Shown: in pieces, positions 1-64,000 of the stretch
Layout: every line of letters starts with the position of its first letter
Position numbering within the stretch: position 1 is the first letter of the stretch
Origin: Algoriphagus machipongonensis
Lineage (GTDB): Bacteria; Bacteroidota; Bacteroidia; Cytophagales; Cyclobacteriaceae
Reading direction: 5' to 3'
NCBI RefSeq assembly: GCF_000166275.1
Contig: NZ_CM001023.1
Coordinates: 2,545,001 to 2,609,000 of the forward strand
Length of the DNA: 64,000 nucleotides
Notes under the pieces: model-generated
Databases searched by the model: none
The model's input: only the letters and a program-made list of their open reading frames with translations
Told to the model about the DNA's origin: nothing
Program-made: the position numbers and the translations under genes

Positions 1-390
1 GGTAATTTGGTTATACCCAGCCAATAATTTTATCTCTTTAACAGGAACATTTCCACTTTGCCCTTTTTCTAGATTAATGGTACTTGCTCCATCGAAATCA
101 ATAAGTATTTCCGCATTTCCTTCTTGCTCTAATAGCTCTAGAGAGAGTAAAACCTGCTTTTCTTCTGCTGATTTGATATATATACTGAACTCACTTTGAT
201 GGTCTGACCAAGATTCAATTCCTGAATTACCTATTTTTTCTTTGACACTTCCTGCCGTTTGGTATGCATTTCCTCCAAGTGGGATAGCAATTGTTGCAGA
301 GTATTGATCTCTTGAGATTTCAATGCCTTCCTTGCTTAAAAAAACTGTGTTTAAAGAAAAAAGGAGGATTAATAAAAGGATGTTATTCAC
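1..390 (-). CDS. secreted DUF5077/DUF3472-like protein, N-terminal part (C-terminus beyond window)
   Basis: An open frame runs leftward off the window from a GTG at 388-390. The first residues form a short hydrophobic signal-like stretch (VNNILLLILLFSLNTVFLS). It is followed by IPLGGNAYQT and SWSDHQSEFSIYIKSAE, a pattern I associate with the N-terminal DUF5077 domain that precedes DUF3472 in secreted Bacteroidota proteins thought to handle carbohydrates. The frame has an in-frame stop upstream of the GTG, so GTG is the most likely start. It diverges from the VCBS gene at 545 with about 150 bp between them, so the two may share a regulatory region. About 130 codons are visible. The family assignment is from motif memory only. 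Confidence 0.6.
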   Translation of the reverse strand, partial: MNNILLLILLFSLNTVFLSKEGIEISRDQYSATIAIPLGGNAYQTAGSVKEKIGNSGIESWSDHQSEFSIYIKSAEEKQVLLSLELLEQEGNAEILIDFDGASTINLEKGQSGNVPVKEIKLLAGYNQIT

Positions 391-544
391 GATTGAGATG
401 GTATTTTGTCCAAAGATAGAAAGCTGGATTGAAACTGAGCAGGATAGTATCTAAGAATCTATTTCGTAGACTTATGAATTAAAATGTATTTTGATGGAAA
501 TCTAACAGTTTTCCTCTAACTATTGATCTTCTAAACCCAAAGTA

Positions 545-2539
545 ATGTCAATGAACTCTTTTTATCTTAAGCCCCATTTCCACTCGTTTTTTAAAATTTC
601 CCTGACCTTCCTACTAACGTTTTCCTTTTTATCATTACAGGTAAAGGGGCAATCAACCCAGAAAGAAAAACATGAATTTGAAATAGTTAAGTACAATAGA
701 CCTGAAGGAAATTCATTTTTGGGAGTAGGATTGTGGGCTTGGCCATTGCCAATGGACTATGATGAAGATGGAGACATGGATTTATTAGTTTCTTGCCCTG
801 ATAAACCTTTTAATGGGCTTTATTTTTTTGAAAACAAATCAGGAGATAAAATTCCTGTTTTCGAGCCTCCAATCAGAATTGGAGATGCCATCCAGCAGAT
901 TCAAGTTTCCCATATCAATGAAGGCGCTAAAGTTACAATTCCTGGAAAGGTATTGAATGATTTCAAATCACAACTTGATAAGAATCCCGAAGAGTTATTT
1001 CCAGCTGAGGAATTGCTAAAAGGATTAGAAAAAAAGCCCAGATTCAATCAATGGAAAATGGTGGATTATGAAGGAGATGGCGATTTGGATATTGTGGTGG
1101 GTATGGATGACTGGACAGATTACGGTTGGGATAATGCTTATGATGAATCAGGTAATTGGACGAATGGCCCTCTTCATGGCTATTTGATTTTGCTTGAAAA
1201 TGTGGATGGAAAATATAGTGTAAAAGGCAAGATACAGGCTGCAAATAAGGACATAGACTTGTATGGAGCCCCATCACCTAATTTTGCTGATTTCGATGGA
1301 GATGGCGATTTGGATATTATTTGTGGGGAATTTTTAGACAGGTTAACCTATTTCGAAAATGTTGGAACAAGAAGTAAGCCTATCTACAAGGAAGGAAGCT
1401 TTCTGACAAATCATGAAGGAACTATTAAAATGGATTTAGAAATGATTCTTCCAGTTTCCATTGACTGGGATGGAGATGGTTTTATTGATTTAGTGGTAGG
1501 AGATGAAGATGGTCGGGTGGCTTTAGTTAGAAATACGGGGAAATTGGAAGGTCAAAAGCCAGTATTTGAATCCCCTTTCTATTTCCGGCAAAAAGCAGAC
1601 AATTTAAAGTTTGGGGCTTTAGTGACCCCAGTTTCTGTGGATTGGGATCGAGATGGAGATGAGGATTTGATAGCGGGTAATTCAGCTGGATATATTGCTT
1701 TTATTGAAAATTTAGATGGTAAAGAAAACCCTACTTGGAATGAGCCCAAACTTTTGGAAGTTAATGGTGAACCTTTCAGAAGTCAAGCTGGGGAAAACGG
1801 ATCTATTCAAGGACCTGCCGAAGCCAAATGGGGATATACTACTTTATCAGTTGCTGATTGGGATAATGATGGAAATAGGGATATCATTTTTAATTCCATT
1901 TGGGGCAAAGTAGAATGGATTCGTAATACAGGGACATCGCTGGAGGAGCCAAAGCCTATAAAAATCAATTGGGGAAATGAACCTATGAAATATCCTGCTT
2001 GGAATTGGTGGAAGCCTCGACCTGATGAGTTGGTAACTCAATGGAGAACGACTCCTGTTGCTGTGGACTGGAATAAGGATGGTGTGATGGATCTGGTCAT
2101 GCTAGATCACGAGGGTTATCTTGCCTTTTTTGAGGGGATTTCTGAAGGTGGAGAAAGAGCTGTTTTACCTGGAAAAAGAATATTTTATGGGGAAGGCGCA
2201 TCCGTATATACTAATCGCAATGTTGCTCAAAACGAAGAATCGGGATTACTAAAATTAAATAACGCTGAGGCAGGGGGTAGTGGAAGAAGAAAAATCAGCT
2301 TGGTGGATTGGGATCAAGATGGTGATTTGGATTTGCTGGTGAATAGTTTGAATGTTGCCATTTTTGAAAATATCAGTCAAAGTACAGATCGGGTAGTTTT
2401 TAAAAACTTGGGAAACTTGACAGAATTAAGGCTTGCTGGACATACTACCAGTCCAACCTATGTGGACTGGAACAAAGATGGTGTTTGGGAAATTTTAGTA
2501 GGTGCCGAAGACGGGCATATCTATCATTTAGATAGGTAA
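545..2539 (+). CDS. secreted VCBS/FG-GAP repeat protein
   Basis: The 664-residue protein starts with a signal peptide (hydrophobic residues about 15-33, ending near LQVKGQ). It carries at least nine Dx(D/N)xDGxxD calcium-loop motifs, for example DYDEDGDMD, DYEGDGDLD, DFDGDGDLD, DWDGDGFID, DWDRDGDED, DWDNDGNRD, DWNKDGVMD, DWDQDGDLD and DWNKDGVWE, spaced through the whole chain. This is the integrin-like FG-GAP/VCBS beta-propeller arrangement, so I expect an extracellular or periplasmic calcium-stabilised propeller that binds a polymer or partner. No catalytic domain is visible. It diverges from the DUF5077/DUF3472-like gene, which suggests a shared task in polysaccharide handling. The substrate is unknown. 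Confidence 0.85.
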   Translation: MSMNSFYLKPHFHSFFKISLTFLLTFSFLSLQVKGQSTQKEKHEFEIVKYNRPEGNSFLGVGLWAWPLPMDYDEDGDMDLLVSCPDKPFNGLYFFENKSGDKIPVFEPPIRIGDAIQQIQVSHINEGAKVTIPGKVLNDFKSQLDKNPEELFPAEELLKGLEKKPRFNQWKMVDYEGDGDLDIVVGMDDWTDYGWDNAYDESGNWTNGPLHGYLILLENVDGKYSVKGKIQAANKDIDLYGAPSPNFADFDGDGDLDIICGEFLDRLTYFENVGTRSKPIYKEGSFLTNHEGTIKMDLEMILPVSIDWDGDGFIDLVVGDEDGRVALVRNTGKLEGQKPVFESPFYFRQKADNLKFGALVTPVSVDWDRDGDEDLIAGNSAGYIAFIENLDGKENPTWNEPKLLEVNGEPFRSQAGENGSIQGPAEAKWGYTTLSVADWDNDGNRDIIFNSIWGKVEWIRNTGTSLEEPKPIKINWGNEPMKYPAWNWWKPRPDELVTQWRTTPVAVDWNKDGVMDLVMLDHEGYLAFFEGISEGGERAVLPGKRIFYGEGASVYTNRNVAQNEESGLLKLNNAEAGGSGRRKISLVDWDQDGDLDLLVNSLNVAIFENISQSTDRVVFKNLGNLTELRLAGHTTSPTYVDWNKDGVWEILVGAEDGHIYHLDR

Positions 2540-2555
2540 TTTTTTACCTATTTTA
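2532..2555 (+). terminator. possible weak terminator after VCBS gene
   Basis: ATAGGTAA pairs with TTACCTAT across a short T loop and runs into TTTT. The hairpin includes the stop codon of the upstream gene. The stem is short, so this is tentative. Confidence 0.35.
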
Positions 2556-2755
2556 TCAATTGTGTCTTTGGGAAATTTCAATTTTTTCTCTTTTTCTGGC
2601 TTTAAAAAATTAGAATATTCGCCTTTTTTATCTACCATTTTTCTACGGCTTTTTGACTTGAATAATTATTTTGAAAACTATTTTTAAGACCACCTTTTTA
2701 TTTCGTTTTTATTTCCTTTATTCGCGAAAAAATTGGCCTATCCTATCATACTTTC

Positions 2756-3901
2756 TTGAAAATAACCCACTCAAAACCAGTACATAAAAGAGGGATTCTT
2801 TACCTGGTGTTTTTCCTAATTGGCATGTTGGTTTCAATGGAAATTCATGCCCAAAAGTATGATTATATAGTCTTTGCAGATACAATACAGACAGATGGTT
2901 ATATTAAAAACTATCCGATTGAAAATAATACTGCGATTTTTTTTAAAAAGATAAAACGTGAAGAGTATAAAAAATATACGATCGAGGAGGTTACTGAATT
3001 CTATGTCAATCATAGGTATTTTTTCAAAAAAGAAATTTCTTTAAGTGGGGAAATGAAAATTATTTTCCTACAATTAATTCCGCAGCCAAATCCAGCTATT
3101 AAGTTGTGGAAGTTTTCTGCCGAAAAAGATTATTATTTTTTGGAGGATAGCATGGGTCTAAATCAGCTAAATGAAGAAAGCTATCAGGAAGTTTTAAGTG
3201 AGTTAATTGATAATCCGATTATAGATCCGTTGATTGATATCACTCAACTTGAAGAATATAGCCTCTATTATTTATTTCAAACGGCGACGACGATTATTAA
3301 GCCGAGAAGCTATAGCAAGGTTTTTACTATAAGCCCAAATGTGGGGTATAATTTAGTTAAGCAAGAATTTTCACTTCCTAACATTGGACTGGTCAATAGA
3401 ATTAATGCCGAAACTCCAACCTTCGGGATTAATTTGGAAGTATTTGTAAACCCCATGAGGAATATTTCTGTAAACCTTAATCCAAATTGGTCGAAAGTAA
3501 ATACAAATCAATTCCAATTCAACTCAGAAGGCAAACTCAATTTTGAAATAGATTATTATTTAGATTACTCTGTTTTTACTTTACCGGTGTCAGGGAAATA
3601 TTATATAGACATCAAACCCAATGCTTGGAGAGGATTTTTTGAATTGGGTTACTCAGTAGGAATTTTTAACTACGAAAAACTGGTGTTCTATAGAGCAGAG
3701 GTTGATGGAAAATCAATCACAACAATAGCTGGGGATTTCGAATTAGAACCTATTTACCAAGGACTAGTATGGGGGATTGGGCTTGAAAAGTATTTTAAGC
3801 ATTCTAGAGCCATATCAATAGGATTGAAAAATTATCATTTGAGTGCTTCTGTAAATGAGAAGTATCTAAGAACTGGTGGGTATTTAAGTTTTAAATTTTA
3901 A
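2756..3901 (+). CDS. putative outer-membrane beta-barrel protein
   Basis: A 381-residue protein of unrecognised family. The frame opens at a TTG (2756); this start is needed to include the basic N-terminus and hydrophobic core (RGILYLVFFLIGML) of a signal peptide that would be cleaved near HAQ-KYDY. The next ATG (2823) falls inside that signal. The second half (from about residue 190) has alternating hydrophobic/polar strands with aromatic girdles and ends in GGYLSFKF, a terminal phenylalanine typical of barrel proteins inserted by BamA. It lies 5 bp before a lipoprotein gene, probably in the same transcript. An outer-membrane location is inferred; function is unknown. Confidence 0.6.
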   Translation: MKITHSKPVHKRGILYLVFFLIGMLVSMEIHAQKYDYIVFADTIQTDGYIKNYPIENNTAIFFKKIKREEYKKYTIEEVTEFYVNHRYFFKKEISLSGEMKIIFLQLIPQPNPAIKLWKFSAEKDYYFLEDSMGLNQLNEESYQEVLSELIDNPIIDPLIDITQLEEYSLYYLFQTATTIIKPRSYSKVFTISPNVGYNLVKQEFSLPNIGLVNRINAETPTFGINLEVFVNPMRNISVNLNPNWSKVNTNQFQFNSEGKLNFEIDYYLDYSVFTLPVSGKYYIDIKPNAWRGFFELGYSVGIFNYEKLVFYRAEVDGKSITTIAGDFELEPIYQGLVWGIGLEKYFKHSRAISIGLKNYHLSASVNEKYLRTGGYLSFKF

Positions 3902-3906
3902 ATAAT

Positions 3907-5697
3907 ATGCTACATCGCAGCTTAATATTAATAGCCTTTTTGGCTTTTTTCTCTGCTTGTCAGCAAGACGAGGCTATCACTCCTAGAGAATACCCATTTA
4001 TTGAAAGTAAGGAGATAAAAAATATAGATGAAACAGGTGCTATCGTAGATTTTGAGATTCTTAAAGGAGGCAAGTCATCTATAGATAGTTATGGCGTGGA
4101 ATATTTGGAGTCCAGTGCCTTTGGAAACGTGTATATTCCAACAGAGTATCTAAGTTTCGAAATTGAAGGGGCTCCAGTTGAAAACTTTATTTCCTTTAAA
4201 ATCAAATATGATTTGCTTAAAGGAATAGAATATTACGTCAAACCATTTGTTAAGTCTAATGGGATGACTATTTATGGAGCTCCTTTACTTTTCGAAAGTA
4301 AAGGAGTAAAAAGTCCGGAAATCTCAGAAGTTTCCGTGAAAGAAATATCTGGCCCTACAACTTTTACTATCAAAGGAGATTATTTTAGTGCTGTTAAAGA
4401 GCGAAATTTTGTCCACATCCCTTACATAGATGAATATTTTTCTGTTAAGGTTATAGAAGCTACCCCCGAACTTTTGACAGTGGAACTTTCTAGCTATTCC
4501 AGTCTGATTCCCGTTAGTGATGCGGCCTACGATCTTGTCGTGACTGTTTTTGATAAGTCTACTACATTGTCAAGCCACTTTACGCTTGGCTATCCAAAAA
4601 TCCAATCGATAAATAAACTTTCTGCCCATGTTGGGGAGGAGATTATCGTGACATTGGATAAAGAATATCAACATAACCTTCAACTAAGATTAAATAATCT
4701 ATATAATGAATTTACATCTACCATACCATTTGTTAAAATTACTCCTACCACTTATAAGGCAACTGTACCTGATTATTTATCTGGAAAATATGAGCTTAAA
4801 CTTATTGGAATAGGGTTCGTTGAAAACTTTCCTGAAAAATTCGAGATAAATAATAGCTGGGATTTAATTACTGATTTCATCCAAATTAATAATTGGAAGG
4901 ATTACAGAACGGTTTCAGCAGGTAATAGATTGGTTTTTTGGAAGAATGATTTATCCAAAAATTATTTCTTGGACCCTTTAACTCAAGGTGTGACAGAACT
5001 GCCTCCTTTTCCTGGAGCTAAAGAAGAAAGAAATGGAGTTTTAGTCTATGGAAATTCTAAATCAGAGCTTTTCGTTGGTCTAGGCTATAAGCAATTACCC
5101 AGTGGATTAGAACCTTTTCTTGATTTATGGAAGCTGGACCTTAATACTATGCAATGGTTAAGAATGGAAGATATTCCTCTCTCGCATGGATTTTTATATC
5201 GATTTTTTGAATATCAAGATAAAATAATGGCTGTTTCTGGAATCGAAAAAAAATACCTAATACTGGATCCAAATCTAGGTACCTGGCAAAAAACAGAATT
5301 TGATGTTCCAGAATTCATGAAGAGCTACACTCGCATGTGGGTTCATCAAGGATATATTTATTATTTACAAGAGTATTCCTCATACTTGGTAATAAAGAGG
5401 TTCAAACCAGGACAGTCTCATGAGATTTTTGGAGAATTCCCATCAATTAACGCTTATGGCATAAATGGAATGAAAATTATTGGGAATACATTTTATCTCA
5501 CTTATTCTAGTAAAAATTTTAGTATCAATATGGTCACCAAAGAAGTTAAATGGTATCAAAGTATTTATTATTATGAAGATGCTTTAACTGCATCAGGATT
5601 TTGGGGAGAAATAGAGGGAAAACCTTATACCTTACCAATCTCATTTGAAAATGATTATCATCAATTTAGAATTTATCAACTGAATACAGAGGATTAA
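3907..5697 (+). CDS. lipoprotein with IPT/TIG-like and Kelch-like regions
   Basis: The 596-residue product begins with a type II signal peptide whose lipobox is FFSAC, so it should be lipid-anchored at the cell surface or periplasm. Residues about 140-225 (SPEISEVSV...TFTIKGDYFS) fit an IPT/TIG immunoglobulin-like fold, with a second similar block after it. The C-terminal half has repeated short blades with GxxxG turns and tryptophans (LDLWKLDLNTMQWLRM, ILDPNLGTWQKTEF), which looks like a Kelch-type propeller. Such proteins usually bind ligands or mediate adhesion; no enzyme motif is seen. It probably forms an operon with the upstream barrel protein. The specific function is unknown. Confidence 0.7.
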   Translation: MLHRSLILIAFLAFFSACQQDEAITPREYPFIESKEIKNIDETGAIVDFEILKGGKSSIDSYGVEYLESSAFGNVYIPTEYLSFEIEGAPVENFISFKIKYDLLKGIEYYVKPFVKSNGMTIYGAPLLFESKGVKSPEISEVSVKEISGPTTFTIKGDYFSAVKERNFVHIPYIDEYFSVKVIEATPELLTVELSSYSSLIPVSDAAYDLVVTVFDKSTTLSSHFTLGYPKIQSINKLSAHVGEEIIVTLDKEYQHNLQLRLNNLYNEFTSTIPFVKITPTTYKATVPDYLSGKYELKLIGIGFVENFPEKFEINNSWDLITDFIQINNWKDYRTVSAGNRLVFWKNDLSKNYFLDPLTQGVTELPPFPGAKEERNGVLVYGNSKSELFVGLGYKQLPSGLEPFLDLWKLDLNTMQWLRMEDIPLSHGFLYRFFEYQDKIMAVSGIEKKYLILDPNLGTWQKTEFDVPEFMKSYTRMWVHQGYIYYLQEYSSYLVIKRFKPGQSHEIFGEFPSINAYGINGMKIIGNTFYLTYSSKNFSINMVTKEVKWYQSIYYYEDALTASGFWGEIEGKPYTLPISFENDYHQFRIYQLNTED

Positions 5698-5725
5698 AGA
5701 TATCCTCTGTATTTAGCTTTTTTTC
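5683..5725. terminator. terminator between convergent genes
   Basis: A perfect 12-bp stem (AATACAGAGGAT / ATCCTCTGTATT) with a 7-base loop overlaps the stop of the lipoprotein gene and is followed shortly by a run of seven T. It sits between converging genes and can serve at least the plus strand. Confidence 0.8.
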
Positions 5726-5727
5726 TT

Positions 5728-6204
5728 TCAGAAACTCCATCCTAAACCGAAATACAAGGATTCGGGAACTCCTATTCCTGCTCGAAGCATAAAATGTTTA
5801 CCAGGGTTTTGCATTCTATAACCTGTTGAAGCTGCAATAATGGGAGTATCCGAATACTCCTCATTAAAGCCAATATTTGGCCCTGCACTGAATTCAAAAT
5901 GACTTCCTTTTTTTCCTGTAAAGAATCCATATTGTAAGTAAGTATAGTTTCCTTTTCCGCCCCAAGATCCATAGGCTCCAATTCCAAACCTCAGATAAGT
6001 GGCAGTGACCCATTTTCCTGTGGGTTGAGTGAGTAACCTTTCGTAATTAGAGGTAGCAGCTCCATATAGCCCAGCAAATCCTAAGCTACCCTGTAAGGAG
6101 TTTTTGAAGAATGGGACTGGAGTGTCAGATCCTTGCCCATAACTTCTATTGGTAGTAGATATAAATATGAAAAATAGTAAAGGGATAATGAAAAATGCTC
6201 TCAT
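5728..6204 (-). CDS. small secreted, probably outer-membrane barrel protein
   Basis: A 158-residue protein with a clear signal peptide (hydrophobic residues 4-17, cleavage near SYGQG). The mature part is rich in glycine, tyrosine and short amphipathic strands (GSLGFAGLYGAATSNYERL, YLQYGFFTG, FEFSAGPNIGF) and ends LYFGLGWSF with terminal F. This suggests a small eight-strand-like outer-membrane barrel. I do not recognise a named family. It is transcribed towards the preceding lipoprotein gene and shares the terminator region with it. Confidence 0.6.
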   Translation of the reverse strand: MRAFFIIPLLFFIFISTTNRSYGQGSDTPVPFFKNSLQGSLGFAGLYGAATSNYERLLTQPTGKWVTATYLRFGIGAYGSWGGKGNYTYLQYGFFTGKKGSHFEFSAGPNIGFNEEYSDTPIIAASTGYRMQNPGKHFMLRAGIGVPESLYFGLGWSF

Positions 6205-6503
6205 AAAATGGGGTGAATGATTTAATTAGTTCGTTTTAAGCATGTTAAAGCTCGGTAAGTACACTATTTATTGCATCAATTGAGTTCATTTCACTAATTA
6301 TTTTTGAGTTAAAAGTAAATGGAAATCTAGAAGAATAACCTTATTCAAATGTTCTGTAATTGACCATTCATCAAATTCAGAACAGAATATTATTCTTTCG
6401 GCTTTTGTAATTGTTGCATTGAAAAGGATTACATTATTTTAGATGATTAGATTTCAGTTTTTTAAACCTTAATCACAGCATTTGCCACCTTGACTTGAAT
6501 TCA
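6205..6503. other. divergent intergenic region
   Basis: About 300 AT-rich bases between two divergent genes, expected to hold both promoters. I see no convincing open frame, repeat or riboswitch in it. Confidence 0.5.
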
Positions 6504-8162
6504 ATGAGAAAAATTTACCCTATCACCTTACTTTTTTCATGCTTTACTTTGTTTATAGCCTGCAAATCCAACGAACAAGGTTTTACAAAAAAAGATGTAG
6601 AAAAAAGTCAGAAGTTAATCGGACTTGAATTTGAAAAGCCTGCCATAGAAACCATGTATGGATATCTGGGGAGAAATAAGTCTGGGTATGACAGTTTGCG
6701 TGCATATTCTATTTCCAATGAAACCTTTCCTGCCATTACATTTGATCCCCATCCTGGTGGGTTTCAATTTCCAGAAAAAGGAAAGGATCCAGAATTTTCT
6801 ATTCCATCAGGTATTGAGGTTCCTGAGGACTTTGAAGAAATTGCTTTCTATACCATCCCACAACTTGCTTCTTTAATCAAAAACAAAAAGGTTACCTCAG
6901 CTGAATTGACTCGCTTGTTTATTGATAGAATTAAGAGATTTGATGGTGAGTTAGAATCGGTCATTACTTTGACTGAGGATTTAGCAATGTTTCAAGCCAA
7001 TAAGGCAGATGAGGAAATAGCTGCAGGAAATTATAAAGGGATTCTCCACGGAATCCCTTATGGTGTAAAAGATTTAATGGCGGTTGAGGGTTATCCCACA
7101 ACCTGGGGAGCTGAACCTTATAAATCCCAAATGATTGATCATACGGCTACAGTAGTAAATAAGCTAGAGGAACAGGGAGCAGTTTTGATTGCTAAACTGG
7201 TGTCAGGTTCTTTGGCAAGAGGGGATGTATGGTTTGGAGGGAAAACCAAAAACCCATGGGATGTGACGCAAGGAGCTAGTGGTTCCTCTGCAGGATCAGG
7301 TTCAGCAACTTCCGCTGGCTTAGTTCCCTTTGCTCTCGGAACAGAGACTTTGGGTTCTATAACTTCTCCAGCTACAAGAAATGGGGTGACTGGATTAAGA
7401 CCTACCTATGGAAGAGTTAGTCGCTATGGAGTCATGAGTTTGAGCTGGTCCATGGATAAAATAGGTCCTCTGGCAAGGAATGCTGAGGATTGTGAAATCG
7501 TTTTTCAAGCTATTTATGGGAAAGACGATAAAGACCCCAGCACCAATGAAATTCCTTTCAATCAGTTTAGCAATAGCCCAAAAGAGTTAAAAGTTGCCTA
7601 CCTCAAGAAGGATTTGGACAAGGATACAACCATTACTGGAGATAACTTAAGAGCCTCTTTATCAGTTTTTAAGGAAATGGGAGTGGAGCCAGATTCCATT
7701 GAGCTGCCGGAAGATTTTCCATATGCAGCTTTTGATATCATTTTGCGCTCAGAGGCCGGTGCATTCTTTGATGAATTGGTGCGCTCTGGTGAAGTGGATT
7801 TGATGGTAGAGCAACATGGAGGATCTAGGGCAAACTCACTTCGTCAAGCTCGATTTATTCCTGCGGTGGAATATTTGCAGGCAAATAGAGTAAGAAGAGA
7901 GCTGATTGAGAAACTATATGAACTTTTTAAAGAATATGATGTGATCATTGCCCCAAGTTATAGAAGTAGACAACTATTAATTACCAATCTAACAGGACAT
8001 CCGGTCGTTTCTGTTCCCAATGGATTTGATAAAAAGGGGAGGCCAACCAGCTTTACATTGATTGGAAATTTATACGATGAGGGAAGTATTTTGGCTTTGG
8101 CAAAAGCATTTCAAAAAGCCACTGACTTTGATGAAAAACATCCTCCCAAGTTTATGGAATAA
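6504..8162 (+). CDS. amidase-signature family hydrolase, lipoprotein
   Basis: Amidase-signature (GatA-like fold) enzyme hydrolysing a C-N amide bond; the substrate is unknown. An in-frame TTG lies 9 bp upstream, but ATG 6504 places MRKIYP directly before the signal. A lipobox (LFIAC) indicates membrane anchoring outside the cytoplasm, so this is not the tRNA amidotransferase subunit. The catalytic Ser-cisSer-Lys triad is visible: Lys in GIPYGVKDL (about residue 189), the GSSAGS cis-serine loop (about 261-266), and the nucleophile in TETLGSITSPA (about Ser285). A novel N-terminal region of about 110 residues precedes the amidase core. The length of 552 residues is normal for secreted amidases. 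It ends 6 bp before a converging cytochrome gene. Confidence 0.88.
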   Translation: MRKIYPITLLFSCFTLFIACKSNEQGFTKKDVEKSQKLIGLEFEKPAIETMYGYLGRNKSGYDSLRAYSISNETFPAITFDPHPGGFQFPEKGKDPEFSIPSGIEVPEDFEEIAFYTIPQLASLIKNKKVTSAELTRLFIDRIKRFDGELESVITLTEDLAMFQANKADEEIAAGNYKGILHGIPYGVKDLMAVEGYPTTWGAEPYKSQMIDHTATVVNKLEEQGAVLIAKLVSGSLARGDVWFGGKTKNPWDVTQGASGSSAGSGSATSAGLVPFALGTETLGSITSPATRNGVTGLRPTYGRVSRYGVMSLSWSMDKIGPLARNAEDCEIVFQAIYGKDDKDPSTNEIPFNQFSNSPKELKVAYLKKDLDKDTTITGDNLRASLSVFKEMGVEPDSIELPEDFPYAAFDIILRSEAGAFFDELVRSGEVDLMVEQHGGSRANSLRQARFIPAVEYLQANRVRRELIEKLYELFKEYDVIIAPSYRSRQLLITNLTGHPVVSVPNGFDKKGRPTSFTLIGNLYDEGSILALAKAFQKATDFDEKHPPKFME

Positions 8163-8168
8163 TTATGA

Positions 8169-8687
8169 TTAATCCTCTGAATCTAATTGATACCACTCTA
8201 CATCTTTCAGAGGAGCGCGACGTCCCACAAAAGCTTCTGGAGCATAATGTTCAGCAAGATAATCCAGAATTAAATCTTCACCCTCACCAAGCGGCCAAAG
8301 ACCTTGGGTTTCTTGCATCCATTCAATTTTCGCTTTCCAACCTTCTCTAGTAAAACGGTTTTGTATAACTAAGGCGCTGGAATGACAATTGGTACAGTTC
8401 CCTTTTACAAGTTCAAATCCTTCTCCAAGAACCAATTGTGTTTCAGGGTCCAATTCTTTTCCCTCCATTTCTGAATTGACTTTAAGGGAGTCAGCTAGAG
8501 GAATCGTTTTCTCTCGAATATTGGTTTGCTTTCTTGATTCTGGACTAGATTGAATCCAAAAAATCAGTAAAATCCCAAAACTCAAAACCAATATCAAAGC
8601 AATAATAGCCAATACCCTTTTCTTGAAAATGGTATAAGATGAGATCTCTTGATTTTCTTTATTGGGTTTATTTATATCGTTTTGCAT
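8169..8687 (-). CDS. membrane-anchored c-type cytochrome, partner of the sulfite-oxidase-like enzyme
   Basis: A 172-residue protein with an N-terminal membrane anchor (about 24-45) and one covalent haem site, CTNCH at residues 98-102. A methionine in EWMQETQGLW (about 124) is a candidate sixth ligand. The gene begins 6 bp after the molybdoenzyme stop codon in the same direction, so the two form an operon. In known SorAB-type sulfite dehydrogenases a molybdopterin subunit hands electrons to a small c-type cytochrome. I infer the same role here: taking electrons from the neighbour in the periplasm and passing them to the respiratory chain. Confidence 0.8.
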   Translation of the reverse strand: MQNDINKPNKENQEISSYTIFKKRVLAIIALILVLSFGILLIFWIQSSPESRKQTNIREKTIPLADSLKVNSEMEGKELDPETQLVLGEGFELVKGNCTNCHSSALVIQNRFTREGWKAKIEWMQETQGLWPLGEGEDLILDYLAEHYAPEAFVGRRAPLKDVEWYQLDSED

Positions 8688-8693
8688 GTTGGA

Positions 8694-9956
8694 TTAGCTT
8701 ACTTTCACGGCGATTCTATGACAGGCATTATTCAGGTAACCTTTTGGATTCCAACCCGGAATAACCATGGGTTGAGCATTTCCTTCACTATCGGTTGCCT
8801 TGGCCCATACTTCATAATACCCTTCCTGAGGGAAACTTAATTCCACATTCCATTCCTGCCAAGCCAATCGATTTTTTGGCTTCTTTAAATTGCATTTTAT
8901 CCAAGTAGCGCCAAAGTCAATGGATACTTCCATAGAAGTTACCTCTAGCTCACCTGCCCAGGCCTTTCCTCTCACTGCTAGCCTGTTTGACTTTTCAAAC
9001 ATCGCTCCTGATTTAGGATAAGTTATCAAGGATTTTACAGGCATGGATTCAATGATTTTCATATCCTCGTCAGGAACTTTTGTCCCAGGAGCAACAGGAT
9101 ATTTTGGTACTCTATAGGCGTCACCCAACATTTTTGGACCATCATGAACCTGATTCCTTACCACAAGCGTATGGATCCATTTTCCAGAAACAGATGCTGG
9201 CCAACCTCCGGCTACTAAACGTAAAGGATAGCCATGTGCCAAAGGTATATCTTCCCCATTAAGAGCCCAAGCCAATAAAGTTTCATTCTGCATGGCTTTG
9301 GAAATTGGAGCTCCTCTTGAAATGACCACTTCGTCAGGCTTTCCATTGAGATGTTTATCTGCTCCATAATACCCTATGTAAACGGCATCTGATTTAATTC
9401 CCACCGAATCCAGTACATCTCTAAGTCGAACTCCCGTCCATTCTGAACAGGCAACTGCACCTTCTTCCCATTGGTTTCCAGAAGCAGGAGGATAATATCC
9501 CGCTCTTCCGTTTCCACCACATTCCAAGACTAATTGATACGTATAGGCTTTAAAATTCTCTTTTAATTCTTTCAGAGTAAATGTCTTTTCTTCAACTACT
9601 GATTCCCCAGAAATAGTAAGCGTCCAGGTTTCAGCATTTACATTTTCTGGAATGATTCCATTATTTCGGATAAAAATATTTTTGACAGGTGTGATCGCAT
9701 CATCCAATAAATGCGGTCGGGCTTCCACATTCCAAGGGCGTTCATTTCTGACAATCATTTCTGGGTTTTTTCCATCCATGGGACTGTTTTGTAGGCTTAA
9801 GGCTTTTGGAACATACCCTTTTGGCATAGTCGCAGCATGCACAATATCTGCTCCCAAAACTGCTGAAAGTGTACCCAGAAGGCTTTTTCGAATAAATGAC
9901 CTTCTATCATGACTCGTCGAATTCGAAACAATAGTCTTTAAATCTTTTTTAGACAT
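8694..9956 (-). CDS. Tat-exported molybdopterin oxidoreductase, sulfite oxidase family
   Basis: A 420-residue enzyme with a twin-arginine signal (RRSFIRKS at about 18-25) followed by a hydrophobic stretch. This implies folding with cofactor in the cytoplasm and Tat export. The sulfite-oxidase fold is shown by LVLECGGNGRAGYYPP, whose cysteine (about Cys146) is the expected molybdenum ligand, by EWTGVRLRDVL, and by PLRLVAGGWPASVSGKWIHT. The C-terminal third matches the Mo-co dimerisation domain (SMEVSIDFGATWIKC, EVWAKATDSEGNAQP). Together with the downstream cytochrome it probably oxidises sulfite to sulfate in the periplasm. Substrate assignment rests on family; SoxC-like sulfane or other oxoanion chemistry cannot be excluded. 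Confidence 0.82.
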   Translation of the reverse strand: MSKKDLKTIVSNSTSHDRRSFIRKSLLGTLSAVLGADIVHAATMPKGYVPKALSLQNSPMDGKNPEMIVRNERPWNVEARPHLLDDAITPVKNIFIRNNGIIPENVNAETWTLTISGESVVEEKTFTLKELKENFKAYTYQLVLECGGNGRAGYYPPASGNQWEEGAVACSEWTGVRLRDVLDSVGIKSDAVYIGYYGADKHLNGKPDEVVISRGAPISKAMQNETLLAWALNGEDIPLAHGYPLRLVAGGWPASVSGKWIHTLVVRNQVHDGPKMLGDAYRVPKYPVAPGTKVPDEDMKIIESMPVKSLITYPKSGAMFEKSNRLAVRGKAWAGELEVTSMEVSIDFGATWIKCNLKKPKNRLAWQEWNVELSFPQEGYYEVWAKATDSEGNAQPMVIPGWNPKGYLNNACHRIAVKVS

Positions 9957-10266
9957 AAGAATTAATAAAAGTGATTATTTAAAGATATGGAAGTAATTAA
10001 AAGTACGAAGTGAAGTATAAAGTCGAAAATCAAAAATGTGTAAGCGGTTTTTTAAAGTTTACTTTAAGATTGAAAATATGTCAAAATATATCTTTGACCG
10101 AACGTGAACAATTTTGTTCGGGCTTTTTCATATTAATCCTTAAATACTGCCTTTATAAGCAGGGAAGGACCTTTTCTATGGCACGAAAATGGAATTTAGC
10201 ATGCCGAGACTTTTATGTTTTCACCCGAAAATCTACCATCTATCAACCTGAATAAATAACAATCAA
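9957..10266. other. divergent intergenic region
   Basis: About 310 bases between the divergent molybdoenzyme and permease genes. An open frame of 81 codons (10010-10255) is present, but it has no recognisable domain or codon pattern and I do not call it. The region holds one palindrome at 10106-10119, listed separately. Confidence 0.5.
10106..10119. promoter_or_regulatory. 14-bp palindrome, candidate operator or hairpin
   Basis: GAACAATTTTGTTC is a perfect palindrome. A nested outer pairing CCGAAC...GTTCGG is followed by GGGCTTTTTC, so the site could instead be a small terminator or attenuator ahead of the permease gene. No regulator can be named. Confidence 0.3.
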
Positions 10267-12690
10267 ATGATGTGGCGAAATAATATCAAAATTGCCTGGA
10301 GAACCCTGATGAAAGACCGAACATATTCAATCATCAATATTTTTGGATTAACCATTGGGTTGGCTTCATGCATGCTTGTGGGAACAGTCGTTTTAGATGA
10401 GGTTTCTTATGATAAGTTCTGGAAAAATAAAAATCAGCTTTTCCGGATATTGACTGTGGAAACAAGCGCTGGAATGGAAGGGAAGACTGAGTCAGCTTAC
10501 ATGAATTTAGGGGCTGGATTAAAAGAAAATTTCCCTGAAGTTGAAGCGGCTGGTAAGATCACTAAAGCCACCTACAATTTTCGCTTAGACGAAAGAAGTA
10601 GCGATGCAATCCAAATGAATTTAATCCAGGCAGATACCAATGTTTGGGACATGTTGGATTTTCCGATTTTGGAAGGTAAACCAGAAACTTATGTTGCCGG
10701 AGTAGGCAACTTGGTAATATCTCAAGGTTTTAGTAAAGCCAATTTCCCTAATGAGTCTCCTATTGGAAAAGTGATTCATTTAGTGTCTCCATATCTTTCT
10801 GAGTCTAGGCCTTTTTTAATTACAGGGGTTATTGAAGATATACCTTCCAATACCTATTTACGAGCGGATGGCATTCAGATATCAGCGCCATCTACTACAG
10901 AATTGAATAGTGAAGGCTGGGGTTATTATGAAGAGCAAATGATCTTATTGAAAGCCCAAACTGACTTGCCGGCTTTCAAAGAAAAAGTGAATACATGGTA
11001 TAGTAATTATACTACAGATGCTTCTGAAGAAGCGAAAAAACGTCTTCCAACTTTTGATTTTCAGCCTATTGAGGATATTTACCTAAAATCTGAATTTGCT
11101 AGTCAGGCTGTAAAAGGTAGCCAAAGTAATGTTTACTTATTTTCAGGAATAGCCTTTCTTTTATTGCTTATTGCCTGCATTAACTTTATCAATTTAAGTG
11201 CTGCACGCTCCATTAATAGGATCAGGGAAGTAGGTGTAAGAAAAGTTTTAGGAGCAGGGAAGAAACAATTGATTTCACAATTCTTAAATGAAAGTCTTTT
11301 GTTTTTCCTGATAGCTGGGCTGCTTGCCAGTTCGGTGTATGCATTGAGCCTAGTTCATTTGGAGAGGTTTCTAGGGCATGATCTAGAAGTAAACTTGTTT
11401 GAAAATGGGAGGCTACTCATAATTTTTGTTGCTATAGTGATTTCGCTGAGTGTTTTGGCGGGTCTTTATCCAGCATGGATGGTTTCAGGTTTTGCTGTGA
11501 GTAATTCACTGAAGAACAGAATTGGTATCGGAATGAATACATCTGTGCCGGTGATTAGAAAGGGCTTGGTAGCAATACAATTTGTTTTTGCAATCCTTGT
11601 TTTGATTGGTACAGTCACTGTTTGGACGCAGATGAATTATATGGAAAAGAAAGATTTGGGCTTTGATGCATCTCATGTGTTAAGTTTACCCTCTTTTGCT
11701 ACGGATGGTAAAGCTGATGCATTAAAACAAAAGATTGCTCAAATCTCAGGAGTAGAACATGTAAGCTTAAGCAGGTGGGTTCCAACTAAGGGAGCGGCTT
11801 CCATGACAAAGCAAATAATAGCTCCAGATGATCCTGACCAATCTATCCAAGTTAACTATATCATTGGAGATCTTGATCTACCAAAGGTGCTTGGGTTTAA
11901 TTTGATAGAAGGAAGAAGTTTTGGTGAACAAGAATTAAATTTTTCTGATTCTCAAGCGGAAGAAACGGCTGAAAAGGTTCCGTCCAACGTGTTAATGACG
12001 GCTAGCACAGCCGATCTATTAAATGTAAAGGAGTTGGGAGCACTTGAATCCAACCTAGAAGCAATACCTATAGGGATTATTGAAGATTTTCATAGTATTT
12101 CTTTGAGAGAACCCATAAAGCCTACCTTGATAATGACAGGCAATGAATTCAATTATGCTTCGGTATTAATTAAACTCCAGGAAGGTAAGGAGGGGCAAGT
12201 GCTTTCGGGAATTAATACAATTTGGTCTGAAATCTATTCAGAAAAGCCATTGAAATTTGAATGGGTAGATGAACTGGTCAACAAACAATATGAGAAGGAG
12301 CAAACACAGGCTCAACTCTTTACTTTTTTCAGTGTCTTAATGTTGATTTTAGCAGCATTGGGGGTTTTTGGATTGGTTGTACATGCGACCGAGCAAAGAG
12401 TGAAAGAAATAGGAGTCAGAAAAGTGTTAGGAGCTTCTGCCGGGAATATTGTTCAGTTGTTTTCTATGGATTATATGAAATTGGTTGGGATTGCTTTAAT
12501 TATTGCATCTCCCATTGCTTGGCAGGGAATGAATACCTGGTTAGATGGATTTGCTTACAAAATTTCTTTGCAATGGTGGATGTTTGCCGGAGCAGGGATG
12601 GTTGCAGCTGTATTGGCTCTGATTACAGTTATTGTTCGTGTTCTTTGGACGACCAGAATCAACCCCGTCAATTCTTTAAGATCAGAATAA
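10267..12690 (+). CDS. MacB/FtsX-type ABC transporter permease
   Basis: An 807-residue membrane protein of the duplicated FtsX/MacB_PCD architecture common in Bacteroidota. An N-terminal transmembrane helix (about 20-42) is followed by a large periplasmic domain, then three helices around 285-430 (LFSGIAFLLLLIACINFINL..., with REVGVRKVLGA coupling segment). A second helix and periplasmic domain follow, then a second C-terminal FtsX domain (VKEIGVRKVLGASAGNIVQLF, about 705-800). These proteins partner with a separate ATPase; none is encoded next to it. They typically act in export, mechanotransmission or envelope stress. Start is one of two adjacent ATG codons. It appears monocistronic. Confidence 0.85.
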   Translation: MMWRNNIKIAWRTLMKDRTYSIINIFGLTIGLASCMLVGTVVLDEVSYDKFWKNKNQLFRILTVETSAGMEGKTESAYMNLGAGLKENFPEVEAAGKITKATYNFRLDERSSDAIQMNLIQADTNVWDMLDFPILEGKPETYVAGVGNLVISQGFSKANFPNESPIGKVIHLVSPYLSESRPFLITGVIEDIPSNTYLRADGIQISAPSTTELNSEGWGYYEEQMILLKAQTDLPAFKEKVNTWYSNYTTDASEEAKKRLPTFDFQPIEDIYLKSEFASQAVKGSQSNVYLFSGIAFLLLLIACINFINLSAARSINRIREVGVRKVLGAGKKQLISQFLNESLLFFLIAGLLASSVYALSLVHLERFLGHDLEVNLFENGRLLIIFVAIVISLSVLAGLYPAWMVSGFAVSNSLKNRIGIGMNTSVPVIRKGLVAIQFVFAILVLIGTVTVWTQMNYMEKKDLGFDASHVLSLPSFATDGKADALKQKIAQISGVEHVSLSRWVPTKGAASMTKQIIAPDDPDQSIQVNYIIGDLDLPKVLGFNLIEGRSFGEQELNFSDSQAEETAEKVPSNVLMTASTADLLNVKELGALESNLEAIPIGIIEDFHSISLREPIKPTLIMTGNEFNYASVLIKLQEGKEGQVLSGINTIWSEIYSEKPLKFEWVDELVNKQYEKEQTQAQLFTFFSVLMLILAALGVFGLVVHATEQRVKEIGVRKVLGASAGNIVQLFSMDYMKLVGIALIIASPIAWQGMNTWLDGFAYKISLQWWMFAGAGMVAAVLALITVIVRVLWTTRINPVNSLRSE

Positions 12691-12793
12691 GATGAATTAA
12701 AACTATCCATTATCAGATAAGTTGAAAATCATCCTTATTAAATGAATTTATGCCTCTTTGGTTTTCAATATTCTATTTTGAATCAGCTGATGT

Positions 12794-13672
12794 TTAGCGT
12801 AAAATATTGATAGAGTAAGATTTGGATTCGGAGCTGCCTGATTCTAGCCTCCGAATTCCTTCTTTCTCTTTTAATTTTCCGGAATGCTCTGATGAATCAG
12901 CTATTCCCAACCAAGGTTCCAGGCATACAAAAGGGGCTCCAGGTTTTGCCCAAATTCCCAGATAATCAAAATCATCAAAAGTCAGTTCAAGGAGTGCGCC
13001 TTTTGTTTTGTGGCTCAAGGTTGCCGTTCTTGATTTCAGGTTTTTTAAAATCAGGGCATCCTGATCAAAAATGTGTTTATGTAGGGAGATTTTATTAGAA
13101 TTATCCAGCATAGTTTCTCCAGGTCCTCCAATCAAGCCATCGCTAGTAATCAACCAAGTCTGATCATTTTCTATTTCAGGAAATGCAATGGAATAATCTT
13201 CTAGTTTCTCTTCTGGGTAAATGGGGCAGTTAAACGCAGGATGTCCGCCGAGAGAATAATACATTTCCCCTTTTCCGGTATTGAACACTTGATGCCTTAC
13301 GTGCAAAGATTTTCCTTTGACTTGAAATGTGATCTCAAATATGAATTCAAATGGATACATCCTAAGGGTTTCTGAATTGGATTCAATGCGAAACAACAGT
13401 AGATCGGATTCCTGTTTAACCATTTTCCCAAGACTAGAATTTCTTACAAACCCATGCTTAGGTAGGGCATATTCCTCTCCTTTAAAATTGGTTTTTCCCT
13501 CTTTCAAAGCTCCGATGATGGGAAAAAGTACTGGTGCTTGTCCTTTCCAAAATTGTGGGTCTCCTTGCCATAAATATTCTTGCCCTGTTTCTTTGGATCG
13601 TATGGAATTGATTTCCAGTCCAATCAGGTTTATTTTGACAGATAACTCCTCAGATTCAATTGTAAAAAACAT
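12794..13672 (-). CDS. aldose 1-epimerase family protein (LacX-like)
   Basis: A 292-residue cytoplasmic protein of the galactose-mutarotase fold. Recognisable elements are QEYLWQGDPQFWKGQAPVLFPIIG, LPKHGFVRN with the conserved histidine (about residue 73), GGHPAFNCP with the second histidine (about 145), and FVCLEPWLGIADSS where the acidic residue expected to act as base lies. The pattern fits the LacX subgroup, probably interconverting anomers of a sugar or sugar phosphate; the exact sugar is unknown. The length is typical. It converges with the permease gene, and I see no hairpin between them. Confidence 0.8.
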   Translation of the reverse strand: MFFTIESEELSVKINLIGLEINSIRSKETGQEYLWQGDPQFWKGQAPVLFPIIGALKEGKTNFKGEEYALPKHGFVRNSSLGKMVKQESDLLLFRIESNSETLRMYPFEFIFEITFQVKGKSLHVRHQVFNTGKGEMYYSLGGHPAFNCPIYPEEKLEDYSIAFPEIENDQTWLITSDGLIGGPGETMLDNSNKISLHKHIFDQDALILKNLKSRTATLSHKTKGALLELTFDDFDYLGIWAKPGAPFVCLEPWLGIADSSEHSGKLKEKEGIRRLESGSSESKSYSINILR

Positions 13673-13762
13673 AATAAGTCATTGAAAGAAAGCTGAAAGA
13701 TAGAGATCACAACAGCTATTTATCAAGGGAAAGACTTGAAAAATCTATTGATAAGGAATTAT

Positions 13763-14539
13763 CTAATCAGGATTTAAGATCATTAATGGGTTTTCATCTT
13801 TAAAAATTCGAATGGTTCCTACATTAGCCATTTCACTCTGAGGATCATTTCCTTTTGATAAAAGAACCATGCATTTGGTCACATCTTTTAAGGCCATTTC
13901 TCTATTTTGAACTTTTAAATCAAAAGTACCTGAGATAATCCATAGGGCTTGATAAGAAATATTGCCATACCTACCATCATCAACTTTGTAAAAAACAGAG
14001 AACTTTAACCCCTCTCCAGTGGCAATACCCACTCCTCTTCCTTGATCATATCCATTTGAAAAAGGGTATATATCCTTATCAGTTTCTGAATTGTAGGAAA
14101 CATATGAAACATAATCTTCTTCGAGTTTTAAAATCATCAATGAGTCAAAATACCCACCAAAAGTAGAGTCCGCATAGGAAGGGTACAATTCATCATAAAT
14201 GCAATCGTTTTTAATCCTAAATTCTAATGGAGCTTTAAATAGAGGTAGACCATCTTGTGAAGAAATTGTTTTATTTATTTCAGGCGGCCTGATTCCTGTG
14301 TTTATCTCCATTCCTCTTGAAATGATTTTATCTAAAAAAGGCTCTAAGCTTCCTGTTATTTCTAATACGGAAGGAGTGAAAAGGTCTTGAACTGAACTAG
14401 GTAAGTCATAATCTCCAAGATCATTAGTAGGATCTTCCTCAATTATTGATGGCTCATCATCCAAAACGCATCCAAAAAAGGAAAAGCTTCCAATCAGAAA
14501 AAATAGGATAAGCCTAATGAAATTTGATTTAGTTTTCAT
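13763..14539 (-). CDS. hypothetical lipoprotein
   Basis: A 258-residue protein with a lipoprotein signal peptide (SFSFFGC, Cys about 24) followed by an acidic linker (DDEPSIIEEDPTND). The mature region resembles a beta-rich secreted domain (residues about 95-240, with FRIKNDCIYDELYPS and IWIISGTFDLKV). No motif of a named family is recognised. The gene is alone on its strand with about 60 bp to the next minus-strand gene. Surface or periplasmic location is inferred from the lipobox. Confidence 0.65.
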   Translation of the reverse strand: MKTKSNFIRLILFFLIGSFSFFGCVLDDEPSIIEEDPTNDLGDYDLPSSVQDLFTPSVLEITGSLEPFLDKIISRGMEINTGIRPPEINKTISSQDGLPLFKAPLEFRIKNDCIYDELYPSYADSTFGGYFDSLMILKLEEDYVSYVSYNSETDKDIYPFSNGYDQGRGVGIATGEGLKFSVFYKVDDGRYGNISYQALWIISGTFDLKVQNREMALKDVTKCMVLLSKGNDPQSEMANVGTIRIFKDENPLMILNPD

Positions 14540-14601
14540 GATTTTAGATTTAAAAATATTGTGTTAATTCATACTAGAGTTGTCTTTGAAGTGGATTGAT
14601 T

Positions 14602-15186
14602 TTAGAACATTAGCTTTTTCGTCGATTTACCATACTTACTCAATAAGATCTCTATTAATAAAGAGATAAGTGCCACAAAGAAGATGACTATCAAGCAATA
14701 GCTGGTTAATAGTTTTAGCCAATTGGCATCAATGGATTCCTGTGTCCAAACTTTATCTTTTTCTGCAGGGGAACCGAACCCCTCGCGAATCAGGTCTTCA
14801 TCAGAATGGATTAATGGATTCTCTTTTAGAAACCTTTGTGCTATAGGCGTGTATTGGCTCCCTTTGATATAATAACTTATATCATTATTGAAGTTTTCAA
14901 AAGCGAAAGTTCCAGAAATAAAAAACTTGGTATGCCAGTAAAGAGAGATAATCAAAGCCGCAAAAAGAATCCCGGAAATGGCTTTTAAAGAATACTTTAC
15001 ATGAGTATTCCATTTTCCTTTAAGCATAAATGAAACCATCAAATTCACCACTAACCCAATGATACTGGCCAGAGCAGCGTAATAAAAAACCATTTCATCA
15101 ATGGCTAAAAGCTTGGATAATGCTCCTCCGAAAAGGCCGAATAATACCGCTATAAAAGCTGCTCGATATTTCAGCAATACGATCAT
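14602..15186 (-). CDS. hypothetical multi-pass membrane protein
   Basis: A 194-residue protein with about four transmembrane segments: roughly 8-28, 32-52, 68-86 and a C-terminal one at 160-182. A loop of about 75 residues lies between segments three and four. Its ATG overlaps the stop codon of the upstream gene in an ATGA arrangement, so the two are translationally coupled and probably act together. No named family is recognised. Confidence 0.65.
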   Translation of the reverse strand: MIVLLKYRAAFIAVLFGLFGGALSKLLAIDEMVFYYAALASIIGLVVNLMVSFMLKGKWNTHVKYSLKAISGILFAALIISLYWHTKFFISGTFAFENFNNDISYYIKGSQYTPIAQRFLKENPLIHSDEDLIREGFGSPAEKDKVWTQESIDANWLKLLTSYCLIVIFFVALISLLIEILLSKYGKSTKKLMF

Positions 15187-16403
15187 GGCTTGATAAACAA
15201 TGGTACTTTGATCATCTTGTTTTCATTGAGCTCATGCGGGTCTTCATAGACCGACTTAAAATCAATTTTAGGATTATTGATCGAAACCACATTTCCGTTA
15301 ATATCCTTTACCTCAATATACATGACTGCTGGGGGTAAGGATGCAATGGCGTAAGTGGCAGGATTTAAGATAGGTTTGTAATAATCACTGAAATCTTTGA
15401 GGGCTGGAACCACATAGCTGATGAAATATTTATTTTCTATCTCTGGTCCTTTCGTAATAAGTTCGCCTTCTTCAGAATACTTATAAACTGCAAAGGCAAA
15501 ATCTTTGGTGTCTGCGATAAATTTCCTTTTTGAAAAAGGATTTTCTAACTGATTATTATGAGGATTGGTGGATGCTATAAATCTTTTTTTATCCAGGGAT
15601 TTAGGTTGGGAAAGAACTGAATTATCAAGATGCTGGTAACTCAGCAGGGCCGAATCACTTATCAATTCTGCTAGATTGTCAACAATGTTCTGTAAAAGAG
15701 AAAGCTGAGCTGTATTCACAGTTTTTTCCTCATTTATTTCAATAATGGTCTGGTTAAATACCGATAAAAGATCATTCATAAACTCCCCAAGCATCGCATA
15801 ACTGCGGTCATTTGGATTACCTATAGCATTTAACTCTTGTTCCACCTGATTTATCAAAGCCTGAACTTTTTCCATATTGATTATGGATTCGTTGCTGTTA
15901 TCAGCAAGTTCAAGTTGGGTGAAAGTCTCCTTAGAAGAATTGAATAGCTCAACTTCATTATTGAATTTCAAAGAAGTTTCTGAGGAAGCTAATGCAGGAT
16001 TTTCTGGTGGGATATTTTCATCCAAAATAGGGAAGTTGGGTAAAGTTAATTTCTTCTTCGATCTGATTTCTGGCATATCTTTCAACTCCGGATTTAACTC
16101 ATACATCAATTCCAAAGCATCCTGGTTGGGAAGTATATTATTTGCCAGTAAGTAATTGGGTAAATGTTGTGAAACAGGGATTTTAACTCCTTTAGGTTTT
16201 ACCAAGACATAAGTTGCAGCACCTAAGGCCAGACCACCGACAATAAAAACAATTGGGCTAATCCCATTGTCTTCTTCACTTTGGATAGGAGGTGGTGCAG
16301 AACCACCAGTAGGAGGGCGCTGGGCTGCTACTTGAAAACTATAAAATATATAGCTCCAAATAAGCATAAAAACTATCAACGATCTTTGATTAGTAAGAAT
16401 CAT
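15183..16403 (-). CDS. secreted or membrane protein with LysM-like segment
   Basis: The 406-residue form starting at ATG 16403 has a signal peptide ending near VAAQR; the longer frame from a TTG at 16436 would place residues before the signal and is unlikely. A proline-rich linker precedes a second hydrophobic helix (about 52-72, SPIVFIVGGLALGAATYVL). Next comes a stretch with the shape of a LysM or tail-X motif: NYLLANNILPNQDALELMYE and LNPELKD...KKLTLPNFP (about 80-120). The rest is low in hydrophobics with a coiled region (about 165-230) and a C-terminal beta-rich part. It is coupled to the four-helix membrane protein downstream. Function is unknown; peptidoglycan binding is a guess. Confidence 0.6.
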   Translation of the reverse strand: MILTNQRSLIVFMLIWSYIFYSFQVAAQRPPTGGSAPPPIQSEEDNGISPIVFIVGGLALGAATYVLVKPKGVKIPVSQHLPNYLLANNILPNQDALELMYELNPELKDMPEIRSKKKLTLPNFPILDENIPPENPALASSETSLKFNNEVELFNSSKETFTQLELADNSNESIINMEKVQALINQVEQELNAIGNPNDRSYAMLGEFMNDLLSVFNQTIIEINEEKTVNTAQLSLLQNIVDNLAELISDSALLSYQHLDNSVLSQPKSLDKKRFIASTNPHNNQLENPFSKRKFIADTKDFAFAVYKYSEEGELITKGPEIENKYFISYVVPALKDFSDYYKPILNPATYAIASLPPAVMYIEVKDINGNVVSINNPKIDFKSVYEDPHELNENKMIKVPLFIKP

Positions 16404-16715
16404 AGGACAAGCGTAATTAGAAAAATAAAAAACCAAGAAATAGTAGGCTAGGGACTATTTCAAAATCACTTAAAAACCCTTGAATGTTATCTATATTAGC
16501 TATTAATTAGCTTATATACAAGTAATTAGGATTGTATTTTTGTGTGTTGAATGATTCAACTGGATAGTTGATAATTTAATTTTTTCTTCATTTTGAGCAG
16601 TATTTCACATTCTGAAATAAAGTTAAATTTTGTGGAATTAATGGGGTGTTATTTCAAGGGCTTAAAGGAAATAGTTTAATCTTGGTATTTTGTCAATTCA
16701 AACCCAAAACACCTC
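16404..16715. other. divergent intergenic region
   Basis: About 310 AT-rich bases between two divergent genes. It contains TATTTTTG (16533-16540 region), which matches the Bacteroidota -7 consensus TAnnTTTG, but no well-spaced TTTG was found upstream. Nothing else is recognised. Confidence 0.35.
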
Positions 16716-17804
16716 ATGCGAACCTGTTTTTTATTCTTTTTTTGGTTCATATTCATTAGCACCAATTCTATTGCCCAAAAGAAGGAGTTTACTTTACGAT
16801 CTAACGGGGAATACTTTTTAGAAAGGAATTATGAGTATGTTCAAATAGATAATGGACAGGAAGAAGGTATTCAACTGGGAGTCATTTATGATCAAAATGG
16901 ACAAACTAGAACTGCTGTATTAAAAGGTGGCACCAATGGAGTCTTAAGTCTATTTCAGGAAAAGGTAAAAAATGGAAATACACCTCAGCAAAAGATAAAG
17001 ATTGAAATAAGCAGGGTGGTGCTCACAGAATCATATAACAGTGCGACAAAACTTTATGAAGGTGATATAGAGTTAAAAATGAAATTTTATCTACTGGGTA
17101 AGGCTGATCCCATTGCTCTAACCGATTATTTAGGAAGCTTGAGTTATAGAAGGTCAGCTAATAGAAGTAATCAAGTTCAATTTGTAGTGAATTCCATTTT
17201 TCATAAAGCCTTGGAATATTTTGATTCATGGCAGAAGATTCAGAGTGAAGGAAACCCTGTATTAGCTTCTAAAGTAAAACTCAAAATTCTAGATGAGATC
17301 AGAGAAAATAAAACTGATACAGTTTTTTATAATCCGGAAAACCCATTGGTTTGGAGTGATTTTAAAGATTCTCCTCCTAGCTTGAGTGACTTCAACGCCA
17401 GTATTTTCACAAGCTTTTCTATAGATGAGAGTTCAATTATGGTGGATGGTTACTTATATCATACAGTTGACATCAAAACTTATATGTTACCTAAACAATC
17501 CTGGGTTAAAACGCCAAGTGATTATGGGATTGCCCACGAACGATTACATTTTGACTTGGTGAAAATTCAGGTCAATAAATTCAAACAGAAGCTCTTGGAA
17601 TTAGCTTTGGACCCCCAATTTTATACAGCAGAAATTTATGAAGCCTATTTGGATGCTTTGAGGGAGCTGGCTAAAAAACAGGAACTATATGACCAAGAAA
17701 CAAAAAATGGTTTAAACCCAGAGCAACAAAAAAAGTGGTCAAACCTGATTGAACATGAACTCAAAACTTCAAATGAAAACTTTAAAGAAAAAATAAGCAA
17801 GTGA
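16716..17804 (+). CDS. secreted DUF922-like putative zinc protease
   Basis: A 362-residue protein with a signal peptide cleaved near SIAQK. The C-terminal half contains PLVWSDFKDSPPS (about 208-222), then a stretch ending in SWVKTPSDYG and AHERLHFDLVKIQ (about 270-284). The order WSDF, SWV, HExxHFD matches my knowledge of DUF922, described as a predicted secreted Zn-dependent protease with an HExxH-type motif. Residues 20-190 are a beta-rich region of unknown type. A coiled, lysine-rich tail ends the protein. Catalytic activity is inferred from the HERLH motif only. Confidence 0.65.
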   Translation: MRTCFLFFFWFIFISTNSIAQKKEFTLRSNGEYFLERNYEYVQIDNGQEEGIQLGVIYDQNGQTRTAVLKGGTNGVLSLFQEKVKNGNTPQQKIKIEISRVVLTESYNSATKLYEGDIELKMKFYLLGKADPIALTDYLGSLSYRRSANRSNQVQFVVNSIFHKALEYFDSWQKIQSEGNPVLASKVKLKILDEIRENKTDTVFYNPENPLVWSDFKDSPPSLSDFNASIFTSFSIDESSIMVDGYLYHTVDIKTYMLPKQSWVKTPSDYGIAHERLHFDLVKIQVNKFKQKLLELALDPQFYTAEIYEAYLDALRELAKKQELYDQETKNGLNPEQQKKWSNLIEHELKTSNENFKEKISK

Positions 17805-17903
17805 AGTAGTAAGCATAAAGCATTTTCCTTTGTTTCAGAAACTGTTTTTTCTTTAACCCTGTTGAATATTAGTAGCCATTTTTAACAAAAAACTTAAACA
17901 TTC

Positions 17904-18923
17904 ATGAAGTACAATTACATTGGAAAAACAGGCCTGATGGTTTCCGAACTATGTTTCGGCACCATGACTTTTGGAGGACAAAATGCTGGGATGTGGGAAA
18001 ATATTGGGAAGCTCCAACAAAAGGAAGTAAATGAAATGCTCAAAGCCGTCATTGATGCAGGAATAAATTTCATTGATACTGCCAATGTCTATTCTTTTGG
18101 TCAATCAGAGCAGTTACTAGGACAAGGCCTAAAAGATTTATCCATTCCTAGAGATGAAGTGGTCATTGCTTCCAAAGTGTTGGCAAGGATGAATGATAAG
18201 CCTAATAGCACAGGACTTTCCAGATACCATATTTTTAACTCTGTAGAAGCCAGTCTGAAGAGGTTGCAACTGGAATACTTAGATATTCTATATGTTCATG
18301 GAGTCGATCCTGCAACCTCTCTGGAGGAAATAGTTCGCTCTTTAAATGATATTGTAGAATCAGGAAAAGTACGTTACATAGCCATTTGTAACTGGCCTGC
18401 TTGGATGGTTGCAAAAGCGCAGACCATCGCCGAGCTTAAAGGCTATCACAAATTCATCGGACTGCAATATTATTATTCCGCAGTAAGCAGGGATATTGAG
18501 CATGAATTGGTACCTATGGCTAAGGAACATGATTTATCTATTTTTCCTTGGAGTCCTTTGGCAGGCGGCTTTTTAACAGGAAAATTCACCCGTTCTGGAG
18601 CGGATGCAGATTCTAGAAGAGCAAATTTTGATTTTCCTCCTATTGATAAAGAAAAAGCTTATGATCTGGTAGATATCATGGGTGAAATTGCCCAATCATA
18701 TGATGTAAGTATAGCTCAAATAGCACTGGCCTGGGTTAGGCAGCAACCTGGAGTAAGCAGCACAATTATAGGAGCCAAAACTTTAGATCAATTATCTGAT
18801 AATATTGCTTCTACCGATTTGGTATTAACAGCTGATGACCTAACTAAAATAGATGAAATTAGTCCTCTCCCAAAGCAATATCCTGGCTGGATGGTAGAGA
18901 GACAATCAGCTTATAGGATTTAA
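17904..18923 (+). CDS. aldo/keto reductase
   Basis: A 339-residue NADPH-dependent oxidoreductase of the AKR (KvbB/YghZ-like) type. The barrel starts with YNYIGKTGLMVSELCFGTMTFGG. The catalytic tetrad can be placed: Asp and Tyr in NFIDTANVYSFG, Lys in VVIASKVLA, and His in DILYVHGVDP. The cofactor region includes SPLAGGFLTGKF and TTIIGAKTLDQLSDNI near the C-terminus. It probably reduces an aldehyde or ketone in the cytoplasm; the substrate is not predictable. It is followed by a strong terminator, and the 99-bp upstream gap suggests its own promoter. Confidence 0.9.
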   Translation: MKYNYIGKTGLMVSELCFGTMTFGGQNAGMWENIGKLQQKEVNEMLKAVIDAGINFIDTANVYSFGQSEQLLGQGLKDLSIPRDEVVIASKVLARMNDKPNSTGLSRYHIFNSVEASLKRLQLEYLDILYVHGVDPATSLEEIVRSLNDIVESGKVRYIAICNWPAWMVAKAQTIAELKGYHKFIGLQYYYSAVSRDIEHELVPMAKEHDLSIFPWSPLAGGFLTGKFTRSGADADSRRANFDFPPIDKEKAYDLVDIMGEIAQSYDVSIAQIALAWVRQQPGVSSTIIGAKTLDQLSDNIASTDLVLTADDLTKIDEISPLPKQYPGWMVERQSAYRI

Positions 18924-18943
18924 AACAGAATTTTAGAAAATGT

Positions 18944-18973
18944 AAAGTGACCTTAATTGAGGTCACTTTTTTT
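18944..18973 (+). terminator. intrinsic terminator of aldo/keto reductase gene
   Basis: AAAGTGACC pairs with GGTCACTTT across an 8-base loop and runs into a T tract. It lies about 20 bp after the stop codon. Confidence 0.85.
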
Positions 18974-19391
18974 ATGGTGTAGATTCTAAGACTAAAGCGG
19001 TTATATGATTAAAAAAAAATATGATTTTTTATTTTAAAAAAAGAATTGAAAAATTTGAGATGAAAGAGATTTTTTCTAAGAGTAATGACACTTTTGTAGA
19101 ATTGAAATCAATTAAAACTATCTTTTTTTGATTTTATATTTGTTTGAATATCAAAGTATTGAGATGTATCACTCAAATAAAATTTTCCTTTAGAGAAAAA
19201 ATGAATTATATTGATAGTTCAATCATTTTTAATTTTCTGAATAGGCTTTTTTTATTGATTTCTTTCATCGTTTAGCGCTCAAATCAGGTTTCCATTTTTC
19301 TTAAAGGAAATCGCTTTGTTTGTTCTTTTAGCTAGGTCTTGAGAGAGTCGGAAATTTCCAATTGGCTATTTAGAGCTAAACATTTATACGC
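18974..19391. other. long AT-rich leader before three-gene operon, possible promoter at 19093-19126
   Basis: About 420 bases without an open frame. TTTG at 19093 and TATCTTTT at 19119, separated by 22 bases, roughly fit the Bacteroidota TTTG / TAnnTTTG promoter, and TATATTTG at 19135-19142 is another -7 match. An unusually long, AT-rich leader before an operon of unusual genes is compatible with special regulation or recent acquisition. Confidence 0.3.
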
Positions 19392-21143
19392 ATGCAGGAT
19401 AAACAAAACCTAGCTGGTTTTGATATGGTGTTGAGTTTGTCTCAGAGCACCATTAATTATCAGTTTCAACAACTTTTCAAGAGAAAGCACATCCATAATC
19501 AATGGAATGTTTTGGTTGGGAATGTTCTTGATCCCAAAGGAGAAAAACCTTTTCATTTGGAGGGAGAAGAGGATGATCTAAAGAAAAAAATCGAGCAATG
19601 GATGAGCCTTCAAAACCAAATTTCAGAAGCCCAAAAAGCAGATAATTGGGAAGAAGTAGGGAAGCTTGTTTCCAAATTAAAGTCTGAAGGACTCAATTTT
19701 GATTTTGCTTGGCAGGCAAAGCTAAAACCTCCTACAATAGAATTTATTAATAAGGATACTCAAAATGTGACTTTAGAAATTAACTTTTCTTCTGGTACGC
19801 TTTATTATCGGCCAGGGGGTGTTACTTCTGCTATCAGTACTTATGAGGTTAATGACTGGGTTTATTCTTTTACTTGTCCTATAGGGAGGTTAAAAATTAA
19901 AAAAAGTCAAATGTTGATGGACGCTGATGATGAAATGGAATTAATCCTTCGGAATTCCGGACTATCAGAATCTGATTTTAGAATTGAAAGCCTCTTTTTA
20001 AATTTTGAGAATGCCAACATCTCGAATTTCGATAAGAGTAAAAGCAAGTTTTCTATAGAAGATGCTGTTCCTCTTCAAATAGCAATTGAAAGCTATTTTA
20101 ATCAAGTCCTTCCGGGAACAGATCACCCCTATGTATTAGGATATGGGGTCACAAGACCGAAAATCAATAGTCAAGAAGCGATGTTTCAACCTACTTCCTT
20201 GGAATATTCTACTTCTTTTAGTGAGAAAGTAAACAGCAAGAAACCTGTACCAGGTCAATATTCTGGCTTTAACTTCTTAATGATGCTTCATGGGAAAGAT
20301 CCAGTAAAATCTCAAAATACTGGGATTTTGTCTACCAGCTTAATTGAGTTAGGGAAGGATTCAACTTCAACGACAGACGGGGTGTTTGCCATTCAAAAAT
20401 CACATTTTAAAGATTATCTCACTAGCCTTGACAGCTATGTGGCCAGTATTTTCTCTGAACAAAAAGACGTGGAAGTAGAAAATGGAGGGTTCCAGCAAAT
20501 CAATGATTTATTTGTAATGAAAGCCCACTGTAATACCAAGCATATTGATGATGAAATCAATACCACTTACACCTTGGTCAGAATGCCGATCGAAAATGTT
20601 GACAGGGGAATCAAAGTGACCTACCAATTTAAAGTAAATATTGACGTGCATATCCATATAGGGAAATGGGACATTTATGATGTAACACTCTCCACAAGTG
20701 GAAAATACACCTATGGAAATCAAATCAATAAACCTGGTAAAACAGGTATTATGGAGTTCACTATTATCAATGGGGAACAAGGAAGGTTTGATTTAGAAAA
20801 TGGTTTGGAAGCTCCAATAATTGCTTTTGATAATAACACAAGTATTATTGGTGACACATTTTTATCAGCGCTGCTAGACATATTGATGTTCATTTTTGCT
20901 TGGCCATTAAAAATTGTTCAGGGTATAGTTAACCAGATCGCAGTAGATCTTGGAAAGGAAAACGTGAATATTCAAAATCAAAAGATTGAAGAGCTTCGTC
21001 AACTTGATATGTTGAATCAAACTAACAAGGTGATTCTTCCATTAGGTAAAACCTATGCTTATAAAAATTTACGCTTGTTAGAAGATAAGTCATTAGTGGC
21101 TTATGATATTTCCTATGCTCCAGTTTTAGAAAAACAATCCTAG
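19392..21143 (+). CDS. TULIP/P47-like protein, first gene of an uncharacterised operon
   Basis: A 583-residue protein with no signal peptide. The start (LAGFDMVLSLSQSTINYQFQ) resembles the opening of TULIP-fold proteins of the P47/OrfX type, whose members are cytosolic-looking lipid-binding or toxin-locus proteins. The body is long beta-rich sequence (PTIEFINKDTQNVTLEINF, YQFKVNIDVHIHIGKWDIY). A hydrophobic helix at about 493-513 (FLSALLDILMFIFAWPLKIV) is followed by a second helix and a final YKNLRLLEDKSLVAYDISYA strand pair that matches the usual TULIP end. A charged helix lies at about 60-100. The next gene begins 5 bp downstream. The fold call is from pattern memory; function is unknown. 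Confidence 0.5.
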   Translation: MQDKQNLAGFDMVLSLSQSTINYQFQQLFKRKHIHNQWNVLVGNVLDPKGEKPFHLEGEEDDLKKKIEQWMSLQNQISEAQKADNWEEVGKLVSKLKSEGLNFDFAWQAKLKPPTIEFINKDTQNVTLEINFSSGTLYYRPGGVTSAISTYEVNDWVYSFTCPIGRLKIKKSQMLMDADDEMELILRNSGLSESDFRIESLFLNFENANISNFDKSKSKFSIEDAVPLQIAIESYFNQVLPGTDHPYVLGYGVTRPKINSQEAMFQPTSLEYSTSFSEKVNSKKPVPGQYSGFNFLMMLHGKDPVKSQNTGILSTSLIELGKDSTSTTDGVFAIQKSHFKDYLTSLDSYVASIFSEQKDVEVENGGFQQINDLFVMKAHCNTKHIDDEINTTYTLVRMPIENVDRGIKVTYQFKVNIDVHIHIGKWDIYDVTLSTSGKYTYGNQINKPGKTGIMEFTIINGEQGRFDLENGLEAPIIAFDNNTSIIGDTFLSALLDILMFIFAWPLKIVQGIVNQIAVDLGKENVNIQNQKIEELRQLDMLNQTNKVILPLGKTYAYKNLRLLEDKSLVAYDISYAPVLEKQS

Positions 21144-21148
21144 AAATC

Positions 21149-23857
21149 ATGCAAGATCAAAAAATACAAACGATCAGTAAAGATGATCAGGTAAGAATGA
21201 GCTCCTACAGTGAGTTGATGAATAATTATTTCCCAGAATCCACTATTCAGGCGGGCAAAGAAATCCGGACGCTGATGATTGCGGAAGAACAACCCTTGGT
21301 TTTTTACTTGGATAAAGAAGATAAATTAAAAGCTCTCCTTAGAAAAGAAGGTTCTGCTTCTGGTTGGTTAACGTTTTCATTGTCAAATAATAAGGTAAAA
21401 TCTTTTGAACTAGAATATAATAATGAAGAAGAGCAATTTCAAATTGCTAAAGTTGAAGATAACCAGGTTTGGATCAGCCAAAAACTCCCACTTGGAAATA
21501 CCAATTTTGAAGACTTGGATCAATTAATATCCTGGGAGGGAATGACAGCTGGCAGTTACAAAGAGCAGATAGATAAGGTTTCTCTGGGAACTGAGCACGT
21601 ACTATTTGCGACATCCGAACCAGGAAAGGATGCATTGTATTACTTGGCAGATTTAGAATCTTTGAAACCTCAGGAATATACCTTGCCTGAAAACGCTAAG
21701 GAAATAGTTTCTTTTGAGTTGGGTAATTTTCTCTTTACCAGTGGGGTGTTTTTTCTTTACAAATTAGGGCAGACTAAAAGCATGTTGTACCAATCATTTT
21801 CAGATCCGGTATACAATAAGGTCGAGCAAAGGAGATTCGAGGTGAATGAGTCAATCAATTGCTTTGCATTACTAGAAGGTGAAGATGGAAATGATCTAGT
21901 CTATGCTGCAGGAAAGCAAGTTCATGAGTTTGCTATGGCTACAGATGGGGAGGACTTTAATATCCAGACACTTCCTGGCATTTATGGCAATATCCAGAAA
22001 ATCCGTTCGGCAGGTCTTGGTAAAGAAAAGACAATATGGGCCCTGGATGAGAAAGGGTTACATTATCAAACCAATCGCTTTTTTGACCATGGGAAGCAGA
22101 AGTTTAGCACAGATAGGTGGACCGCTCCTTTGCTGATGGTAGAACATGCTGATCAATTTAGTTGCGTTAAAGGAAAAGGAGCTAGAAATCAATTGTATTC
22201 ACTTAGCACTTCTCAAGGTAGTGAGTTGACAAGGTTATGGCAAGACGAGGTAACCACGATGTGGAATCAGCATAAAATCTACGTGGAAGCTACCGATAGC
22301 CTTAAAGAAGTTGAAAGCTATTCTGCTCATATCCGATTTAATACCGATACAAGTACCAAATCGTTTTTGAACCAAAAGATATGGCTTAGTTCAGATTCTA
22401 ACCTATTTGTTTACATCAATAGCAAAAGTTATCACCTGGGGCCAGATCACAAAGTTTCAGTTCCCTTAGGAATTATTCCAGAGCTAACGATCATTTGTCC
22501 CGTCAATGATATTGCCTCAGGGAATATCACTATCACCGCAGATTTCCTTCGTACTCCAGAAAGGATCAACCTTACTGGAAAAGTATTGGATAGACTTGAA
22601 AGTAAAATTTCTGATGGTGGATTAGGTAATGCAAAACTTCCCAATGGTAAGAAATTAGTTCCAGTTGGGGTAGATTCTGATACCATAAAAGGAGCTGAGA
22701 AAGGGATTTCTCAAATGCTGAATGCTGCCAAAGACATGGAAACGGAACATGCTTCTGCCTTAGTTACAGGTTCTAATCAGGTGGCAGGGGTAGGAGCAGC
22801 ATCATTTGCCGCTTTACCAACTACTGCTTTTACTACCTCAGGAATTTGGGCAGATGCAGGACATACCCTTGGGGACTTTTTTCATAGTATTTGGAATAAG
22901 GCAAAAGAGGCCTTTGAGTTTGTAGTGGAGAGAGTTGCAGATGGAATGCGTTTTATTATCAAGATAGGAGAAAAGGTTTTTGATTGGGTGGTCAAAACGA
23001 TTCGCGAAATAGGTGGGTTTATTCAAAAAGTATTTGAATCCATAAAGGTATTCTTCAAAGATTTATTTGAGTTTTTAGCCTTTCTGTTTGATTGGAATTC
23101 CATTTTGGCAACAAAAAATGCTTTGAAAGGATTTACCAATAATGCGGTTGCTAGTTTGAAAGGAGAGGTTGAGTCTATCCGAAAATTTGTCAATGAAACT
23201 TTGGATAAAGAGATAGCCAAATTCAATCCAGATCTGGTGAAAGTTCCTGATGGCCTGGGCAATACGAATGTGGCAGATTCTCCTAAAGAGACGAAAGCTG
23301 ACCCTAGATCCAATTGGCTTAATTCGAAAAAAGATTTTATTGATGGAGGAAAAGGTAAGTCTATGAAAGATAATATGCCTTCCGAATTTGGATCAGTCTT
23401 TGAAAATCTAATTAAAGATCTTGGAAATATTTTCTCTGAAATAGGGGATGATTTTGTAATCACTTTTAAGGGGCTAATTGAAGATTTTAACCAAGTGATT
23501 ACTGGTAAAATGACCTTTGTTGATTTTCTTAAATCTGCGCTAAATAAACTCGCAGGAATGGGCCTTTCATTAGTCAAAAATCTAATGAATGTGATTTTGG
23601 TTTCCTTGGAAGCATTGCTGGATGTGGCCTATGTAGGGCTTAACAAAGCATGGCATATTCCATTAATCTCTGATTTATACAAATCTATTTCAGGAGGGGA
23701 GGAACTGTCCTTTCTGGATGTTATGTGCCTTTTTGTGGCTATCCCAACCACCATTCTTTACAAAATCGGTGAAGGAAAAGCACCGTTTGCCTCAGATGAA
23801 ACCAGAGAGGCATTTGTTAAATCTGGGGAAAGAGTATTTCAACTTAATCTAAACTAA
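21149..23857 (+). CDS. large propeller-plus-helical protein, second gene of an uncharacterised operon
   Basis: A 902-residue protein without signal peptide. Residues about 40-370 contain repeated blade-like strands (FATSEPGKDALYYLADLES, TIWALDEKGLHYQTNRF, QLYSLSTSQGSELTRLW), consistent with a beta-propeller. Residues 395-480 form a beta sandwich-like segment. From about 550 on the protein is alanine/glycine-rich and then helical and amphipathic (FFHSIWNKAKEAFEFVVERV, FIIKIGEKVFDWVVKTIREI, VFFKDLFEFLAFLFDWNSIL). A proline-containing linker and more helices (about 740-860) follow. Amphipathic helices of this kind occur in membrane-inserting proteins. It lies between a TULIP-like and a membrane protein gene. 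No named family is recognised; a toxin or membrane-remodelling role is speculation. Confidence 0.5.
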   Translation: MQDQKIQTISKDDQVRMSSYSELMNNYFPESTIQAGKEIRTLMIAEEQPLVFYLDKEDKLKALLRKEGSASGWLTFSLSNNKVKSFELEYNNEEEQFQIAKVEDNQVWISQKLPLGNTNFEDLDQLISWEGMTAGSYKEQIDKVSLGTEHVLFATSEPGKDALYYLADLESLKPQEYTLPENAKEIVSFELGNFLFTSGVFFLYKLGQTKSMLYQSFSDPVYNKVEQRRFEVNESINCFALLEGEDGNDLVYAAGKQVHEFAMATDGEDFNIQTLPGIYGNIQKIRSAGLGKEKTIWALDEKGLHYQTNRFFDHGKQKFSTDRWTAPLLMVEHADQFSCVKGKGARNQLYSLSTSQGSELTRLWQDEVTTMWNQHKIYVEATDSLKEVESYSAHIRFNTDTSTKSFLNQKIWLSSDSNLFVYINSKSYHLGPDHKVSVPLGIIPELTIICPVNDIASGNITITADFLRTPERINLTGKVLDRLESKISDGGLGNAKLPNGKKLVPVGVDSDTIKGAEKGISQMLNAAKDMETEHASALVTGSNQVAGVGAASFAALPTTAFTTSGIWADAGHTLGDFFHSIWNKAKEAFEFVVERVADGMRFIIKIGEKVFDWVVKTIREIGGFIQKVFESIKVFFKDLFEFLAFLFDWNSILATKNALKGFTNNAVASLKGEVESIRKFVNETLDKEIAKFNPDLVKVPDGLGNTNVADSPKETKADPRSNWLNSKKDFIDGGKGKSMKDNMPSEFGSVFENLIKDLGNIFSEIGDDFVITFKGLIEDFNQVITGKMTFVDFLKSALNKLAGMGLSLVKNLMNVILVSLEALLDVAYVGLNKAWHIPLISDLYKSISGGEELSFLDVMCLFVAIPTTILYKIGEGKAPFASDETREAFVKSGERVFQLNLN

Positions 23858-23863
23858 TTTATC

Positions 23864-24496
23864 ATGAGCGTAGAAGACGAAATAGAAAGAATAATGGCTT
23901 TCACTAGTGTGGGGCTAACAAGTTTAGAGGTACTGCTCTTCCCTGTGGAAGAAGTTGCAGAAATGGGAGAGCAGGATTTAGGTTTTATTTCTACCGCATC
24001 CAAAGCCTTGGCAGGTGTTGGGATGATTTCAGTATTGGGCTCGATGGGATTGCTATATCATAGGAAAGTTGAGATTCCTACTGCTGTTAAATGGATTCTG
24101 ATTCCTATTCTGATTTTGGATGTAGCACTTTTGGCCAGCTTACTTGGACTTACAACTGTAGGAACTGGAGGTCTTGCTAAAGCAGGAAAATTTGCCATGA
24201 AATATATCAAACCCGCAGTATATAGTTTAGCTGGGGTAGGAGTTATTGTAGCGATGTGTATATGGCCTAAAACTTTTGTTAATGTTAATTACATAGGAAA
24301 GGTGATTTATTATTTACCAGCTGGATTAGGATATCCACCAATTAATAAACATCCATTGTATGCAGTGGTGATTTTAGTTCGGACAGGTGGATTAATCACT
24401 TCTCTTGCTGGAGAAGTAATCGAGTTAATGCATGATCCAAAAGAAGAAAAATCTTTAGAAAAAGGAGGAGATCAGGCAAAAATCGAACTTACTTAA
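23864..24496 (+). CDS. small multi-pass membrane protein, third gene of an uncharacterised operon
   Basis: A 210-residue protein beginning 6 bp after the previous gene. Four hydrophobic segments are visible: about 47-67 (LAGVGMISVLGSMGLLY), 74-98 (VKWILIPILILDVALLASLL), 120-140 and 163-185. Short loops separate them and the tail is charged (HDPKEEKSLEKGGDQAK). There is no cleavable signal peptide. Position and spacing suggest it works with the two preceding proteins, for example as a membrane anchor or immunity-type partner, but this is inference. No family is recognised. Confidence 0.55.
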   Translation: MSVEDEIERIMAFTSVGLTSLEVLLFPVEEVAEMGEQDLGFISTASKALAGVGMISVLGSMGLLYHRKVEIPTAVKWILIPILILDVALLASLLGLTTVGTGGLAKAGKFAMKYIKPAVYSLAGVGVIVAMCIWPKTFVNVNYIGKVIYYLPAGLGYPPINKHPLYAVVILVRTGGLITSLAGEVIELMHDPKEEKSLEKGGDQAKIELT

Positions 24497-24524
24497 TTTG
24501 GGTAGAATTGAAGAGCGCAATTAT

Positions 24525-24553
24525 CACAGCATGTGTAGGTATTACATGCTGTG
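24525..24553. terminator. inverted repeat after three-gene operon
   Basis: CACAGCATGT and ACATGCTGTG are a perfect 10-bp inverted repeat around a 9-base loop, 28 bp after the operon. The T tract is poor, so termination is uncertain. Confidence 0.4.
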
Positions 24554-24691
24554 GTAGTTTAGTACTTTTTAAATCACACCTTCTTAGAGATAGTTTAAAG
24601 ATTATATGAAATGTAAATGGTTATTCTAAAGGATAGCCACTGATTCAAAATCGACCGTTGATGTTCTGTTTTGAACATTTTAATATTTAAA

Positions 24692-24726
24692 AAGGCCTTG
24701 TATTCATCATACGAGGCCTTTTTTCT
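24692..24726. terminator. intrinsic terminator
   Basis: AAGGCCTTGTAT pairs with ATACGAGGCCTT (one G-T pair) and is followed by a T-rich run and preceded by an A-rich run, so it may act in both directions. It separates the three-gene operon from the PadR gene. The rest of the 24497-24870 gap holds only this and the preceding inverted repeat. Confidence 0.8.
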
Positions 24727-24870
24727 TTTGGCATAATTATTATTCCTACATTTAGATATAATTATTTTCTAAAGTCTATCAGTTCATGATTTTGGAATTC
24801 ATTGAGTATAAATATGCCTGCAAAATTTCTCCCAACTGGCATTGAGGGAGATTTTATTAAAGTACAACAC

Positions 24871-25215
24871 ATGAAAGATTATCAATTAGGAGAGTTTGAA
24901 GAAATCGTCATGCTGACTGTTGGGATTCTAAACAACAAAGCCTACAGTGTAGCCATCAAAGACGAGATTGAAGCAAGACTTAAAAGGACAGTAAGTATGG
25001 GTGCTTTGCACACAGCCTTAAATAGGATGGAAGATAAAGGTTACTTGAAATCATTCTCCGGAGAATCGACTGAAGAAAGGGCTGGACGACCAAGACGGTA
25101 TTTTGAGATAACAGCACTTGGGAAAAAGGCGATTCAATATGCGAAGGATACACGAGATGAACTTTGGGCTGCCATTCCTAAAACGATTTGGCAAGCGAAT
25201 TTAGGTGGCATATAA
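24871..25215 (+). CDS. PadR-family transcriptional regulator
   Basis: A winged-helix regulator of about 114 residues. Family members normally begin close to MKDYQLGEFEEIVMLTVGIL, so ATG 24871 is preferred; the open frame extends to a TTG at 24802 and an ATG at 24814, which would add an atypical 19-23 residue leader. HTH elements are AYSVAIKDEIEARLKRTVSMG, ALHTALNRMEDKGYLKS and the wing GRPRRYFEITALGKKAI. The gene lies 1 bp before, or overlapping, a permease gene. This PadR-permease pair is widespread in Bacteroidota. It probably represses its own operon in response to envelope-active compounds. Confidence 0.88.
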   Translation: MKDYQLGEFEEIVMLTVGILNNKAYSVAIKDEIEARLKRTVSMGALHTALNRMEDKGYLKSFSGESTEERAGRPRRYFEITALGKKAIQYAKDTRDELWAAIPKTIWQANLGGI

Positions 25216-25216
25216 A

Positions 25217-27841
25217 ATGAAAAGTAAACAACCTTTTCCTCCAAAGTTCTTTCTCAGTTTTTTCCGCTGGTTCTGTCATCCCAGGATGCTGGACTATATA
25301 GAAGGCGACCTCTTTGAGGTTTATGAGAGAAACCTAGAAACGCTTGGAAAGCGGAAAGCGGACTGGCGTTTTATCAAAGATGTGCTTTTGCTATTTCGCC
25401 CAGGAATCATCCGCCCCAGAAAACCTTATCAAAACTTAACCCCTTATGGCATGTATAAAAGTTATTTTAAAATCGGCTGGAGAACGCTCCTTAGAAATAA
25501 GGAATACACGCTCATCAATATTTCTGGATTAGCACTTAGTATTACCTGTTGTATTTTGATTTTTGTGCTGGTAAAGCATCATTCAGGTTTTGATGATTTC
25601 CATCAGGACCAAGATAGAATCTACCGGATTGTCACTGAGCAACATCGAGAGTCGGTATCTTTCACCAACAGCGTTCCTTCGCCTTTGGGGATGGTTTTAA
25701 GAGAAAATCATACCTACACCGAGAAAGTTGCTCGCATGTTTCAGGAATCTGATGCTGTAATATCTTTTGAGAGAAATGGTGAAAAACAGCTGGTCAAGGA
25801 ACCTAATGGTTTTGCATTTACCGAGCCTGAGTTTTTTGATATTTTCAATTTCCCTCTATTAAAAGGCAATATGAAAACTGCCTTGGCAGAACCTAACAAA
25901 GCCATAATTACCGAAAGGTTGGCCAAGAAATATTTTGGTGATCAGAATCCCATCGGAGAGGTAATTACTTACAATAGCTTTTTACCCTTTACTATTACAG
26001 GTGTTTTGGAGGATTTGCCTCCCAATACTGATATCAGTGCTGAGATTTTTGTCTCCTATAGCAGTATGAAAGATTTTAACCCCTGGTTGGCAAGTGATGA
26101 AGCTTGGGGAGGGATCACAGGTGGTATGTATTGCTTTACAAAGCTCCTCCCAAATGTTAGCCCTGAAGAAGTGGAGCAGGCTTTAGCCCCTTATGTGAAG
26201 CTGCACAGACCTGAAAGTAAAAATGTCCATCATTACAAACTACAGGCCCTTTCTGATGTTCATTTTGATGGTAGATATGGGGGAGCTATGGAGAAATCTG
26301 ATATCGGGATTCTTATCGCTATCGGTATCTTTTTATTGCTTACTGCCTGTGTGAATTTTGTCAATCTGGCAACCGCTCAGGCTCTGAAAAGATCCAAGGA
26401 AGTGGGAGTGAGGAAGGTTCTTGGGAGCTTTAGGAGTCAATTGTTTTGGCAGTTTATTTTCGAAACTGCTATTATCGCCACGGTCAGTATTTTGATCGCT
26501 TTGGTAGCTGCATTGGCACTGGTACCTTATGTCAATGACTTCTTTAGTACCCAGATTCCTGTCAATTTCTTCTCAGATGGCACTTTAGTGTTGTTTATTT
26601 TAGGTTTGAACATCCTTATCACTCTATTGGCAGGATGCTATCCGGCACTGATTCTGACAGGCTTCAAACCAGTAGCTGCCCTCAAAGGAAAACTTTCTAT
26701 GCAACAGTTAGGTGGTTTTAATACCCGCCGTTCGCTGATCGTCATGCAGTTTGCCATTTCTCAGGTATTGATTATTGGAGTGATTGTGGTTATGAATCAA
26801 ATGCGTTTTGCCAAACAGGCAGACCTTGGGTTTGACAAGGAATCTATCGTAATGATCAATACAGGTAGTGACTCTTTAATAGCTAAGCAAACATTGAAAA
26901 GCGAGTTGCTTCGCTTACCGGGTATCGAAAAAGTGTCCCTTTGCTTTCAGCCTCCTGCTTCAAGTAGCTCCTGGAATAATTCTATCCGATTTGGCTCGGA
27001 TACAGAAGAGGTGAATTTTCCCACTAATATGAAACTGGCAGATGCAGATTATATCTCTACGTTTGATCTTGAGTTGCTTGCAGGAAGAGATTTGATTCCT
27101 TCAGATACGGTAAGGGAGATGGTTGTCAATGAAGCAATGCTTCAAAGACTAGGGATCACTTCACCTGAAGATGCTTTAGGGGAAATGATCTATGCCAATG
27201 GGGGAAATATGGTAGGCCCAATTGTCGGTGTGGTCCGAAATTTTCACGATAGATCCATGCACGCGGGAATTTCTCCTGCACTGATCACCACGGCTGGTAA
27301 TATGTATTCCAATTTTGCAATCAAGTTAAATGGAGCTTCTGTCAAATCTACCTTGGAGGAAATAGAAGAAATATGGAAAGCTCAAAATCCTGACAAAATG
27401 TTTGAGTATTCCTTTGTAGATGAGAGTATTGCACAGTTTTATGAGTCTGAAGAAACCCTACTGAAAGGGGTTCAATTCTTTTCCTTTATTGCCATTTTCA
27501 TTGGATGTTTGGGACTGTATGGTTTGATCTCATTTATGATTTCCCAGAAGACCAAAGAAGTTGGAATTCGCAAGGTAATGGGAGGGGGAGTTACCCATAT
27601 CATTTGGCTCTTCGGTCAGGAATTTGTGCGCTTGATTATGATTGCATTTTTGATCGCCGCACCGATTGGTTGGTGGTTTATGAACCAATGGCTTCAGGAT
27701 TTTGAGTTTAAGATCAGTTTGGATGTATGGACATTTGCCTTGGCAATAGGTAGTTCCATTATTATAGCTGCCTTGACCGTGGGTTATCAAGTCCTAAAAG
27801 TGGCATATTTGAATCCAGTGATCAGTTTGAAAACCGAATAA
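25217..27841 (+). CDS. FtsX/MacB-type permease with N-terminal permease prefix domain
   Basis: An 874-residue membrane protein. The first 75 residues (PPKFFLSFFRWFCHPRMLDY, EGDLFEVYERNLE) match the permease prefix domain that accompanies PadR-linked MacB permeases. Then come a transmembrane helix near 100-122, a periplasmic domain, an FtsX block (about 365-495, KEVGVRKVLGSFRSQLF), a second helix and periplasmic domain, and a C-terminal FtsX block (KEVGIRKVMGGGVTHIIWLF). ATG 25217 lies just after the PadR stop; a GTG at 25205 overlapping PadR is the alternative. No ATPase gene is adjacent. It is probably regulated by the coupled PadR and may serve in export or resistance. Confidence 0.87.
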   Translation: MKSKQPFPPKFFLSFFRWFCHPRMLDYIEGDLFEVYERNLETLGKRKADWRFIKDVLLLFRPGIIRPRKPYQNLTPYGMYKSYFKIGWRTLLRNKEYTLINISGLALSITCCILIFVLVKHHSGFDDFHQDQDRIYRIVTEQHRESVSFTNSVPSPLGMVLRENHTYTEKVARMFQESDAVISFERNGEKQLVKEPNGFAFTEPEFFDIFNFPLLKGNMKTALAEPNKAIITERLAKKYFGDQNPIGEVITYNSFLPFTITGVLEDLPPNTDISAEIFVSYSSMKDFNPWLASDEAWGGITGGMYCFTKLLPNVSPEEVEQALAPYVKLHRPESKNVHHYKLQALSDVHFDGRYGGAMEKSDIGILIAIGIFLLLTACVNFVNLATAQALKRSKEVGVRKVLGSFRSQLFWQFIFETAIIATVSILIALVAALALVPYVNDFFSTQIPVNFFSDGTLVLFILGLNILITLLAGCYPALILTGFKPVAALKGKLSMQQLGGFNTRRSLIVMQFAISQVLIIGVIVVMNQMRFAKQADLGFDKESIVMINTGSDSLIAKQTLKSELLRLPGIEKVSLCFQPPASSSSWNNSIRFGSDTEEVNFPTNMKLADADYISTFDLELLAGRDLIPSDTVREMVVNEAMLQRLGITSPEDALGEMIYANGGNMVGPIVGVVRNFHDRSMHAGISPALITTAGNMYSNFAIKLNGASVKSTLEEIEEIWKAQNPDKMFEYSFVDESIAQFYESEETLLKGVQFFSFIAIFIGCLGLYGLISFMISQKTKEVGIRKVMGGGVTHIIWLFGQEFVRLIMIAFLIAAPIGWWFMNQWLQDFEFKISLDVWTFALAIGSSIIIAALTVGYQVLKVAYLNPVISLKTE

Positions 27842-27895
27842 GGAATAATTATAATGCCATTTTCAAAAAGCAGTTAGCAATGTTAATTTGTTTTG

Positions 27896-27926
27896 GGGCG
27901 AATAATTATTCGCCCTTATTTTTTTT
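27896..27926 (+). terminator. intrinsic terminator of padR-permease operon
   Basis: A perfect palindrome, GGGCGAATAATTATTCGCCC, is followed within 4 bases by eight T. It lies 55 bp after the permease stop. Confidence 0.85.
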
Positions 27927-27960
27927 AATGTAGGACTCGTTCTTTTCTTAAATTTTGCCT

Positions 27961-28843
27961 CAGTTAATGTCTATAATCTTCGCCGCCTTTAGTATCCATA
28001 ATTTTAGCTCCATTTGTATCAATAATCTTCTCCGCCGTTCCTGTTTTCACGAATGGCTTAACCTGGGTTGTTTAAATGGTTCTTAAACAACTTGCTTTCC
28101 AATCCTCGGCAATACTTTCGCATTTAAATAGGCGATTCTGGGCCGAGGAAAATGGTGTTTCTCACTTTATTTACCTAGGGTTTCGTCGTGCCTCCTCACC
28201 CTAGGCTAAAGAAATGGTCGCCCCTTCAGGGCTTGATTCTATTTTAAGGAGTGTTTGCTGTCGTTCATGTCAATAATCTTCGCCGCCATTCGTGTCTTCA
28301 CGAATGGCTTAACATGGGTTATTTAAACGGTTCCTAAACAACTTGCTTTCCAATCCTCGGCAATACTTTCACATTTCAATAGACGATTCTGGGCCGAGGA
28401 AAATGGTATTCCTCATTTTTTACCAAGGGTTTCGTCGTGCCTCCTCACCCTAGGCTAAAGAAATTGTCGCCCTTCAGGGCTTGATTCTATTTTAAGGAGT
28501 GTTTGCAGCCGTTCAATTCAATAATCTTCTACGCCCTTCGTGTCTTCACGAATGGCTAAACATGGGTTATTTAAATGGTTCTTAAACAACTGGCTTTCCA
28601 ATCCTCGGCAATACATTTCACATTTCAAGAGATGATTCTGGGCCGAGGAAAAGGGTGTGCCTCATTTTTTACCTAGGGTTTCGTCGTTCCTCCTTACCCT
28701 AGGCTAAAGAAATTGTCGCCCCTTCAGGGCTTGATTCTATTTTAAGGAGTGTTTGCTGCCGTTCAATTCAATAATCTTCGCCGTCGTTCCTGTCTTCACG
28801 AATGGCTTAACATGGGTTATTTAAACGGTTCCTAAACAACTTA
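27961..28843. repeat. tandem array of about 250-bp units, each with three hairpins
   Basis: The string CAATAATCTTC recurs at 28020, 28271, 28519 and 28769, giving spacings of 251, 248 and 250 bases. A degenerate partial copy starts near 27971 and the last copy stops near 28843. Each full unit contains CCTCGGC...GCCGAGG (28104-28148 in the first), CCTAGGG...CCCTAGG (28174-28205) and GCCCCTTCAGGGC (28220-28232). No open frame is conserved between units. The array fills the gap between the permease and monooxygenase genes. It looks like a noncoding Bacteroidota palindromic repeat; function is unknown. Confidence 0.85.
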
Positions 28844-29025
28844 CATTCTATTGGAACAATTATCTAATTCCTCATAAGAAATACCTAAGAATTAAAACCG
28901 AATGGATGCTTTGAACCCGTGGCCCACCAAGATCTTCATATCAGAGAATGAAAATTAATTCTTCTAATACCCAAACTTTTTTCCCCTTTACCAATGTTCT
29001 TCATTCAAATTTTAGCCAAAAAAAG

Positions 29026-30060
29026 ATGGAATTAGGAATCAGTACTTTTGCCGAACTAACCCCAGATCCTAAGACTGGAGAGAAACTTTCACCTGCTCAG
29101 CGCATGAAAAACCTGATGGAGGAAATCCAACTCTCTGATCAAGTAGGTTTGGATGTATATGCGATTGGAGAACACCATAGGCCAGATTTTGTGGTTTCTT
29201 CACCTGCCACAGTTTTAGCAGCCGCAGCTGTAATTACCAAAAATATCAAACTTTCATCAGCAGTTACAGTTTTGGGTTCCGAAGACCCTGTTCGCGTTTT
29301 CCAGCAGTTTGCCCATGTGGATTTGTTGTCAGAAGGACGTGCAGAGATTATGGCAGGAAGAGGATCATTTATAGAATCTTTTCCGCTTTTCGGTCAGGAC
29401 CTGAATGATTACGATGCAATTTTCGCTGAAAAACTTGATTTACTTTTACAATTAAACAAATCTGAGCAGATTTCTTGGAGAGGAAAATTTCGTCCTGCAA
29501 TCCCCAATAGAGGGGTATACCCTAGGCCTTTCCAAGAGGAGATTCCTATTTGGTTGGCAGTGGGAGGAACGCCACAATCTGTCGTGAGAGCTGCTGAAAA
29601 AGGTTTGCCTCTAGCTTTGGCTATTATAGGAGGAAGCCCAGATCGATTTACCTATTTCACGGATTTATATAAACAGACTTGGACAAAGGCTGGGAGAAAA
29701 CCTGAGGATATACAGATTGCCGTGCACTCTCATGGATTTATTGGTGAAGACTCCGAACAGGCAGCGGAAGATTTTTATGGTCCATACTCTTATGTGATGA
29801 CCCAATTGGGAAAAGAGAGGGGATGGCCACCTATGAACAGAGGTCAATTTGATGCCATGCGTTCTCAAGAAGGGTCTCTAGTTTTGGGAGATCCCCAAGA
29901 AGTGATCGATAAGATATTGATGCAACAGGAAATGATGGGCTTGACACGCTACTTACTTCACTTAAGTGTTGGCACTATGCCGCATGATAAATTGATGAAA
30001 GCTATAGAATTGTATGGAAATATAGTGGCGCCGGCAGTTAGGAAAGCCCTTAGCAAATAA
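29026..30060 (+). CDS. luciferase-like (LLM class) flavin-dependent oxidoreductase
   Basis: A 344-residue FMN/F420-type monooxygenase fold. The open frame reaches back to ATG 28948, but family members begin at the first beta strand, here MELGISTFAEL, so 29026 is preferred. Family features include VGLDVYAIGEHHRPDFVVSS, ASPATVLAAAAVITKNIKLS-like strand order (strand 2-3), VRVFQQFAHVDLLSEGRAEI, MAGRGSFIESFPLFG and PIWLAVGGTPQSVVRAAEKG. Such enzymes oxidise small organic substrates with reduced flavin; the substrate is not predictable. It starts about 180 bp after the repeat array and appears monocistronic. Confidence 0.88.
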   Translation: MELGISTFAELTPDPKTGEKLSPAQRMKNLMEEIQLSDQVGLDVYAIGEHHRPDFVVSSPATVLAAAAVITKNIKLSSAVTVLGSEDPVRVFQQFAHVDLLSEGRAEIMAGRGSFIESFPLFGQDLNDYDAIFAEKLDLLLQLNKSEQISWRGKFRPAIPNRGVYPRPFQEEIPIWLAVGGTPQSVVRAAEKGLPLALAIIGGSPDRFTYFTDLYKQTWTKAGRKPEDIQIAVHSHGFIGEDSEQAAEDFYGPYSYVMTQLGKERGWPPMNRGQFDAMRSQEGSLVLGDPQEVIDKILMQQEMMGLTRYLLHLSVGTMPHDKLMKAIELYGNIVAPAVRKALSK

Positions 30061-30267
30061 GGAATTTTCTTCCCGAATAGGGTAATCTTTTTTATAAATA
30101 AACGATTCAATGATCTTTTAATGTATTAACTGTCAGTTTTTTACATTGGTATTTGTTTTGGGGCTTTATGTAGAGGCATAATTATGTCCCATTTGTTTGG
30201 ATGGAATTTATTACGGTTTTCCTAGCTGTCGAAGATTCAAACAAAGTCAAGGTGAAGAATTAAATAA

Positions 30268-30519
30268 ATGATGATGAACAAGTTCCTTAGAGTAAACAAA
30301 AAGATTAGCGCTTTCTTATTATCAATGATATTCTTGATTCCGGGGATTTCTTTTGCTCAATATCAAGAGGGAATTCCTAAACCAAGTGGCCCCATTGACT
30401 TCTCTGAAACCAGTAATCAGATCATTTTTATTGCCATCCCCTTGGTAATTCTGATCCTATATTTGATTTTTAGACGTAGAATCAAAAAGATCAGAGAAGA
30501 GAGAAGAAAGAATAAGTAA
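30268..30519 (+). CDS. small membrane protein
   Basis: An 83-residue protein with a signal-like hydrophobic N-terminus (about 14-30, ending ISFAQ), a short extracytoplasmic segment, one transmembrane helix (about 50-67) and a strongly basic tail (RRRIKKIREERRKNK). It resembles small Bacteroidota proteins of unknown function that resist naming. The stop lies 8 bp before the epimerase gene, so both are probably co-transcribed. Confidence 0.6.
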   Translation: MMMNKFLRVNKKISAFLLSMIFLIPGISFAQYQEGIPKPSGPIDFSETSNQIIFIAIPLVILILYLIFRRRIKKIREERRKNK

Positions 30520-30527
30520 ATTCAACT

Positions 30528-31430
30528 ATGGATAAGCAAAGAGTATTTTTTACTGGAGGTTCAGGAAAAGCAGGAAAGCATGTTATTCCTTACCTATTGG
30601 ATCAGGGACATCAAGTGATGAATGTGGATTTAAAGCCCTTAAATTACCCAGGAGTGGATAATCTAATCGCAGATATTACAGATTCAGGACAGATGTTTAA
30701 TGCCATGAGCTCTTATGCAAACCTAGGTGAATTGGAGCCAGGAAATGGCGTGCCCAAGTTTGATGCGGTGGTGCATTTTGCTGCAGTCCCCAGAATCCTG
30801 ATCAATCCTGACAATGAAACTTTCCGGGTCAATACGATTGGAACCTATAATGTGATTGAGGCGGCTGTGAAACTGGGAATTAAAAAGGTGATTGTTGCCT
30901 CCTCGGAAACTACCTACGGATTCTGCTTTTCTGATGGTAAAACCGATCCTGATTTTCTTCCCCTGGAAGAGGATTATGACGTAAATCCAATGGATAGCTA
31001 TGGAATGTCTAAAGTTGTCAATGAGCAGACTGCACGCAGCTTTCAGAGAAGATCTGGTATTGATATTTATGCGCTTCGAATTGGCAATGTGATTGAACCA
31101 CATGAATATTCTGAATTATTTCCTCACTATTTTAAAAACCCTGAAGTTCGTAGAAGGAATGCCTTCAACTATATTGATGCAAGGGATTTGGGGCAAATTG
31201 TGGATTTATGTTTGAAAAAAGAAGGGTTGGGTTATCAAGTATTTAATGCGGCCAACGATCAAAATGGTGCTGTAATTCCCAGCAAGGAGTTGGCAAAGAG
31301 ATTCTTTCCAGGTGTTCCGATTACTCGTGAACTTGGAGAACATGAAGCTCTATATTCCAACCGTAAAATCCGCGAAGTCCTAGGGTTCAAAGAGCAGCAT
31401 CCGTGGCAAAAGTACTTGGATTGGGAGTAG
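30528..31430 (+). CDS. NAD-dependent epimerase/dehydratase (extended SDR)
   Basis: A 300-residue Rossmann enzyme. The dinucleotide motif is TGGSGKAGKHV (residues about 9-19), the acidic end of strand two is VDLK, and the active site has SSETTYGF with the YGMSK motif (about 162-166, Tyr and Lys). It probably acts on a nucleotide-sugar or similar polyol. The substrate-binding C-terminus (FNYIDARDLGQIVDLCLKK, VFNAAND) is typical of the family. It follows a small membrane protein in one transcript and is followed by the palindromic module block without an obvious separate terminator. Confidence 0.87.
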   Translation: MDKQRVFFTGGSGKAGKHVIPYLLDQGHQVMNVDLKPLNYPGVDNLIADITDSGQMFNAMSSYANLGELEPGNGVPKFDAVVHFAAVPRILINPDNETFRVNTIGTYNVIEAAVKLGIKKVIVASSETTYGFCFSDGKTDPDFLPLEEDYDVNPMDSYGMSKVVNEQTARSFQRRSGIDIYALRIGNVIEPHEYSELFPHYFKNPEVRRRNAFNYIDARDLGQIVDLCLKKEGLGYQVFNAANDQNGAVIPSKELAKRFFPGVPITRELGEHEALYSNRKIREVLGFKEQHPWQKYLDWE

Positions 31431-31447
31431 AGAAAGAAGTAAGTTGT

Positions 31448-32087
31448 TTCGGCTAAAGCCGGACAATAATTCCCGATTGTTTTTTTATAACACCATCTAA
31501 AGCTGGTGTTAATTAATAGGTTCCGATTTTCATAATGTAGGATCCTTGGCTTGTGATTCTCAATGGTTTGTGAATCCAATTTTCCGATTGCCTTGACAGT
31601 AGAAAAATCACTATTAATTGATCTATTTATTTGGTTTTAATCGAGTAGAGTGTGGCTTTTGATCATTCGTTTTTTAATCAATAGGAATGTGGCTTTAGCT
31701 TATTCCAGTAAGAGTTTCATGACCTTTTTACCAAAAGAAAAATTCGGCTAAAGCCGGATAAGATTCCTGTTTATAGTTAATAACACCATCTAAAGCTGGT
31801 GTTAATTGAAAGTTTCCAATCCCATTAAAGCATCTGAAGATGGTGTTAATTAAGTTTTTCAGATCCCCATAGATCACCATCTGTTGCTGGTGTAGCTCAA
31901 TAGTTTTCGATTGCAATTTTTGGCTTGCTTTGACAGTAAAAAATTACAAATAATTGATCTATTTGTCTGGCTTTAATTGATTGGAGCTTGGCGCCTTTTG
32001 ATCATTCGTTTTTTAATCAATAGGAATGTGGCTTTAGCCCATTCCACTAGTAAATTTTCATCAAAACCGGCTTCAGCCAAAAAATTC
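31448..32087. repeat. palindromic repeat modules, left of the IS200-like transposase
   Basis: Two modules of roughly 270-340 bp. Each starts with TTCGGCTAAAGCCGG (31448 and 31743), continues with AACACCA...TGGTGTT hairpins (31489-31510 and 31782-31803), shares the spacer string TGATCTATTT, and closes with a GGAATG...TATTCC or CATTCC palindrome around GGCTTTAGC (31684-31706 and 32023-32045). The block ends with CCGGCTTCAGCC (32067-32079), the inverted counterpart of the opening motif. So the block has inverted ends. The hairpins resemble REP/BIME elements associated with RAYT transposases. Confidence 0.85.
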
Positions 32088-32148
32088 AGTTGTGAAAGAA
32101 TTTTAATTCATTAAATTTAATGTAGTTATTTTATTAATTTTTTAAAAG

Positions 32149-32589
32149 ATGCCTTTCGTCAAAGTTTATATCCATTTTGTATGGACTACAAAAAATCGAT
32201 ATCCTTATTTTAATAGCAAAGAATTGCGATTAAAAGTATGGGAACATATTCGAGAAAACTCAAAATCTAAAGGAATTTTCGTAGACTTTGTGAGTGGACA
32301 CGATGATCACTGTCATTGCCTAGTTTCTTTGGGAATAAATCAAACCATCCAAAAAATTATGCAACTCATCAAAGGTGAGTCTTCCTATTGGATTAATAAA
32401 AGTCAATTGACAGCAGAGAAATTTGAATGGCAAGATGAATATTACGCAGTTTCAGTTTCTGAGTCGGTGCTAGATCGGGTTAGGAAATATATCAAGAATC
32501 AAGAGGATCATCATAGGAAAAAGTCTTTTCAAGAAGAATATGAGGAATTCATTGAAAAATTTGGATTCCAAAAATTTCAAGATTTATGA
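32149..32589 (+). CDS. IS200-like Y1 (HUH) transposase, REP-associated (RAYT type)
   Basis: A 146-residue single-strand DNA transposase of the IS200/IS605 Y1 family. The HUH metal motif is HCH at residues 54-56 in DDHCHCLVSLG, the conserved helix follows (QTIQKIMQLIKGESSYWINK), and the nucleophilic tyrosine is Tyr114 in KYIKNQEDHH. The length is normal and the frame is intact, so it could be active. It is embedded between blocks of palindromic modules; the module palindrome begins 1 bp after its stop codon. No tnpB is present. RAYT proteins nick and rejoin REP hairpins, so the flanking modules are its likely substrate. This is inference from arrangement. Confidence 0.85.
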   Translation: MPFVKVYIHFVWTTKNRYPYFNSKELRLKVWEHIRENSKSKGIFVDFVSGHDDHCHCLVSLGINQTIQKIMQLIKGESSYWINKSQLTAEKFEWQDEYYAVSVSESVLDRVRKYIKNQEDHHRKKSFQEEYEEFIEKFGFQKFQDL

Positions 32590-32590
32590 A

Positions 32591-33224
32591 TTCGGCTAAA
32601 GCCGGCAACAATTGCTTATTGTTGTTAATAACACCACCTAAAGCTGGTGTTAATTTATAGGTTCCGATTCCCAAAACACAATCTAAAGCTGGTGTTAATC
32701 GATTGATAGTTTCCTATTCCCATAACACAATATGAAGCTGGTGTTAATCAATAGTTTTCGATTGCAGTTTTTGGCTTGCCTTGACAGTAAAAAAATTACA
32801 AATAATTGATCTATTTGTCTGGCTTTAATTTATTGGAGCTAGGTGGCTTTAGGTCATTCGCTATTTAATCAATAGGTATGTGGCTTTAGCCCATTCCAAT
32901 GAGAGTATGAAGACCTTTTTACCAACAGAAAAATTCGGCTAAAGCCGGATAAGATTCCTGTTTATAGTTAATAACATCATCTAAAGCTGGTGTTAATTAA
33001 TAGTTTCAGATTGCTATAAATCGCCATCTGTTGCTGGTTTAGCTAAATAGTTTTCGATTGCAATTTTTGGCTTGCTTTGACAGTAAAAAAATCACAAATA
33101 ATTGATCTATTTGTCTGGCTATAATTGATTGGAACGTGGCTTTAGGTCATTCGCTATTTAATCAATAGGAATGTGGCTTTAGCCCTTTCCGCTCGTTATT
33201 TGTTCATTAAAATCGGCTTCAGCC
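32591..33224. repeat. palindromic repeat modules, right of the IS200-like transposase
   Basis: Two more modules: TTCGGCTAAAGCCGG at 32591 and 32934, several AACACCA/AACACAA...TGGTGTT hairpins (near 32629, 32675 and 32724), and closing GGCTTTAGC palindromes near 32875-32897 and 33168-33190. The block ends with TCGGCTTCAGCC (33212-33224), again inverted relative to its opening. The spacer after the opening motif in 32934 (AAGATTCCTGTTTATAG) matches the module at 31743, so modules are exchanged or duplicated across the transposase. Confidence 0.85.
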
Positions 33225-33240
33225 AAAATTTTTCCAAAAA

Positions 33241-33516
33241 CTACTTCAAGTGTTTCGGAACTTCCCCATCCAGTTTTTTCCACTTTTTGGTAAAAAATTT
33301 CCTCACTAATAACTTTACAGTCATGCCAACAGCAGCAGTAATAGCAGTATATAGAATTACATCCCCAAGGGATGCATCATCTGTTTCTGGGTTTTTTGGA
33401 GCCGATTTTCCGGTAATTTTCTCATAACGGTTGTCTACAGCCGTTTTTGCAAGTGCTGCTACTCCTACAGTAAGCAGAGTAGATAGTAAAGTGAATTTGT
33501 TTTTAGAGAGGTTCAT
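33241..33516 (-). CDS. DUF4235-like small membrane protein
   Basis: A 91-residue protein with two hydrophobic segments (about 8-24 and 55-72) separated by a basic and proline-containing loop (YEKITGKSAPKNPETDD). The layout, the W-like aromatic and basic C-terminus, and the GVAALAKTAVDNRYEKITG segment match what I recall of DUF4235, small membrane proteins of unknown function. The gene ends close to the palindromic block boundary at 33224. Function is unknown. Confidence 0.6.
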   Translation of the reverse strand: MNLSKNKFTLLSTLLTVGVAALAKTAVDNRYEKITGKSAPKNPETDDASLGDVILYTAITAAVGMTVKLLVRKFFTKKWKKLDGEVPKHLK

Positions 33517-34053
33517 ATCATTTTTCCCAAAATAAATACAAACACTGTGCGCAAAGCCAGTTCTACAGCTAAAACCAAAAACTGATGAGACCCATAAAAA
33601 CCATTTTCAAAAATTTAGAAGAAATCATCTTGTGACTCCAAGGAAGTAATTTTATTAGAATCCAGCTTGGTTCAAAAGCTCCAAAAATAGCATGCTGTAA
33701 ACAATTACATTGGTTTTTCTTAAAACAGATCTATACAACAATCGGTACTTGATAGAAATAGCAATCTAGAACAAAATGTAGGTTGGGGAGGTACATTTGA
33801 CCCTGCCTTAGAGTAAACTATTTTAGTGGTAAATAATGAATGGAAAGGCTAATTGAATGTTCAATTAGCCTTTTTTTATGGATTTTGGGAAAATTATGAA
33901 GCCTTTTGACAGAGGCCTTTTAGCAATATAAAGGTTGGGTTATATGAAGTTTATGAGATTTTTAGTTGACTGGGAAGTTGCATTCTGTTTTAAACATTTT
34001 GAAAATCATCAGGTTATAAATCTGAAATTTTCAATAACCCAAATCAACAAGCT
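33517..34053. other. intergenic region with orphan terminator at 33844-33878
   Basis: About 540 bases without a called gene. A perfect hairpin AGGCTAATTGA / TCAATTAGCCT with a T tract lies at 33844-33878 on the plus strand. No plus-strand gene lies upstream within 1.2 kb, so the terminator may belong to a small RNA or to a decayed gene. Nothing else is recognised. Confidence 0.5.
33844..33878 (+). terminator. intrinsic terminator, no clear gene upstream
   Basis: The 11-bp stem AGGCTAATTGA / TCAATTAGCCT, a 4-base loop and seven following T form a strong terminator. The nearest upstream gene on this strand is the transposase at 32149-32589. Confidence 0.8.
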
Positions 34054-35037
34054 ATGCTAACAAAAATGAATTATACCTGGAAGGGTTTATTAGTCATCCT
34101 AATATCCTTTGCTTTTGCTTCCTGTACTGATACGGAAGAGTCAAGCAGCCCAATGCTGGAAAGTAATCTAAAGTCAATTCCTGAGGTCTTAAAAACAATG
34201 GAAAAGAATTCGGATTCCGGGGATTTGAATGCTAGAAAAAATGGAGGAAATACCTATGCCACCTTTAATGCAGCATTAGGTAAATCAGGATTAGCCTCTG
34301 TTTTTGCTAAAAATGAATTGACAGTTTTTGCACCAAATGATGCTGCCTTTGCAGAACTAGGGTTAAACCCTGGTAATATCGGTGATTTGGAAGGCTTAAC
34401 AGATATTTTGCTTTACCATGTGGTGGCTGGGTCTGTTTATTCCAGTGAATTAGTAGAGGGTTTTGTTCCTACTATCAATGGTATTGCCGTGAAGATCAGC
34501 TTGGCAGATGGACCTATGGTCAACGATTCCAATATTATTTTAACCGATAAAATGGCTAGAAACGGAGTGATTCATGGAATCGATGCAGTACTTTTTCCTC
34601 CCATGGAGAATGTCATGGAGCTTTTGGATAATACTGTAAGCACTACAGGAGATTTCACTACTTTACAAGCGGCGATTGATGCAGTTCCGGACCTTAGAGA
34701 AACCTTAATTGGTTTGGATGGTATTACGATCTTCGCCCCAAATGATGAGGCATTTAATAAAGTTGGTCTAAATGCCGGAACTGTTGGTTTTTTTGACACA
34801 GATAGGCTTGCAAATATTTTACAATACCATGTTTTTGGTGGGGGAGTTGTTTTCTCTTCAGATTTAATGGATGGGGATATCACTATGTTACAAGGCGGTA
34901 CTCTAACTGTCGATACTTCAGGGCCTTCATTAATTGATGAGAATAACCGCGATTCAGATATAATTTTAACTGATTTACAAGCATCTAATGGAATAATACA
35001 TGGAATCAGTGATGTTATTTTACCTTTGAATTATTGA
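34054..35037 (+). CDS. fasciclin (FAS1) domain lipoprotein
   Basis: A 327-residue lipoprotein with lipobox FASC (Cys about 25). Two FAS1 domains follow: about 58-195 (FNAALGKSGLASVF, TVFAPNDAAFAELG, LLYHVVAGSVYSS, NGVIHGIDAVLFPP) and about 198-326 (TLQAAIDAVPDLRETL, TIFAPNDEAFNKVG, ILQYHVFGGGVVFSS, NGIIHGISDVILP). FAS1 domains act in adhesion and extracellular polymer binding, so an outer-surface role is likely. The gene is monocistronic with a terminator 20 bp downstream. Confidence 0.9.
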   Translation: MLTKMNYTWKGLLVILISFAFASCTDTEESSSPMLESNLKSIPEVLKTMEKNSDSGDLNARKNGGNTYATFNAALGKSGLASVFAKNELTVFAPNDAAFAELGLNPGNIGDLEGLTDILLYHVVAGSVYSSELVEGFVPTINGIAVKISLADGPMVNDSNIILTDKMARNGVIHGIDAVLFPPMENVMELLDNTVSTTGDFTTLQAAIDAVPDLRETLIGLDGITIFAPNDEAFNKVGLNAGTVGFFDTDRLANILQYHVFGGGVVFSSDLMDGDITMLQGGTLTVDTSGPSLIDENNRDSDIILTDLQASNGIIHGISDVILPLNY

Positions 35038-35056
35038 TTTTAACTATTAAAAAGAG

Positions 35057-35088
35057 AGGCTATAGAAAAATTTCTATAGCCTTTTTTT
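35057..35088 (+). terminator. intrinsic terminator of the fasciclin gene
   Basis: AGGCTATAGAAA pairs perfectly with TTTCTATAGCCT across a 2-base core loop and is followed by seven T. Confidence 0.88.
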
Positions 35089-35107
35089 AATCTTTTTAAT
35101 CAATCTA

Positions 35108-35330
35108 TAATTTGGGCTTTAGCCATTTCTTTTTAGCCTCCAGCTTCCCCGTTAGGAATCGGGGCAAGAGACCATTGATTGGATTTCGATGCAAAACCAT
35201 GTGGAATAAATGAATCTGGATTTTTAGAATAGACAATTTCCACGATTTGGTTTTTTGACCTTATCAATAGGAATGGCACTTTAGGCCATTCCGATAAAGA
35301 GTTCTCTACTGCTGCCTGGCTTTAGCCAAA
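35108..35330. repeat. degenerate palindromic module related to the transposase island
   Basis: GGGCTTTAGCCATTTC near 35113, GGAATGGC...GGCCATTCC near 35270-35293, and CTGGCTTTAGCC near 35318-35329 repeat the closing elements of the modules at 31.4-33.2 kb. The last palindrome lies inside the 3' end of the minus-strand gene at 35306-35611. In between, CTTCCCCGTTAGGAATCGGG is another hairpin. It looks like an isolated, decayed copy without its own transposase. Confidence 0.6.
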
Positions 35331-35611
35331 AACTCTCCAATATCCCTCTCATCAGTAACCTCCTCCTCCGTCTCCTCAAACCCCTCAAACTCATGCCACT
35401 CATGATCCACTTCTGGATTATACGGAGAGGCATGTAATCGAGGCAATCCCCAATCACCTGGAACAAAAAACTCCTCAGAGATCAACTTAGGAATAAGGAT
35501 GGAAATGGCTTCTTCCACTGCCATTCCTCTAGGATTAGAAAATACCACAGAGCCAAATTCCTTGTAATTATGGGCATCCCGATAGCGGTAGTTGAGGCGG
35601 ATGTTTTTCAT
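35306..35611 (-). CDS. small hypothetical protein
   Basis: A 101-residue acidic protein (IRLNYRYRDAHNYKEFGSVV, then HASPYNPEVDHEWHEFEGFEE) without signal peptide. I recall similar short proteins in Bacteroidota but no named function. The gene lies about 90 bp downstream of the helicase gene on the same strand, so it may be a companion of that putative defence or repair gene. Its last codons (LAKARQQ) are made from the palindromic GGCTTTAGCC element, suggesting a repeat inserted at or near the original stop. Confidence 0.55.
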   Translation of the reverse strand: MKNIRLNYRYRDAHNYKEFGSVVFSNPRGMAVEEAISILIPKLISEEFFVPGDWGLPRLHASPYNPEVDHEWHEFEGFEETEEEVTDERDIGEFLAKARQQ

Positions 35612-35703
35612 ACTTTAGCTGAAACTACCAGCAAAGCTATAATCCAAAGATTCTCTAGTACCAGCTTTCCCAATGGATTCAGTCAATCTGTGTCTAGGTT
35701 CAA

Positions 35704-38700
35704 TCAGCCTATTGACAACTTCGCAGATGCCTGATATAAAAATGGCGGTATGGGTTCGTTGAGTTCCCATGTAATATTCATTGGTTTAAACCCTTCATAA
35801 GATTGAAAGTTCGCCTCTCCTATAAATACAAAGCCTAATTTGTTACCATATTCATTCTCATTCTCCTCGCGAACGAAGAGGAGTATTTTTTTACCTTTTT
35901 GTTTGTGTTGGATATAGCTTAATCCCCTTCCTCTGTCTGCTCTAGAAGAGTTTTGAGTCTGCCAATGAAATAGTCTCTCATTGATTGCATAGTCAATGTA
36001 CATGGTGGTTGGTGAATAATGTTCATTCGACTTATTCAAATTGATGAAAAGAATTTCTGTATTCAAATCACTATTCTCAGCCACACCCTCTCGATTAGAT
36101 GACTTGGATTCAAAAGTACTAAAGCCAAAAGCAGCAAGAATCTGATCTCTAGTATATCTACTATGAACCTTCAATGGCTGTTCATAAGGAAGATTTATTT
36201 CCAACTCCATAAAGCCTATCTGATCCATTCTAATCTCCAAAACCTCAACCATTTCTTTAACCATGCTTTGATTCCTTCCAATTGCCTTAATACTTTCTTC
36301 CAAAGACTTAAAGCCACCTGCATTCTGCCAAAAATCATAATGAAGCATCAAGCACATAGTCTTTTCTACTTCATTTAACTCATCAAATTTAACTTGAAAG
36401 TCTTTCCGAGCTAGCCCGAGGATAAACTTAAAATAGGAATAAGATTCAGTAGAAAGCCATTTTTTACCTACACAACTCTGCCATTGCTTTTCATTAATTA
36501 AATCAGGCTCAGTTACCATCCCAGCTTCATACATAAGTCTCTGCCACATGCCTCTTTTATAGATCGTTTCTAGAGGAAATTGATGGAGTTGAATAAAGTT
36601 TTTGAGGGTTAGTGGCAGGGTACATTGATGTTGAAAGTTCCGAATTTTCTGGATCAATTGATTTCGATTCGGACTGATCGAAGCCCTAATGTTTTTTAAA
36701 ATGGTTTCTCTAGCTTGCTTTTCTAAAATAATCGAGCAACCTAATGGAACATGCTGAAAATTACGCTCCAATTCACTTTTGATAGAGGTATTTGTCTTGC
36801 CGATCATTGCTCGGAATTTACCTTCAAAGTCATATTCTGATCTTGCATTTCCCACGAAATCCAATACAGTCAAACAATCCTTTTCATCTGACAATCGTAG
36901 TCCTCGGCCTAACTGTTGTAAAAAAACAGTTAGACTTTCTGTAGGCCTTAAAAATAAGACCGTATCTATCTCTGGAATATCTACTCCTTCATTGAAGATA
37001 TCTACTAAAAATAAGTAGTTGATTTCCTTCTTCTGGAGTCTATTTCGAATATGTTTGCGGTTATCATTTCTATTACTGACCAAGTAATCAGCTTTTAATC
37101 CAGCTAGGGTGAATTTCTCCGCCATAAACTGGGCATGCTCTTGTGTGACACAAAACCCTAAAGCTCTTACTTCTTGAATATCGGTCACATACTTATCTAA
37201 TGAGTCAATGATATTTCCAACCCGCTGATCATTGCTGGTGTAGAGGCTACTAAGCTCTGATGGCATATATCGACCCCTAGACCAGGAAACATTAGATAGG
37301 TCCACTGTATCAGAAATCCCGAAGTAATTAAAAGGGCTAAGTAGTTTTTGATTTAGAGCTTCCGGAAGCCTAATCTCCGCCGCGATATGATTACAGAAAT
37401 CTTCCAAGATATCGGCCCCATCCATTCGTTCAGGTGTAGCAGTTAGTCCAAGTAAAATCTGAGGAGTAAACTTATGGAGAATAGGGCGGTAGCTATTGGC
37501 AGCTATGTGATGAACCTCATCAACAATTATGAAATCAAAGTAGCCTGCAGATAATTCTAAACCTTCCAATCTATTGTTAAGCGTTTGGACCGATGCAAAA
37601 ACCTGTCTGTATTGTGTTGGTTCTTCTCCATCTACCCAAAGTTCGCCAAAATTGTTATCCTTTAGTACTCCTCTAAAAGCTCCCATGGCCTGCTGAAGTA
37701 TTTCCTTTCTGTGAGCAACAAATAGTAATTTAGCTGTTGGGTTTTTCTGATAGAATCGTTTGAAATCAAAAGCTGAAATAATAGTTTTTCCAGTTCCAGT
37801 GGCAGCTACTAACAGATTTCTATATCTACCATGTACAGTTCGCTCAACTTCCAATTTCTCCAATATTTCTTCTTGGAAGGTATAAGGTTTAAGATCAAAA
37901 TAACCAAGATTAACTTCCAAAGCGACTCCACCAGCAAAACGACCTTCTTTAAGTGCTACTTTCAGTTTTTCAGAGTGTCGAGTATGATCGTAAGTTTCGA
38001 AATCTTTGCTATTCCAGTAGGTGTCAAATGTATGCTGAGCCGATTCTATGACTTGAGGTATTTCCTTATTGCTCAGTTTTACATTCCATTCCAGACCTTT
38101 GGTCAAAGCGGATTTCGATAGGTTAGATGAACCTATATATGCAGTATGGAAACCCGTGTTTCTATAAAAAAGATAGGCTTTGACATGTACACGTTCATTC
38201 TTGGTATTGTAAGATACCTTCACCTCTGTATTGGGTAGATTAGCTAGGAATTCAACGCTTTTAGCATCTGTAGCTCCCACATAGGTGGTGGTAATCAATC
38301 GAAGTTTACCTCCTCGATTAGTGAATTCTTCTAGCTGTGGCATTAAAAGTCTCAGTCCTTCCCATTTGATAAAAGATACTAAGAAATCAATGCGATTTGA
38401 AGAACTAATTTCTTTCTGTAATTCCCCATCCATCTGAAGTTTCTTGGGGCCACCACCTCCGGTGATCAGGGAACTGAAGATCAATCTCGATTCAGGAGTG
38501 ATGCTTTTGAGAAACAATTGAAAGTCTGAAACCCCAAGATCTAGTCTAGAATAAATTGCAGTCAGTAAACTAGTATTCAGCGCCAGCAGATCTTGATCAA
38601 ATTCCTCTTCATCCAGTTCCTGTTTGATCAAAAGGATGATTTTATTGACTAGTTCGATTTGTCTTAGCACAGCATCATCACCAGAGAGATAGGAGAGAGC

Positions 38701-38856
38701 TCTTTTGAGTACTACCGAAAAATATTGGGAAAGCACATCCTTTGCTTCTGCTTTATCAATGGGTTTTTGATCTACAAAAAACACCTCTTGATCCAGTTCA
38801 TCAAGCTTTGACTGCACCAGCTTGGATATCAGTGATTCATAAATTCCTTCTTGCAT
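35704..38856 (-). CDS. PLD-domain / DEAD-like helicase fusion (DUF3427-type)
   Basis: A 1050-residue multidomain protein. Residues about 1-130 form a helical N-terminal domain. A phospholipase-D-like nuclease domain follows (about 150-290) with one HKD half-motif, His224-x-Lys226 and GSSN 242-245. The SF2 helicase core spans about 325-700, with Walker A AATGTGKT (351-358), DEVH (446-449) and LTATP (470-474), plus the helicase C domain with QQLGRGLRLSD. The C-terminus (about 950-1050) resembles DUF3427. Proteins of this architecture occur in restriction and defence islands. Here it diverges from an HNH gene 163 bp away, and a second PLD gene follows. Nucleic-acid cleavage coupled to ATP-driven translocation is the likely activity. 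Confidence 0.85.
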   Translation of the reverse strand: MQEGIYESLISKLVQSKLDELDQEVFFVDQKPIDKAEAKDVLSQYFSVVLKRALSYLSGDDAVLRQIELVNKIILLIKQELDEEEFDQDLLALNTSLLTAIYSRLDLGVSDFQLFLKSITPESRLIFSSLITGGGGPKKLQMDGELQKEISSSNRIDFLVSFIKWEGLRLLMPQLEEFTNRGGKLRLITTTYVGATDAKSVEFLANLPNTEVKVSYNTKNERVHVKAYLFYRNTGFHTAYIGSSNLSKSALTKGLEWNVKLSNKEIPQVIESAQHTFDTYWNSKDFETYDHTRHSEKLKVALKEGRFAGGVALEVNLGYFDLKPYTFQEEILEKLEVERTVHGRYRNLLVAATGTGKTIISAFDFKRFYQKNPTAKLLFVAHRKEILQQAMGAFRGVLKDNNFGELWVDGEEPTQYRQVFASVQTLNNRLEGLELSAGYFDFIIVDEVHHIAANSYRPILHKFTPQILLGLTATPERMDGADILEDFCNHIAAEIRLPEALNQKLLSPFNYFGISDTVDLSNVSWSRGRYMPSELSSLYTSNDQRVGNIIDSLDKYVTDIQEVRALGFCVTQEHAQFMAEKFTLAGLKADYLVSNRNDNRKHIRNRLQKKEINYLFLVDIFNEGVDIPEIDTVLFLRPTESLTVFLQQLGRGLRLSDEKDCLTVLDFVGNARSEYDFEGKFRAMIGKTNTSIKSELERNFQHVPLGCSIILEKQARETILKNIRASISPNRNQLIQKIRNFQHQCTLPLTLKNFIQLHQFPLETIYKRGMWQRLMYEAGMVTEPDLINEKQWQSCVGKKWLSTESYSYFKFILGLARKDFQVKFDELNEVEKTMCLMLHYDFWQNAGGFKSLEESIKAIGRNQSMVKEMVEVLEIRMDQIGFMELEINLPYEQPLKVHSRYTRDQILAAFGFSTFESKSSNREGVAENSDLNTEILFINLNKSNEHYSPTTMYIDYAINERLFHWQTQNSSRADRGRGLSYIQHKQKGKKILLFVREENENEYGNKLGFVFIGEANFQSYEGFKPMNITWELNEPIPPFLYQASAKLSIG

Positions 38857-39019
38857 TTTGAAAAAGTTACCTTGATGAAGTCATTTTTCTACTTTGAAAT
38901 AGACTAATTCTTTCGATTTATACAAAGGGTGGTAGTCTTTTATCACTATTTATTTAAGCAATGCTAGAATTGATAAATCCTAAATTCTAGTTAGTTTGGT
39001 ATTCGAAGAATTTTAATAG

Positions 39020-39970
39020 ATGAATCTAGAAAGATTTTTAATTGGCTTAACCAAACTCAAAAGAGGCTCAACTCCCTATGGACTTGCTCCCCATAAGCCC
39101 ATATTACTTTTGACACTTCTAGATTTACTAGATATGGGATATGGTGCTGATAACAAGTTTTATATTGATAATATTTTAGTTTGCACCTTCCATGAAAATT
39201 GGGATATATTAGCCTCAGATGGCTTTATAGAAGATTTTACCCTTCCATTCTATCACCTACAGAATGATAAAATAGAAGGTGCTTCTTTTTGGTTTTTAAA
39301 AACCATTCCGGGACATCAGATAACTAAACATATTCAAAGTATTCAGACTCTTTCAGAAATGGTAGAATACGCATGCTTATCTGAACCATTTTTCCAGATG
39401 TTGATTCTTAAGGAAAATAGAGATTCTATGAGAAATATGTTGGTGAAATTCTATTTCCCTTCATCAAGTGAGCACTATTTTAGAGCGAATAGGGAACAAG
39501 GAAAATACTTAAAAGAAGTACAGCAGTATGTGCTCAATGAAGTTCCTAAAGTAATGCGCCTGCAGGTCGCAGAGGAAGAAGTGGTGTATGTGCGAAATTG
39601 GACTTTTAAAAAGTTGGTACCTAAAGTGTATCAAAGCACCTGCGCCATTTCAGGAATGAAAGTGGGTTCAATTAATGGAAGATCTCTGATAGATGCTTGT
39701 CATATTGTCCCTTTTAGCCAAGACCAAGATGACCGAATTTCTAATGGAATTGCCCTATGCCCTAATCTCCATCGAGCATTCGATAGCGGGCTAGTCTCTA
39801 TAGATCAAGATTATAGAGTCTTGGTTTCAGATCAGGTAATTGAGGATCGATCTCATCCTTATGGATTAGCTGACCTAAAAGGGAGGAAAGTTATACTTCC
39901 TAAAGAAAAAAAAATTTGGCCAAGTCAAAGGAACTTGGAAAGGCATAGAAGTATGAGTTTTTTGAATTAA
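39020..39970 (+). CDS. HNH endonuclease (HNH_2 type)
   Basis: A 316-residue protein whose C-terminal part carries an HNH_2-type site: TCAISGMKVGSINGRSLIDA with CHIVPF (about 212-238), then RISNGIALCPNLHRAFDSG (about 247-265), giving H..N..H. The N-terminal 190 residues (KRGSTPYGLAPHKPILLLTL, then FHENWDIL) match the leader typical of putative type IV or modification-dependent restriction endonucleases of the McrA-like group. It is divergent to the PLD-helicase gene and followed by a PLD gene, which supports a defence or restriction role. The recognised DNA or modification is unknown. Confidence 0.85.
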   Translation: MNLERFLIGLTKLKRGSTPYGLAPHKPILLLTLLDLLDMGYGADNKFYIDNILVCTFHENWDILASDGFIEDFTLPFYHLQNDKIEGASFWFLKTIPGHQITKHIQSIQTLSEMVEYACLSEPFFQMLILKENRDSMRNMLVKFYFPSSSEHYFRANREQGKYLKEVQQYVLNEVPKVMRLQVAEEEVVYVRNWTFKKLVPKVYQSTCAISGMKVGSINGRSLIDACHIVPFSQDQDDRISNGIALCPNLHRAFDSGLVSIDQDYRVLVSDQVIEDRSHPYGLADLKGRKVILPKEKKIWPSQRNLERHRSMSFLN

Positions 39971-40105
39971 AAGTTTAAAATTATTTAAAAATACCCTGTA
40001 TAGGGTATAAAATTTATTCTAGTTTTTAGGTTCTTTAGTTCTGAATTTGAAGGAGAAAAAGCAAGCTTTCTTCAAATCATTATAAATTAACTAATTAAAT
40101 AAATT

Positions 40106-40963
40106 ATGAGTAAATTTTTAACTGGAGACGATTTAATTGAAGCAATAGATGACATTATTTGGGACGCTCAGTCTATCCTTATGATTGTATCTCCTTACAT
40201 TAAATTGGACGAATATTTTAAACGCCTTTTTGATAACCATATCAGAAAACCTGAATTGCACATCATTTTAATTTTTGGAAAAAATGAACAAGAGGTAAAG
40301 CGGAGTATGAGCAAAGATGACTTCGATTACTTTAAAAAATTTCCTAACATCAGTATTATTTATGTTTCAAGCCTTCATGCAAAATATTATGGGAATGAAA
40401 GTAGAGGTGTAATCACATCAATAAACCTATATGACTTCTCCTTCAAGAACAATATAGAATTTGGTGTTTTTTCTGAACAAAGTGTTTTAGATAGATTTAA
40501 GCAGACTGCAGATAACTCTGCTTGGAATGAATGCTTCGAAATTGCAGAATCGCACGCTGCAATTTTTATAAGAAGACCTGTTTTTGAACATAAGCGATCC
40601 TTAATATCTAAAAGCAAAAATTATTTAGGGTCAGAAACACTACTTGACGAGACCGATCGCTTTTATGGTTATTTCAAAAAGAGGAAATCTTCAGAGAAAA
40701 AGTTTATAGAATATCCAACAGAGCTTGCTTCGGACACAATAATTGAATCAAAACCAACTAGGGAAAAGGAAGATCTTCCTGTCCATGGATTTTGTATCCG
40801 AACAGGTGTACAGATAAAGTTTAATCCAAATCAGCCTATGAGCAAGTCTGCTTGGAAAAAGTGGAGTGAGTTTGGAAATGAGGAGTATCCGGAAAAGTTT
40901 TGCCATAGGTCCGGAAAGCCTTCAAATGGCAAAACATCGATGAAAAACCCTGTTTTAGGTTAA
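40106..40963 (+). CDS. PLD-family nuclease-like protein with zinc-finger-like tail
   Basis: A 285-residue protein with a single PLD half-site: LHAKYYGN...SINLYDF, giving His91, Lys93 and Ser105/Asn107. A dimer would build a full active site, as in small bacterial PLD nucleases. The C-terminal stretch (GFCIRTGVQIKFNPNQPMSK, then EEYPEKFCHRSG) resembles the zinc-ribbon tail of this family, but several of the expected cysteines are replaced. It lies 135 bp after the HNH gene on the same strand. Known relatives are of unclear function; a nuclease role with the neighbouring cluster is inferred. Confidence 0.75.
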   Translation: MSKFLTGDDLIEAIDDIIWDAQSILMIVSPYIKLDEYFKRLFDNHIRKPELHIILIFGKNEQEVKRSMSKDDFDYFKKFPNISIIYVSSLHAKYYGNESRGVITSINLYDFSFKNNIEFGVFSEQSVLDRFKQTADNSAWNECFEIAESHAAIFIRRPVFEHKRSLISKSKNYLGSETLLDETDRFYGYFKKRKSSEKKFIEYPTELASDTIIESKPTREKEDLPVHGFCIRTGVQIKFNPNQPMSKSAWKKWSEFGNEEYPEKFCHRSGKPSNGKTSMKNPVLG

Positions 40964-41004
40964 TTCAAATTAAATTGAAAGTAGCAAGTGTTTAAAAAAA
41001 TCTT

Positions 41005-41042
41005 GAAGAAGTTATATTAAATTCATTTAATATAACTTCTTC
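41005..41042. terminator. bidirectional terminator between PLD gene and smc
   Basis: A perfect 17-bp stem (GAAGAAGTTATATTAAA and its complement) with loop TTCA, preceded by A-rich and followed by a T-rich stretch. It lies exactly between the two converging genes. Confidence 0.85.
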
Positions 41043-41046
41043 CTTC

Positions 41047-44000
41047 CTAAGCCAACTCCCTTAAATCCACAGGCACCACTCTGGAAACTCCCGCTTCGAT
41101 CATGGTAATGCCATAGATAATATCCGTGCTAGCCATTGTGCGCTTGTTATGGGTGACGATAATAAACTGGGACTCGCCGCTAAACTGCTGGATAATCTGG
41201 TTGAACTTATCAATATTAGCATCATCCAGTGGGGCATCCACCTCATCAAAAATACAGAAAGGCGCAGGCTTTAATAGATAAATAGAAAAGAGTAGGGAAG
41301 TAGCTGTCAGCGTCTTCTCACCACCAGAAAGCTGGTTGATCGTCAACGGTCTCTTACCTTTTGGCTTGGCCATAATCTCAATGGCAGATTCCAATGGATT
41401 GTCTGGATCCACTAACTTCAGATCGCAATCATCCTGCTCGGTAAAGAGAGAACGGAATACTTTGACAAAGTTCTCCTTGATCTTATCAAAGGCATCCAAG
41501 AAGGTTTCTTTGGCCACCTGATCGATTTCCTTGATGGTATTTAAAAGAGACTCCTTGGCATTTAGCAAGTCCTCTTTTTGTGTGGTGATAAAGTCATGGC
41601 GAACCTTGATCTCATCATAAGCCTCCATCGCCATTGGGTTGATTGGGCCGATTTTCTCCAGCTTCTCCTTTTGCTTACTGACCAAAGCTCTTAAATCCTC
41701 TTCTTTAAACTCCAGGAAGGCTTCATCCAATTCCGGATTTTCTTCCATCAATTCGTCTAAATCCAACTCAAACTCCACAGAAAGCCTTTCTTTCAGGCCC
41801 GTCATCTTCAGCTTGGTCTCATTGATATTATTTTGAAGTTCATGAAGTAACTCATCATGGGCTTCTTTGCCTTTCTGTAAGGATCGGATTTGCTGATCAG
41901 TTTCATCAATCTGTCCGCGGCTAGCATAGTAATCCTTTTCTGCCTCCTGCACTCCGTGCTCTATACCTTCTTTCTCGGAATACAGCTCGATCAGTTCATC
42001 ATCCTTCACCTCATTGTTTTCCAATAAGGATTTGATTTCCGTATCCAGATTGCTGAGTTCAGCCTGAGATTTCTCAATTCGTTCTTTCGAACTCTCGTAG
42101 GCATTTTGTTTAAACTCGATTTCTTGATCCAAGCTATTTACTCGGTTGAGCTGCTGATGATATTGGATATTTTCTTGGTTGAAAGCCTGAGATTTTTCTG
42201 TCAGCTTCGCAGTCTCCTCTTCCAGAGTTTCATTCAGTACTTCCAAGTCCTCCTGATCAGATTCATAGGCTGTTTTCTGTTCGGAAAGCTGAGGTTGAAT
42301 TTCTTCCAAACTCTCCTCCAAGCTGGCTATCCGATCCAAAATATCCTCACGCTTATTGGCATTGCTACTCAGAAGTTCCGCCAACTGCTCCTTTTTGGTG
42401 CGAACAGAAACATAATTCTGATTAATCTCATTGATCTTTTGCTGGCTTTCTTCCAAGACTTTTTTGTAGCTGACTTCTTTCAGCTTCATCAGGTCAGAAA
42501 GCTTTTGATCCAAGTTGTTTCTTGTGGCAGAGACCTTCTTGTTCAGTTCTTTGATCTCTTTATCCAGCTTTTCTAAGTTCTTGGCTCTACCAATTCTTTT
42601 TCCTTCGAAAAGCCCTACAGAGCCCCCAGAAAGAGAGAATTTACGTTTGGTGAATTTGCCGCTTTCGGAAATAAATACCACATCCTTGTCTTCCGGAAAC
42701 TCCTTTAAATCTCCCTGAACGATGTAGACATTATCCAGAATGAAATTGATTAGACGACTGTATTTGACATCAAACTCAATGATCTCTGTGGCAGGAATAG
42801 CATTAGAAAAAAGCTTCGTCTGACTGGGTTTGAATCGTTCGAAATGCTCCAAAACAAAGAAATTGGCCTTTCCTCTGGCCGAATCGCTTAACAAATGAAT
42901 GGCAGCAATCGCTTGTGTCTCTGTTTCCACCACATAATAATTCATATAACCTTCGAGGAAATTCTCGATGGTGACACGATACTTTTCATCCGTGGTCAAC
43001 AAATCGGAGAGGAGGGGAACGTCTTTGCCCCAGGAATTATTCTTTTTTAGGAATTTGATAGCCTCAGGAAATCCTTCCAGATTCTCCACCAAGGATTTGG
43101 TCAGGTTGAATTCGTTTTGTTTGGAGTCCAACTTTCTAGAAGAAGTGGTCAACTCCTCCCGGATCATTTCGATCACGCGGTTGGTATCTTCAATCTTGCT
43201 GTCAAGATCTTCTTGCTTTGTTTTTACTGCTTCATATTCTTGGGTTGCAGCATCCAAATCACCCTTGAGTTGGATTAACTTCTCCTCAAAATCCACCAAA
43301 TTGGCCTCTTGAGAGGAATCATCTGAGGAAGTTCGCTCCAGTTCTTGTTTGAGGGTAGAAAGCTGAATCTGCTTGATTTCTTGCTCCTTTCCCAATTGGT
43401 ACACTTTCTCTTTCAGTTGCTCAAAAGAGGCATTGAGAGTTTTTTGTTTTTGCTGATGCTCCGTATGAATGGCCTTCTGGCTTTCATAGGCCTCCCGAAG
43501 TTCTGTTACTATCAGCTCTTTTTCTGCCAGCATTTTGGCTGCAGATTCCTGCTCATGCTTCAGAGAACGAATGGAGAATCCTGCACGATCATTGGATTTA
43601 CGATCTGAGTCGATTTGTTCTCTTAATTTTTGGGAACGGTCTTCCAAGAAGCGTAAACGCTCATTTTTGATTTTCTTTTCAGATTCAAAAGAGCGGATTT
43701 TATTCACATGATCATTGAGAGTTTTCTGACGGGAAGCCAAAAGTTTTTCCTTGCTGATCAAGTCAGATTTTAGCTGATTGAGCATAGCTTCCTGATCGGC
43801 AACTTTGGTTTGAAGCTGCAATTTCCGATCATTTTCCTCTTGGATTTTTTTATTGGTCTCAGCGAGTGAGCTTGTGTATTTCTCAATACTTTTCTTGGCC
43901 AAGTTGATGCTGGCAAGCTTGTATTCCTTTTTGATATCGAAATATTTTGCTGCTTGCTTGGCCTGCTTTTCAAGGCTTTTGAGGTTTTTCTCAATCTCAT

Positions 44001-44586
44001 AAAGCAAATCTTCCACCCGATCCAAATCCCCATCGGTATCTCCCAGTTTTCTTAGGGTTTCTTTCTTGCGGGTTTTGAATTTGGATATTCCTGCTGCTTC
44101 CTCAAAAAGGTCTCTTCGGGAATTGTTTTTATCATTCAGCAGCTCATCGATCATTTTCAATTCTATAATGGCATAGGAATTCGAATTGATTCCTGTATCC
44201 ATAAAGAGGTTGGTAATGTCTTTGAGTCGGCAGGTGACTCCGTTTATTTGGTATTCACTATCACCTGATCGATAGTATCGACGGGTAATGGTAACGTGGG
44301 TATATTCAGTTGGAAGAAGGTTTTTAGTGTTTTCAAAGGTCAAAGATACCTCGGCAAGGTTGGATGGTTTTCGGGTTTTAGTACCGTTGAAGATGACATT
44401 TTCCATCTTATCAGAGCGGAGCATACGGGTTTTTTGTTCTCCCAAAACCCAGCGTATTGCATCTACGACATTGGATTTCCCGCAGCCATTAGGGCCGACT
44501 ACGCCAGTGATTCCTTTATCAAAATGAATCACCATTTTATCACCAAAACTCTTAAATCCCTTGATCTCCAGCTTACTAAGCAGCAT
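41047..44586 (-). CDS. smc: chromosome segregation protein SMC
   Basis: An 1179-residue structural-maintenance-of-chromosomes ATPase. The N-terminal head has Walker A GPNGCGKSN (about 31-39) and VLGEQ. Two long coiled-coil arms (about 165-505 and 685-1010) flank the hinge (about 520-680, GKDVPLLSDLLTTDEKYRVTI). The C-terminal head has the signature LSGGEK (about 1086-1091) and Walker B PFCIFDEVDAPLDD (about 1107-1120). The length is typical. It works as a dimer with ScpA/ScpB, neither of which is nearby here. The gene stands alone on the minus strand. Confidence 0.97.
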   Translation of the reverse strand: MLLSKLEIKGFKSFGDKMVIHFDKGITGVVGPNGCGKSNVVDAIRWVLGEQKTRMLRSDKMENVIFNGTKTRKPSNLAEVSLTFENTKNLLPTEYTHVTITRRYYRSGDSEYQINGVTCRLKDITNLFMDTGINSNSYAIIELKMIDELLNDKNNSRRDLFEEAAGISKFKTRKKETLRKLGDTDGDLDRVEDLLYEIEKNLKSLEKQAKQAAKYFDIKKEYKLASINLAKKSIEKYTSSLAETNKKIQEENDRKLQLQTKVADQEAMLNQLKSDLISKEKLLASRQKTLNDHVNKIRSFESEKKIKNERLRFLEDRSQKLREQIDSDRKSNDRAGFSIRSLKHEQESAAKMLAEKELIVTELREAYESQKAIHTEHQQKQKTLNASFEQLKEKVYQLGKEQEIKQIQLSTLKQELERTSSDDSSQEANLVDFEEKLIQLKGDLDAATQEYEAVKTKQEDLDSKIEDTNRVIEMIREELTTSSRKLDSKQNEFNLTKSLVENLEGFPEAIKFLKKNNSWGKDVPLLSDLLTTDEKYRVTIENFLEGYMNYYVVETETQAIAAIHLLSDSARGKANFFVLEHFERFKPSQTKLFSNAIPATEIIEFDVKYSRLINFILDNVYIVQGDLKEFPEDKDVVFISESGKFTKRKFSLSGGSVGLFEGKRIGRAKNLEKLDKEIKELNKKVSATRNNLDQKLSDLMKLKEVSYKKVLEESQQKINEINQNYVSVRTKKEQLAELLSSNANKREDILDRIASLEESLEEIQPQLSEQKTAYESDQEDLEVLNETLEEETAKLTEKSQAFNQENIQYHQQLNRVNSLDQEIEFKQNAYESSKERIEKSQAELSNLDTEIKSLLENNEVKDDELIELYSEKEGIEHGVQEAEKDYYASRGQIDETDQQIRSLQKGKEAHDELLHELQNNINETKLKMTGLKERLSVEFELDLDELMEENPELDEAFLEFKEEDLRALVSKQKEKLEKIGPINPMAMEAYDEIKVRHDFITTQKEDLLNAKESLLNTIKEIDQVAKETFLDAFDKIKENFVKVFRSLFTEQDDCDLKLVDPDNPLESAIEIMAKPKGKRPLTINQLSGGEKTLTATSLLFSIYLLKPAPFCIFDEVDAPLDDANIDKFNQIIQQFSGESQFIIVTHNKRTMASTDIIYGITMIEAGVSRVVPVDLRELA

Positions 44587-45293
44587 CCTTCTATATTAAT
44601 CTGAAATAAAGAAACAAAATAAGATCATTTGGCAGATTGTCCAAGGATTTAGTAAATCTAAGGGGGATTTTATAAGTTGGTTTTCATTATTGTTCTCTTA
44701 GGGTATTGAATATTTCAGAGACATTTTTTTATTCTTGTTCTTTTGCCTTGATGCAAAAGAACTAAAAAATCAAGACACAGCTAAGCTTCCACCGCACGTC
44801 CCAACAGCACTCCCCGCGGCTGTGTCCTCCTAACGCGCTTTCAACAATAAACCTTAAATAAATCAAATCGATCAAAAACATTGAAATTCCTAAAAATAAT
44901 ACCGACTTGAAAGAGAGTTTAGGGAAAGGGATTTTGCCTGCCTGACGAGAGACAGGGGTACTTTTGGCCTCAAAAGTACCATAGAGCTTTATTCAACTGT
45001 GGGTTAATCATGAATAACAAAAAGGATGGATAAGCATTTTTTCATTCTTTATTCCTTTAAATAAAAGTACTAAACTCGAACATATTGATAGGAAAAGCTT
45101 AGGCAAAGACTTCACCGCATAGCTTAATAGTTTTAATTCCCAGCTGCGTCCTCTAAACCCGATTTAGATATAAATAAAAAAATGGGTAAGGAAGATGAAA
45201 TTAACTTTATAACACTTGGAGATTAAACTTAAAGCAAGAACCAAAAATCAAAATATTAGTTTCCTTGTCAAGAAATTCAATTAAATTCAAGCT
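44587..45293. repeat. 700-bp intergenic region with Bacteroidota-type palindromes
   Basis: Gene-free stretch. GTTCTTTTGC...GCAAAAGAAC (44738-44762) is a perfect hairpin and GGTACTTTT...AAAAGTACC (44957-44980) another, the latter preceded by GCCTGCCTGACGAGAGACAG. These strings are typical of repetitive intergenic elements I recall from Cytophagales genomes. The region is otherwise without an open frame or recognisable RNA. Confidence 0.6.
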
Positions 45294-45773
45294 ATGGACT
45301 TTGGAAACATCATTTACCTCATAGCAGTAATCGGCTACTTCATTTACCAGATAAGCAAGAATAGAAAATCTGGGCAAAGTCCTGAGGGTACAGAGCAGGA
45401 GGGAGAGACTCCTAGTAGACCTACAACCTTTGAGGACTTGATGCGAGAGATTCGCGAAGCACAAAATCCAGAAGCTGCCAGACCTAAGCCTCAGGCACCA
45501 AAACCTGAGCCTGTTTATCAGGACAGAAGGTACCAAAGAGAGGAAAAAGCAGATGATGAAATAAGCTATTATGATGGGGCTTATGAGAAAGCTAAGTCAG
45601 CGGCTCAGAAAGCCGTTCCGATTTCTCAAATAGATTTTTCTGATGTAGGGCCTGATTCCATCGAACCGGTAAAAAAGAAAAAAGTCAATCGCTATGCTGA
45701 ATTGATGAAAGATCCACAGTCCGTAAAAGATGCGGTGGTACTCTCTGAAATCATCAATAGAAAGCATTTTTAA
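45294..45773 (+). CDS. small proline-rich membrane-anchored protein
   Basis: A 159-residue protein with one N-terminal transmembrane helix (about 4-20, IIYLIAVIGYFIYQI). A cytoplasmic low-complexity stretch follows, with RPTTFEDLMREIREA and a proline-rich segment PKPQAPKPEP. The C-terminus is conserved-looking (NRYAELMKDPQSVKDAVVLS, EIINRKHF). I recall similar small proteins in Bacteroidota without an assigned function. It converges with the downstream glycosyltransferase gene with a 12-bp gap. Confidence 0.7.
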   Translation: MDFGNIIYLIAVIGYFIYQISKNRKSGQSPEGTEQEGETPSRPTTFEDLMREIREAQNPEAARPKPQAPKPEPVYQDRRYQREEKADDEISYYDGAYEKAKSAAQKAVPISQIDFSDVGPDSIEPVKKKKVNRYAELMKDPQSVKDAVVLSEIINRKHF

Positions 45774-45785
45774 TCCGAAGGCTTT

Positions 45786-47369
45786 TCAATTCTTCCTTTT
45801 AAACTTTCGAATCCAAAGCTTCCCTTTTTCCTCCTCTTCCAGCAATTGATAATTCATGGCTTTAAGCCAACTTTCCAATGCATCCACATCTTCCTGTTCC
45901 TTGGGATAGGCATGTTGATAATAATGATAAATCAGCACCTGTAATTCCTCAGGTGGATCTTGACTCAAACTTTCAACTTCTTCCAAAGAATATAACTTTT
46001 CTTGTGCTTCTAAATTCTCTGGAATTAGGACTTCTTTACTAAAGTGAATAAAATTATTAGTAATAATAATATCCTCTTTTTCAGACGATTGAGTGATATT
46101 AGTTAATTCATCAATTAATGAAGGATATTGCTTGAGTTGGTTTTGATAATAGATGGAATAAATAGCTGGAGTAAGTAAAAGAAAGCTTAAAAGCAGCCAT
46201 TGAATCTTACGTTTTTTAATGAGGAGTAAAGGGAAGAAGCAGGAAATAAAAGCAGCTTGTTTTAAGTCAAATTGCAAGGCTGCGAGGATTACTCCAAATC
46301 CCAAAGCGATCAGGATAAATCTTCTCCATTTTACGGATCCTTGCCAAGCATCCCAACCTATTGCTATAAGAAATGCAAGGATTGGAACGAGGATAATTAA
46401 ATGTCTTGGATTTAAGTAAATAGGGTTGTAAAAAGCAAGAGTAGAGCTCATAAACCAAAAGCCAATCATCAGGCACAGAAAAGCAATCGAAGACTCGAAA
46501 TATATCGGCTTTTTATGTTTCAGCCCCTGATATACTGCTGGAATTGCAAATACTATCCAGGGCCAATAAGCTCTTTCCACAAAAGTTTGAAAAGGCAAGA
46601 TCGTTAACCTTTCCATAATCGACCAGAAACCTTTGTCTGCATAGGTGTATTCGGAAATGTAATGGCCGGCATTGATTGAGGTCACTCGGTAAAAAGGATC
46701 TCCGAATTTGGCCCAGAAGTACCCTAAATAGAGAAATGCTGCTAATACTGAAAAAATTAAAAAGGTTAAATAAAAGCCCTTTCTAACCGTGTTTGACTTA
46801 TGATCAATCCAATAAAGAATTAGGGGTAGAGGAAAAAGGAAAATGATAGTTTCCTTAGTAATAAACCCTAAAGTAAAGGCGATCATCAGTAATTTTCCGC
46901 CGGTTACGGAATTTGTTTTACGAATGCTTGCACCAAAAATAGCCAATGCCACACAAAAGACTAAGAGACCGTCAGGATATACTTTGGTTAAGAAATGAAG
47001 GAGGTAAACTTGGGTCAAAAACCAAAGTGAAAACAGAATTTTTTCTTGGTTTGTGGATAGGAGACTATAGAGCAAAAGGTAAGCTCCAAGGTAAGCAAGG
47101 AGTGAAATCAAAGAAAAAGTATGGGCATCAAAGCCAATCAGTAAGCCTGCCAATCCTGCAGGAATATAGGCTCCCCAACGACTGGAAAAATGATAGGAAT
47201 TCACCTCCATGGTTCCATTCCAGAAATCTCTACCAGCTAACATGTAATACACGTCATCGCTAAAGGTGATACCATCAAATCCAAAAATCCAATAAAAGAT
47301 CAAGAACAAACTTCCCAGCAGAAGCGGCAGATTTTTAGGGGAGTTAGAAAGTTGGTTGGTTTTTATCAT
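45786..47369 (-). CDS. glycosyltransferase family 39-like membrane protein
   Basis: A 527-residue integral membrane protein with about eleven transmembrane segments and a soluble C-terminal tail of about 110 residues. The first periplasmic loop has the catalytic acidic pair SDDVYYMLAGRDFW (about 36-49), the hallmark of the PMT/ArnT GT-C group that uses polyprenyl-linked sugar donors. The sugar and acceptor are unknown. The gene is the last one before the DUF559 repeat island and is oriented away from it. Confidence 0.75.
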   Translation of the reverse strand: MIKTNQLSNSPKNLPLLLGSLFLIFYWIFGFDGITFSDDVYYMLAGRDFWNGTMEVNSYHFSSRWGAYIPAGLAGLLIGFDAHTFSLISLLAYLGAYLLLYSLLSTNQEKILFSLWFLTQVYLLHFLTKVYPDGLLVFCVALAIFGASIRKTNSVTGGKLLMIAFTLGFITKETIIFLFPLPLILYWIDHKSNTVRKGFYLTFLIFSVLAAFLYLGYFWAKFGDPFYRVTSINAGHYISEYTYADKGFWSIMERLTILPFQTFVERAYWPWIVFAIPAVYQGLKHKKPIYFESSIAFLCLMIGFWFMSSTLAFYNPIYLNPRHLIILVPILAFLIAIGWDAWQGSVKWRRFILIALGFGVILAALQFDLKQAAFISCFFPLLLIKKRKIQWLLLSFLLLTPAIYSIYYQNQLKQYPSLIDELTNITQSSEKEDIIITNNFIHFSKEVLIPENLEAQEKLYSLEEVESLSQDPPEELQVLIYHYYQHAYPKEQEDVDALESWLKAMNYQLLEEEEKGKLWIRKFKRKN

Positions 47370-47506
47370 GAAGGAGGTAAAAATAGGGAATTTTGTATAC
47401 CTAAGTTCCTATTCCATGAGGGAATAGATTTCAATTTTATAGGATTGGTGAAATATGATTTTAAATATTTAAAAGTTATAGCAATTTCATTTTTGGAGAA
47501 GGAATG

Positions 47507-48093
47507 AATCCCCCTAACCCCCTTTATAAAAGGGGGAGTTGGCGAAGGTCGCTTAATTCGATCTTGGGAAAATGATGGGGCTTTTATTGATGTTTATATG
47601 TTTTTGTACTAGTTTTTAATTAAAACCTAACTTCATTTTTGGGAAGGTATCAACTCCCTTTTGTAAAGGGGGAGTTGGTGAAGGTCGCTCAATTCGATCT
47701 TGGGGAAATGATGAGGCTTTTATTGATTTCTATATGTTTTTATACTGGTTATTAATTGAAACCTAACTTCATTTTTGGTGAAGGTTGAACTCCCTTTTGT
47801 AAAGGGGGAGTTGGTGAAGGTCGCTTAATTCGATCTTGTTGAAATGACGAGACGTTTATGGATTTCTATATGTTTGGAATATTGGTTGTTAATTAAAACC
47901 TAACTTTATTTTTTGGAAACGGATCAACTCCCTTTTGTAAAGGTGGAGTTGATGAAGGTCGCTTAATTCGATCTTGGGAAAATGATGGGGCTTTTATTGA
48001 TTTCTAAATGTTTTTTTACTGGTTGTTAATTGAAACCTAAGTTCATATTTGGAGAAGGATCAACTCCCCCTTGGCAAGGGGGCTAGGGGGATT
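47507..48093. repeat. left hairpin array of the DUF559 island
   Basis: Four tandem units of 136-138 bp. The string GGGGGAGTT or its one-base variants occurs at 47532, 47668 and about 47805 and 47942, each as the right arm of an AACTCCC...GGGAGTT hairpin. The array opens with AATCCCCCTAACCCCC (47507) and closes with GGGGGCTAGGGGGATT (to 48093); these are inverted complements, so the array has terminal inverted repeats of about 32 bases including the adjacent hairpin arms. No open frame is shared by the units. It ends 25 bp before the DUF559 start codon. Confidence 0.9.
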
Positions 48094-48118
48094 GTTTAAA
48101 ATTCCTTATTTTAACTAA

Positions 48119-48517
48119 ATGTATTTTTTACCTTATAACCGCTCCCTGAAAGAGTTTTCAAGAGAGCTAAGGAATCACTCCACATTGTCTGAGATATTGC
48201 TTTGGAATAAATTAAAGGCTAAAAACTTCCGAGGTTATTCTTTCAACCGGCAAAAGCCTTTAGGAAATTATATTGTTGATTTTTATTGTAAAAAATTGGG
48301 TTTAGTTATTGAAGTAGATGGTGATTCTCATGTACACCCGGAAGCAGTTCTGAAAGATAATGTAAGACAGAAAGTGCTTGAAGACTTAGGACTAGAATTT
48401 TTTAGGATTCCTGATGCTGAGATCAAAAGACAAATGCTGGAGGTACTTGATTCTCTAAATAGGTTGATAGATAAACTGGAGGAGGAAAAAGGTCTTGATA
48501 AGACTAATTTTGTTTGA
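48119..48517 (+). CDS. DUF559 domain endonuclease (PD-(D/E)XK / Vsr-like)
   Basis: A 132-residue protein of the DUF559 family, related to very-short-patch-repair endonucleases. Recognised elements are ELRNHSTLSEILLWNKLKAK (Glu25), FNRQKPLGNYIVDFYC (Gln45, Asp54) and LVIEVDGDSHVH (Glu65, Asp67). The C-terminus has VLEDLGLEFFRIPDAEI, also typical. The catalytic acidic residues look intact and the length is full. The gene lies 25 bp after one hairpin array and 7 bp before another, with nothing else in between. This is unlike an ordinary chromosomal setting and suggests the nuclease acts on, or spreads with, the repeats. No transposase or resolvase is present. Confidence 0.88.
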   Translation: MYFLPYNRSLKEFSRELRNHSTLSEILLWNKLKAKNFRGYSFNRQKPLGNYIVDFYCKKLGLVIEVDGDSHVHPEAVLKDNVRQKVLEDLGLEFFRIPDAEIKRQMLEVLDSLNRLIDKLEEEKGLDKTNFV

Positions 48518-48524
48518 TTTTTGA

Positions 48525-49114
48525 AATCCCCCTTACCCCCTTTATAAAAGGGGGAGTTGGTGAAGGTTACCTAGTTTAAGACTTGAAAGTATTATGGTGG
48601 CTTTTATTGATTTCTATATGTTTTTATACTGGTTGTTAATTGAATCCTAATTTCATATTTGGAAACGTATCAACTCCCTTTTGTAAAGGGGGAGTTGGTG
48701 AAGTTCGCTCAATTTGATCTTGTTGAAATGACGAGACGTTTATGGATTTCAATATGTTTAGAATACTTGTTGTTAATTGAAACCTAAGTTCATATTTGGA
48801 AACGGATCAACTCCCTTTTGTAAAGGTGGAGTTGGTGAAGGTCGCTTAATTCGATCTTGGGGAAATGATGAGGCTTTTATTGATTTCTATATGTTTAGAA
48901 TATTGGTTGTTAATTAAAACCTAACTTCATTTTTGGAAAAGGATCAACTCCCTTTTGTAAAGGGGAAGTTGGTGAAGGTCGTTTAATTCGATCTTGGGGA
49001 AATGATGAGGCTTTTATTGATTTCTATATGTTTAGAATATTGGTTTTTAATTGAAACCTAAGTTCATATTTGGAAACGGATCAACTCCCCCTTGGCAAGG
49101 GGGCTAGGGGGATT
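48525..49114. repeat. right hairpin array of the DUF559 island
   Basis: Four tandem units spaced 137-138 bp, with GGGGGAGTT-type arms at 48550, 48688, 48825 and 48962. The array opens with AATCCCCCTTACCCCC (48525) and closes with GGGGGCTAGGGGGATT (to 49114), the same inverted ends as the left array. Unit two (variant GTTGAAATGACGAGACG) matches unit three of the left array rather than its own neighbours. Confidence 0.9.
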
Positions 49115-49191
49115 ATTTCTTTCGACAATTTGCGTCAAAAACTTTCTAACTCAGATTCCATTCCCTAGATTTAAATTCTAATTTTAACGAT

Positions 49192-50103
49192 ATGGCTCAA
49201 GCAGGAAAAATCGAACAACAAAAAATCCTTAGGGTTTTTAAACTCATTAACCTTCTACAGGGAAACATTGGGAAACCTGTACATAGACTTGCCGAACTAC
49301 TGGAAACGGATGAACGAACCATTTATCGTTATTTCAAACTGCTGGAGGCTTTGGGTTTTGAAGTCATTAAAGAGTTTAGCAAATATAAAATTCAACAAAG
49401 ACCAGGCATTGATCAAACACTGAACTATGGTACGTTCTCTCAAGAAGAAAGCCAGTGGTTAAAAGCTTTGATAGAACGACAAGGAAAAGGAAACCTCCTG
49501 CATGATTCCATCCTGCAAAAGCTACAAGTTAGGTCTGAGGTAAAACAAGGAACGGAACAGCTTTTTAAAGCGAACCTAAGCCGATTGGTGGATGAAATTG
49601 GAAAAGGTATTCAGGATAAGAAACAGGTCTGGCTCAAGGATTATTACTCCTTAAGTAGTGATACTACCAGTGATCGATTGGTAGAGCCTGTGGCATTCTC
49701 CAGCACTTATGAAAGTATTCATGCTTTCGAACCAGAGAGCAATAGAATGAAAGTATTTAAGATCGAAAGAATTGGTGAAGTAGTGATTGCTACTCAAGGT
49801 TGGAAGTTTGAAAAAAAGCACCAACTACCGGGGACTCAACTTTTTGGATTTACAGGTAAAAATCGTTTTAAAGTGAAGTTGAAACTGTCTAAAAAGGCTT
49901 ACCAACTGATGATGGAAGAACATCCCAATGCAAGACCCTTTATGGAAGTTAAAAATAGGAATCAATTCTTTTTCCAAGGGGAGATTCCTCATTTACCAGG
50001 ATTAGCACGTTTTATTTTAGGTTTGCCGGGTGAGGTAATGGTAGAAGAAGGAGAGGAGCTAAAAGCCTATTTAGCAGAGCAGCTCGAAAGAACTTTTAGC
50101 TAA
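49192..50103 (+). CDS. WYL-domain transcriptional regulator
   Basis: A 303-residue regulator. The N-terminal winged helix (about 8-65, VFKLINLLQGNIGKPVHRLA, then TDERTIYRYFKLLEALGFEV) is a HTH_11/DeoR-like DNA-binding domain. A WYL-type ligand-sensing domain follows (about 140-230) with a WCX-like tail. Such regulators often respond to nucleotides or DNA damage and sit near defence or repair genes. The gene starts 77 bp after the DUF559 island, so the island's right end is next to its promoter. It is followed by the subtilase gene after 90 bp. Confidence 0.85.
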   Translation: MAQAGKIEQQKILRVFKLINLLQGNIGKPVHRLAELLETDERTIYRYFKLLEALGFEVIKEFSKYKIQQRPGIDQTLNYGTFSQEESQWLKALIERQGKGNLLHDSILQKLQVRSEVKQGTEQLFKANLSRLVDEIGKGIQDKKQVWLKDYYSLSSDTTSDRLVEPVAFSSTYESIHAFEPESNRMKVFKIERIGEVVIATQGWKFEKKHQLPGTQLFGFTGKNRFKVKLKLSKKAYQLMMEEHPNARPFMEVKNRNQFFFQGEIPHLPGLARFILGLPGEVMVEEGEELKAYLAEQLERTFS

Positions 50104-50192
50104 GGATTTCTTTATTTTTTCGATTTCATTAGAAGGATTTACATTGATTATTTTTAACTTATTGATAATCAGTAAACAAAAATATTTTTCTA

Positions 50193-51758
50193 ATGATCAA
50201 ACTACACAAATTATCCTTAGGGCTGTTTTTTTTAGCCCTTATTACTTTTTCCTGTAAGCAGGAAGAAACGCCAATGGATCCTCAGTCAAAATTGGAGGAA
50301 GAGCAACAAAAACTAATTCCAAGTTCGGAAATTGATCAAATCATCTTAAAATCCCTTCAGGAAACGGGTGATTTTCTTTGGATGGACCAATCCGATCAAT
50401 TGATTTGGAGTGCTTTGGTTCAAAGTGATTCGGTATTAACAGTAGGCTATAGCCCAGCCCAACTAGAAAGTCCCAATTCCAGAATTGGTATTGAATCCGT
50501 GCAAGATCCTAATTGGCAAGCGAGTGCCTTAAAAGTATTAGATCGGGTTCAAGAGACCTTGGATTTAAACCAGAGTCCAAATGCCAGACAGGTGATAATG
50601 GATTCACAAATTCATGAGGATTTGCCTTATCTAGAGGTCAAAGTTAGTAGCCTGGAAGTGCTTGTTAATTTGAGGGAAATGGCTGAGGTTAGGTACTTCG
50701 AACCATTGAGTTATGAGTTCGACTACCAACTTTTGAATCAAGGTCAGGACGCACGGTATTTCTCAGATTCTGGCTGTTCAAATGATCCAGAGCCCAATTT
50801 ACCTAGTTCCGACTATTCTATTGTTTCACCAAACGCCAAAGCATCTTGGGATTATCCTCAAATGGGAATTTCTCAAGCCTGGACCCAAAGTACAGGAGAT
50901 AATATCACCATTGGCTTAATTGATACTGGGGTAAGCCCGAATCAGAGCTTATTGGGTTCAGGCTTTGAAAGTGGGGAATCAGCCAATAGAACGATTCAGA
51001 AATTCGGGACTTATAAAACCGGCTTTTGGTGGTGGAAGAAGTACGATGGCCCTAATGATCAATGTGGTCATGGAACTGCTATGGCTGGAGTAATTGCATC
51101 ACCAAGAAACAGTGTTGGGAATATGTTGGGCGTTGCTTATGATGCCAACCTTATATCTGTTCGTGGCACCAGTGATGTCATTGTGAATTCCGGTAATGAA
51201 AAAGATGGGGTGGCCGAGGCATTGGTATTATTAGGTAAGAGATCAGATGTAAAAATAATTAGCATGTCTGTAGGTGATGTATTCTCTAATTCCAAAGTTG
51301 CGGATGCCATTCGATATGCCTACAACCGTGGAAAATTAATTATGGCGGCTGCTGGAACATCCACTTCTTTTACCAATTGGTATGGAGTAATCTTTCCAGC
51401 TAATATGAATGAAACAGTGGCTATCACTGGAGTGAAAGAAGGAGCAGGATATCAGCGTTGCAATACTTGTCATTCCGGTTCCCAAGTGGATTTTACAGTC
51501 ATTATGGAAAGAGCTGGTTCAGAGAATAAGCCATTGAGTTTGGCATTTTCTGGTAATGACCCTTCCACCGTCGGTGGTTCTTCTGTAGCCACTGCCACTG
51601 CCTCTGGAATTGCTGCATTACTATGGTCTCAAAATCCTGGATGGAGTAGAGCCCAGATTTTGGATAGGTTGACTTCAACTGCTGATTTATACCCCAACAA
51701 AAATTCTCAGTATGGATGGGGGAATCTGGACGCTGGAGCGGCATTGGGGGTTTATTAA
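50193..51758 (+). CDS. subtilisin-like (S8) serine protease, lipoprotein
   Basis: A 521-residue lipoprotein (lipobox ITFSC, Cys21) with an N-terminal propeptide-like region (about 40-200). The S8 catalytic triad is visible: Asp244 in GLIDTG, His293 in CGHGTAMAG and Ser464 in GGSSVATA. The residue at the usual oxyanion-hole asparagine position is Thr389 (AAAGTSTS instead of AAAGN), which is unusual. A CNTCH motif occurs at 423-427 in an insertion. It is expected to act outside the cytoplasm as an anchored protease. Two degenerate 54-bp repeats and a strong terminator follow. Confidence 0.85.
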   Translation: MIKLHKLSLGLFFLALITFSCKQEETPMDPQSKLEEEQQKLIPSSEIDQIILKSLQETGDFLWMDQSDQLIWSALVQSDSVLTVGYSPAQLESPNSRIGIESVQDPNWQASALKVLDRVQETLDLNQSPNARQVIMDSQIHEDLPYLEVKVSSLEVLVNLREMAEVRYFEPLSYEFDYQLLNQGQDARYFSDSGCSNDPEPNLPSSDYSIVSPNAKASWDYPQMGISQAWTQSTGDNITIGLIDTGVSPNQSLLGSGFESGESANRTIQKFGTYKTGFWWWKKYDGPNDQCGHGTAMAGVIASPRNSVGNMLGVAYDANLISVRGTSDVIVNSGNEKDGVAEALVLLGKRSDVKIISMSVGDVFSNSKVADAIRYAYNRGKLIMAAAGTSTSFTNWYGVIFPANMNETVAITGVKEGAGYQRCNTCHSGSQVDFTVIMERAGSENKPLSLAFSGNDPSTVGGSSVATATASGIAALLWSQNPGWSRAQILDRLTSTADLYPNKNSQYGWGNLDAGAALGVY

Positions 51759-51770
51759 CAAAGATAACGT

Positions 51771-51941
51771 CTATCTCGCTGAAGGCATATTTCAGCGACC
51801 GAAGGAAGCTGTATCTCGCGAAACCTAAAAGAATAAAGAAAGATAGCTCCGCAGATATATAAGATATTGGTAAAGCCAAGATAGGTTCTATCTCGCCGAA
51901 GGCATATCTCAGCGACCGAAGGAAGCTGTATTTCAGCGAAG
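51771..51941. repeat. two copies of a 54-bp repeat
   Basis: CTATCTCGC(C/T)GAAGGCATAT followed by CAGCGACCGAAGGAAGCTG occurs at 51771-51823 and 51888-51941, 117 bases apart. CAGC...GCTG forms a small hairpin in each. It lies between a protease stop codon and a terminator. I recall similar strings as repetitive intergenic DNA in Bacteroidota. Confidence 0.75.
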
Positions 51942-51958
51942 CAATTTTTAAAAATAAA

Positions 51959-51994
51959 AAAGCCCTGAATCAACCGATGATTCAGGGCTTTCCA
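51959..51994. terminator. bidirectional terminator between S8 and M28 genes
   Basis: A perfect 14-bp stem (AAAGCCCTGAATCA / TGATTCAGGGCTTT) with loop ACCGA, with A and T tracts on the two sides. It serves both converging genes. Confidence 0.9.
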
Positions 51995-52008
51995 TTAAAA
52001 TTTAGACC

Positions 52009-54114
52009 TTAAAGAGTCTTCGTTATTTTATCAATTTTTTTTGAAAGGGAAGTAATTGCTTTTGCATAGCGAGAATCCCATTCATCTAATTTCTCAGTTC
52101 TATTGATTGCCACCTCATATTGGATACCGGGAAGAATCCAGGAAGCATAGCCAGAGAAAGGATCATTACAAACGTATAGGGACTTATACCATTCTCCATA
52201 ATACATTCCTTTTGGATCTATCCAGCTTTTCTCCAAGCCAATCAATTCTTCATTGATTTTCTCCAAATCTTTATCTGAAACATTACCACTAATCATGGCA
52301 GCATCCAAAGCTTTTTGATATTCCATGGAGCTGGCCTCTAACATTTCCAAGGCTTTACTAGACTTTTCAAATTTCTCAAAATCTGGTGCAATGGTCTGAA
52401 CCTTTTTCAATGCATTTTCGAAGTGACCTTCCAGATCCTGCGCATATCGAGGAACATCGTAAGGGATCACATCTCCATTGGCTAATCTCAAGGCTACCAA
52501 GCCAAATACTTGCGCTACGGTTCCTCCCAATTTAAAACTTGGTTCTACAAACTTGCTGTAATAATGGAAGTTGTCATAGTTAGAATGGTAAGCGGTCAAA
52601 CCACCTGTTCCGCCACCTAAACTAGGAACACCAACATGCATGTAAAAGGCAATATGATCTGATCCACCGCCTAGATTACCCATTCTTGGTTCATCATTTT
52701 TACCTGCCCAAACCTCATAGACGGTTTTAGATGAATCTGGAAAAGCAACATCTTTTGCAGCATCCATGATGATCTTTTTCAAAGTTGGAGCTGCAGAAGC
52801 GCCAAAGTTTCTACCATTCACCCCTCCGTCAAAGTTCATATAAGCAATAGCATTTGCTTTTAACTCATCTCTCATATGTTCTACCCATTCAGTAGAACCA
52901 ATTACTCCTTGTTCCTCGGCATCCCAATGACCGATCATTATAGATCTCTCAGGGGCTTTTCCTTCCTTCACCAATTTACCAATAGCCTCAGATAGGGTAA
53001 GTAGCATGGCTGTTCCAGAATTTGGGTCAGTAGCACCAAAACTCCAAGCATCAAAATGGGCACCTAAAATGATCCATTCGTCAGGGTATTTGGAACCTTT
53101 GAAAGTACCCACCACATTATTGGCACGGATAAAATCAACTGGCTGATCTACCATTACTCTTACTTGAAGGTCTTCTCCACCTTCGATTTTATAGTCGAAA
53201 GACAATCCACCTTGCCATTCTTCAGGAACGTCCTGTCCTTTCATTCTAGAAAGAATCTCTTTTGCTGCACCATATCCAATAGGAGTTACTGGGATGGTAT
53301 GAAAGTCTACATCTTTAGGATCTAGTCTATCTACCTTTACAGGCCCGTCTAAAGGCAATGCAGGCTCATTGGGTGTCAAGGGATCTCCTGTCCAATCCAA
53401 GGTCAACATGGACCCTCTTTGGATGGTAGTTTCATTGTAATAAGGTCCATCAGGATAAACATCACCTCTGGTGTAGCCATTGTCTTTAGGATCGGTATAA
53501 ACTACCAATCCAATTGCTCCTGCTTCTTCAGCATACTTTGCTTTATAACCACGGAAATTACCTCCGTAACGAGCGATAGCCACTTTTCCAGTAAGATCAA
53601 CGCCCATTTCCTTGAGTTTTGCAAAGTCTTCTCGGGTACCATAGTTAACATAAACAACTTCTGCTGTCACATCACCAGATCCTGAGAATGCATTGAATCC
53701 TAAATACAATCTATCATCCGCAGAAAAGGGATCTTCCTCCAATATGGCTTCCTGCTGTGATAAGGTCATTTTTACAGGAGAAACAATTTCCAGATGCGAT
53801 TCACCCGGGTGATTGGGAAGATATACATCATAAGGATATAGCTTCACATCCATTCCTGCCTCAGACATGATTTTGGACATGTATTGCTGTACCAGTTCGT
53901 TTTCTGGAGTCCCAGCAATGTGAGGGTTTTTAGTGATTTCTTTCAGGTGTACTTTGAAACTACTAAAATCTACAGCCTCTAGAAATTCACTTTCCAAAGC
54001 TTTTTGCTTCTCCTGATTTTTCTGGAAAAAGCCATCCTGAGCTTGGGCTGTAAACGCCAAAGCCAAGGTCCCAAAGACGAGGGATCTTTTAAGGTTGAAA
54101 TTTAGTTTAATCAT
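52009..54114 (-). CDS. M28 family metallopeptidase with PA domain (glutamate carboxypeptidase II-like)
   Basis: A 701-residue secreted peptidase with signal peptide (cleavage near TAQAQ). The order is N-terminal segment, a PA (protease-associated) insert (about 155-290, VYVNYGTREDFAKL, VAIARYGGNFRG), the M28 zinc domain (about 330-560) and a helical dimerisation domain (about 575-695). Zinc-site residues are visible in ILGAHFDAW, TDPNSGTAM, WDAEEQG, NFDGGVNGR and AYHSNYDNFHYY. It resembles human PSMA/NAALADase and would release C-terminal residues from peptides in the periplasm. Its start codon overlaps the stop of the upstream NlpC gene by 8 bp, so the two are coupled. Confidence 0.9.
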   Translation of the reverse strand: MIKLNFNLKRSLVFGTLALAFTAQAQDGFFQKNQEKQKALESEFLEAVDFSSFKVHLKEITKNPHIAGTPENELVQQYMSKIMSEAGMDVKLYPYDVYLPNHPGESHLEIVSPVKMTLSQQEAILEEDPFSADDRLYLGFNAFSGSGDVTAEVVYVNYGTREDFAKLKEMGVDLTGKVAIARYGGNFRGYKAKYAEEAGAIGLVVYTDPKDNGYTRGDVYPDGPYYNETTIQRGSMLTLDWTGDPLTPNEPALPLDGPVKVDRLDPKDVDFHTIPVTPIGYGAAKEILSRMKGQDVPEEWQGGLSFDYKIEGGEDLQVRVMVDQPVDFIRANNVVGTFKGSKYPDEWIILGAHFDAWSFGATDPNSGTAMLLTLSEAIGKLVKEGKAPERSIMIGHWDAEEQGVIGSTEWVEHMRDELKANAIAYMNFDGGVNGRNFGASAAPTLKKIIMDAAKDVAFPDSSKTVYEVWAGKNDEPRMGNLGGGSDHIAFYMHVGVPSLGGGTGGLTAYHSNYDNFHYYSKFVEPSFKLGGTVAQVFGLVALRLANGDVIPYDVPRYAQDLEGHFENALKKVQTIAPDFEKFEKSSKALEMLEASSMEYQKALDAAMISGNVSDKDLEKINEELIGLEKSWIDPKGMYYGEWYKSLYVCNDPFSGYASWILPGIQYEVAINRTEKLDEWDSRYAKAITSLSKKIDKITKTL

Positions 54115-55270
54115 TTTTTAAAAGTTCTGAGACGGAAATTACTCCATCTGATTGATTGTTGATGATTCGTTTGGTTCTTAGGTATCGATTGAGTTCATAC
54201 TCATCGAAATTGGGGCTATTTGGGTCAAAACTTGAAATTCGTACTCTTCCTCGGCTATGGATAAATTCACCATTTCCTATCCACATACCTACATGGACTA
54301 CGCGCTCTTTTTTCTCTTCTGTGCCTTTCACTCCGAAGAATAAAAGATCTCCCACCTCAAGCTTATCCCAGTTTTTGTCTACATCTATCAGTTCTCCTTC
54401 ATTTACCTGTTGGGAGGCATCTCTAGGGATTATTTTTCCATTGAGGTAATAGATCGTCTTGGTAAAACCACTACAATCTACTCCTTTTATAGATGTTCCA
54501 CCCCATAAGTAGGGCACACCCATCATTTGCTTGGCAGTGGAAATTAATGCTTCTGGTTGGGTGCTTCTGGTTTCATTCCAGTGCTCCCAAGTATCTAAGT
54601 TGGAATTGTCTACCCACCCAGATCTACCATCAGGAAGGGTTACATGAGTCATTTCTTTATGGATTTCTCCCACTACCAATATATCTCCGGCAACTAGATC
54701 TGAAACCATTTCAGATTTGCTTTCATCTTTCCATACATGGCCTGTCAGAGAGGTGAAAACTACTTTGGGAAGAGTGTACCAAGTCTCTAATTCAGCTTCT
54801 GTCATTTGATGGATTCCAGCTCTATCCACCCAAGAAAGGTATCCATCTGGTGTTTGTACCAAAAACCATCCATCATCTTCCTTCAGGACTTTTAAGGGTG
54901 TTCCCATTAAGGCTTGGGTACCTAGCTCAGCAGAATGTCTGGGATTACTTCGGATATTGGCAACGGAAATAGTGACTAAGGCTCGGGTTTGATCTCCCAA
55001 CTCTGCCTCGGGCATTTGTTCTACAGCATTCGTGTAGGAAACTCCCTTTTCATTGAGCTCAGCTAAAAAGTTAGCAAGCCCAACAATTTGATCAGTTTCT
55101 CCTTTTAAGGAGTCGTTTTCAAATGTAAGGTCCCATCGTGCCACTCTACGGTCTGGAGCAAGTTCAGCCCTATAGTTTTCAATTAATTGGGTTACTTCTT
55201 CATTGTGCTTTTCCTGGCAGGCGAAACCTAGATAGAGTAGGGGGATGATCAGTATATAACTCTTCTTCAT
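54107..55270 (-). CDS. NlpC/P60 cysteine peptidase lipoprotein with SH3 domains
   Basis: A 387-residue lipoprotein (ATG 55270 preferred over the upstream in-frame ATG 55300, because it puts MKKSYILI directly before the lipobox LGFAC). Two bacterial SH3-type segments precede the peptidase (NIRSNPRHSAELG, TPLKVLKEDDGWFLV and DILVVGEIHKEMTHV). The C-terminal NlpC/P60 domain has the catalytic Cys in VDCSGFTKTIYY and the His in RVVHVGMWIGNGEFIHS. Such enzymes cut the gamma-D-Glu to diaminopimelate bond in peptidoglycan peptides. Coupling to an M28 peptidase suggests joint wall-peptide recycling. It is preceded by a terminator for the amidohydrolase operon. Confidence 0.9.
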   Translation of the reverse strand: MKKSYILIIPLLYLGFACQEKHNEEVTQLIENYRAELAPDRRVARWDLTFENDSLKGETDQIVGLANFLAELNEKGVSYTNAVEQMPEAELGDQTRALVTISVANIRSNPRHSAELGTQALMGTPLKVLKEDDGWFLVQTPDGYLSWVDRAGIHQMTEAELETWYTLPKVVFTSLTGHVWKDESKSEMVSDLVAGDILVVGEIHKEMTHVTLPDGRSGWVDNSNLDTWEHWNETRSTQPEALISTAKQMMGVPYLWGGTSIKGVDCSGFTKTIYYLNGKIIPRDASQQVNEGELIDVDKNWDKLEVGDLLFFGVKGTEEKKERVVHVGMWIGNGEFIHSRGRVRISSFDPNSPNFDEYELNRYLRTKRIINNQSDGVISVSELLKND

Positions 55271-55287
55271 GCTGAAATATACTTCAA

Positions 55288-55339
55288 AAGAAAACCACAA
55301 GAAACCCCAACATGATAATGTGAGGCTTCCTGTGGTTTA
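55288..55339 (-). terminator. terminator of the amidohydrolase operon
   Basis: On the minus strand AAACCACAGGAAGCCTCACAT folds back on ATGTTGGGGTTTCTTGTGG with a few mismatches and runs into TTTTCTTTT. It lies just downstream of the last amidohydrolase gene. Confidence 0.65.
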
Positions 55340-55356
55340 TTTGGTTTTATTCTTAT

Positions 55357-56661
55357 TTATTTATGCTCTTCTAAACCAGGAGATCTATCCAAAAACTCCT
55401 GATATAATCTGATGTGTCTGTTTGACATTGGGATTCTATATCCGCTAATGAAAACATGGATGATGTCAGACTTGGTCTCGAAAGGATCACCTGTTGCCAC
55501 AATTAGGTTGGCTACTTTCCCTTCTTCAATTGATCCATACATATCAGATACACCGAAGATTTCAGCGGGATTGATCGTCACTGCCTTCCAAGCTTCTTCT
55601 TTGCCCATGCCATAAGCAGCAGCAAATGCAGCGTGGAAAGGTAAGTTTCTTACATTCTCCTCTTCATTGGTTCGGATGGCAACTTTCACACCAGCTTTCG
55701 CCAGTTTTCCAGGGTTTGCATATGCCGCATCGTATCGATCCGACTCACGAGTAGGTAGTTCCTGAACAGGACCGGCAATCACAGGAATACCAGCTTCTGC
55801 GATTTCATCAGCTACTCTCCATCCTTCAGCAACACCAGAGAAGATAAATTTACCTTCTTTACCCTCAACCCACTTAATGGCGTTTTGGATATCTCCAGCA
55901 GCATTAACTTCAATCATTAATGGTAGTTCACCTGAAGTCACCTTGGCCATTTGTTCGATTTCTGGATAGTACTCTAGCTCCGCACCATTTTCTTTCAACT
56001 TGGCGAAAGTCTTCGCTTTTTCCCAAACATCATTTGCCTCTTTCAAGGCCTTTTCATTATCCTTTTTGATGTCATCATCTGATCTTCTATCCCATCTACC
56101 TCTTCTGGCAGAAGAAGGAAAGTTCATCACTACAGCTTTGAAACCACCGTACATTTGATCTGGAGTATAACCCAAAAGGTTGATCAAAGCAGCTGTTCCT
56201 GGGAATAAACCTCCTGAAGGAACCGTCATTACAGTAGTAACACCAGAAACTCGAGTTACAGGAATTTCCTGTGAGTTGGGGTTAACTGCAGTAAGTGCCT
56301 GCATATTAGGAGTGATATTGCCCACTTCAGCATAATCATTCGTCTCTGCAACAGAGCTTACTTCTACCAAACCTAGACGGGTACCACCATCAATCATCCC
56401 AGGGTAAATAAATAGTCCTGAGCAATCAATTACCTCAGCACCATCAGCGCTGACATTGGTTCCCACCTGAATGATTTTTCCATTTTCCAATAAAACGGAT
56501 GCATTCTCCAAAGTGCCTTTAGTGATAGTCACCACCGTAGCATTTTGAAGTAAAAACTTTCCTGTTCGAGGTTTTACAAATTCCCCGTCAATTTGAGCCA
56601 TTGCCATGAAGGGCAAAAAGGCCATCAGGAAGGCGAAAAAGGCTTTTGTTATTCTTTTCAT
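55357..56661 (-). CDS. secreted amidohydrolase-like protein without the HxH metal motif
   Basis: A 434-residue protein with signal peptide (cleavage near MAMAQI) and the composite-domain strands and TIM-barrel of the imidazolonepropionase-like amidohydrolase group (LLQNATVVTITKGTLENASV at the start, VTINPAEIFGVSDMYGSIEE near the end). At the place of the usual metal-binding DAHxH it has IDGGTR (Gly93 and Arg95 in place of the two histidines). Later ligand sites are also changed: EVNAAG instead of a His, and FSGVAEG instead of FQH. Catalysis by the classical two-metal mechanism is therefore unlikely. It is third in a run of three related genes and may be a structural partner. Confidence 0.8.
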   Translation of the reverse strand: MKRITKAFFAFLMAFLPFMAMAQIDGEFVKPRTGKFLLQNATVVTITKGTLENASVLLENGKIIQVGTNVSADGAEVIDCSGLFIYPGMIDGGTRLGLVEVSSVAETNDYAEVGNITPNMQALTAVNPNSQEIPVTRVSGVTTVMTVPSGGLFPGTAALINLLGYTPDQMYGGFKAVVMNFPSSARRGRWDRRSDDDIKKDNEKALKEANDVWEKAKTFAKLKENGAELEYYPEIEQMAKVTSGELPLMIEVNAAGDIQNAIKWVEGKEGKFIFSGVAEGWRVADEIAEAGIPVIAGPVQELPTRESDRYDAAYANPGKLAKAGVKVAIRTNEEENVRNLPFHAAFAAAYGMGKEEAWKAVTINPAEIFGVSDMYGSIEEGKVANLIVATGDPFETKSDIIHVFISGYRIPMSNRHIRLYQEFLDRSPGLEEHK

Positions 56662-56682
56662 GTCTTCTTTTGATTAGGGGAA

Positions 56683-58068
56683 TTAATAATTGGTATTGAA
56701 TAAAGTTTCAGAAATGTCAGAGAAATTCAACTCAACACCCTGCAAACATCTATGATCTTCTTCAGATAAGAATATAGGCTCTACCATATCTGTAGGGCTT
56801 ACTTTCAATCGCTGATCATCCTTATCTTCTTCTATATCAAAGTATTTTACACCATCAACATAGGTCTGTTGAGGAATCGCATATACAGAAAGTGGATGAC
56901 CTTCAAAAATCACCAAGTCGGCCTGCTTACCTTCTTCAATAGAACCTACGATATCTGAAATACCCAATTGACGGGCTGGATTCATAGTAATCATAGAAAG
57001 TGCTTCTTCATCAGTCATTCCACCATATCGTTGCGTTTTAGCAGCTTCATGGTATAGGTGACGGATCAATTCAGCTGAATCAGAGTTGATAGAAGTGATT
57101 GCACCATTTTTTGTCAAAATAGCTGCGTTGTATGCAGTAGAATAGTACACCTCAAATTTATAAGCCCACCAGTCTGCAAATACAGATGCTCCCATGGTGT
57201 ACTCAGCGATTTCCGGAGCCACTTTGAATCCTTCATTGGTATGTTGGAATACTAGTTTACTGATACCGAAATCACGTGCTACATTGATCAACATATAAAT
57301 CTCATCTGCACGATAGGAGTGACAGTGAATGATGATCTTTCCATCTAAAATATCCACCAAAGTCTGTAGTCTTTCGTCATATTCAGGAGCCTCAGCAGTA
57401 CTTCCTTTTTGAGAAGAGGCAGAATTATAATCTTCCCAAGCTTTCTTATACTGAAGTGCTTCACTGAAGCCATTTCTTAGAATTGCTTCAACACCCATTC
57501 TAGTTCTTGGCTGAACGCCTTTTCCTCTACCATGAACACGTGTTGGGTTTTCACCCAATGCAAACTTGATAGTTCTTGGAGCATCTTGCATGATGATATC
57601 AGCAGGATTAGATGATCCATAGCGGTGCTTCAACGTTACATTTTGACCACCTACTACATTGGCAGATCCGTGCATCGCGTGAGAAATAGTTACACCACCT
57701 GCCAAAGCTCGGTAGAGACCAATTTCATATGGATTTACCATGTCGCGCATTCTTACTTCTGCTACGATAGGAGCAGTCGCTTCATTTACTACATCCAATG
57801 CTACGTGAGAGTGTGCATCAATAATACCTGGCATTAAGAATTTGCCTGTGGCATCCACCGTTTCCACTCCAGAAGGAGCAGATATATCTTGACCGATTTT
57901 TTTGATGATACCATCTTCAACCAAAACATCAGAGTTTTCTAAGGTTCCGTTGGTAACAGTTAAAACCGTTGCATTTTTTATCAAAACGCTACCCTTTGGC
58001 GTTTGAGCTGAAGCAAAGCTAAAACTCAATCCCAAGAAAGCAGCTAGAAAATATTTGAGCTTTTTCAT
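56683..58068 (-). CDS. secreted amidohydrolase with intact metal site
   Basis: A 461-residue member of the same group with signal peptide (cleavage near FASAQT). The metal motif is present: DAHSH with His86 and His88, and later IIHCHSYRAD, VFQHTNEG and NSDSAEL supply the other expected ligands. The enzyme is expected to hydrolyse a cyclic or linear amide outside the cytoplasm; substrate unknown. It is the only one of the three neighbouring genes with the classical site, so it is the probable catalytic subunit. The spacing to the next gene is 21 bp and to the previous 4 bp, so all three are one operon. Confidence 0.87.
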   Translation of the reverse strand: MKKLKYFLAAFLGLSFSFASAQTPKGSVLIKNATVLTVTNGTLENSDVLVEDGIIKKIGQDISAPSGVETVDATGKFLMPGIIDAHSHVALDVVNEATAPIVAEVRMRDMVNPYEIGLYRALAGGVTISHAMHGSANVVGGQNVTLKHRYGSSNPADIIMQDAPRTIKFALGENPTRVHGRGKGVQPRTRMGVEAILRNGFSEALQYKKAWEDYNSASSQKGSTAEAPEYDERLQTLVDILDGKIIIHCHSYRADEIYMLINVARDFGISKLVFQHTNEGFKVAPEIAEYTMGASVFADWWAYKFEVYYSTAYNAAILTKNGAITSINSDSAELIRHLYHEAAKTQRYGGMTDEEALSMITMNPARQLGISDIVGSIEEGKQADLVIFEGHPLSVYAIPQQTYVDGVKYFDIEEDKDDQRLKVSPTDMVEPIFLSEEDHRCLQGVELNFSDISETLFNTNY

Positions 58069-58072
58069 GTCT

Positions 58073-59764
58073 TTACTTGTTTGCGATTAGGGTTGGGTTA
58101 AGTGTAGCGCTGAATGGGAAAGTCCCAAATTGACCTACATTCATGTTGCCTTCAAAACTGCTTCCATCTACTTCTCCAGAAACAGTTACTGTTAATGACA
58201 TGCCTCCAGCGGCCACATCAAAATCAAAAGATAGGTTTGAACCATCAACAGTTACATTTTTAATGTCTGACTTGGCAGTTCCATTTCCTGAAGGGTCATC
58301 ATAGGTGATTGATCCGGTAAAATCGGAGCCATCTTGACTGATTTCTAAAACTCCTCCTGATTTTCCAGCAGGAGATTCAGATGTATAGTCCCAGTTTCCG
58401 GCTACTTCTACCTTATCACCATCACTGCTATTCTTTTTCTTCTTTGCTTTAGTTTCATAATCATAAACATAGCCATCCACAACGACATGTTTCACTTGAC
58501 TGTCTTCGCTAAATAATGAATCAGTAGTGATAACCAGATTTGCCAATTTACCTTTCTCTATACTTCCAGCAATTCTATTGATACCTAAGATAGAAGCAGG
58601 ATTAGTGGTCAATGCTGCCAATGCAGCTTCTTCAGATAGCCCATTTTCTATTAGGGAAGCCAAAGTCTTTTTCACATCTCCAGCTTTCGTGTTTACCACA
58701 GAGAAACCAAATGCGATACCTGCTTCTTCTAATAATGAAGCCTGCTTTAATGCACCTTCGTATGCTTCTTTTACTCTAGCATATTCTTCTTTTACAGACT
58801 CCTTAGCATCCTCTTTTTGAGCTTTGATTGCTTTATCATCAGGAACTTCAAGGCTGATCAATACTGGGACATTTGCTTCTTTCAAAACATCTATCACGGC
58901 AGAATAATCATCTAAACCTGTAAGAATCAATTTAAAACCCAGTTCTTTCTGAAGGCTAATTGCTCTTCTCACTTCCAGGTCATTAGATGCCTCAAACATC
59001 ACTGGTACTTCACTGTTGATGACATCCATCATAGCAGAGTAAGTAGAAGTTTGCTCTGGGCGTGTTGAACCTGATACAGTCTGGAATTGATCAGCTCGTT
59101 GTTTGGTAAGCTTGGTGTTTTGATACACATCTCTAAACTTAGCCATCACACCGACAGCAGTACCTGGATAAACACCTCTTGCGCCACTAAAATTTGCAGC
59201 TAAGGCAGAATTTGTTTTTAGGACATTGGTAGAATATTCAGAACCCAATAGAACAATAGCGGCTTTACCAGCTAACATCCCACCATCAGGTAGAATTTGA
59301 GCAATTGTAAAGCCTGCCTTTCTAAAATCTTCTACTTGGCTGGATTCAGCTGAATACTGATCTAAAGCCGATCTCCAAGGTGTAACTCCTGCAAAAACAT
59401 CGGCAGGGTCAGTAGGATTAAAATCTTTGGGTCTTTCAGGGTCATCTGGCCTGGTGATACCAGCTTCACTTGCCCCTGCAATAAACCCTGGGTAAATAAA
59501 CAAGGAGTCTCCGGGAACCACTTGTGCTTCCATAGGTAAGCTTAAGTTGGATCCTACTCCTGCTATTACTCCGTCCTTGATTAAGACGGTAGCTTTGGTT
59601 CCTGCTTTACCGGGTGCGGTAATAACAGTAGCATTGATTATGGCATAAGTACTAGTTACTCGTTTCTTTCCACTGGGGTCGCTTTGTGCAAACAAAGAAC
59701 CTGTAGAAATCCATCCAGTAACCATTAAGCCAAGAACACATGCCTTTAGTAGTGTTTTTTTCAT
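58073..59764 (-). CDS. secreted amidohydrolase-like protein with extra C-terminal beta domain, no HxH motif
   Basis: A 563-residue protein, first gene of the operon, with signal peptide (cleavage near SLFAQS). The amidohydrolase scaffold is clear (TYAIINATVITAPGKAGTKA, TNPASILGINRIAGSIEKGK). The metal motif is replaced: IAGASEAGI where DAHxH is expected (Ala98, Glu100). It carries an additional C-terminal domain of about 110 residues (GNWDYTSESPAGKSGGVLEI, DGSSFEGNMNVGQFGTFPFS), a beta-barrel-like fold. A regulatory or structural partner role to the intact enzyme is plausible. The upstream 227-bp region has no clear promoter match. Confidence 0.8.
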   Translation of the reverse strand: MKKTLLKACVLGLMVTGWISTGSLFAQSDPSGKKRVTSTYAIINATVITAPGKAGTKATVLIKDGVIAGVGSNLSLPMEAQVVPGDSLFIYPGFIAGASEAGITRPDDPERPKDFNPTDPADVFAGVTPWRSALDQYSAESSQVEDFRKAGFTIAQILPDGGMLAGKAAIVLLGSEYSTNVLKTNSALAANFSGARGVYPGTAVGVMAKFRDVYQNTKLTKQRADQFQTVSGSTRPEQTSTYSAMMDVINSEVPVMFEASNDLEVRRAISLQKELGFKLILTGLDDYSAVIDVLKEANVPVLISLEVPDDKAIKAQKEDAKESVKEEYARVKEAYEGALKQASLLEEAGIAFGFSVVNTKAGDVKKTLASLIENGLSEEAALAALTTNPASILGINRIAGSIEKGKLANLVITTDSLFSEDSQVKHVVVDGYVYDYETKAKKKKNSSDGDKVEVAGNWDYTSESPAGKSGGVLEISQDGSDFTGSITYDDPSGNGTAKSDIKNVTVDGSNLSFDFDVAAGGMSLTVTVSGEVDGSSFEGNMNVGQFGTFPFSATLNPTLIANK

Positions 59765-59940
59765 AAAGTTGATGGTTTTTCCTTGTAGCTAAGCTAACAA
59801 ATGGCTCATCACAATCCTTTGAGAATTATTTTTTATAAGTATTTTTTTGATCAATGGCTAGTAAAGAGGGGTGAAGGACTTTTTTGAGTGTAGGAAATAC
59901 AAAGTGCAATGAAAAAAATTATGTGGTTGGTAAATCCTTG

Positions 59941-59969
59941 TTGTATTTATAACTAGTATATTAACTTTA
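59941..59969 (+). promoter_or_regulatory. possible Bacteroidota-type promoter for the response-regulator operon
   Basis: TTG at 59941 and TAACTTTA at 59962 are separated by 18 bases, close to the TTTG / TAnnTTTG consensus. The second box differs at its last base. It lies 22 bp before the first start codon. Confidence 0.35.
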
Positions 59970-59991
59970 AGCACGAGTTCACCCTTAGAAT

Positions 59992-60351
59992 ATGAAAAAA
60001 ATCCTGATTATTGAGGATGATTTATTGATTTCCAGTCTTGTCCAATTCCGTCTTAAAAAAGACGGTTATGAGACCCTTCTTGTCCAAGATGGAAATGAAG
60101 GTGCGAAGGCTATTGGAAATTATGATCCTGATCTTATTATTACAGATGTGATGATGCCTTTTAAAAGTGGAATCGAGATTATTCACTTTGCCAAAAAGAC
60201 TAAGCCGGATACCCCTATCATAGTCCTTAGTTCTCTTGGTGAGGAGGAAAAAGTAGTATTGGAAGCTTTTAATTTGGGAGTTGCAGATTTTATCCCAAAG
60301 CCATTTAATCCTAATGAGTTGGCGATTAGAGTAAAACGTGTACTGAAATAA
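59992..60351 (+). CDS. stand-alone response regulator receiver domain
   Basis: A 119-residue CheY-like protein with no output domain. The phosphoacceptor is Asp52 in IITDVMMPFKSG, the acidic pair is Glu8/Asp9-Asp10, the Ser/Thr switch is SS80-81 in IIVLSSLG, and the conserved Lys is Lys103 in IPKPFNP. It is phosphorylated by a histidine kinase not encoded in the window. It is the first gene of an operon with a HEAT protein, a glycosyltransferase and a YaiO protein, so it probably controls polysaccharide output by protein-protein contact. Confidence 0.9.
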   Translation: MKKILIIEDDLLISSLVQFRLKKDGYETLLVQDGNEGAKAIGNYDPDLIITDVMMPFKSGIEIIHFAKKTKPDTPIIVLSSLGEEEKVVLEAFNLGVADFIPKPFNPNELAIRVKRVLK

Positions 60352-60357
60352 TACTGC

Positions 60358-61944
60358 ATGGCAAAAACCTTTACCAAATCAATTCTATTTGTGTGGTTTA
60401 TTATTGGCTTCGAAGTAAATAGCTTCGGTCAAGACAGTTTGCCTTATTCTGACTCCACAAGTTTTTTTCAATTTCTGAAACTGCAGGATAATATACCTTC
60501 CTTAAAATTCAGATATAAACTCAATCCTAATTCTGATACATCAGAAATATTGGGGGATTCTACCTTAAATTTTACGGAGGATGGAAATGGAAATTGGACT
60601 TCTGCTGCCTTTGAAAATTATTCGAATTGGTATCAGGCAGGGGAGGAATATTTAGAAAGGGATTCTGCTCAATTAACTCCTGACTTTTTAATCTATGAGG
60701 AGCCCTCCAATTTAGAGGCAACACAGGATTATGTCGATAACCTTTGGAGGAATAAAGATATTTTCATTCCTGAAGAAGATCTTGAAATAGGGAATAGTTT
60801 AGTCTTGTTGGCAAATGAAATACCCTACAAGCCAATTATTGATCAGTTTAGGTTTTTTACTGATTATAAGCTAGTTATAGTAATTAGTTTAATAGGTATT
60901 TTCCTTGTATTAGCTACAGTAATGATCCTATTTATGATCATTATCAAAACCCAACAATCCAATAGGGAAACAAGAATTTCAGCTTTTGAAAATCAAATTA
61001 TAGGACCACTTTCGGAATTACTTTTTGAAAAATCTATTGAGGAAATAGAGCAGATGAGTACAGAAGAAATTTACCAGATTTTTCCTGAAAAAGACTTCAA
61101 AAGAAAGCTTTTCAAACAAGCTCTGATTGTTAAAATAATTTCTTTAAATAAAAAGATGAAAGGGGAGTTTAAGGAAAAATTAAAAGCTCTTTATAAAAAG
61201 TTTGGCTTGGATGTCGTATCCATTAATAAGCTTAAAAGTCGTCAGTGGGCAGAGGTTACAAAGGGCCTTGTCCAAACAAATGAAATGGATTTAATTGAGG
61301 CATTACCCTTGATAAAGAATCTCACAAACTCATCAAATTTTTATATCCGGTCACAGGCTATCGCAACTCAGCTCAGTTTATCAGAGAAAGTAGATTTAAC
61401 TACGCTGAAAAACCAAACTTACCCTTTATCAAGATGGCAACAGATGAATTATTTAAGAATCATCAAGTATTTGCACATCCAAAAATCGCTAAAGATTGAA
61501 ACTTTGTTTGAGAGTGAAAATCAATCTATCAGACTATTTTCCTATAAGCTAATCAGACTTTTAGGGAGGATTGATTTGCTGGAAAAATTGGCTTCATTAG
61601 CTCCTGAAGTAGATGATGTAGAAAAAATTGAAATTTTAAAGACCTATCAAATAATAGGCTTTCACAATGAGTCGGCCTTTGTCAACCAATGTCTTCGATC
61701 TGAAAACCCTGATTTAAGGAAAGCTGCAGCTAATGCAGCCGGAATAATTGGAGACCAGGCTTCTGCTCATATTTTGATAGAATTACTTCAGGATACGTCT
61801 AGTTTCCATCTGAAAATGCTTTATCTAGATAATCTACAAAAGATAGATTCAGAGCTTTTCCAGCAAGTGGTAGGCCAATCTCCTGATGAAGATTACAAGC
61901 GAATTCATACACATTTATTAGACCCTCTATTGCAAAATGTATAG
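60358..61944 (+). CDS. membrane-anchored HEAT-repeat protein
   Basis: A 528-residue protein with a signal peptide (cleavage near SFGQD), an extracytoplasmic region of about 150 residues, one transmembrane helix (about 172-198, YKLVIVISLIGIFLVLATVM) and a cytoplasmic helical part with HEAT-like repeats (about 300-500, for example RKAAANAAGIIGDQASAHIL). HEAT solenoids serve as protein scaffolds. It starts 6 bp after the receiver gene and overlaps the glycosyltransferase start by 8 bp, so it likely couples the regulator to the synthase. No enzymatic motif is visible. Confidence 0.8.
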   Translation: MAKTFTKSILFVWFIIGFEVNSFGQDSLPYSDSTSFFQFLKLQDNIPSLKFRYKLNPNSDTSEILGDSTLNFTEDGNGNWTSAAFENYSNWYQAGEEYLERDSAQLTPDFLIYEEPSNLEATQDYVDNLWRNKDIFIPEEDLEIGNSLVLLANEIPYKPIIDQFRFFTDYKLVIVISLIGIFLVLATVMILFMIIIKTQQSNRETRISAFENQIIGPLSELLFEKSIEEIEQMSTEEIYQIFPEKDFKRKLFKQALIVKIISLNKKMKGEFKEKLKALYKKFGLDVVSINKLKSRQWAEVTKGLVQTNEMDLIEALPLIKNLTNSSNFYIRSQAIATQLSLSEKVDLTTLKNQTYPLSRWQQMNYLRIIKYLHIQKSLKIETLFESENQSIRLFSYKLIRLLGRIDLLEKLASLAPEVDDVEKIEILKTYQIIGFHNESAFVNQCLRSENPDLRKAAANAAGIIGDQASAHILIELLQDTSSFHLKMLYLDNLQKIDSELFQQVVGQSPDEDYKRIHTHLLDPLLQNV

Positions 61945-63397
61945 TTTCTTGTTCTATTTTCTGATGGAGGCATTAGGCATCTTTTTCCTTCTCATCAGCT
62001 TTACAGTGATCATCATCTATTTCGTGACGATGATTCTTAGTGCTTTGGAGCTACGGGATCACTTGAGAAAAAATCAATTTGCCGATTATCAAGATATAAT
62101 TACCTCTCCTATAGCACCAGGAGTGTCTATCATTGCTCCAGCATATAATGAAGGTCAAAGTATTGTCCAAAATGCAAAGAGTCTTATGTCTTTACATTAT
62201 GGGAAATTTGAAGTGATCATTATTAATGATGGTTCAAAGGACGATACTCTACAAAAACTATTAGAGGCATTTGAGCTGGAGAAAACCGAATTCGCTTACG
62301 ATTATCAGATTGATTGTAAGCAGGTTAGAGGTGTTTACAAATCTAAAAACAGGTCCTACAGTAAGTTAGTTGTAGTGGATAAGGAAAATGGGGGGAAAGC
62401 AGATGCTCTCAATTCTGGAATCAATCTAGCCTCATTAGAAATTATTGCCTGTATTGATGTGGATTGTATTTTATCTCATGATTCCATCACGAGAATGGTT
62501 CGACCTTTTATGGAGGAAACCAACAGGAAAGTAATTGCAGTAGGAGGTGCTATCGGAATTGCCAACAACTGTGATGTTCAGGATGGAACAGTGACCAAAT
62601 ATAGATTGCCTACAAGCCTTTTAGGTAGGTTTCAGGTAATTGAATATTTCAGGGCTTTTTTGATGGGAAGAATGGCCTGGACACGCGTAAATGGGTTGAT
62701 GTTGATTTCTGGAGCTTTTGGCTTTTTCAACAAAGATCTGGTGTTGAAAGTAGGAGGTTATTTTCCAAAGACCGTAGGTGAAGACATGGAGCTGGTGGTA
62801 AGGATGCGAAGATATATGGAGGAACAAAAAATCCCTTATCGTGTAGGATTTGTTCCAGACCCCTTATGCTGGACTGAAGTTCCTGAAGATGAATCCGTTT
62901 TAGCAAGGCAGCGAAATCGTTGGATTCGTGGAACCATAGAGACGCTACAACTTCATAGACCGATCAGGTTCAATCCCAAGTATGGAATTTTAGGAATGTT
63001 GGCTTATCCATTCTGGAATGTCTTCGAAAAGATGGCTCCATTGATTGAATTGTTAGGTATTCTATATACGCTAACTTTAATTGTATTAGGTGATTTTAGT
63101 GCTTTCTATTTCTTCGCCTTATATACCATGCTGTATTTATTATCGCTATTGGTGTCTTCATTTAGCATTTTATATGAGCAAGTAGCCTACCATAATTATA
63201 AGGATAAAAAGGACCTTCATAAGCTTATTTACATTGTATTGATCGAGCCATTTGTCATTCACCCCAAAGTCGTGTTTTGGGGAATTAAAGGTCATATAGA
63301 TTTTATTAAAGGTATTGGCGGATGGGGTCAAATGATCCGTGTTGGCTTTAAAAAATCTGAGGACAGGAAAAAATTAGAACCAGAAATGAAACCCTGA
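61937..63397 (+). CDS. processive family 2 glycosyltransferase
   Basis: A 486-residue membrane glycosyltransferase of the PgaC/BcsA-like type. A transmembrane helix (about 13-37) precedes the GT-A domain: SIIAPAYNEG (about 64-73), VIIINDGSKDD, DxD in CIDVDC (Asp174, Asp176), VGEDMEL and the QxxRW-type QRNRW motif. Three or four C-terminal helices form the channel. It probably polymerises a nucleotide-sugar into an exopolysaccharide and translocates it. The exact polymer is unknown. It overlaps the preceding HEAT gene by 8 bp and is followed after 3 bp by a TPR-YaiO gene. Confidence 0.88.
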   Translation: MYSFLFYFLMEALGIFFLLISFTVIIIYFVTMILSALELRDHLRKNQFADYQDIITSPIAPGVSIIAPAYNEGQSIVQNAKSLMSLHYGKFEVIIINDGSKDDTLQKLLEAFELEKTEFAYDYQIDCKQVRGVYKSKNRSYSKLVVVDKENGGKADALNSGINLASLEIIACIDVDCILSHDSITRMVRPFMEETNRKVIAVGGAIGIANNCDVQDGTVTKYRLPTSLLGRFQVIEYFRAFLMGRMAWTRVNGLMLISGAFGFFNKDLVLKVGGYFPKTVGEDMELVVRMRRYMEEQKIPYRVGFVPDPLCWTEVPEDESVLARQRNRWIRGTIETLQLHRPIRFNPKYGILGMLAYPFWNVFEKMAPLIELLGILYTLTLIVLGDFSAFYFFALYTMLYLLSLLVSSFSILYEQVAYHNYKDKKDLHKLIYIVLIEPFVIHPKVVFWGIKGHIDFIKGIGGWGQMIRVGFKKSEDRKKLEPEMKP

Positions 63398-63400
63398 GTT

Positions 63401-64000
63401 ATGAAAAAGATAGGTTTATTAATTCTTTTTGGCTTGGTCTACATCTCGCCATCGTTGGCTCAGGATTCATTTGATCCAGATGAATTACTGGTGGAAGCCA
63501 GAAATTTAATTTTTGATGATAAATACCAAGAAGGAAGAAAGGTCGCTTTCCGTGCCTTAGAGAAATATCCTGACTATGCAGATATTCTGATTTTAGTAGG
63601 TAGAAGCTATGCTTGGGAAGGTAAAAATGATTCTGCATCCATTTATTTGGAAAGAGCCATAGTAGCCTCTCCAACTTATGCAGATGGTTATTCTGCGTAT
63701 CTGGATAATTTGATGTGGGCGGACCAATATGAAAAGGCAGATGAGATTGTTTCTAGAGCTAAATCTAATTTTGGAGAGGATTTTCCAGATGCCTTACGAT
63801 ACAAGGAATCCAGGCTTTATTACTTTCAGGACTCCTATGATGAAGCTTACGAAATAGCAGAAGAATTGTACGATGAAGGCTATGATCAAGATGGGATTTT
63901 AGGTTATATCAATACCCTACAGCGGTTTAGGCGAACCAATGCGGTGGGTTTAACCTATGACAATGATTACTTTTTTGGAGATATAGCACCTTGGAATACC
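63401..64000 (+). CDS. TPR-YaiO outer-membrane protein, N-terminal part (cut by window end)
   Basis: About 200 codons are visible. A signal peptide (cleavage near PSLAQD) is followed by tetratricopeptide-like repeats (ARNLIFDDKYQEGRKVAFRA, YADILILVGRSYAWEGKNDS, ASPTYADGYSAYLDNLMWAD) and then by VGLTYDNDYFFGDIAPWNT, which looks like the first strands of the YaiO-type barrel. TPR plus outer-membrane barrel matches exporters such as PgaA, so it is a good candidate for secreting the polymer made by the upstream synthase. The C-terminus lies outside the window. Confidence 0.78.
   Translation, partial: MKKIGLLILFGLVYISPSLAQDSFDPDELLVEARNLIFDDKYQEGRKVAFRALEKYPDYADILILVGRSYAWEGKNDSASIYLERAIVASPTYADGYSAYLDNLMWADQYEKADEIVSRAKSNFGEDFPDALRYKESRLYYFQDSYDEAYEIAEELYDEGYDQDGILGYINTLQRFRRTNAVGLTYDNDYFFGDIAPWNT

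Follow-up and report, generated by a model that had tools for sequence, protein, structure and literature searches.

In RAYT systems, the type of the repeat follows the enzyme. The enzyme is a HUH tyrosine transposase, and two sources (PMC2817692, PMC3733652) describe a small gene between two inverted palindromic repeats, repeats that consist of a short head and a hairpin and stand in inverted pairs, and dispersed copies that carry no gene. A second group of enzymes to be compared with the present locus is the DUF559 nucleases. A DUF559 gene is placed in the EDxHD homing endonuclease family (PMC9403480), a Caulobacter DUF559 protein is presented as Vsr-like with a predicted role in mismatch repair (PMC12907096), and Vsr and YcjD/DUF559 are assigned to one superfamily (PMC1189080). 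Among the matches listed in a search of open-licence titles and abstracts, none connects DUF559 to flanking repeats or shows the sequences described below in such a placement.

The window analyzed here is a stretch of 64,000 nucleotides, positions 2,545,001-2,609,000 of the single-contig genome of Algoriphagus machipongonensis (4,786,724 bases), and coordinates are given within it. A standalone DUF559 nuclease gene of 132 aa, recognized from its open reading frame (ORF), its Pfam match and its predicted fold, lies on the forward strand at 48119-48517. It is bracketed by a left array (47507-48093) and a right array (48525-49114), both of which read L-h-h-h-R on the forward strand. An earlier note, made from the sequence alone, had described a lone and complete DUF559 gene between two arrays, and the ORF, the PF04480 match and the arrays on both sides bear this out; its distances of 25 bp from the left array to the gene and 7 bp from the gene to the right array are also correct. 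No obvious partner gene was seen beside the DUF559 gene in the window. The left neighbor, a 527-aa putative glycosyltransferase-like membrane protein (45786-47369, reverse strand), and the right neighbor, a 303-aa putative WYL-type regulator (49192-50103, forward strand), serve as markers for the empty site.

All parts of the arrays are given on the forward strand. The left array starts with the outermost L end (AAT-CCCCC-TAA-CCCCC-loop-GGGGG, 47507-47536), an inverted complement of the R ends that folds as a hairpin. It continues with four spacers of ~107 bp and three inner hairpins (interior 47537-48060; hairpins at 47649-47677, about 47786-47815, and about 47924-47953), which lack the extra run, and closes toward the gene with an R end (CCCCC-loop-GGGGG-CTA-GGGGG-ATT, 48061-48093), whose folding is predicted. 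The right array starts toward the gene with an L end (AAT-CCCCC-TTA-CCCCC-loop-GGGGG, 48525-48554), followed by four spacers and three inner hairpins (interior 48555-49081; hairpins at 48669-48697, about 48807-48836, and about 48944-48973) and by the outermost R end (CCCCC-loop-GGGGG-CTA-GGGGG-ATT, 49082-49114), likewise predicted to fold. The unit spacing is 136-138 bp in both arrays, and Tandem Repeats Finder gives 136 bp with 4.1 copies and 137 bp with 3.7 copies, in agreement with the four-unit arrays of 136-138 bp first noticed. The two arrays are direct copies of one another, while L and R ends are inverted copies, so that the ends previously called inverted complements are indeed found as inverted pairs in the sequence comparison. 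A hairpin is present in every unit, as had been claimed, but the inner ones (h) have neither the extra C-run that marks L nor the extra G-run that marks R. The proposed array edges are less sharp on the left, where about 47483-47506 resembles the sequence preceding each inner hairpin.

As single-stranded DNA, L and h are predicted to fold as simple hairpins. In the R end, both G-runs are possible partners of the C-run, and the outer one is used in the predicted fold. The folding z-scores of five pieces range from -1.1 to -2.8. By sequence, h resembles a fusion in which R contributes the left half and L the right half. Rfam at gathering scores returned zero matches for the whole window. Elsewhere in the window, a 249-bp tandem unit without C-run ends is repeated at 28019-28842 (3.3 copies, 91% match). 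A 146-aa Y1/IS200-type transposase gene lies at 32149-32589, and short repeats with a 49-bp period stand beside it (32630-32763); it is one of four such matches in the genome, all of which lack C-run ends. A REP/RAYT-like system may coexist with the DUF559 one in this genome.

The window nuclease matches PF04480 with an E-value of 4.3e-27, and Y1_Tnp, the HUH tyrosine transposase profile, gave no match at E up to 1. The nearest solved sequence is the endonuclease-like protein 3HRL (E 1.6e-30), and the next is the mobile-intron protein 3R3P (E 0.004, sequence profile). The structure was predicted from ten sequences with pLDDT 84.5. Foldseek with this model found 3HRL from Neisseria (E 6e-8), the homing endonuclease I-Bth0305I (3r3p) as the second-best entry (E 4e-4), mitochondrial ribosome chains (6e-4), PvuRts1I (0.002), AbaSI (0.004), and, more weakly, Vsr (1cw0, E 0.04). 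Four residues, E25, D54, H71 and D80, are invariant in an alignment of 10 sequences, and they are assigned by us as putative core residues of an EDxHD-type nuclease, following what we take to be the EDxHD motif. The predicted fold is Vsr/EDxHD-like. DUF559 has two further matches in this genome: L001/L042 is complete, and L003 is partial and lies within a 241-aa frame.

Of the 72 genomes of the genus, 40 have between one and five DUF559 matches each. For the genus set, 40 matches were fetched with up to 16 kb around them, and 37 genes of at least 95 aa were counted (36 fetched plus that of the window); the counts omit the shorter or broken L077, L078, L080 and L081 and the unfetched matches, several of which are at contig edges. 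An L or R motif is present within 600 bp of 32 of the 37 genes, and on both sides of 24. The 44 kb around the genes contain 107 motifs and the 488 kb beyond contain 11, a near/far density ratio of 107x, while the reversed motif used as a control occurs 5 times in 547 kb. The named set comprises the best 80 of at least 567 confirmed loci and is thereby biased toward relatives of the window's nuclease. It shows an end within 700 bp in 65/80 loci and on both sides in 45/80, with 183 motifs in 106 kb near and 46 in 1,077 kb far (density 40x) and 41 reversed motifs over the entire loci.

When the standalone loci are pooled, an end lies within 600 bp in 97 of 117, which include three duplicates (L060/L083, L073/L084, L065/L085) and so represent at most 114 distinct loci; both sides carry ends in 69/117, and 20/117 show no end. 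The hairpin-to-gene distance has a median of about 30 bp. Among control ORFs of at least 100 aa from the same loci, 36/857 have an end and 2/857 have ends on both sides. A comparison with genes of similar size had been proposed as a check, and it gives the expected difference, since only 7 of 245 small control ORFs (up to 200 aa) have an end and 2 have both, versus 97/117. DUF559 genes lying elsewhere without the repeats had been named as evidence that would speak against the proposal, and the opposite is seen in these 97 loci. DUF559 domains inside large ORFs (1101-1637 aa) have ends in 0 of 12 controls, hand-picked from genus matches and from carrier genomes of the named loci. Since ends are rare at control ORFs and absent from the large-ORF domains, it is the standalone gene with which they are associated, rather than the DUF559 domain or the surrounding region. 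Chance or a general abundance of hairpins is ruled out, since motif counts away from the genes lie at the reversed-control level (named loci, 46 in 1.08 Mb and 41 reversed over the entire loci; genus loci, 11 and 5) and the control ORFs are mostly without ends. DUF559 domains in ORFs of 1100-1640 aa recur across the sampled genomes without hairpin ends (L237-L248), and they are a separate use of the domain, possibly in defense.

Among the best 80 of at least 567 loci, at least one end was found in Bacteroidota (42/46), Planctomycetota (4/5), Fidelibacterota (3/3), Myxococcota (2/2), Nitrospirota (2/2), Balneolota, Calditrichota, Spirochaetota and Nitrospinota (1/1 each), Acidobacteriota (1/3), Pseudomonadota (1/2), and unplaced genomes (6/7). 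The motif detected no end in Ignavibacteriota (0/2), Bacillota (0/2), Thermotogota (0/1) and Chlorobiota (0/1) of the same set. The motif is built on C- and G-runs and variant ends escape it: of the 15 motif-less named loci, 13 were inspected by eye, and seven (L099, L101, L102, L105, L112, L153, L161) have variant ends with a second small hairpin between the stem and the extra run; the remaining ones inspected have bare hairpins alone or nothing. In an extra sample of genomes reached via 18 named loci, 17 of 22 loci have an end and 12 have both; these 22 of 30 fetched loci, counted after omission of five contig-edge and three large-ORF loci, overlap in many cases with the 80. Of 45 plasmid or phage matches, 11 were inspected, and nine have an end and five have both. 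Cyanobacterial and Deinococcus plasmids show the same gene-plus-ends arrangement, and in two Deinococcus plasmids the DUF559 gene lies amid paa and hpa genes.

The anatomy of the ends was derived from 129 different sequences, with identical ends entered once. An end consists, in order, of a gene-proximal head, a C-run, a linker, the hairpin, an A, and a weak A/G-T-T. The heads are AAT, mostly followed by five C, or (A)ACACA/(A)ACCCA, mostly followed by four C, and beyond the head there is almost no conservation. The linker between C-run and hairpin is usually T-initial, most commonly TAA or TAG. Run lengths are mostly equal within an end (4-4-4 in 47/129, 5-5-5 in 46/129, 6-6-6 in 5/129). Of 120 ends, 63 have T-A and 51 have C-G as the second stem pair, which indicates covariation, and the inner stem pairs are Watson-Crick in 312/360 versus at most 252 in shuffles. 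Over 48 loci, the similarity of an end to its partner at the same locus is 0.91, and re-pairing the ends lowers it to 0.77 (maximum 0.81). The loops of the two ends in these loci are equal in inverted orientation in 18, equal in direct orientation in 0, and unequal in 30. The possibility that the hairpins are a target duplication of a short-ended element is ruled out by this orientation of the equal loops (inverted 18/48, direct 0/48).

The end type also follows the nuclease. A quick tree of 115 nucleases (78 rows labelled), built from a small number of columns and leaving 49 of its 110 inner branches open, requires 9 changes of end type, versus a mean of 39.5 for shuffled labels, and 0 of 200 shuffles are as low. 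Since host descent could cause part of this fit, nucleases of different clades were compared within one genome. Ten such pairings, from nine genomes, have AAT-headed ends at the window-type member and not at its partner; half of the ten partner genes carry ends of their own with a different head, and at the other five the pattern finds none. In one metagenome-assembled genome, three DUF559 genes agree likewise with their end types. The DUF559 ends thus share the REP/RAYT trait that repeat type follows enzyme type.

Copies of the ends are also dispersed. In the 4.79-Mb genome, the sequence AATCCCCCTNNCCCCC has 9 copies, of which 4 belong to this locus, and 0 copies when read backwards; chance is therefore excluded for the repeats of the locus. 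Of 71 genomes of the genus, 57 contain the sequence, and a single backwards copy was found among all of them. This stricter pattern was used for the genome counts because a looser L pattern is less specific, being positive in all 72 genomes with a sizeable reversed control in many. The 18 carriers of a window-type gene have a median of 9 copies (median 6.5 away from the gene), versus a median of 2 in the 52 others (Mann-Whitney 1.9e-7 for all copies and 2.6e-5 away from the gene, kinship ignored; G067, a window-type carrier, is left out of this test, and G020 is absent from the genome counts). Without two genomes that have unfetched genes of the other, wzm-type clade, the test away from the gene gives 1.3e-5. 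The earlier note had anticipated that repeats without DUF559 would count against it, and such repeats are seen in the genus, where genomes with no DUF559 match still hold 18 (G003), 13 (G021) and 11 (G009) copies. These orphan repeats speak against a strict dependence on the gene; gene loss would look alike. At L011 and L012 in the window's own genome and at L188 in G001, a loop of about 40 bp divides the C-run/G-run hairpins.

Alleles with and without the element were compared at the window's site. The right neighbor has a match in 68/71 genomes of the genus; 30 loci were fetched, one of them the window's own, and the left neighbor is within reach in 21, all from relatives. The gap sequence was read for ten loci and its right part aligned for 14, and elsewhere absence was judged by gap length. 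By these means 18 of the 21 relatives lack the element, two retain end remnants only, and the last has the gene flanked on either side by a single unit. The gap between the neighbors is 134-280 bp in 17/21, one of which (G013) retains a decayed R end. In G001 (L188), a gap of 721 bp left of the 303-aa gene contains a lone R end whose hairpin is split, and in G047 a gap of 1076 bp contains the gene and one L-R unit per side. Two of the 18 element-free relatives have longer, differing gaps without such ends (G052, 719 bp; G027, 996 bp). The right flank common to the empty alleles starts from about 49124, ten bases past 49114, and no target duplication was seen by eye at this site. Alignment of empty orthologous sites, also proposed earlier, thus found alleles without the element; these belong to other species, with one genome per species, and so give no exact insertion boundaries.

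The nucleases closest to the window's occupy other gaps of that region. In G068 the gene lies between an SMC-like gene and a small gene that precedes the 527-aa gene, and the gap at the window's own place is empty; in G071 it lies between that small gene and the 527-aa gene, and the gap behind the SMC-like gene shows no ends. Across the genus, window-type genes occupy about ten intergenic sites, each common to just 2-4 fetched loci. An exact R head, TAAGGGGGATT, was observed at window 44659-44669, in the gap where G068 holds its element. Its interpretation as an element scar was rejected, as such a match is not above chance with one mismatch allowed. E. coli ycjD was fruitless as a polymorphism test: in 3362 of 5426 genomes one stretch matches 80% or more of the 2.5-kb query, the end pattern matched once, in one genome, and in two shorter matches inspected an efflux operon fills the gap adjoining sapF. 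The ycjD gene is annotated as frameshifted in E. coli 1EC213 (L235), and the region adjacent to sapF varies among E. coli genomes (L234-L236).

The other full DUF559 gene of the window's genome, L042, belongs to a clade with many members behind the 3' end of one gene family, which we read as an ABC-2-type, wzm-like permease. The last 27 bases of the permease gene recur beyond the element in 6 of 13 wzm-type loci examined, with 23 (L042), 23 (L044), 18 (L046), 26 (L055), 25 (L056) and 23 (L057) identical bases, and in L042, L056 and L057 the repeated gene end begins two bases after the outer G-run. The repeated end is either a long target duplication or a restoration of the gene end from another allele. 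In a sister subclade (L049, L050, L053, L077, L080), the within-genome pattern found no such ends, and the looser pattern of the genus count found one end at L050. At about 7450-7690 of the L042 locus (G000:2120500-2136500), several copies of the permease 3' end stand in a row, split by another palindrome family, GATCCCGAT...ATCGGGA.

The favored reading, with a probability of roughly 0.58, is that the locus is a small REP/RAYT-like mobile element: a Vsr/EDxHD-type DUF559 nuclease bracketed by its own inverted hairpin ends, which are also dispersed without the gene. The gene is bracketed by matched ends, ends and nucleases co-evolve, the element is present or absent at one site, and relatives sit in different gaps. 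Association and co-evolution across many phyla, as read from sequence comparison, strongly support that nuclease and repeats form one unit. The earlier proposal of a single RAYT/REP-like element with another fold agrees with the association, the co-evolution and the element-free alleles; movement of the repeats by the DUF559 nuclease is what we infer beyond these. The nuclease would recognize the head (AAT or ACACA plus C-run) with the adjoining hairpin, probably in an extruded or single-stranded form, and would nick or cut at the head-hairpin. Host repair or replication might then copy the gene cassette or a bare L..R unit into another intergenic site, and the arrays would lengthen by tandem duplication of hairpin and spacer.

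A free-standing homing endonuclease could leave a similar locus by cutting alleles that lack the gene, with break repair copying the gene in; the hairpins would then be part of, or grown from, the target, and would aid strand invasion or shield the filled site. I-Bth0305I, nearest in both fold and sequence after 3HRL, is consistent with this, as is the wzm-type clade, which is repeatedly found behind the 3' end of one family, with that end repeated in 6/13 loci (18-26 of 27 bases). Homing is nevertheless rather unlikely, because the window-type clade occupies about ten different intergenic sites in the genus and not one homologous site, gene-less dispersed ends are not expected, and its plain form yields no target duplication. 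It is improbable that the hairpins are REP-like palindromes which owe their spread to a different enzyme (a Y1/HUH transposase, for example), with DUF559 as a passenger or as an insertion into them. The genome does have four Y1_Tnp matches, one of them in the window, and repeats are present in genomes without DUF559, yet the L/R motif was found at 0 of 4 Y1 loci (1.5 kb either side), which led to the rejection of Y1/HUH as the mobilizer. Moreover, the end type tracks the DUF559 tree, two DUF559 genes within a genome have different end types, and the loops on the two sides are inverted, not direct.

A nuclease serving the host in Vsr-like repair, with immobile hairpins as its substrates or as regulators of expression (terminators, mRNA stability), would agree with the short hairpin-to-gene distance and with the Caulobacter protein reported as Vsr-like (PMC12907096). 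This explanation has a low probability, given the patchy presence (40/72 genomes), the different sites, the element-free alleles, the dispersed copies and the multi-unit arrays, and regulation leaves the inverted matched pairs on both sides unexplained. Least credible is a nuclease cassette with a selfish or defensive role (toxin-like or anti-phage) that homologous recombination moves from one dispersed repeat to another. The repeats could act as recombination sites, and PADLOC shows a weak resemblance to the defense profiles mREase_II and DpdF; against this, no obvious partner gene adjoins in the window, and simple recombination does not predict that the ends co-evolve with the nuclease.

For DUF559, a widespread domain without a known function, the matched, co-evolving ends supply a natural substrate to test. 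They also point to at least two origins of REP-like dissemination, with enzymes that are not related to each other. Whether standalone DUF559 genes are a second, enzymatically unrelated REP-spreading class, present in about a dozen phyla and behind a large unnamed family of C-run hairpins, is an even bet. If true, it would account for many C-run hairpin repeats across bacteria and provide a minimal nuclease-hairpin system for direct tests of how palindromic repeats spread.

Compared with MITEs and ISs, the DUF559 unit likewise has inverted ends, empty sites and non-autonomous copies, but it has no DDE or serine recombinase, its ends are hairpins of 30-40 bases, and no target duplication was seen by eye at the window's site. 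We know of no description of hairpin ends for Vsr. Vsr and YcjD/DUF559 are placed in the same superfamily by PMC1189080, with which the Foldseek match to 1cw0 (E 0.04) agrees. I-Bth0305I, an EDxHD homing endonuclease, is the nearest characterized fold (3r3p, E 4e-4), whereas the DUF559 gene lies outside any intron or intein, as read from the ORF list, and is flanked by cognate hairpins; the window-type clade differs from EDxHD homing in occupying many unrelated sites, while the wzm-type clade favors one gene end. With the presumed CGTC motif, CGTC-tagged REPs are not clearly enriched as a DUF559 partner (4 near in 164 kb versus 24 elsewhere in 1.64 Mb). They are palindromic repeats, reportedly without a dedicated transposase (PMC3733652), but have a different tag from the DUF559 ends. 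The likeness to REP/RAYT, whose side is taken from PMC2817692 and PMC3733652, comprises the single small nuclease gene between two inverted palindromic repeats, the short head plus hairpin in inverted pairs, and the gene-less dispersed copies, although the copy number of the DUF559 ends is modest. The differences are the HUH tyrosine transposase of RAYT versus a DUF559 nuclease of predicted Vsr/EDxHD fold, the GTAG/GTGG head versus AAT, ACACA or ACCCA before a C-run, and the small number of DUF559 ends per genome. Because enzyme and head differ, the locus is not a REP/RAYT member, and it is therefore filed as a REP/RAYT-like element with a putative Vsr/EDxHD-type nuclease.
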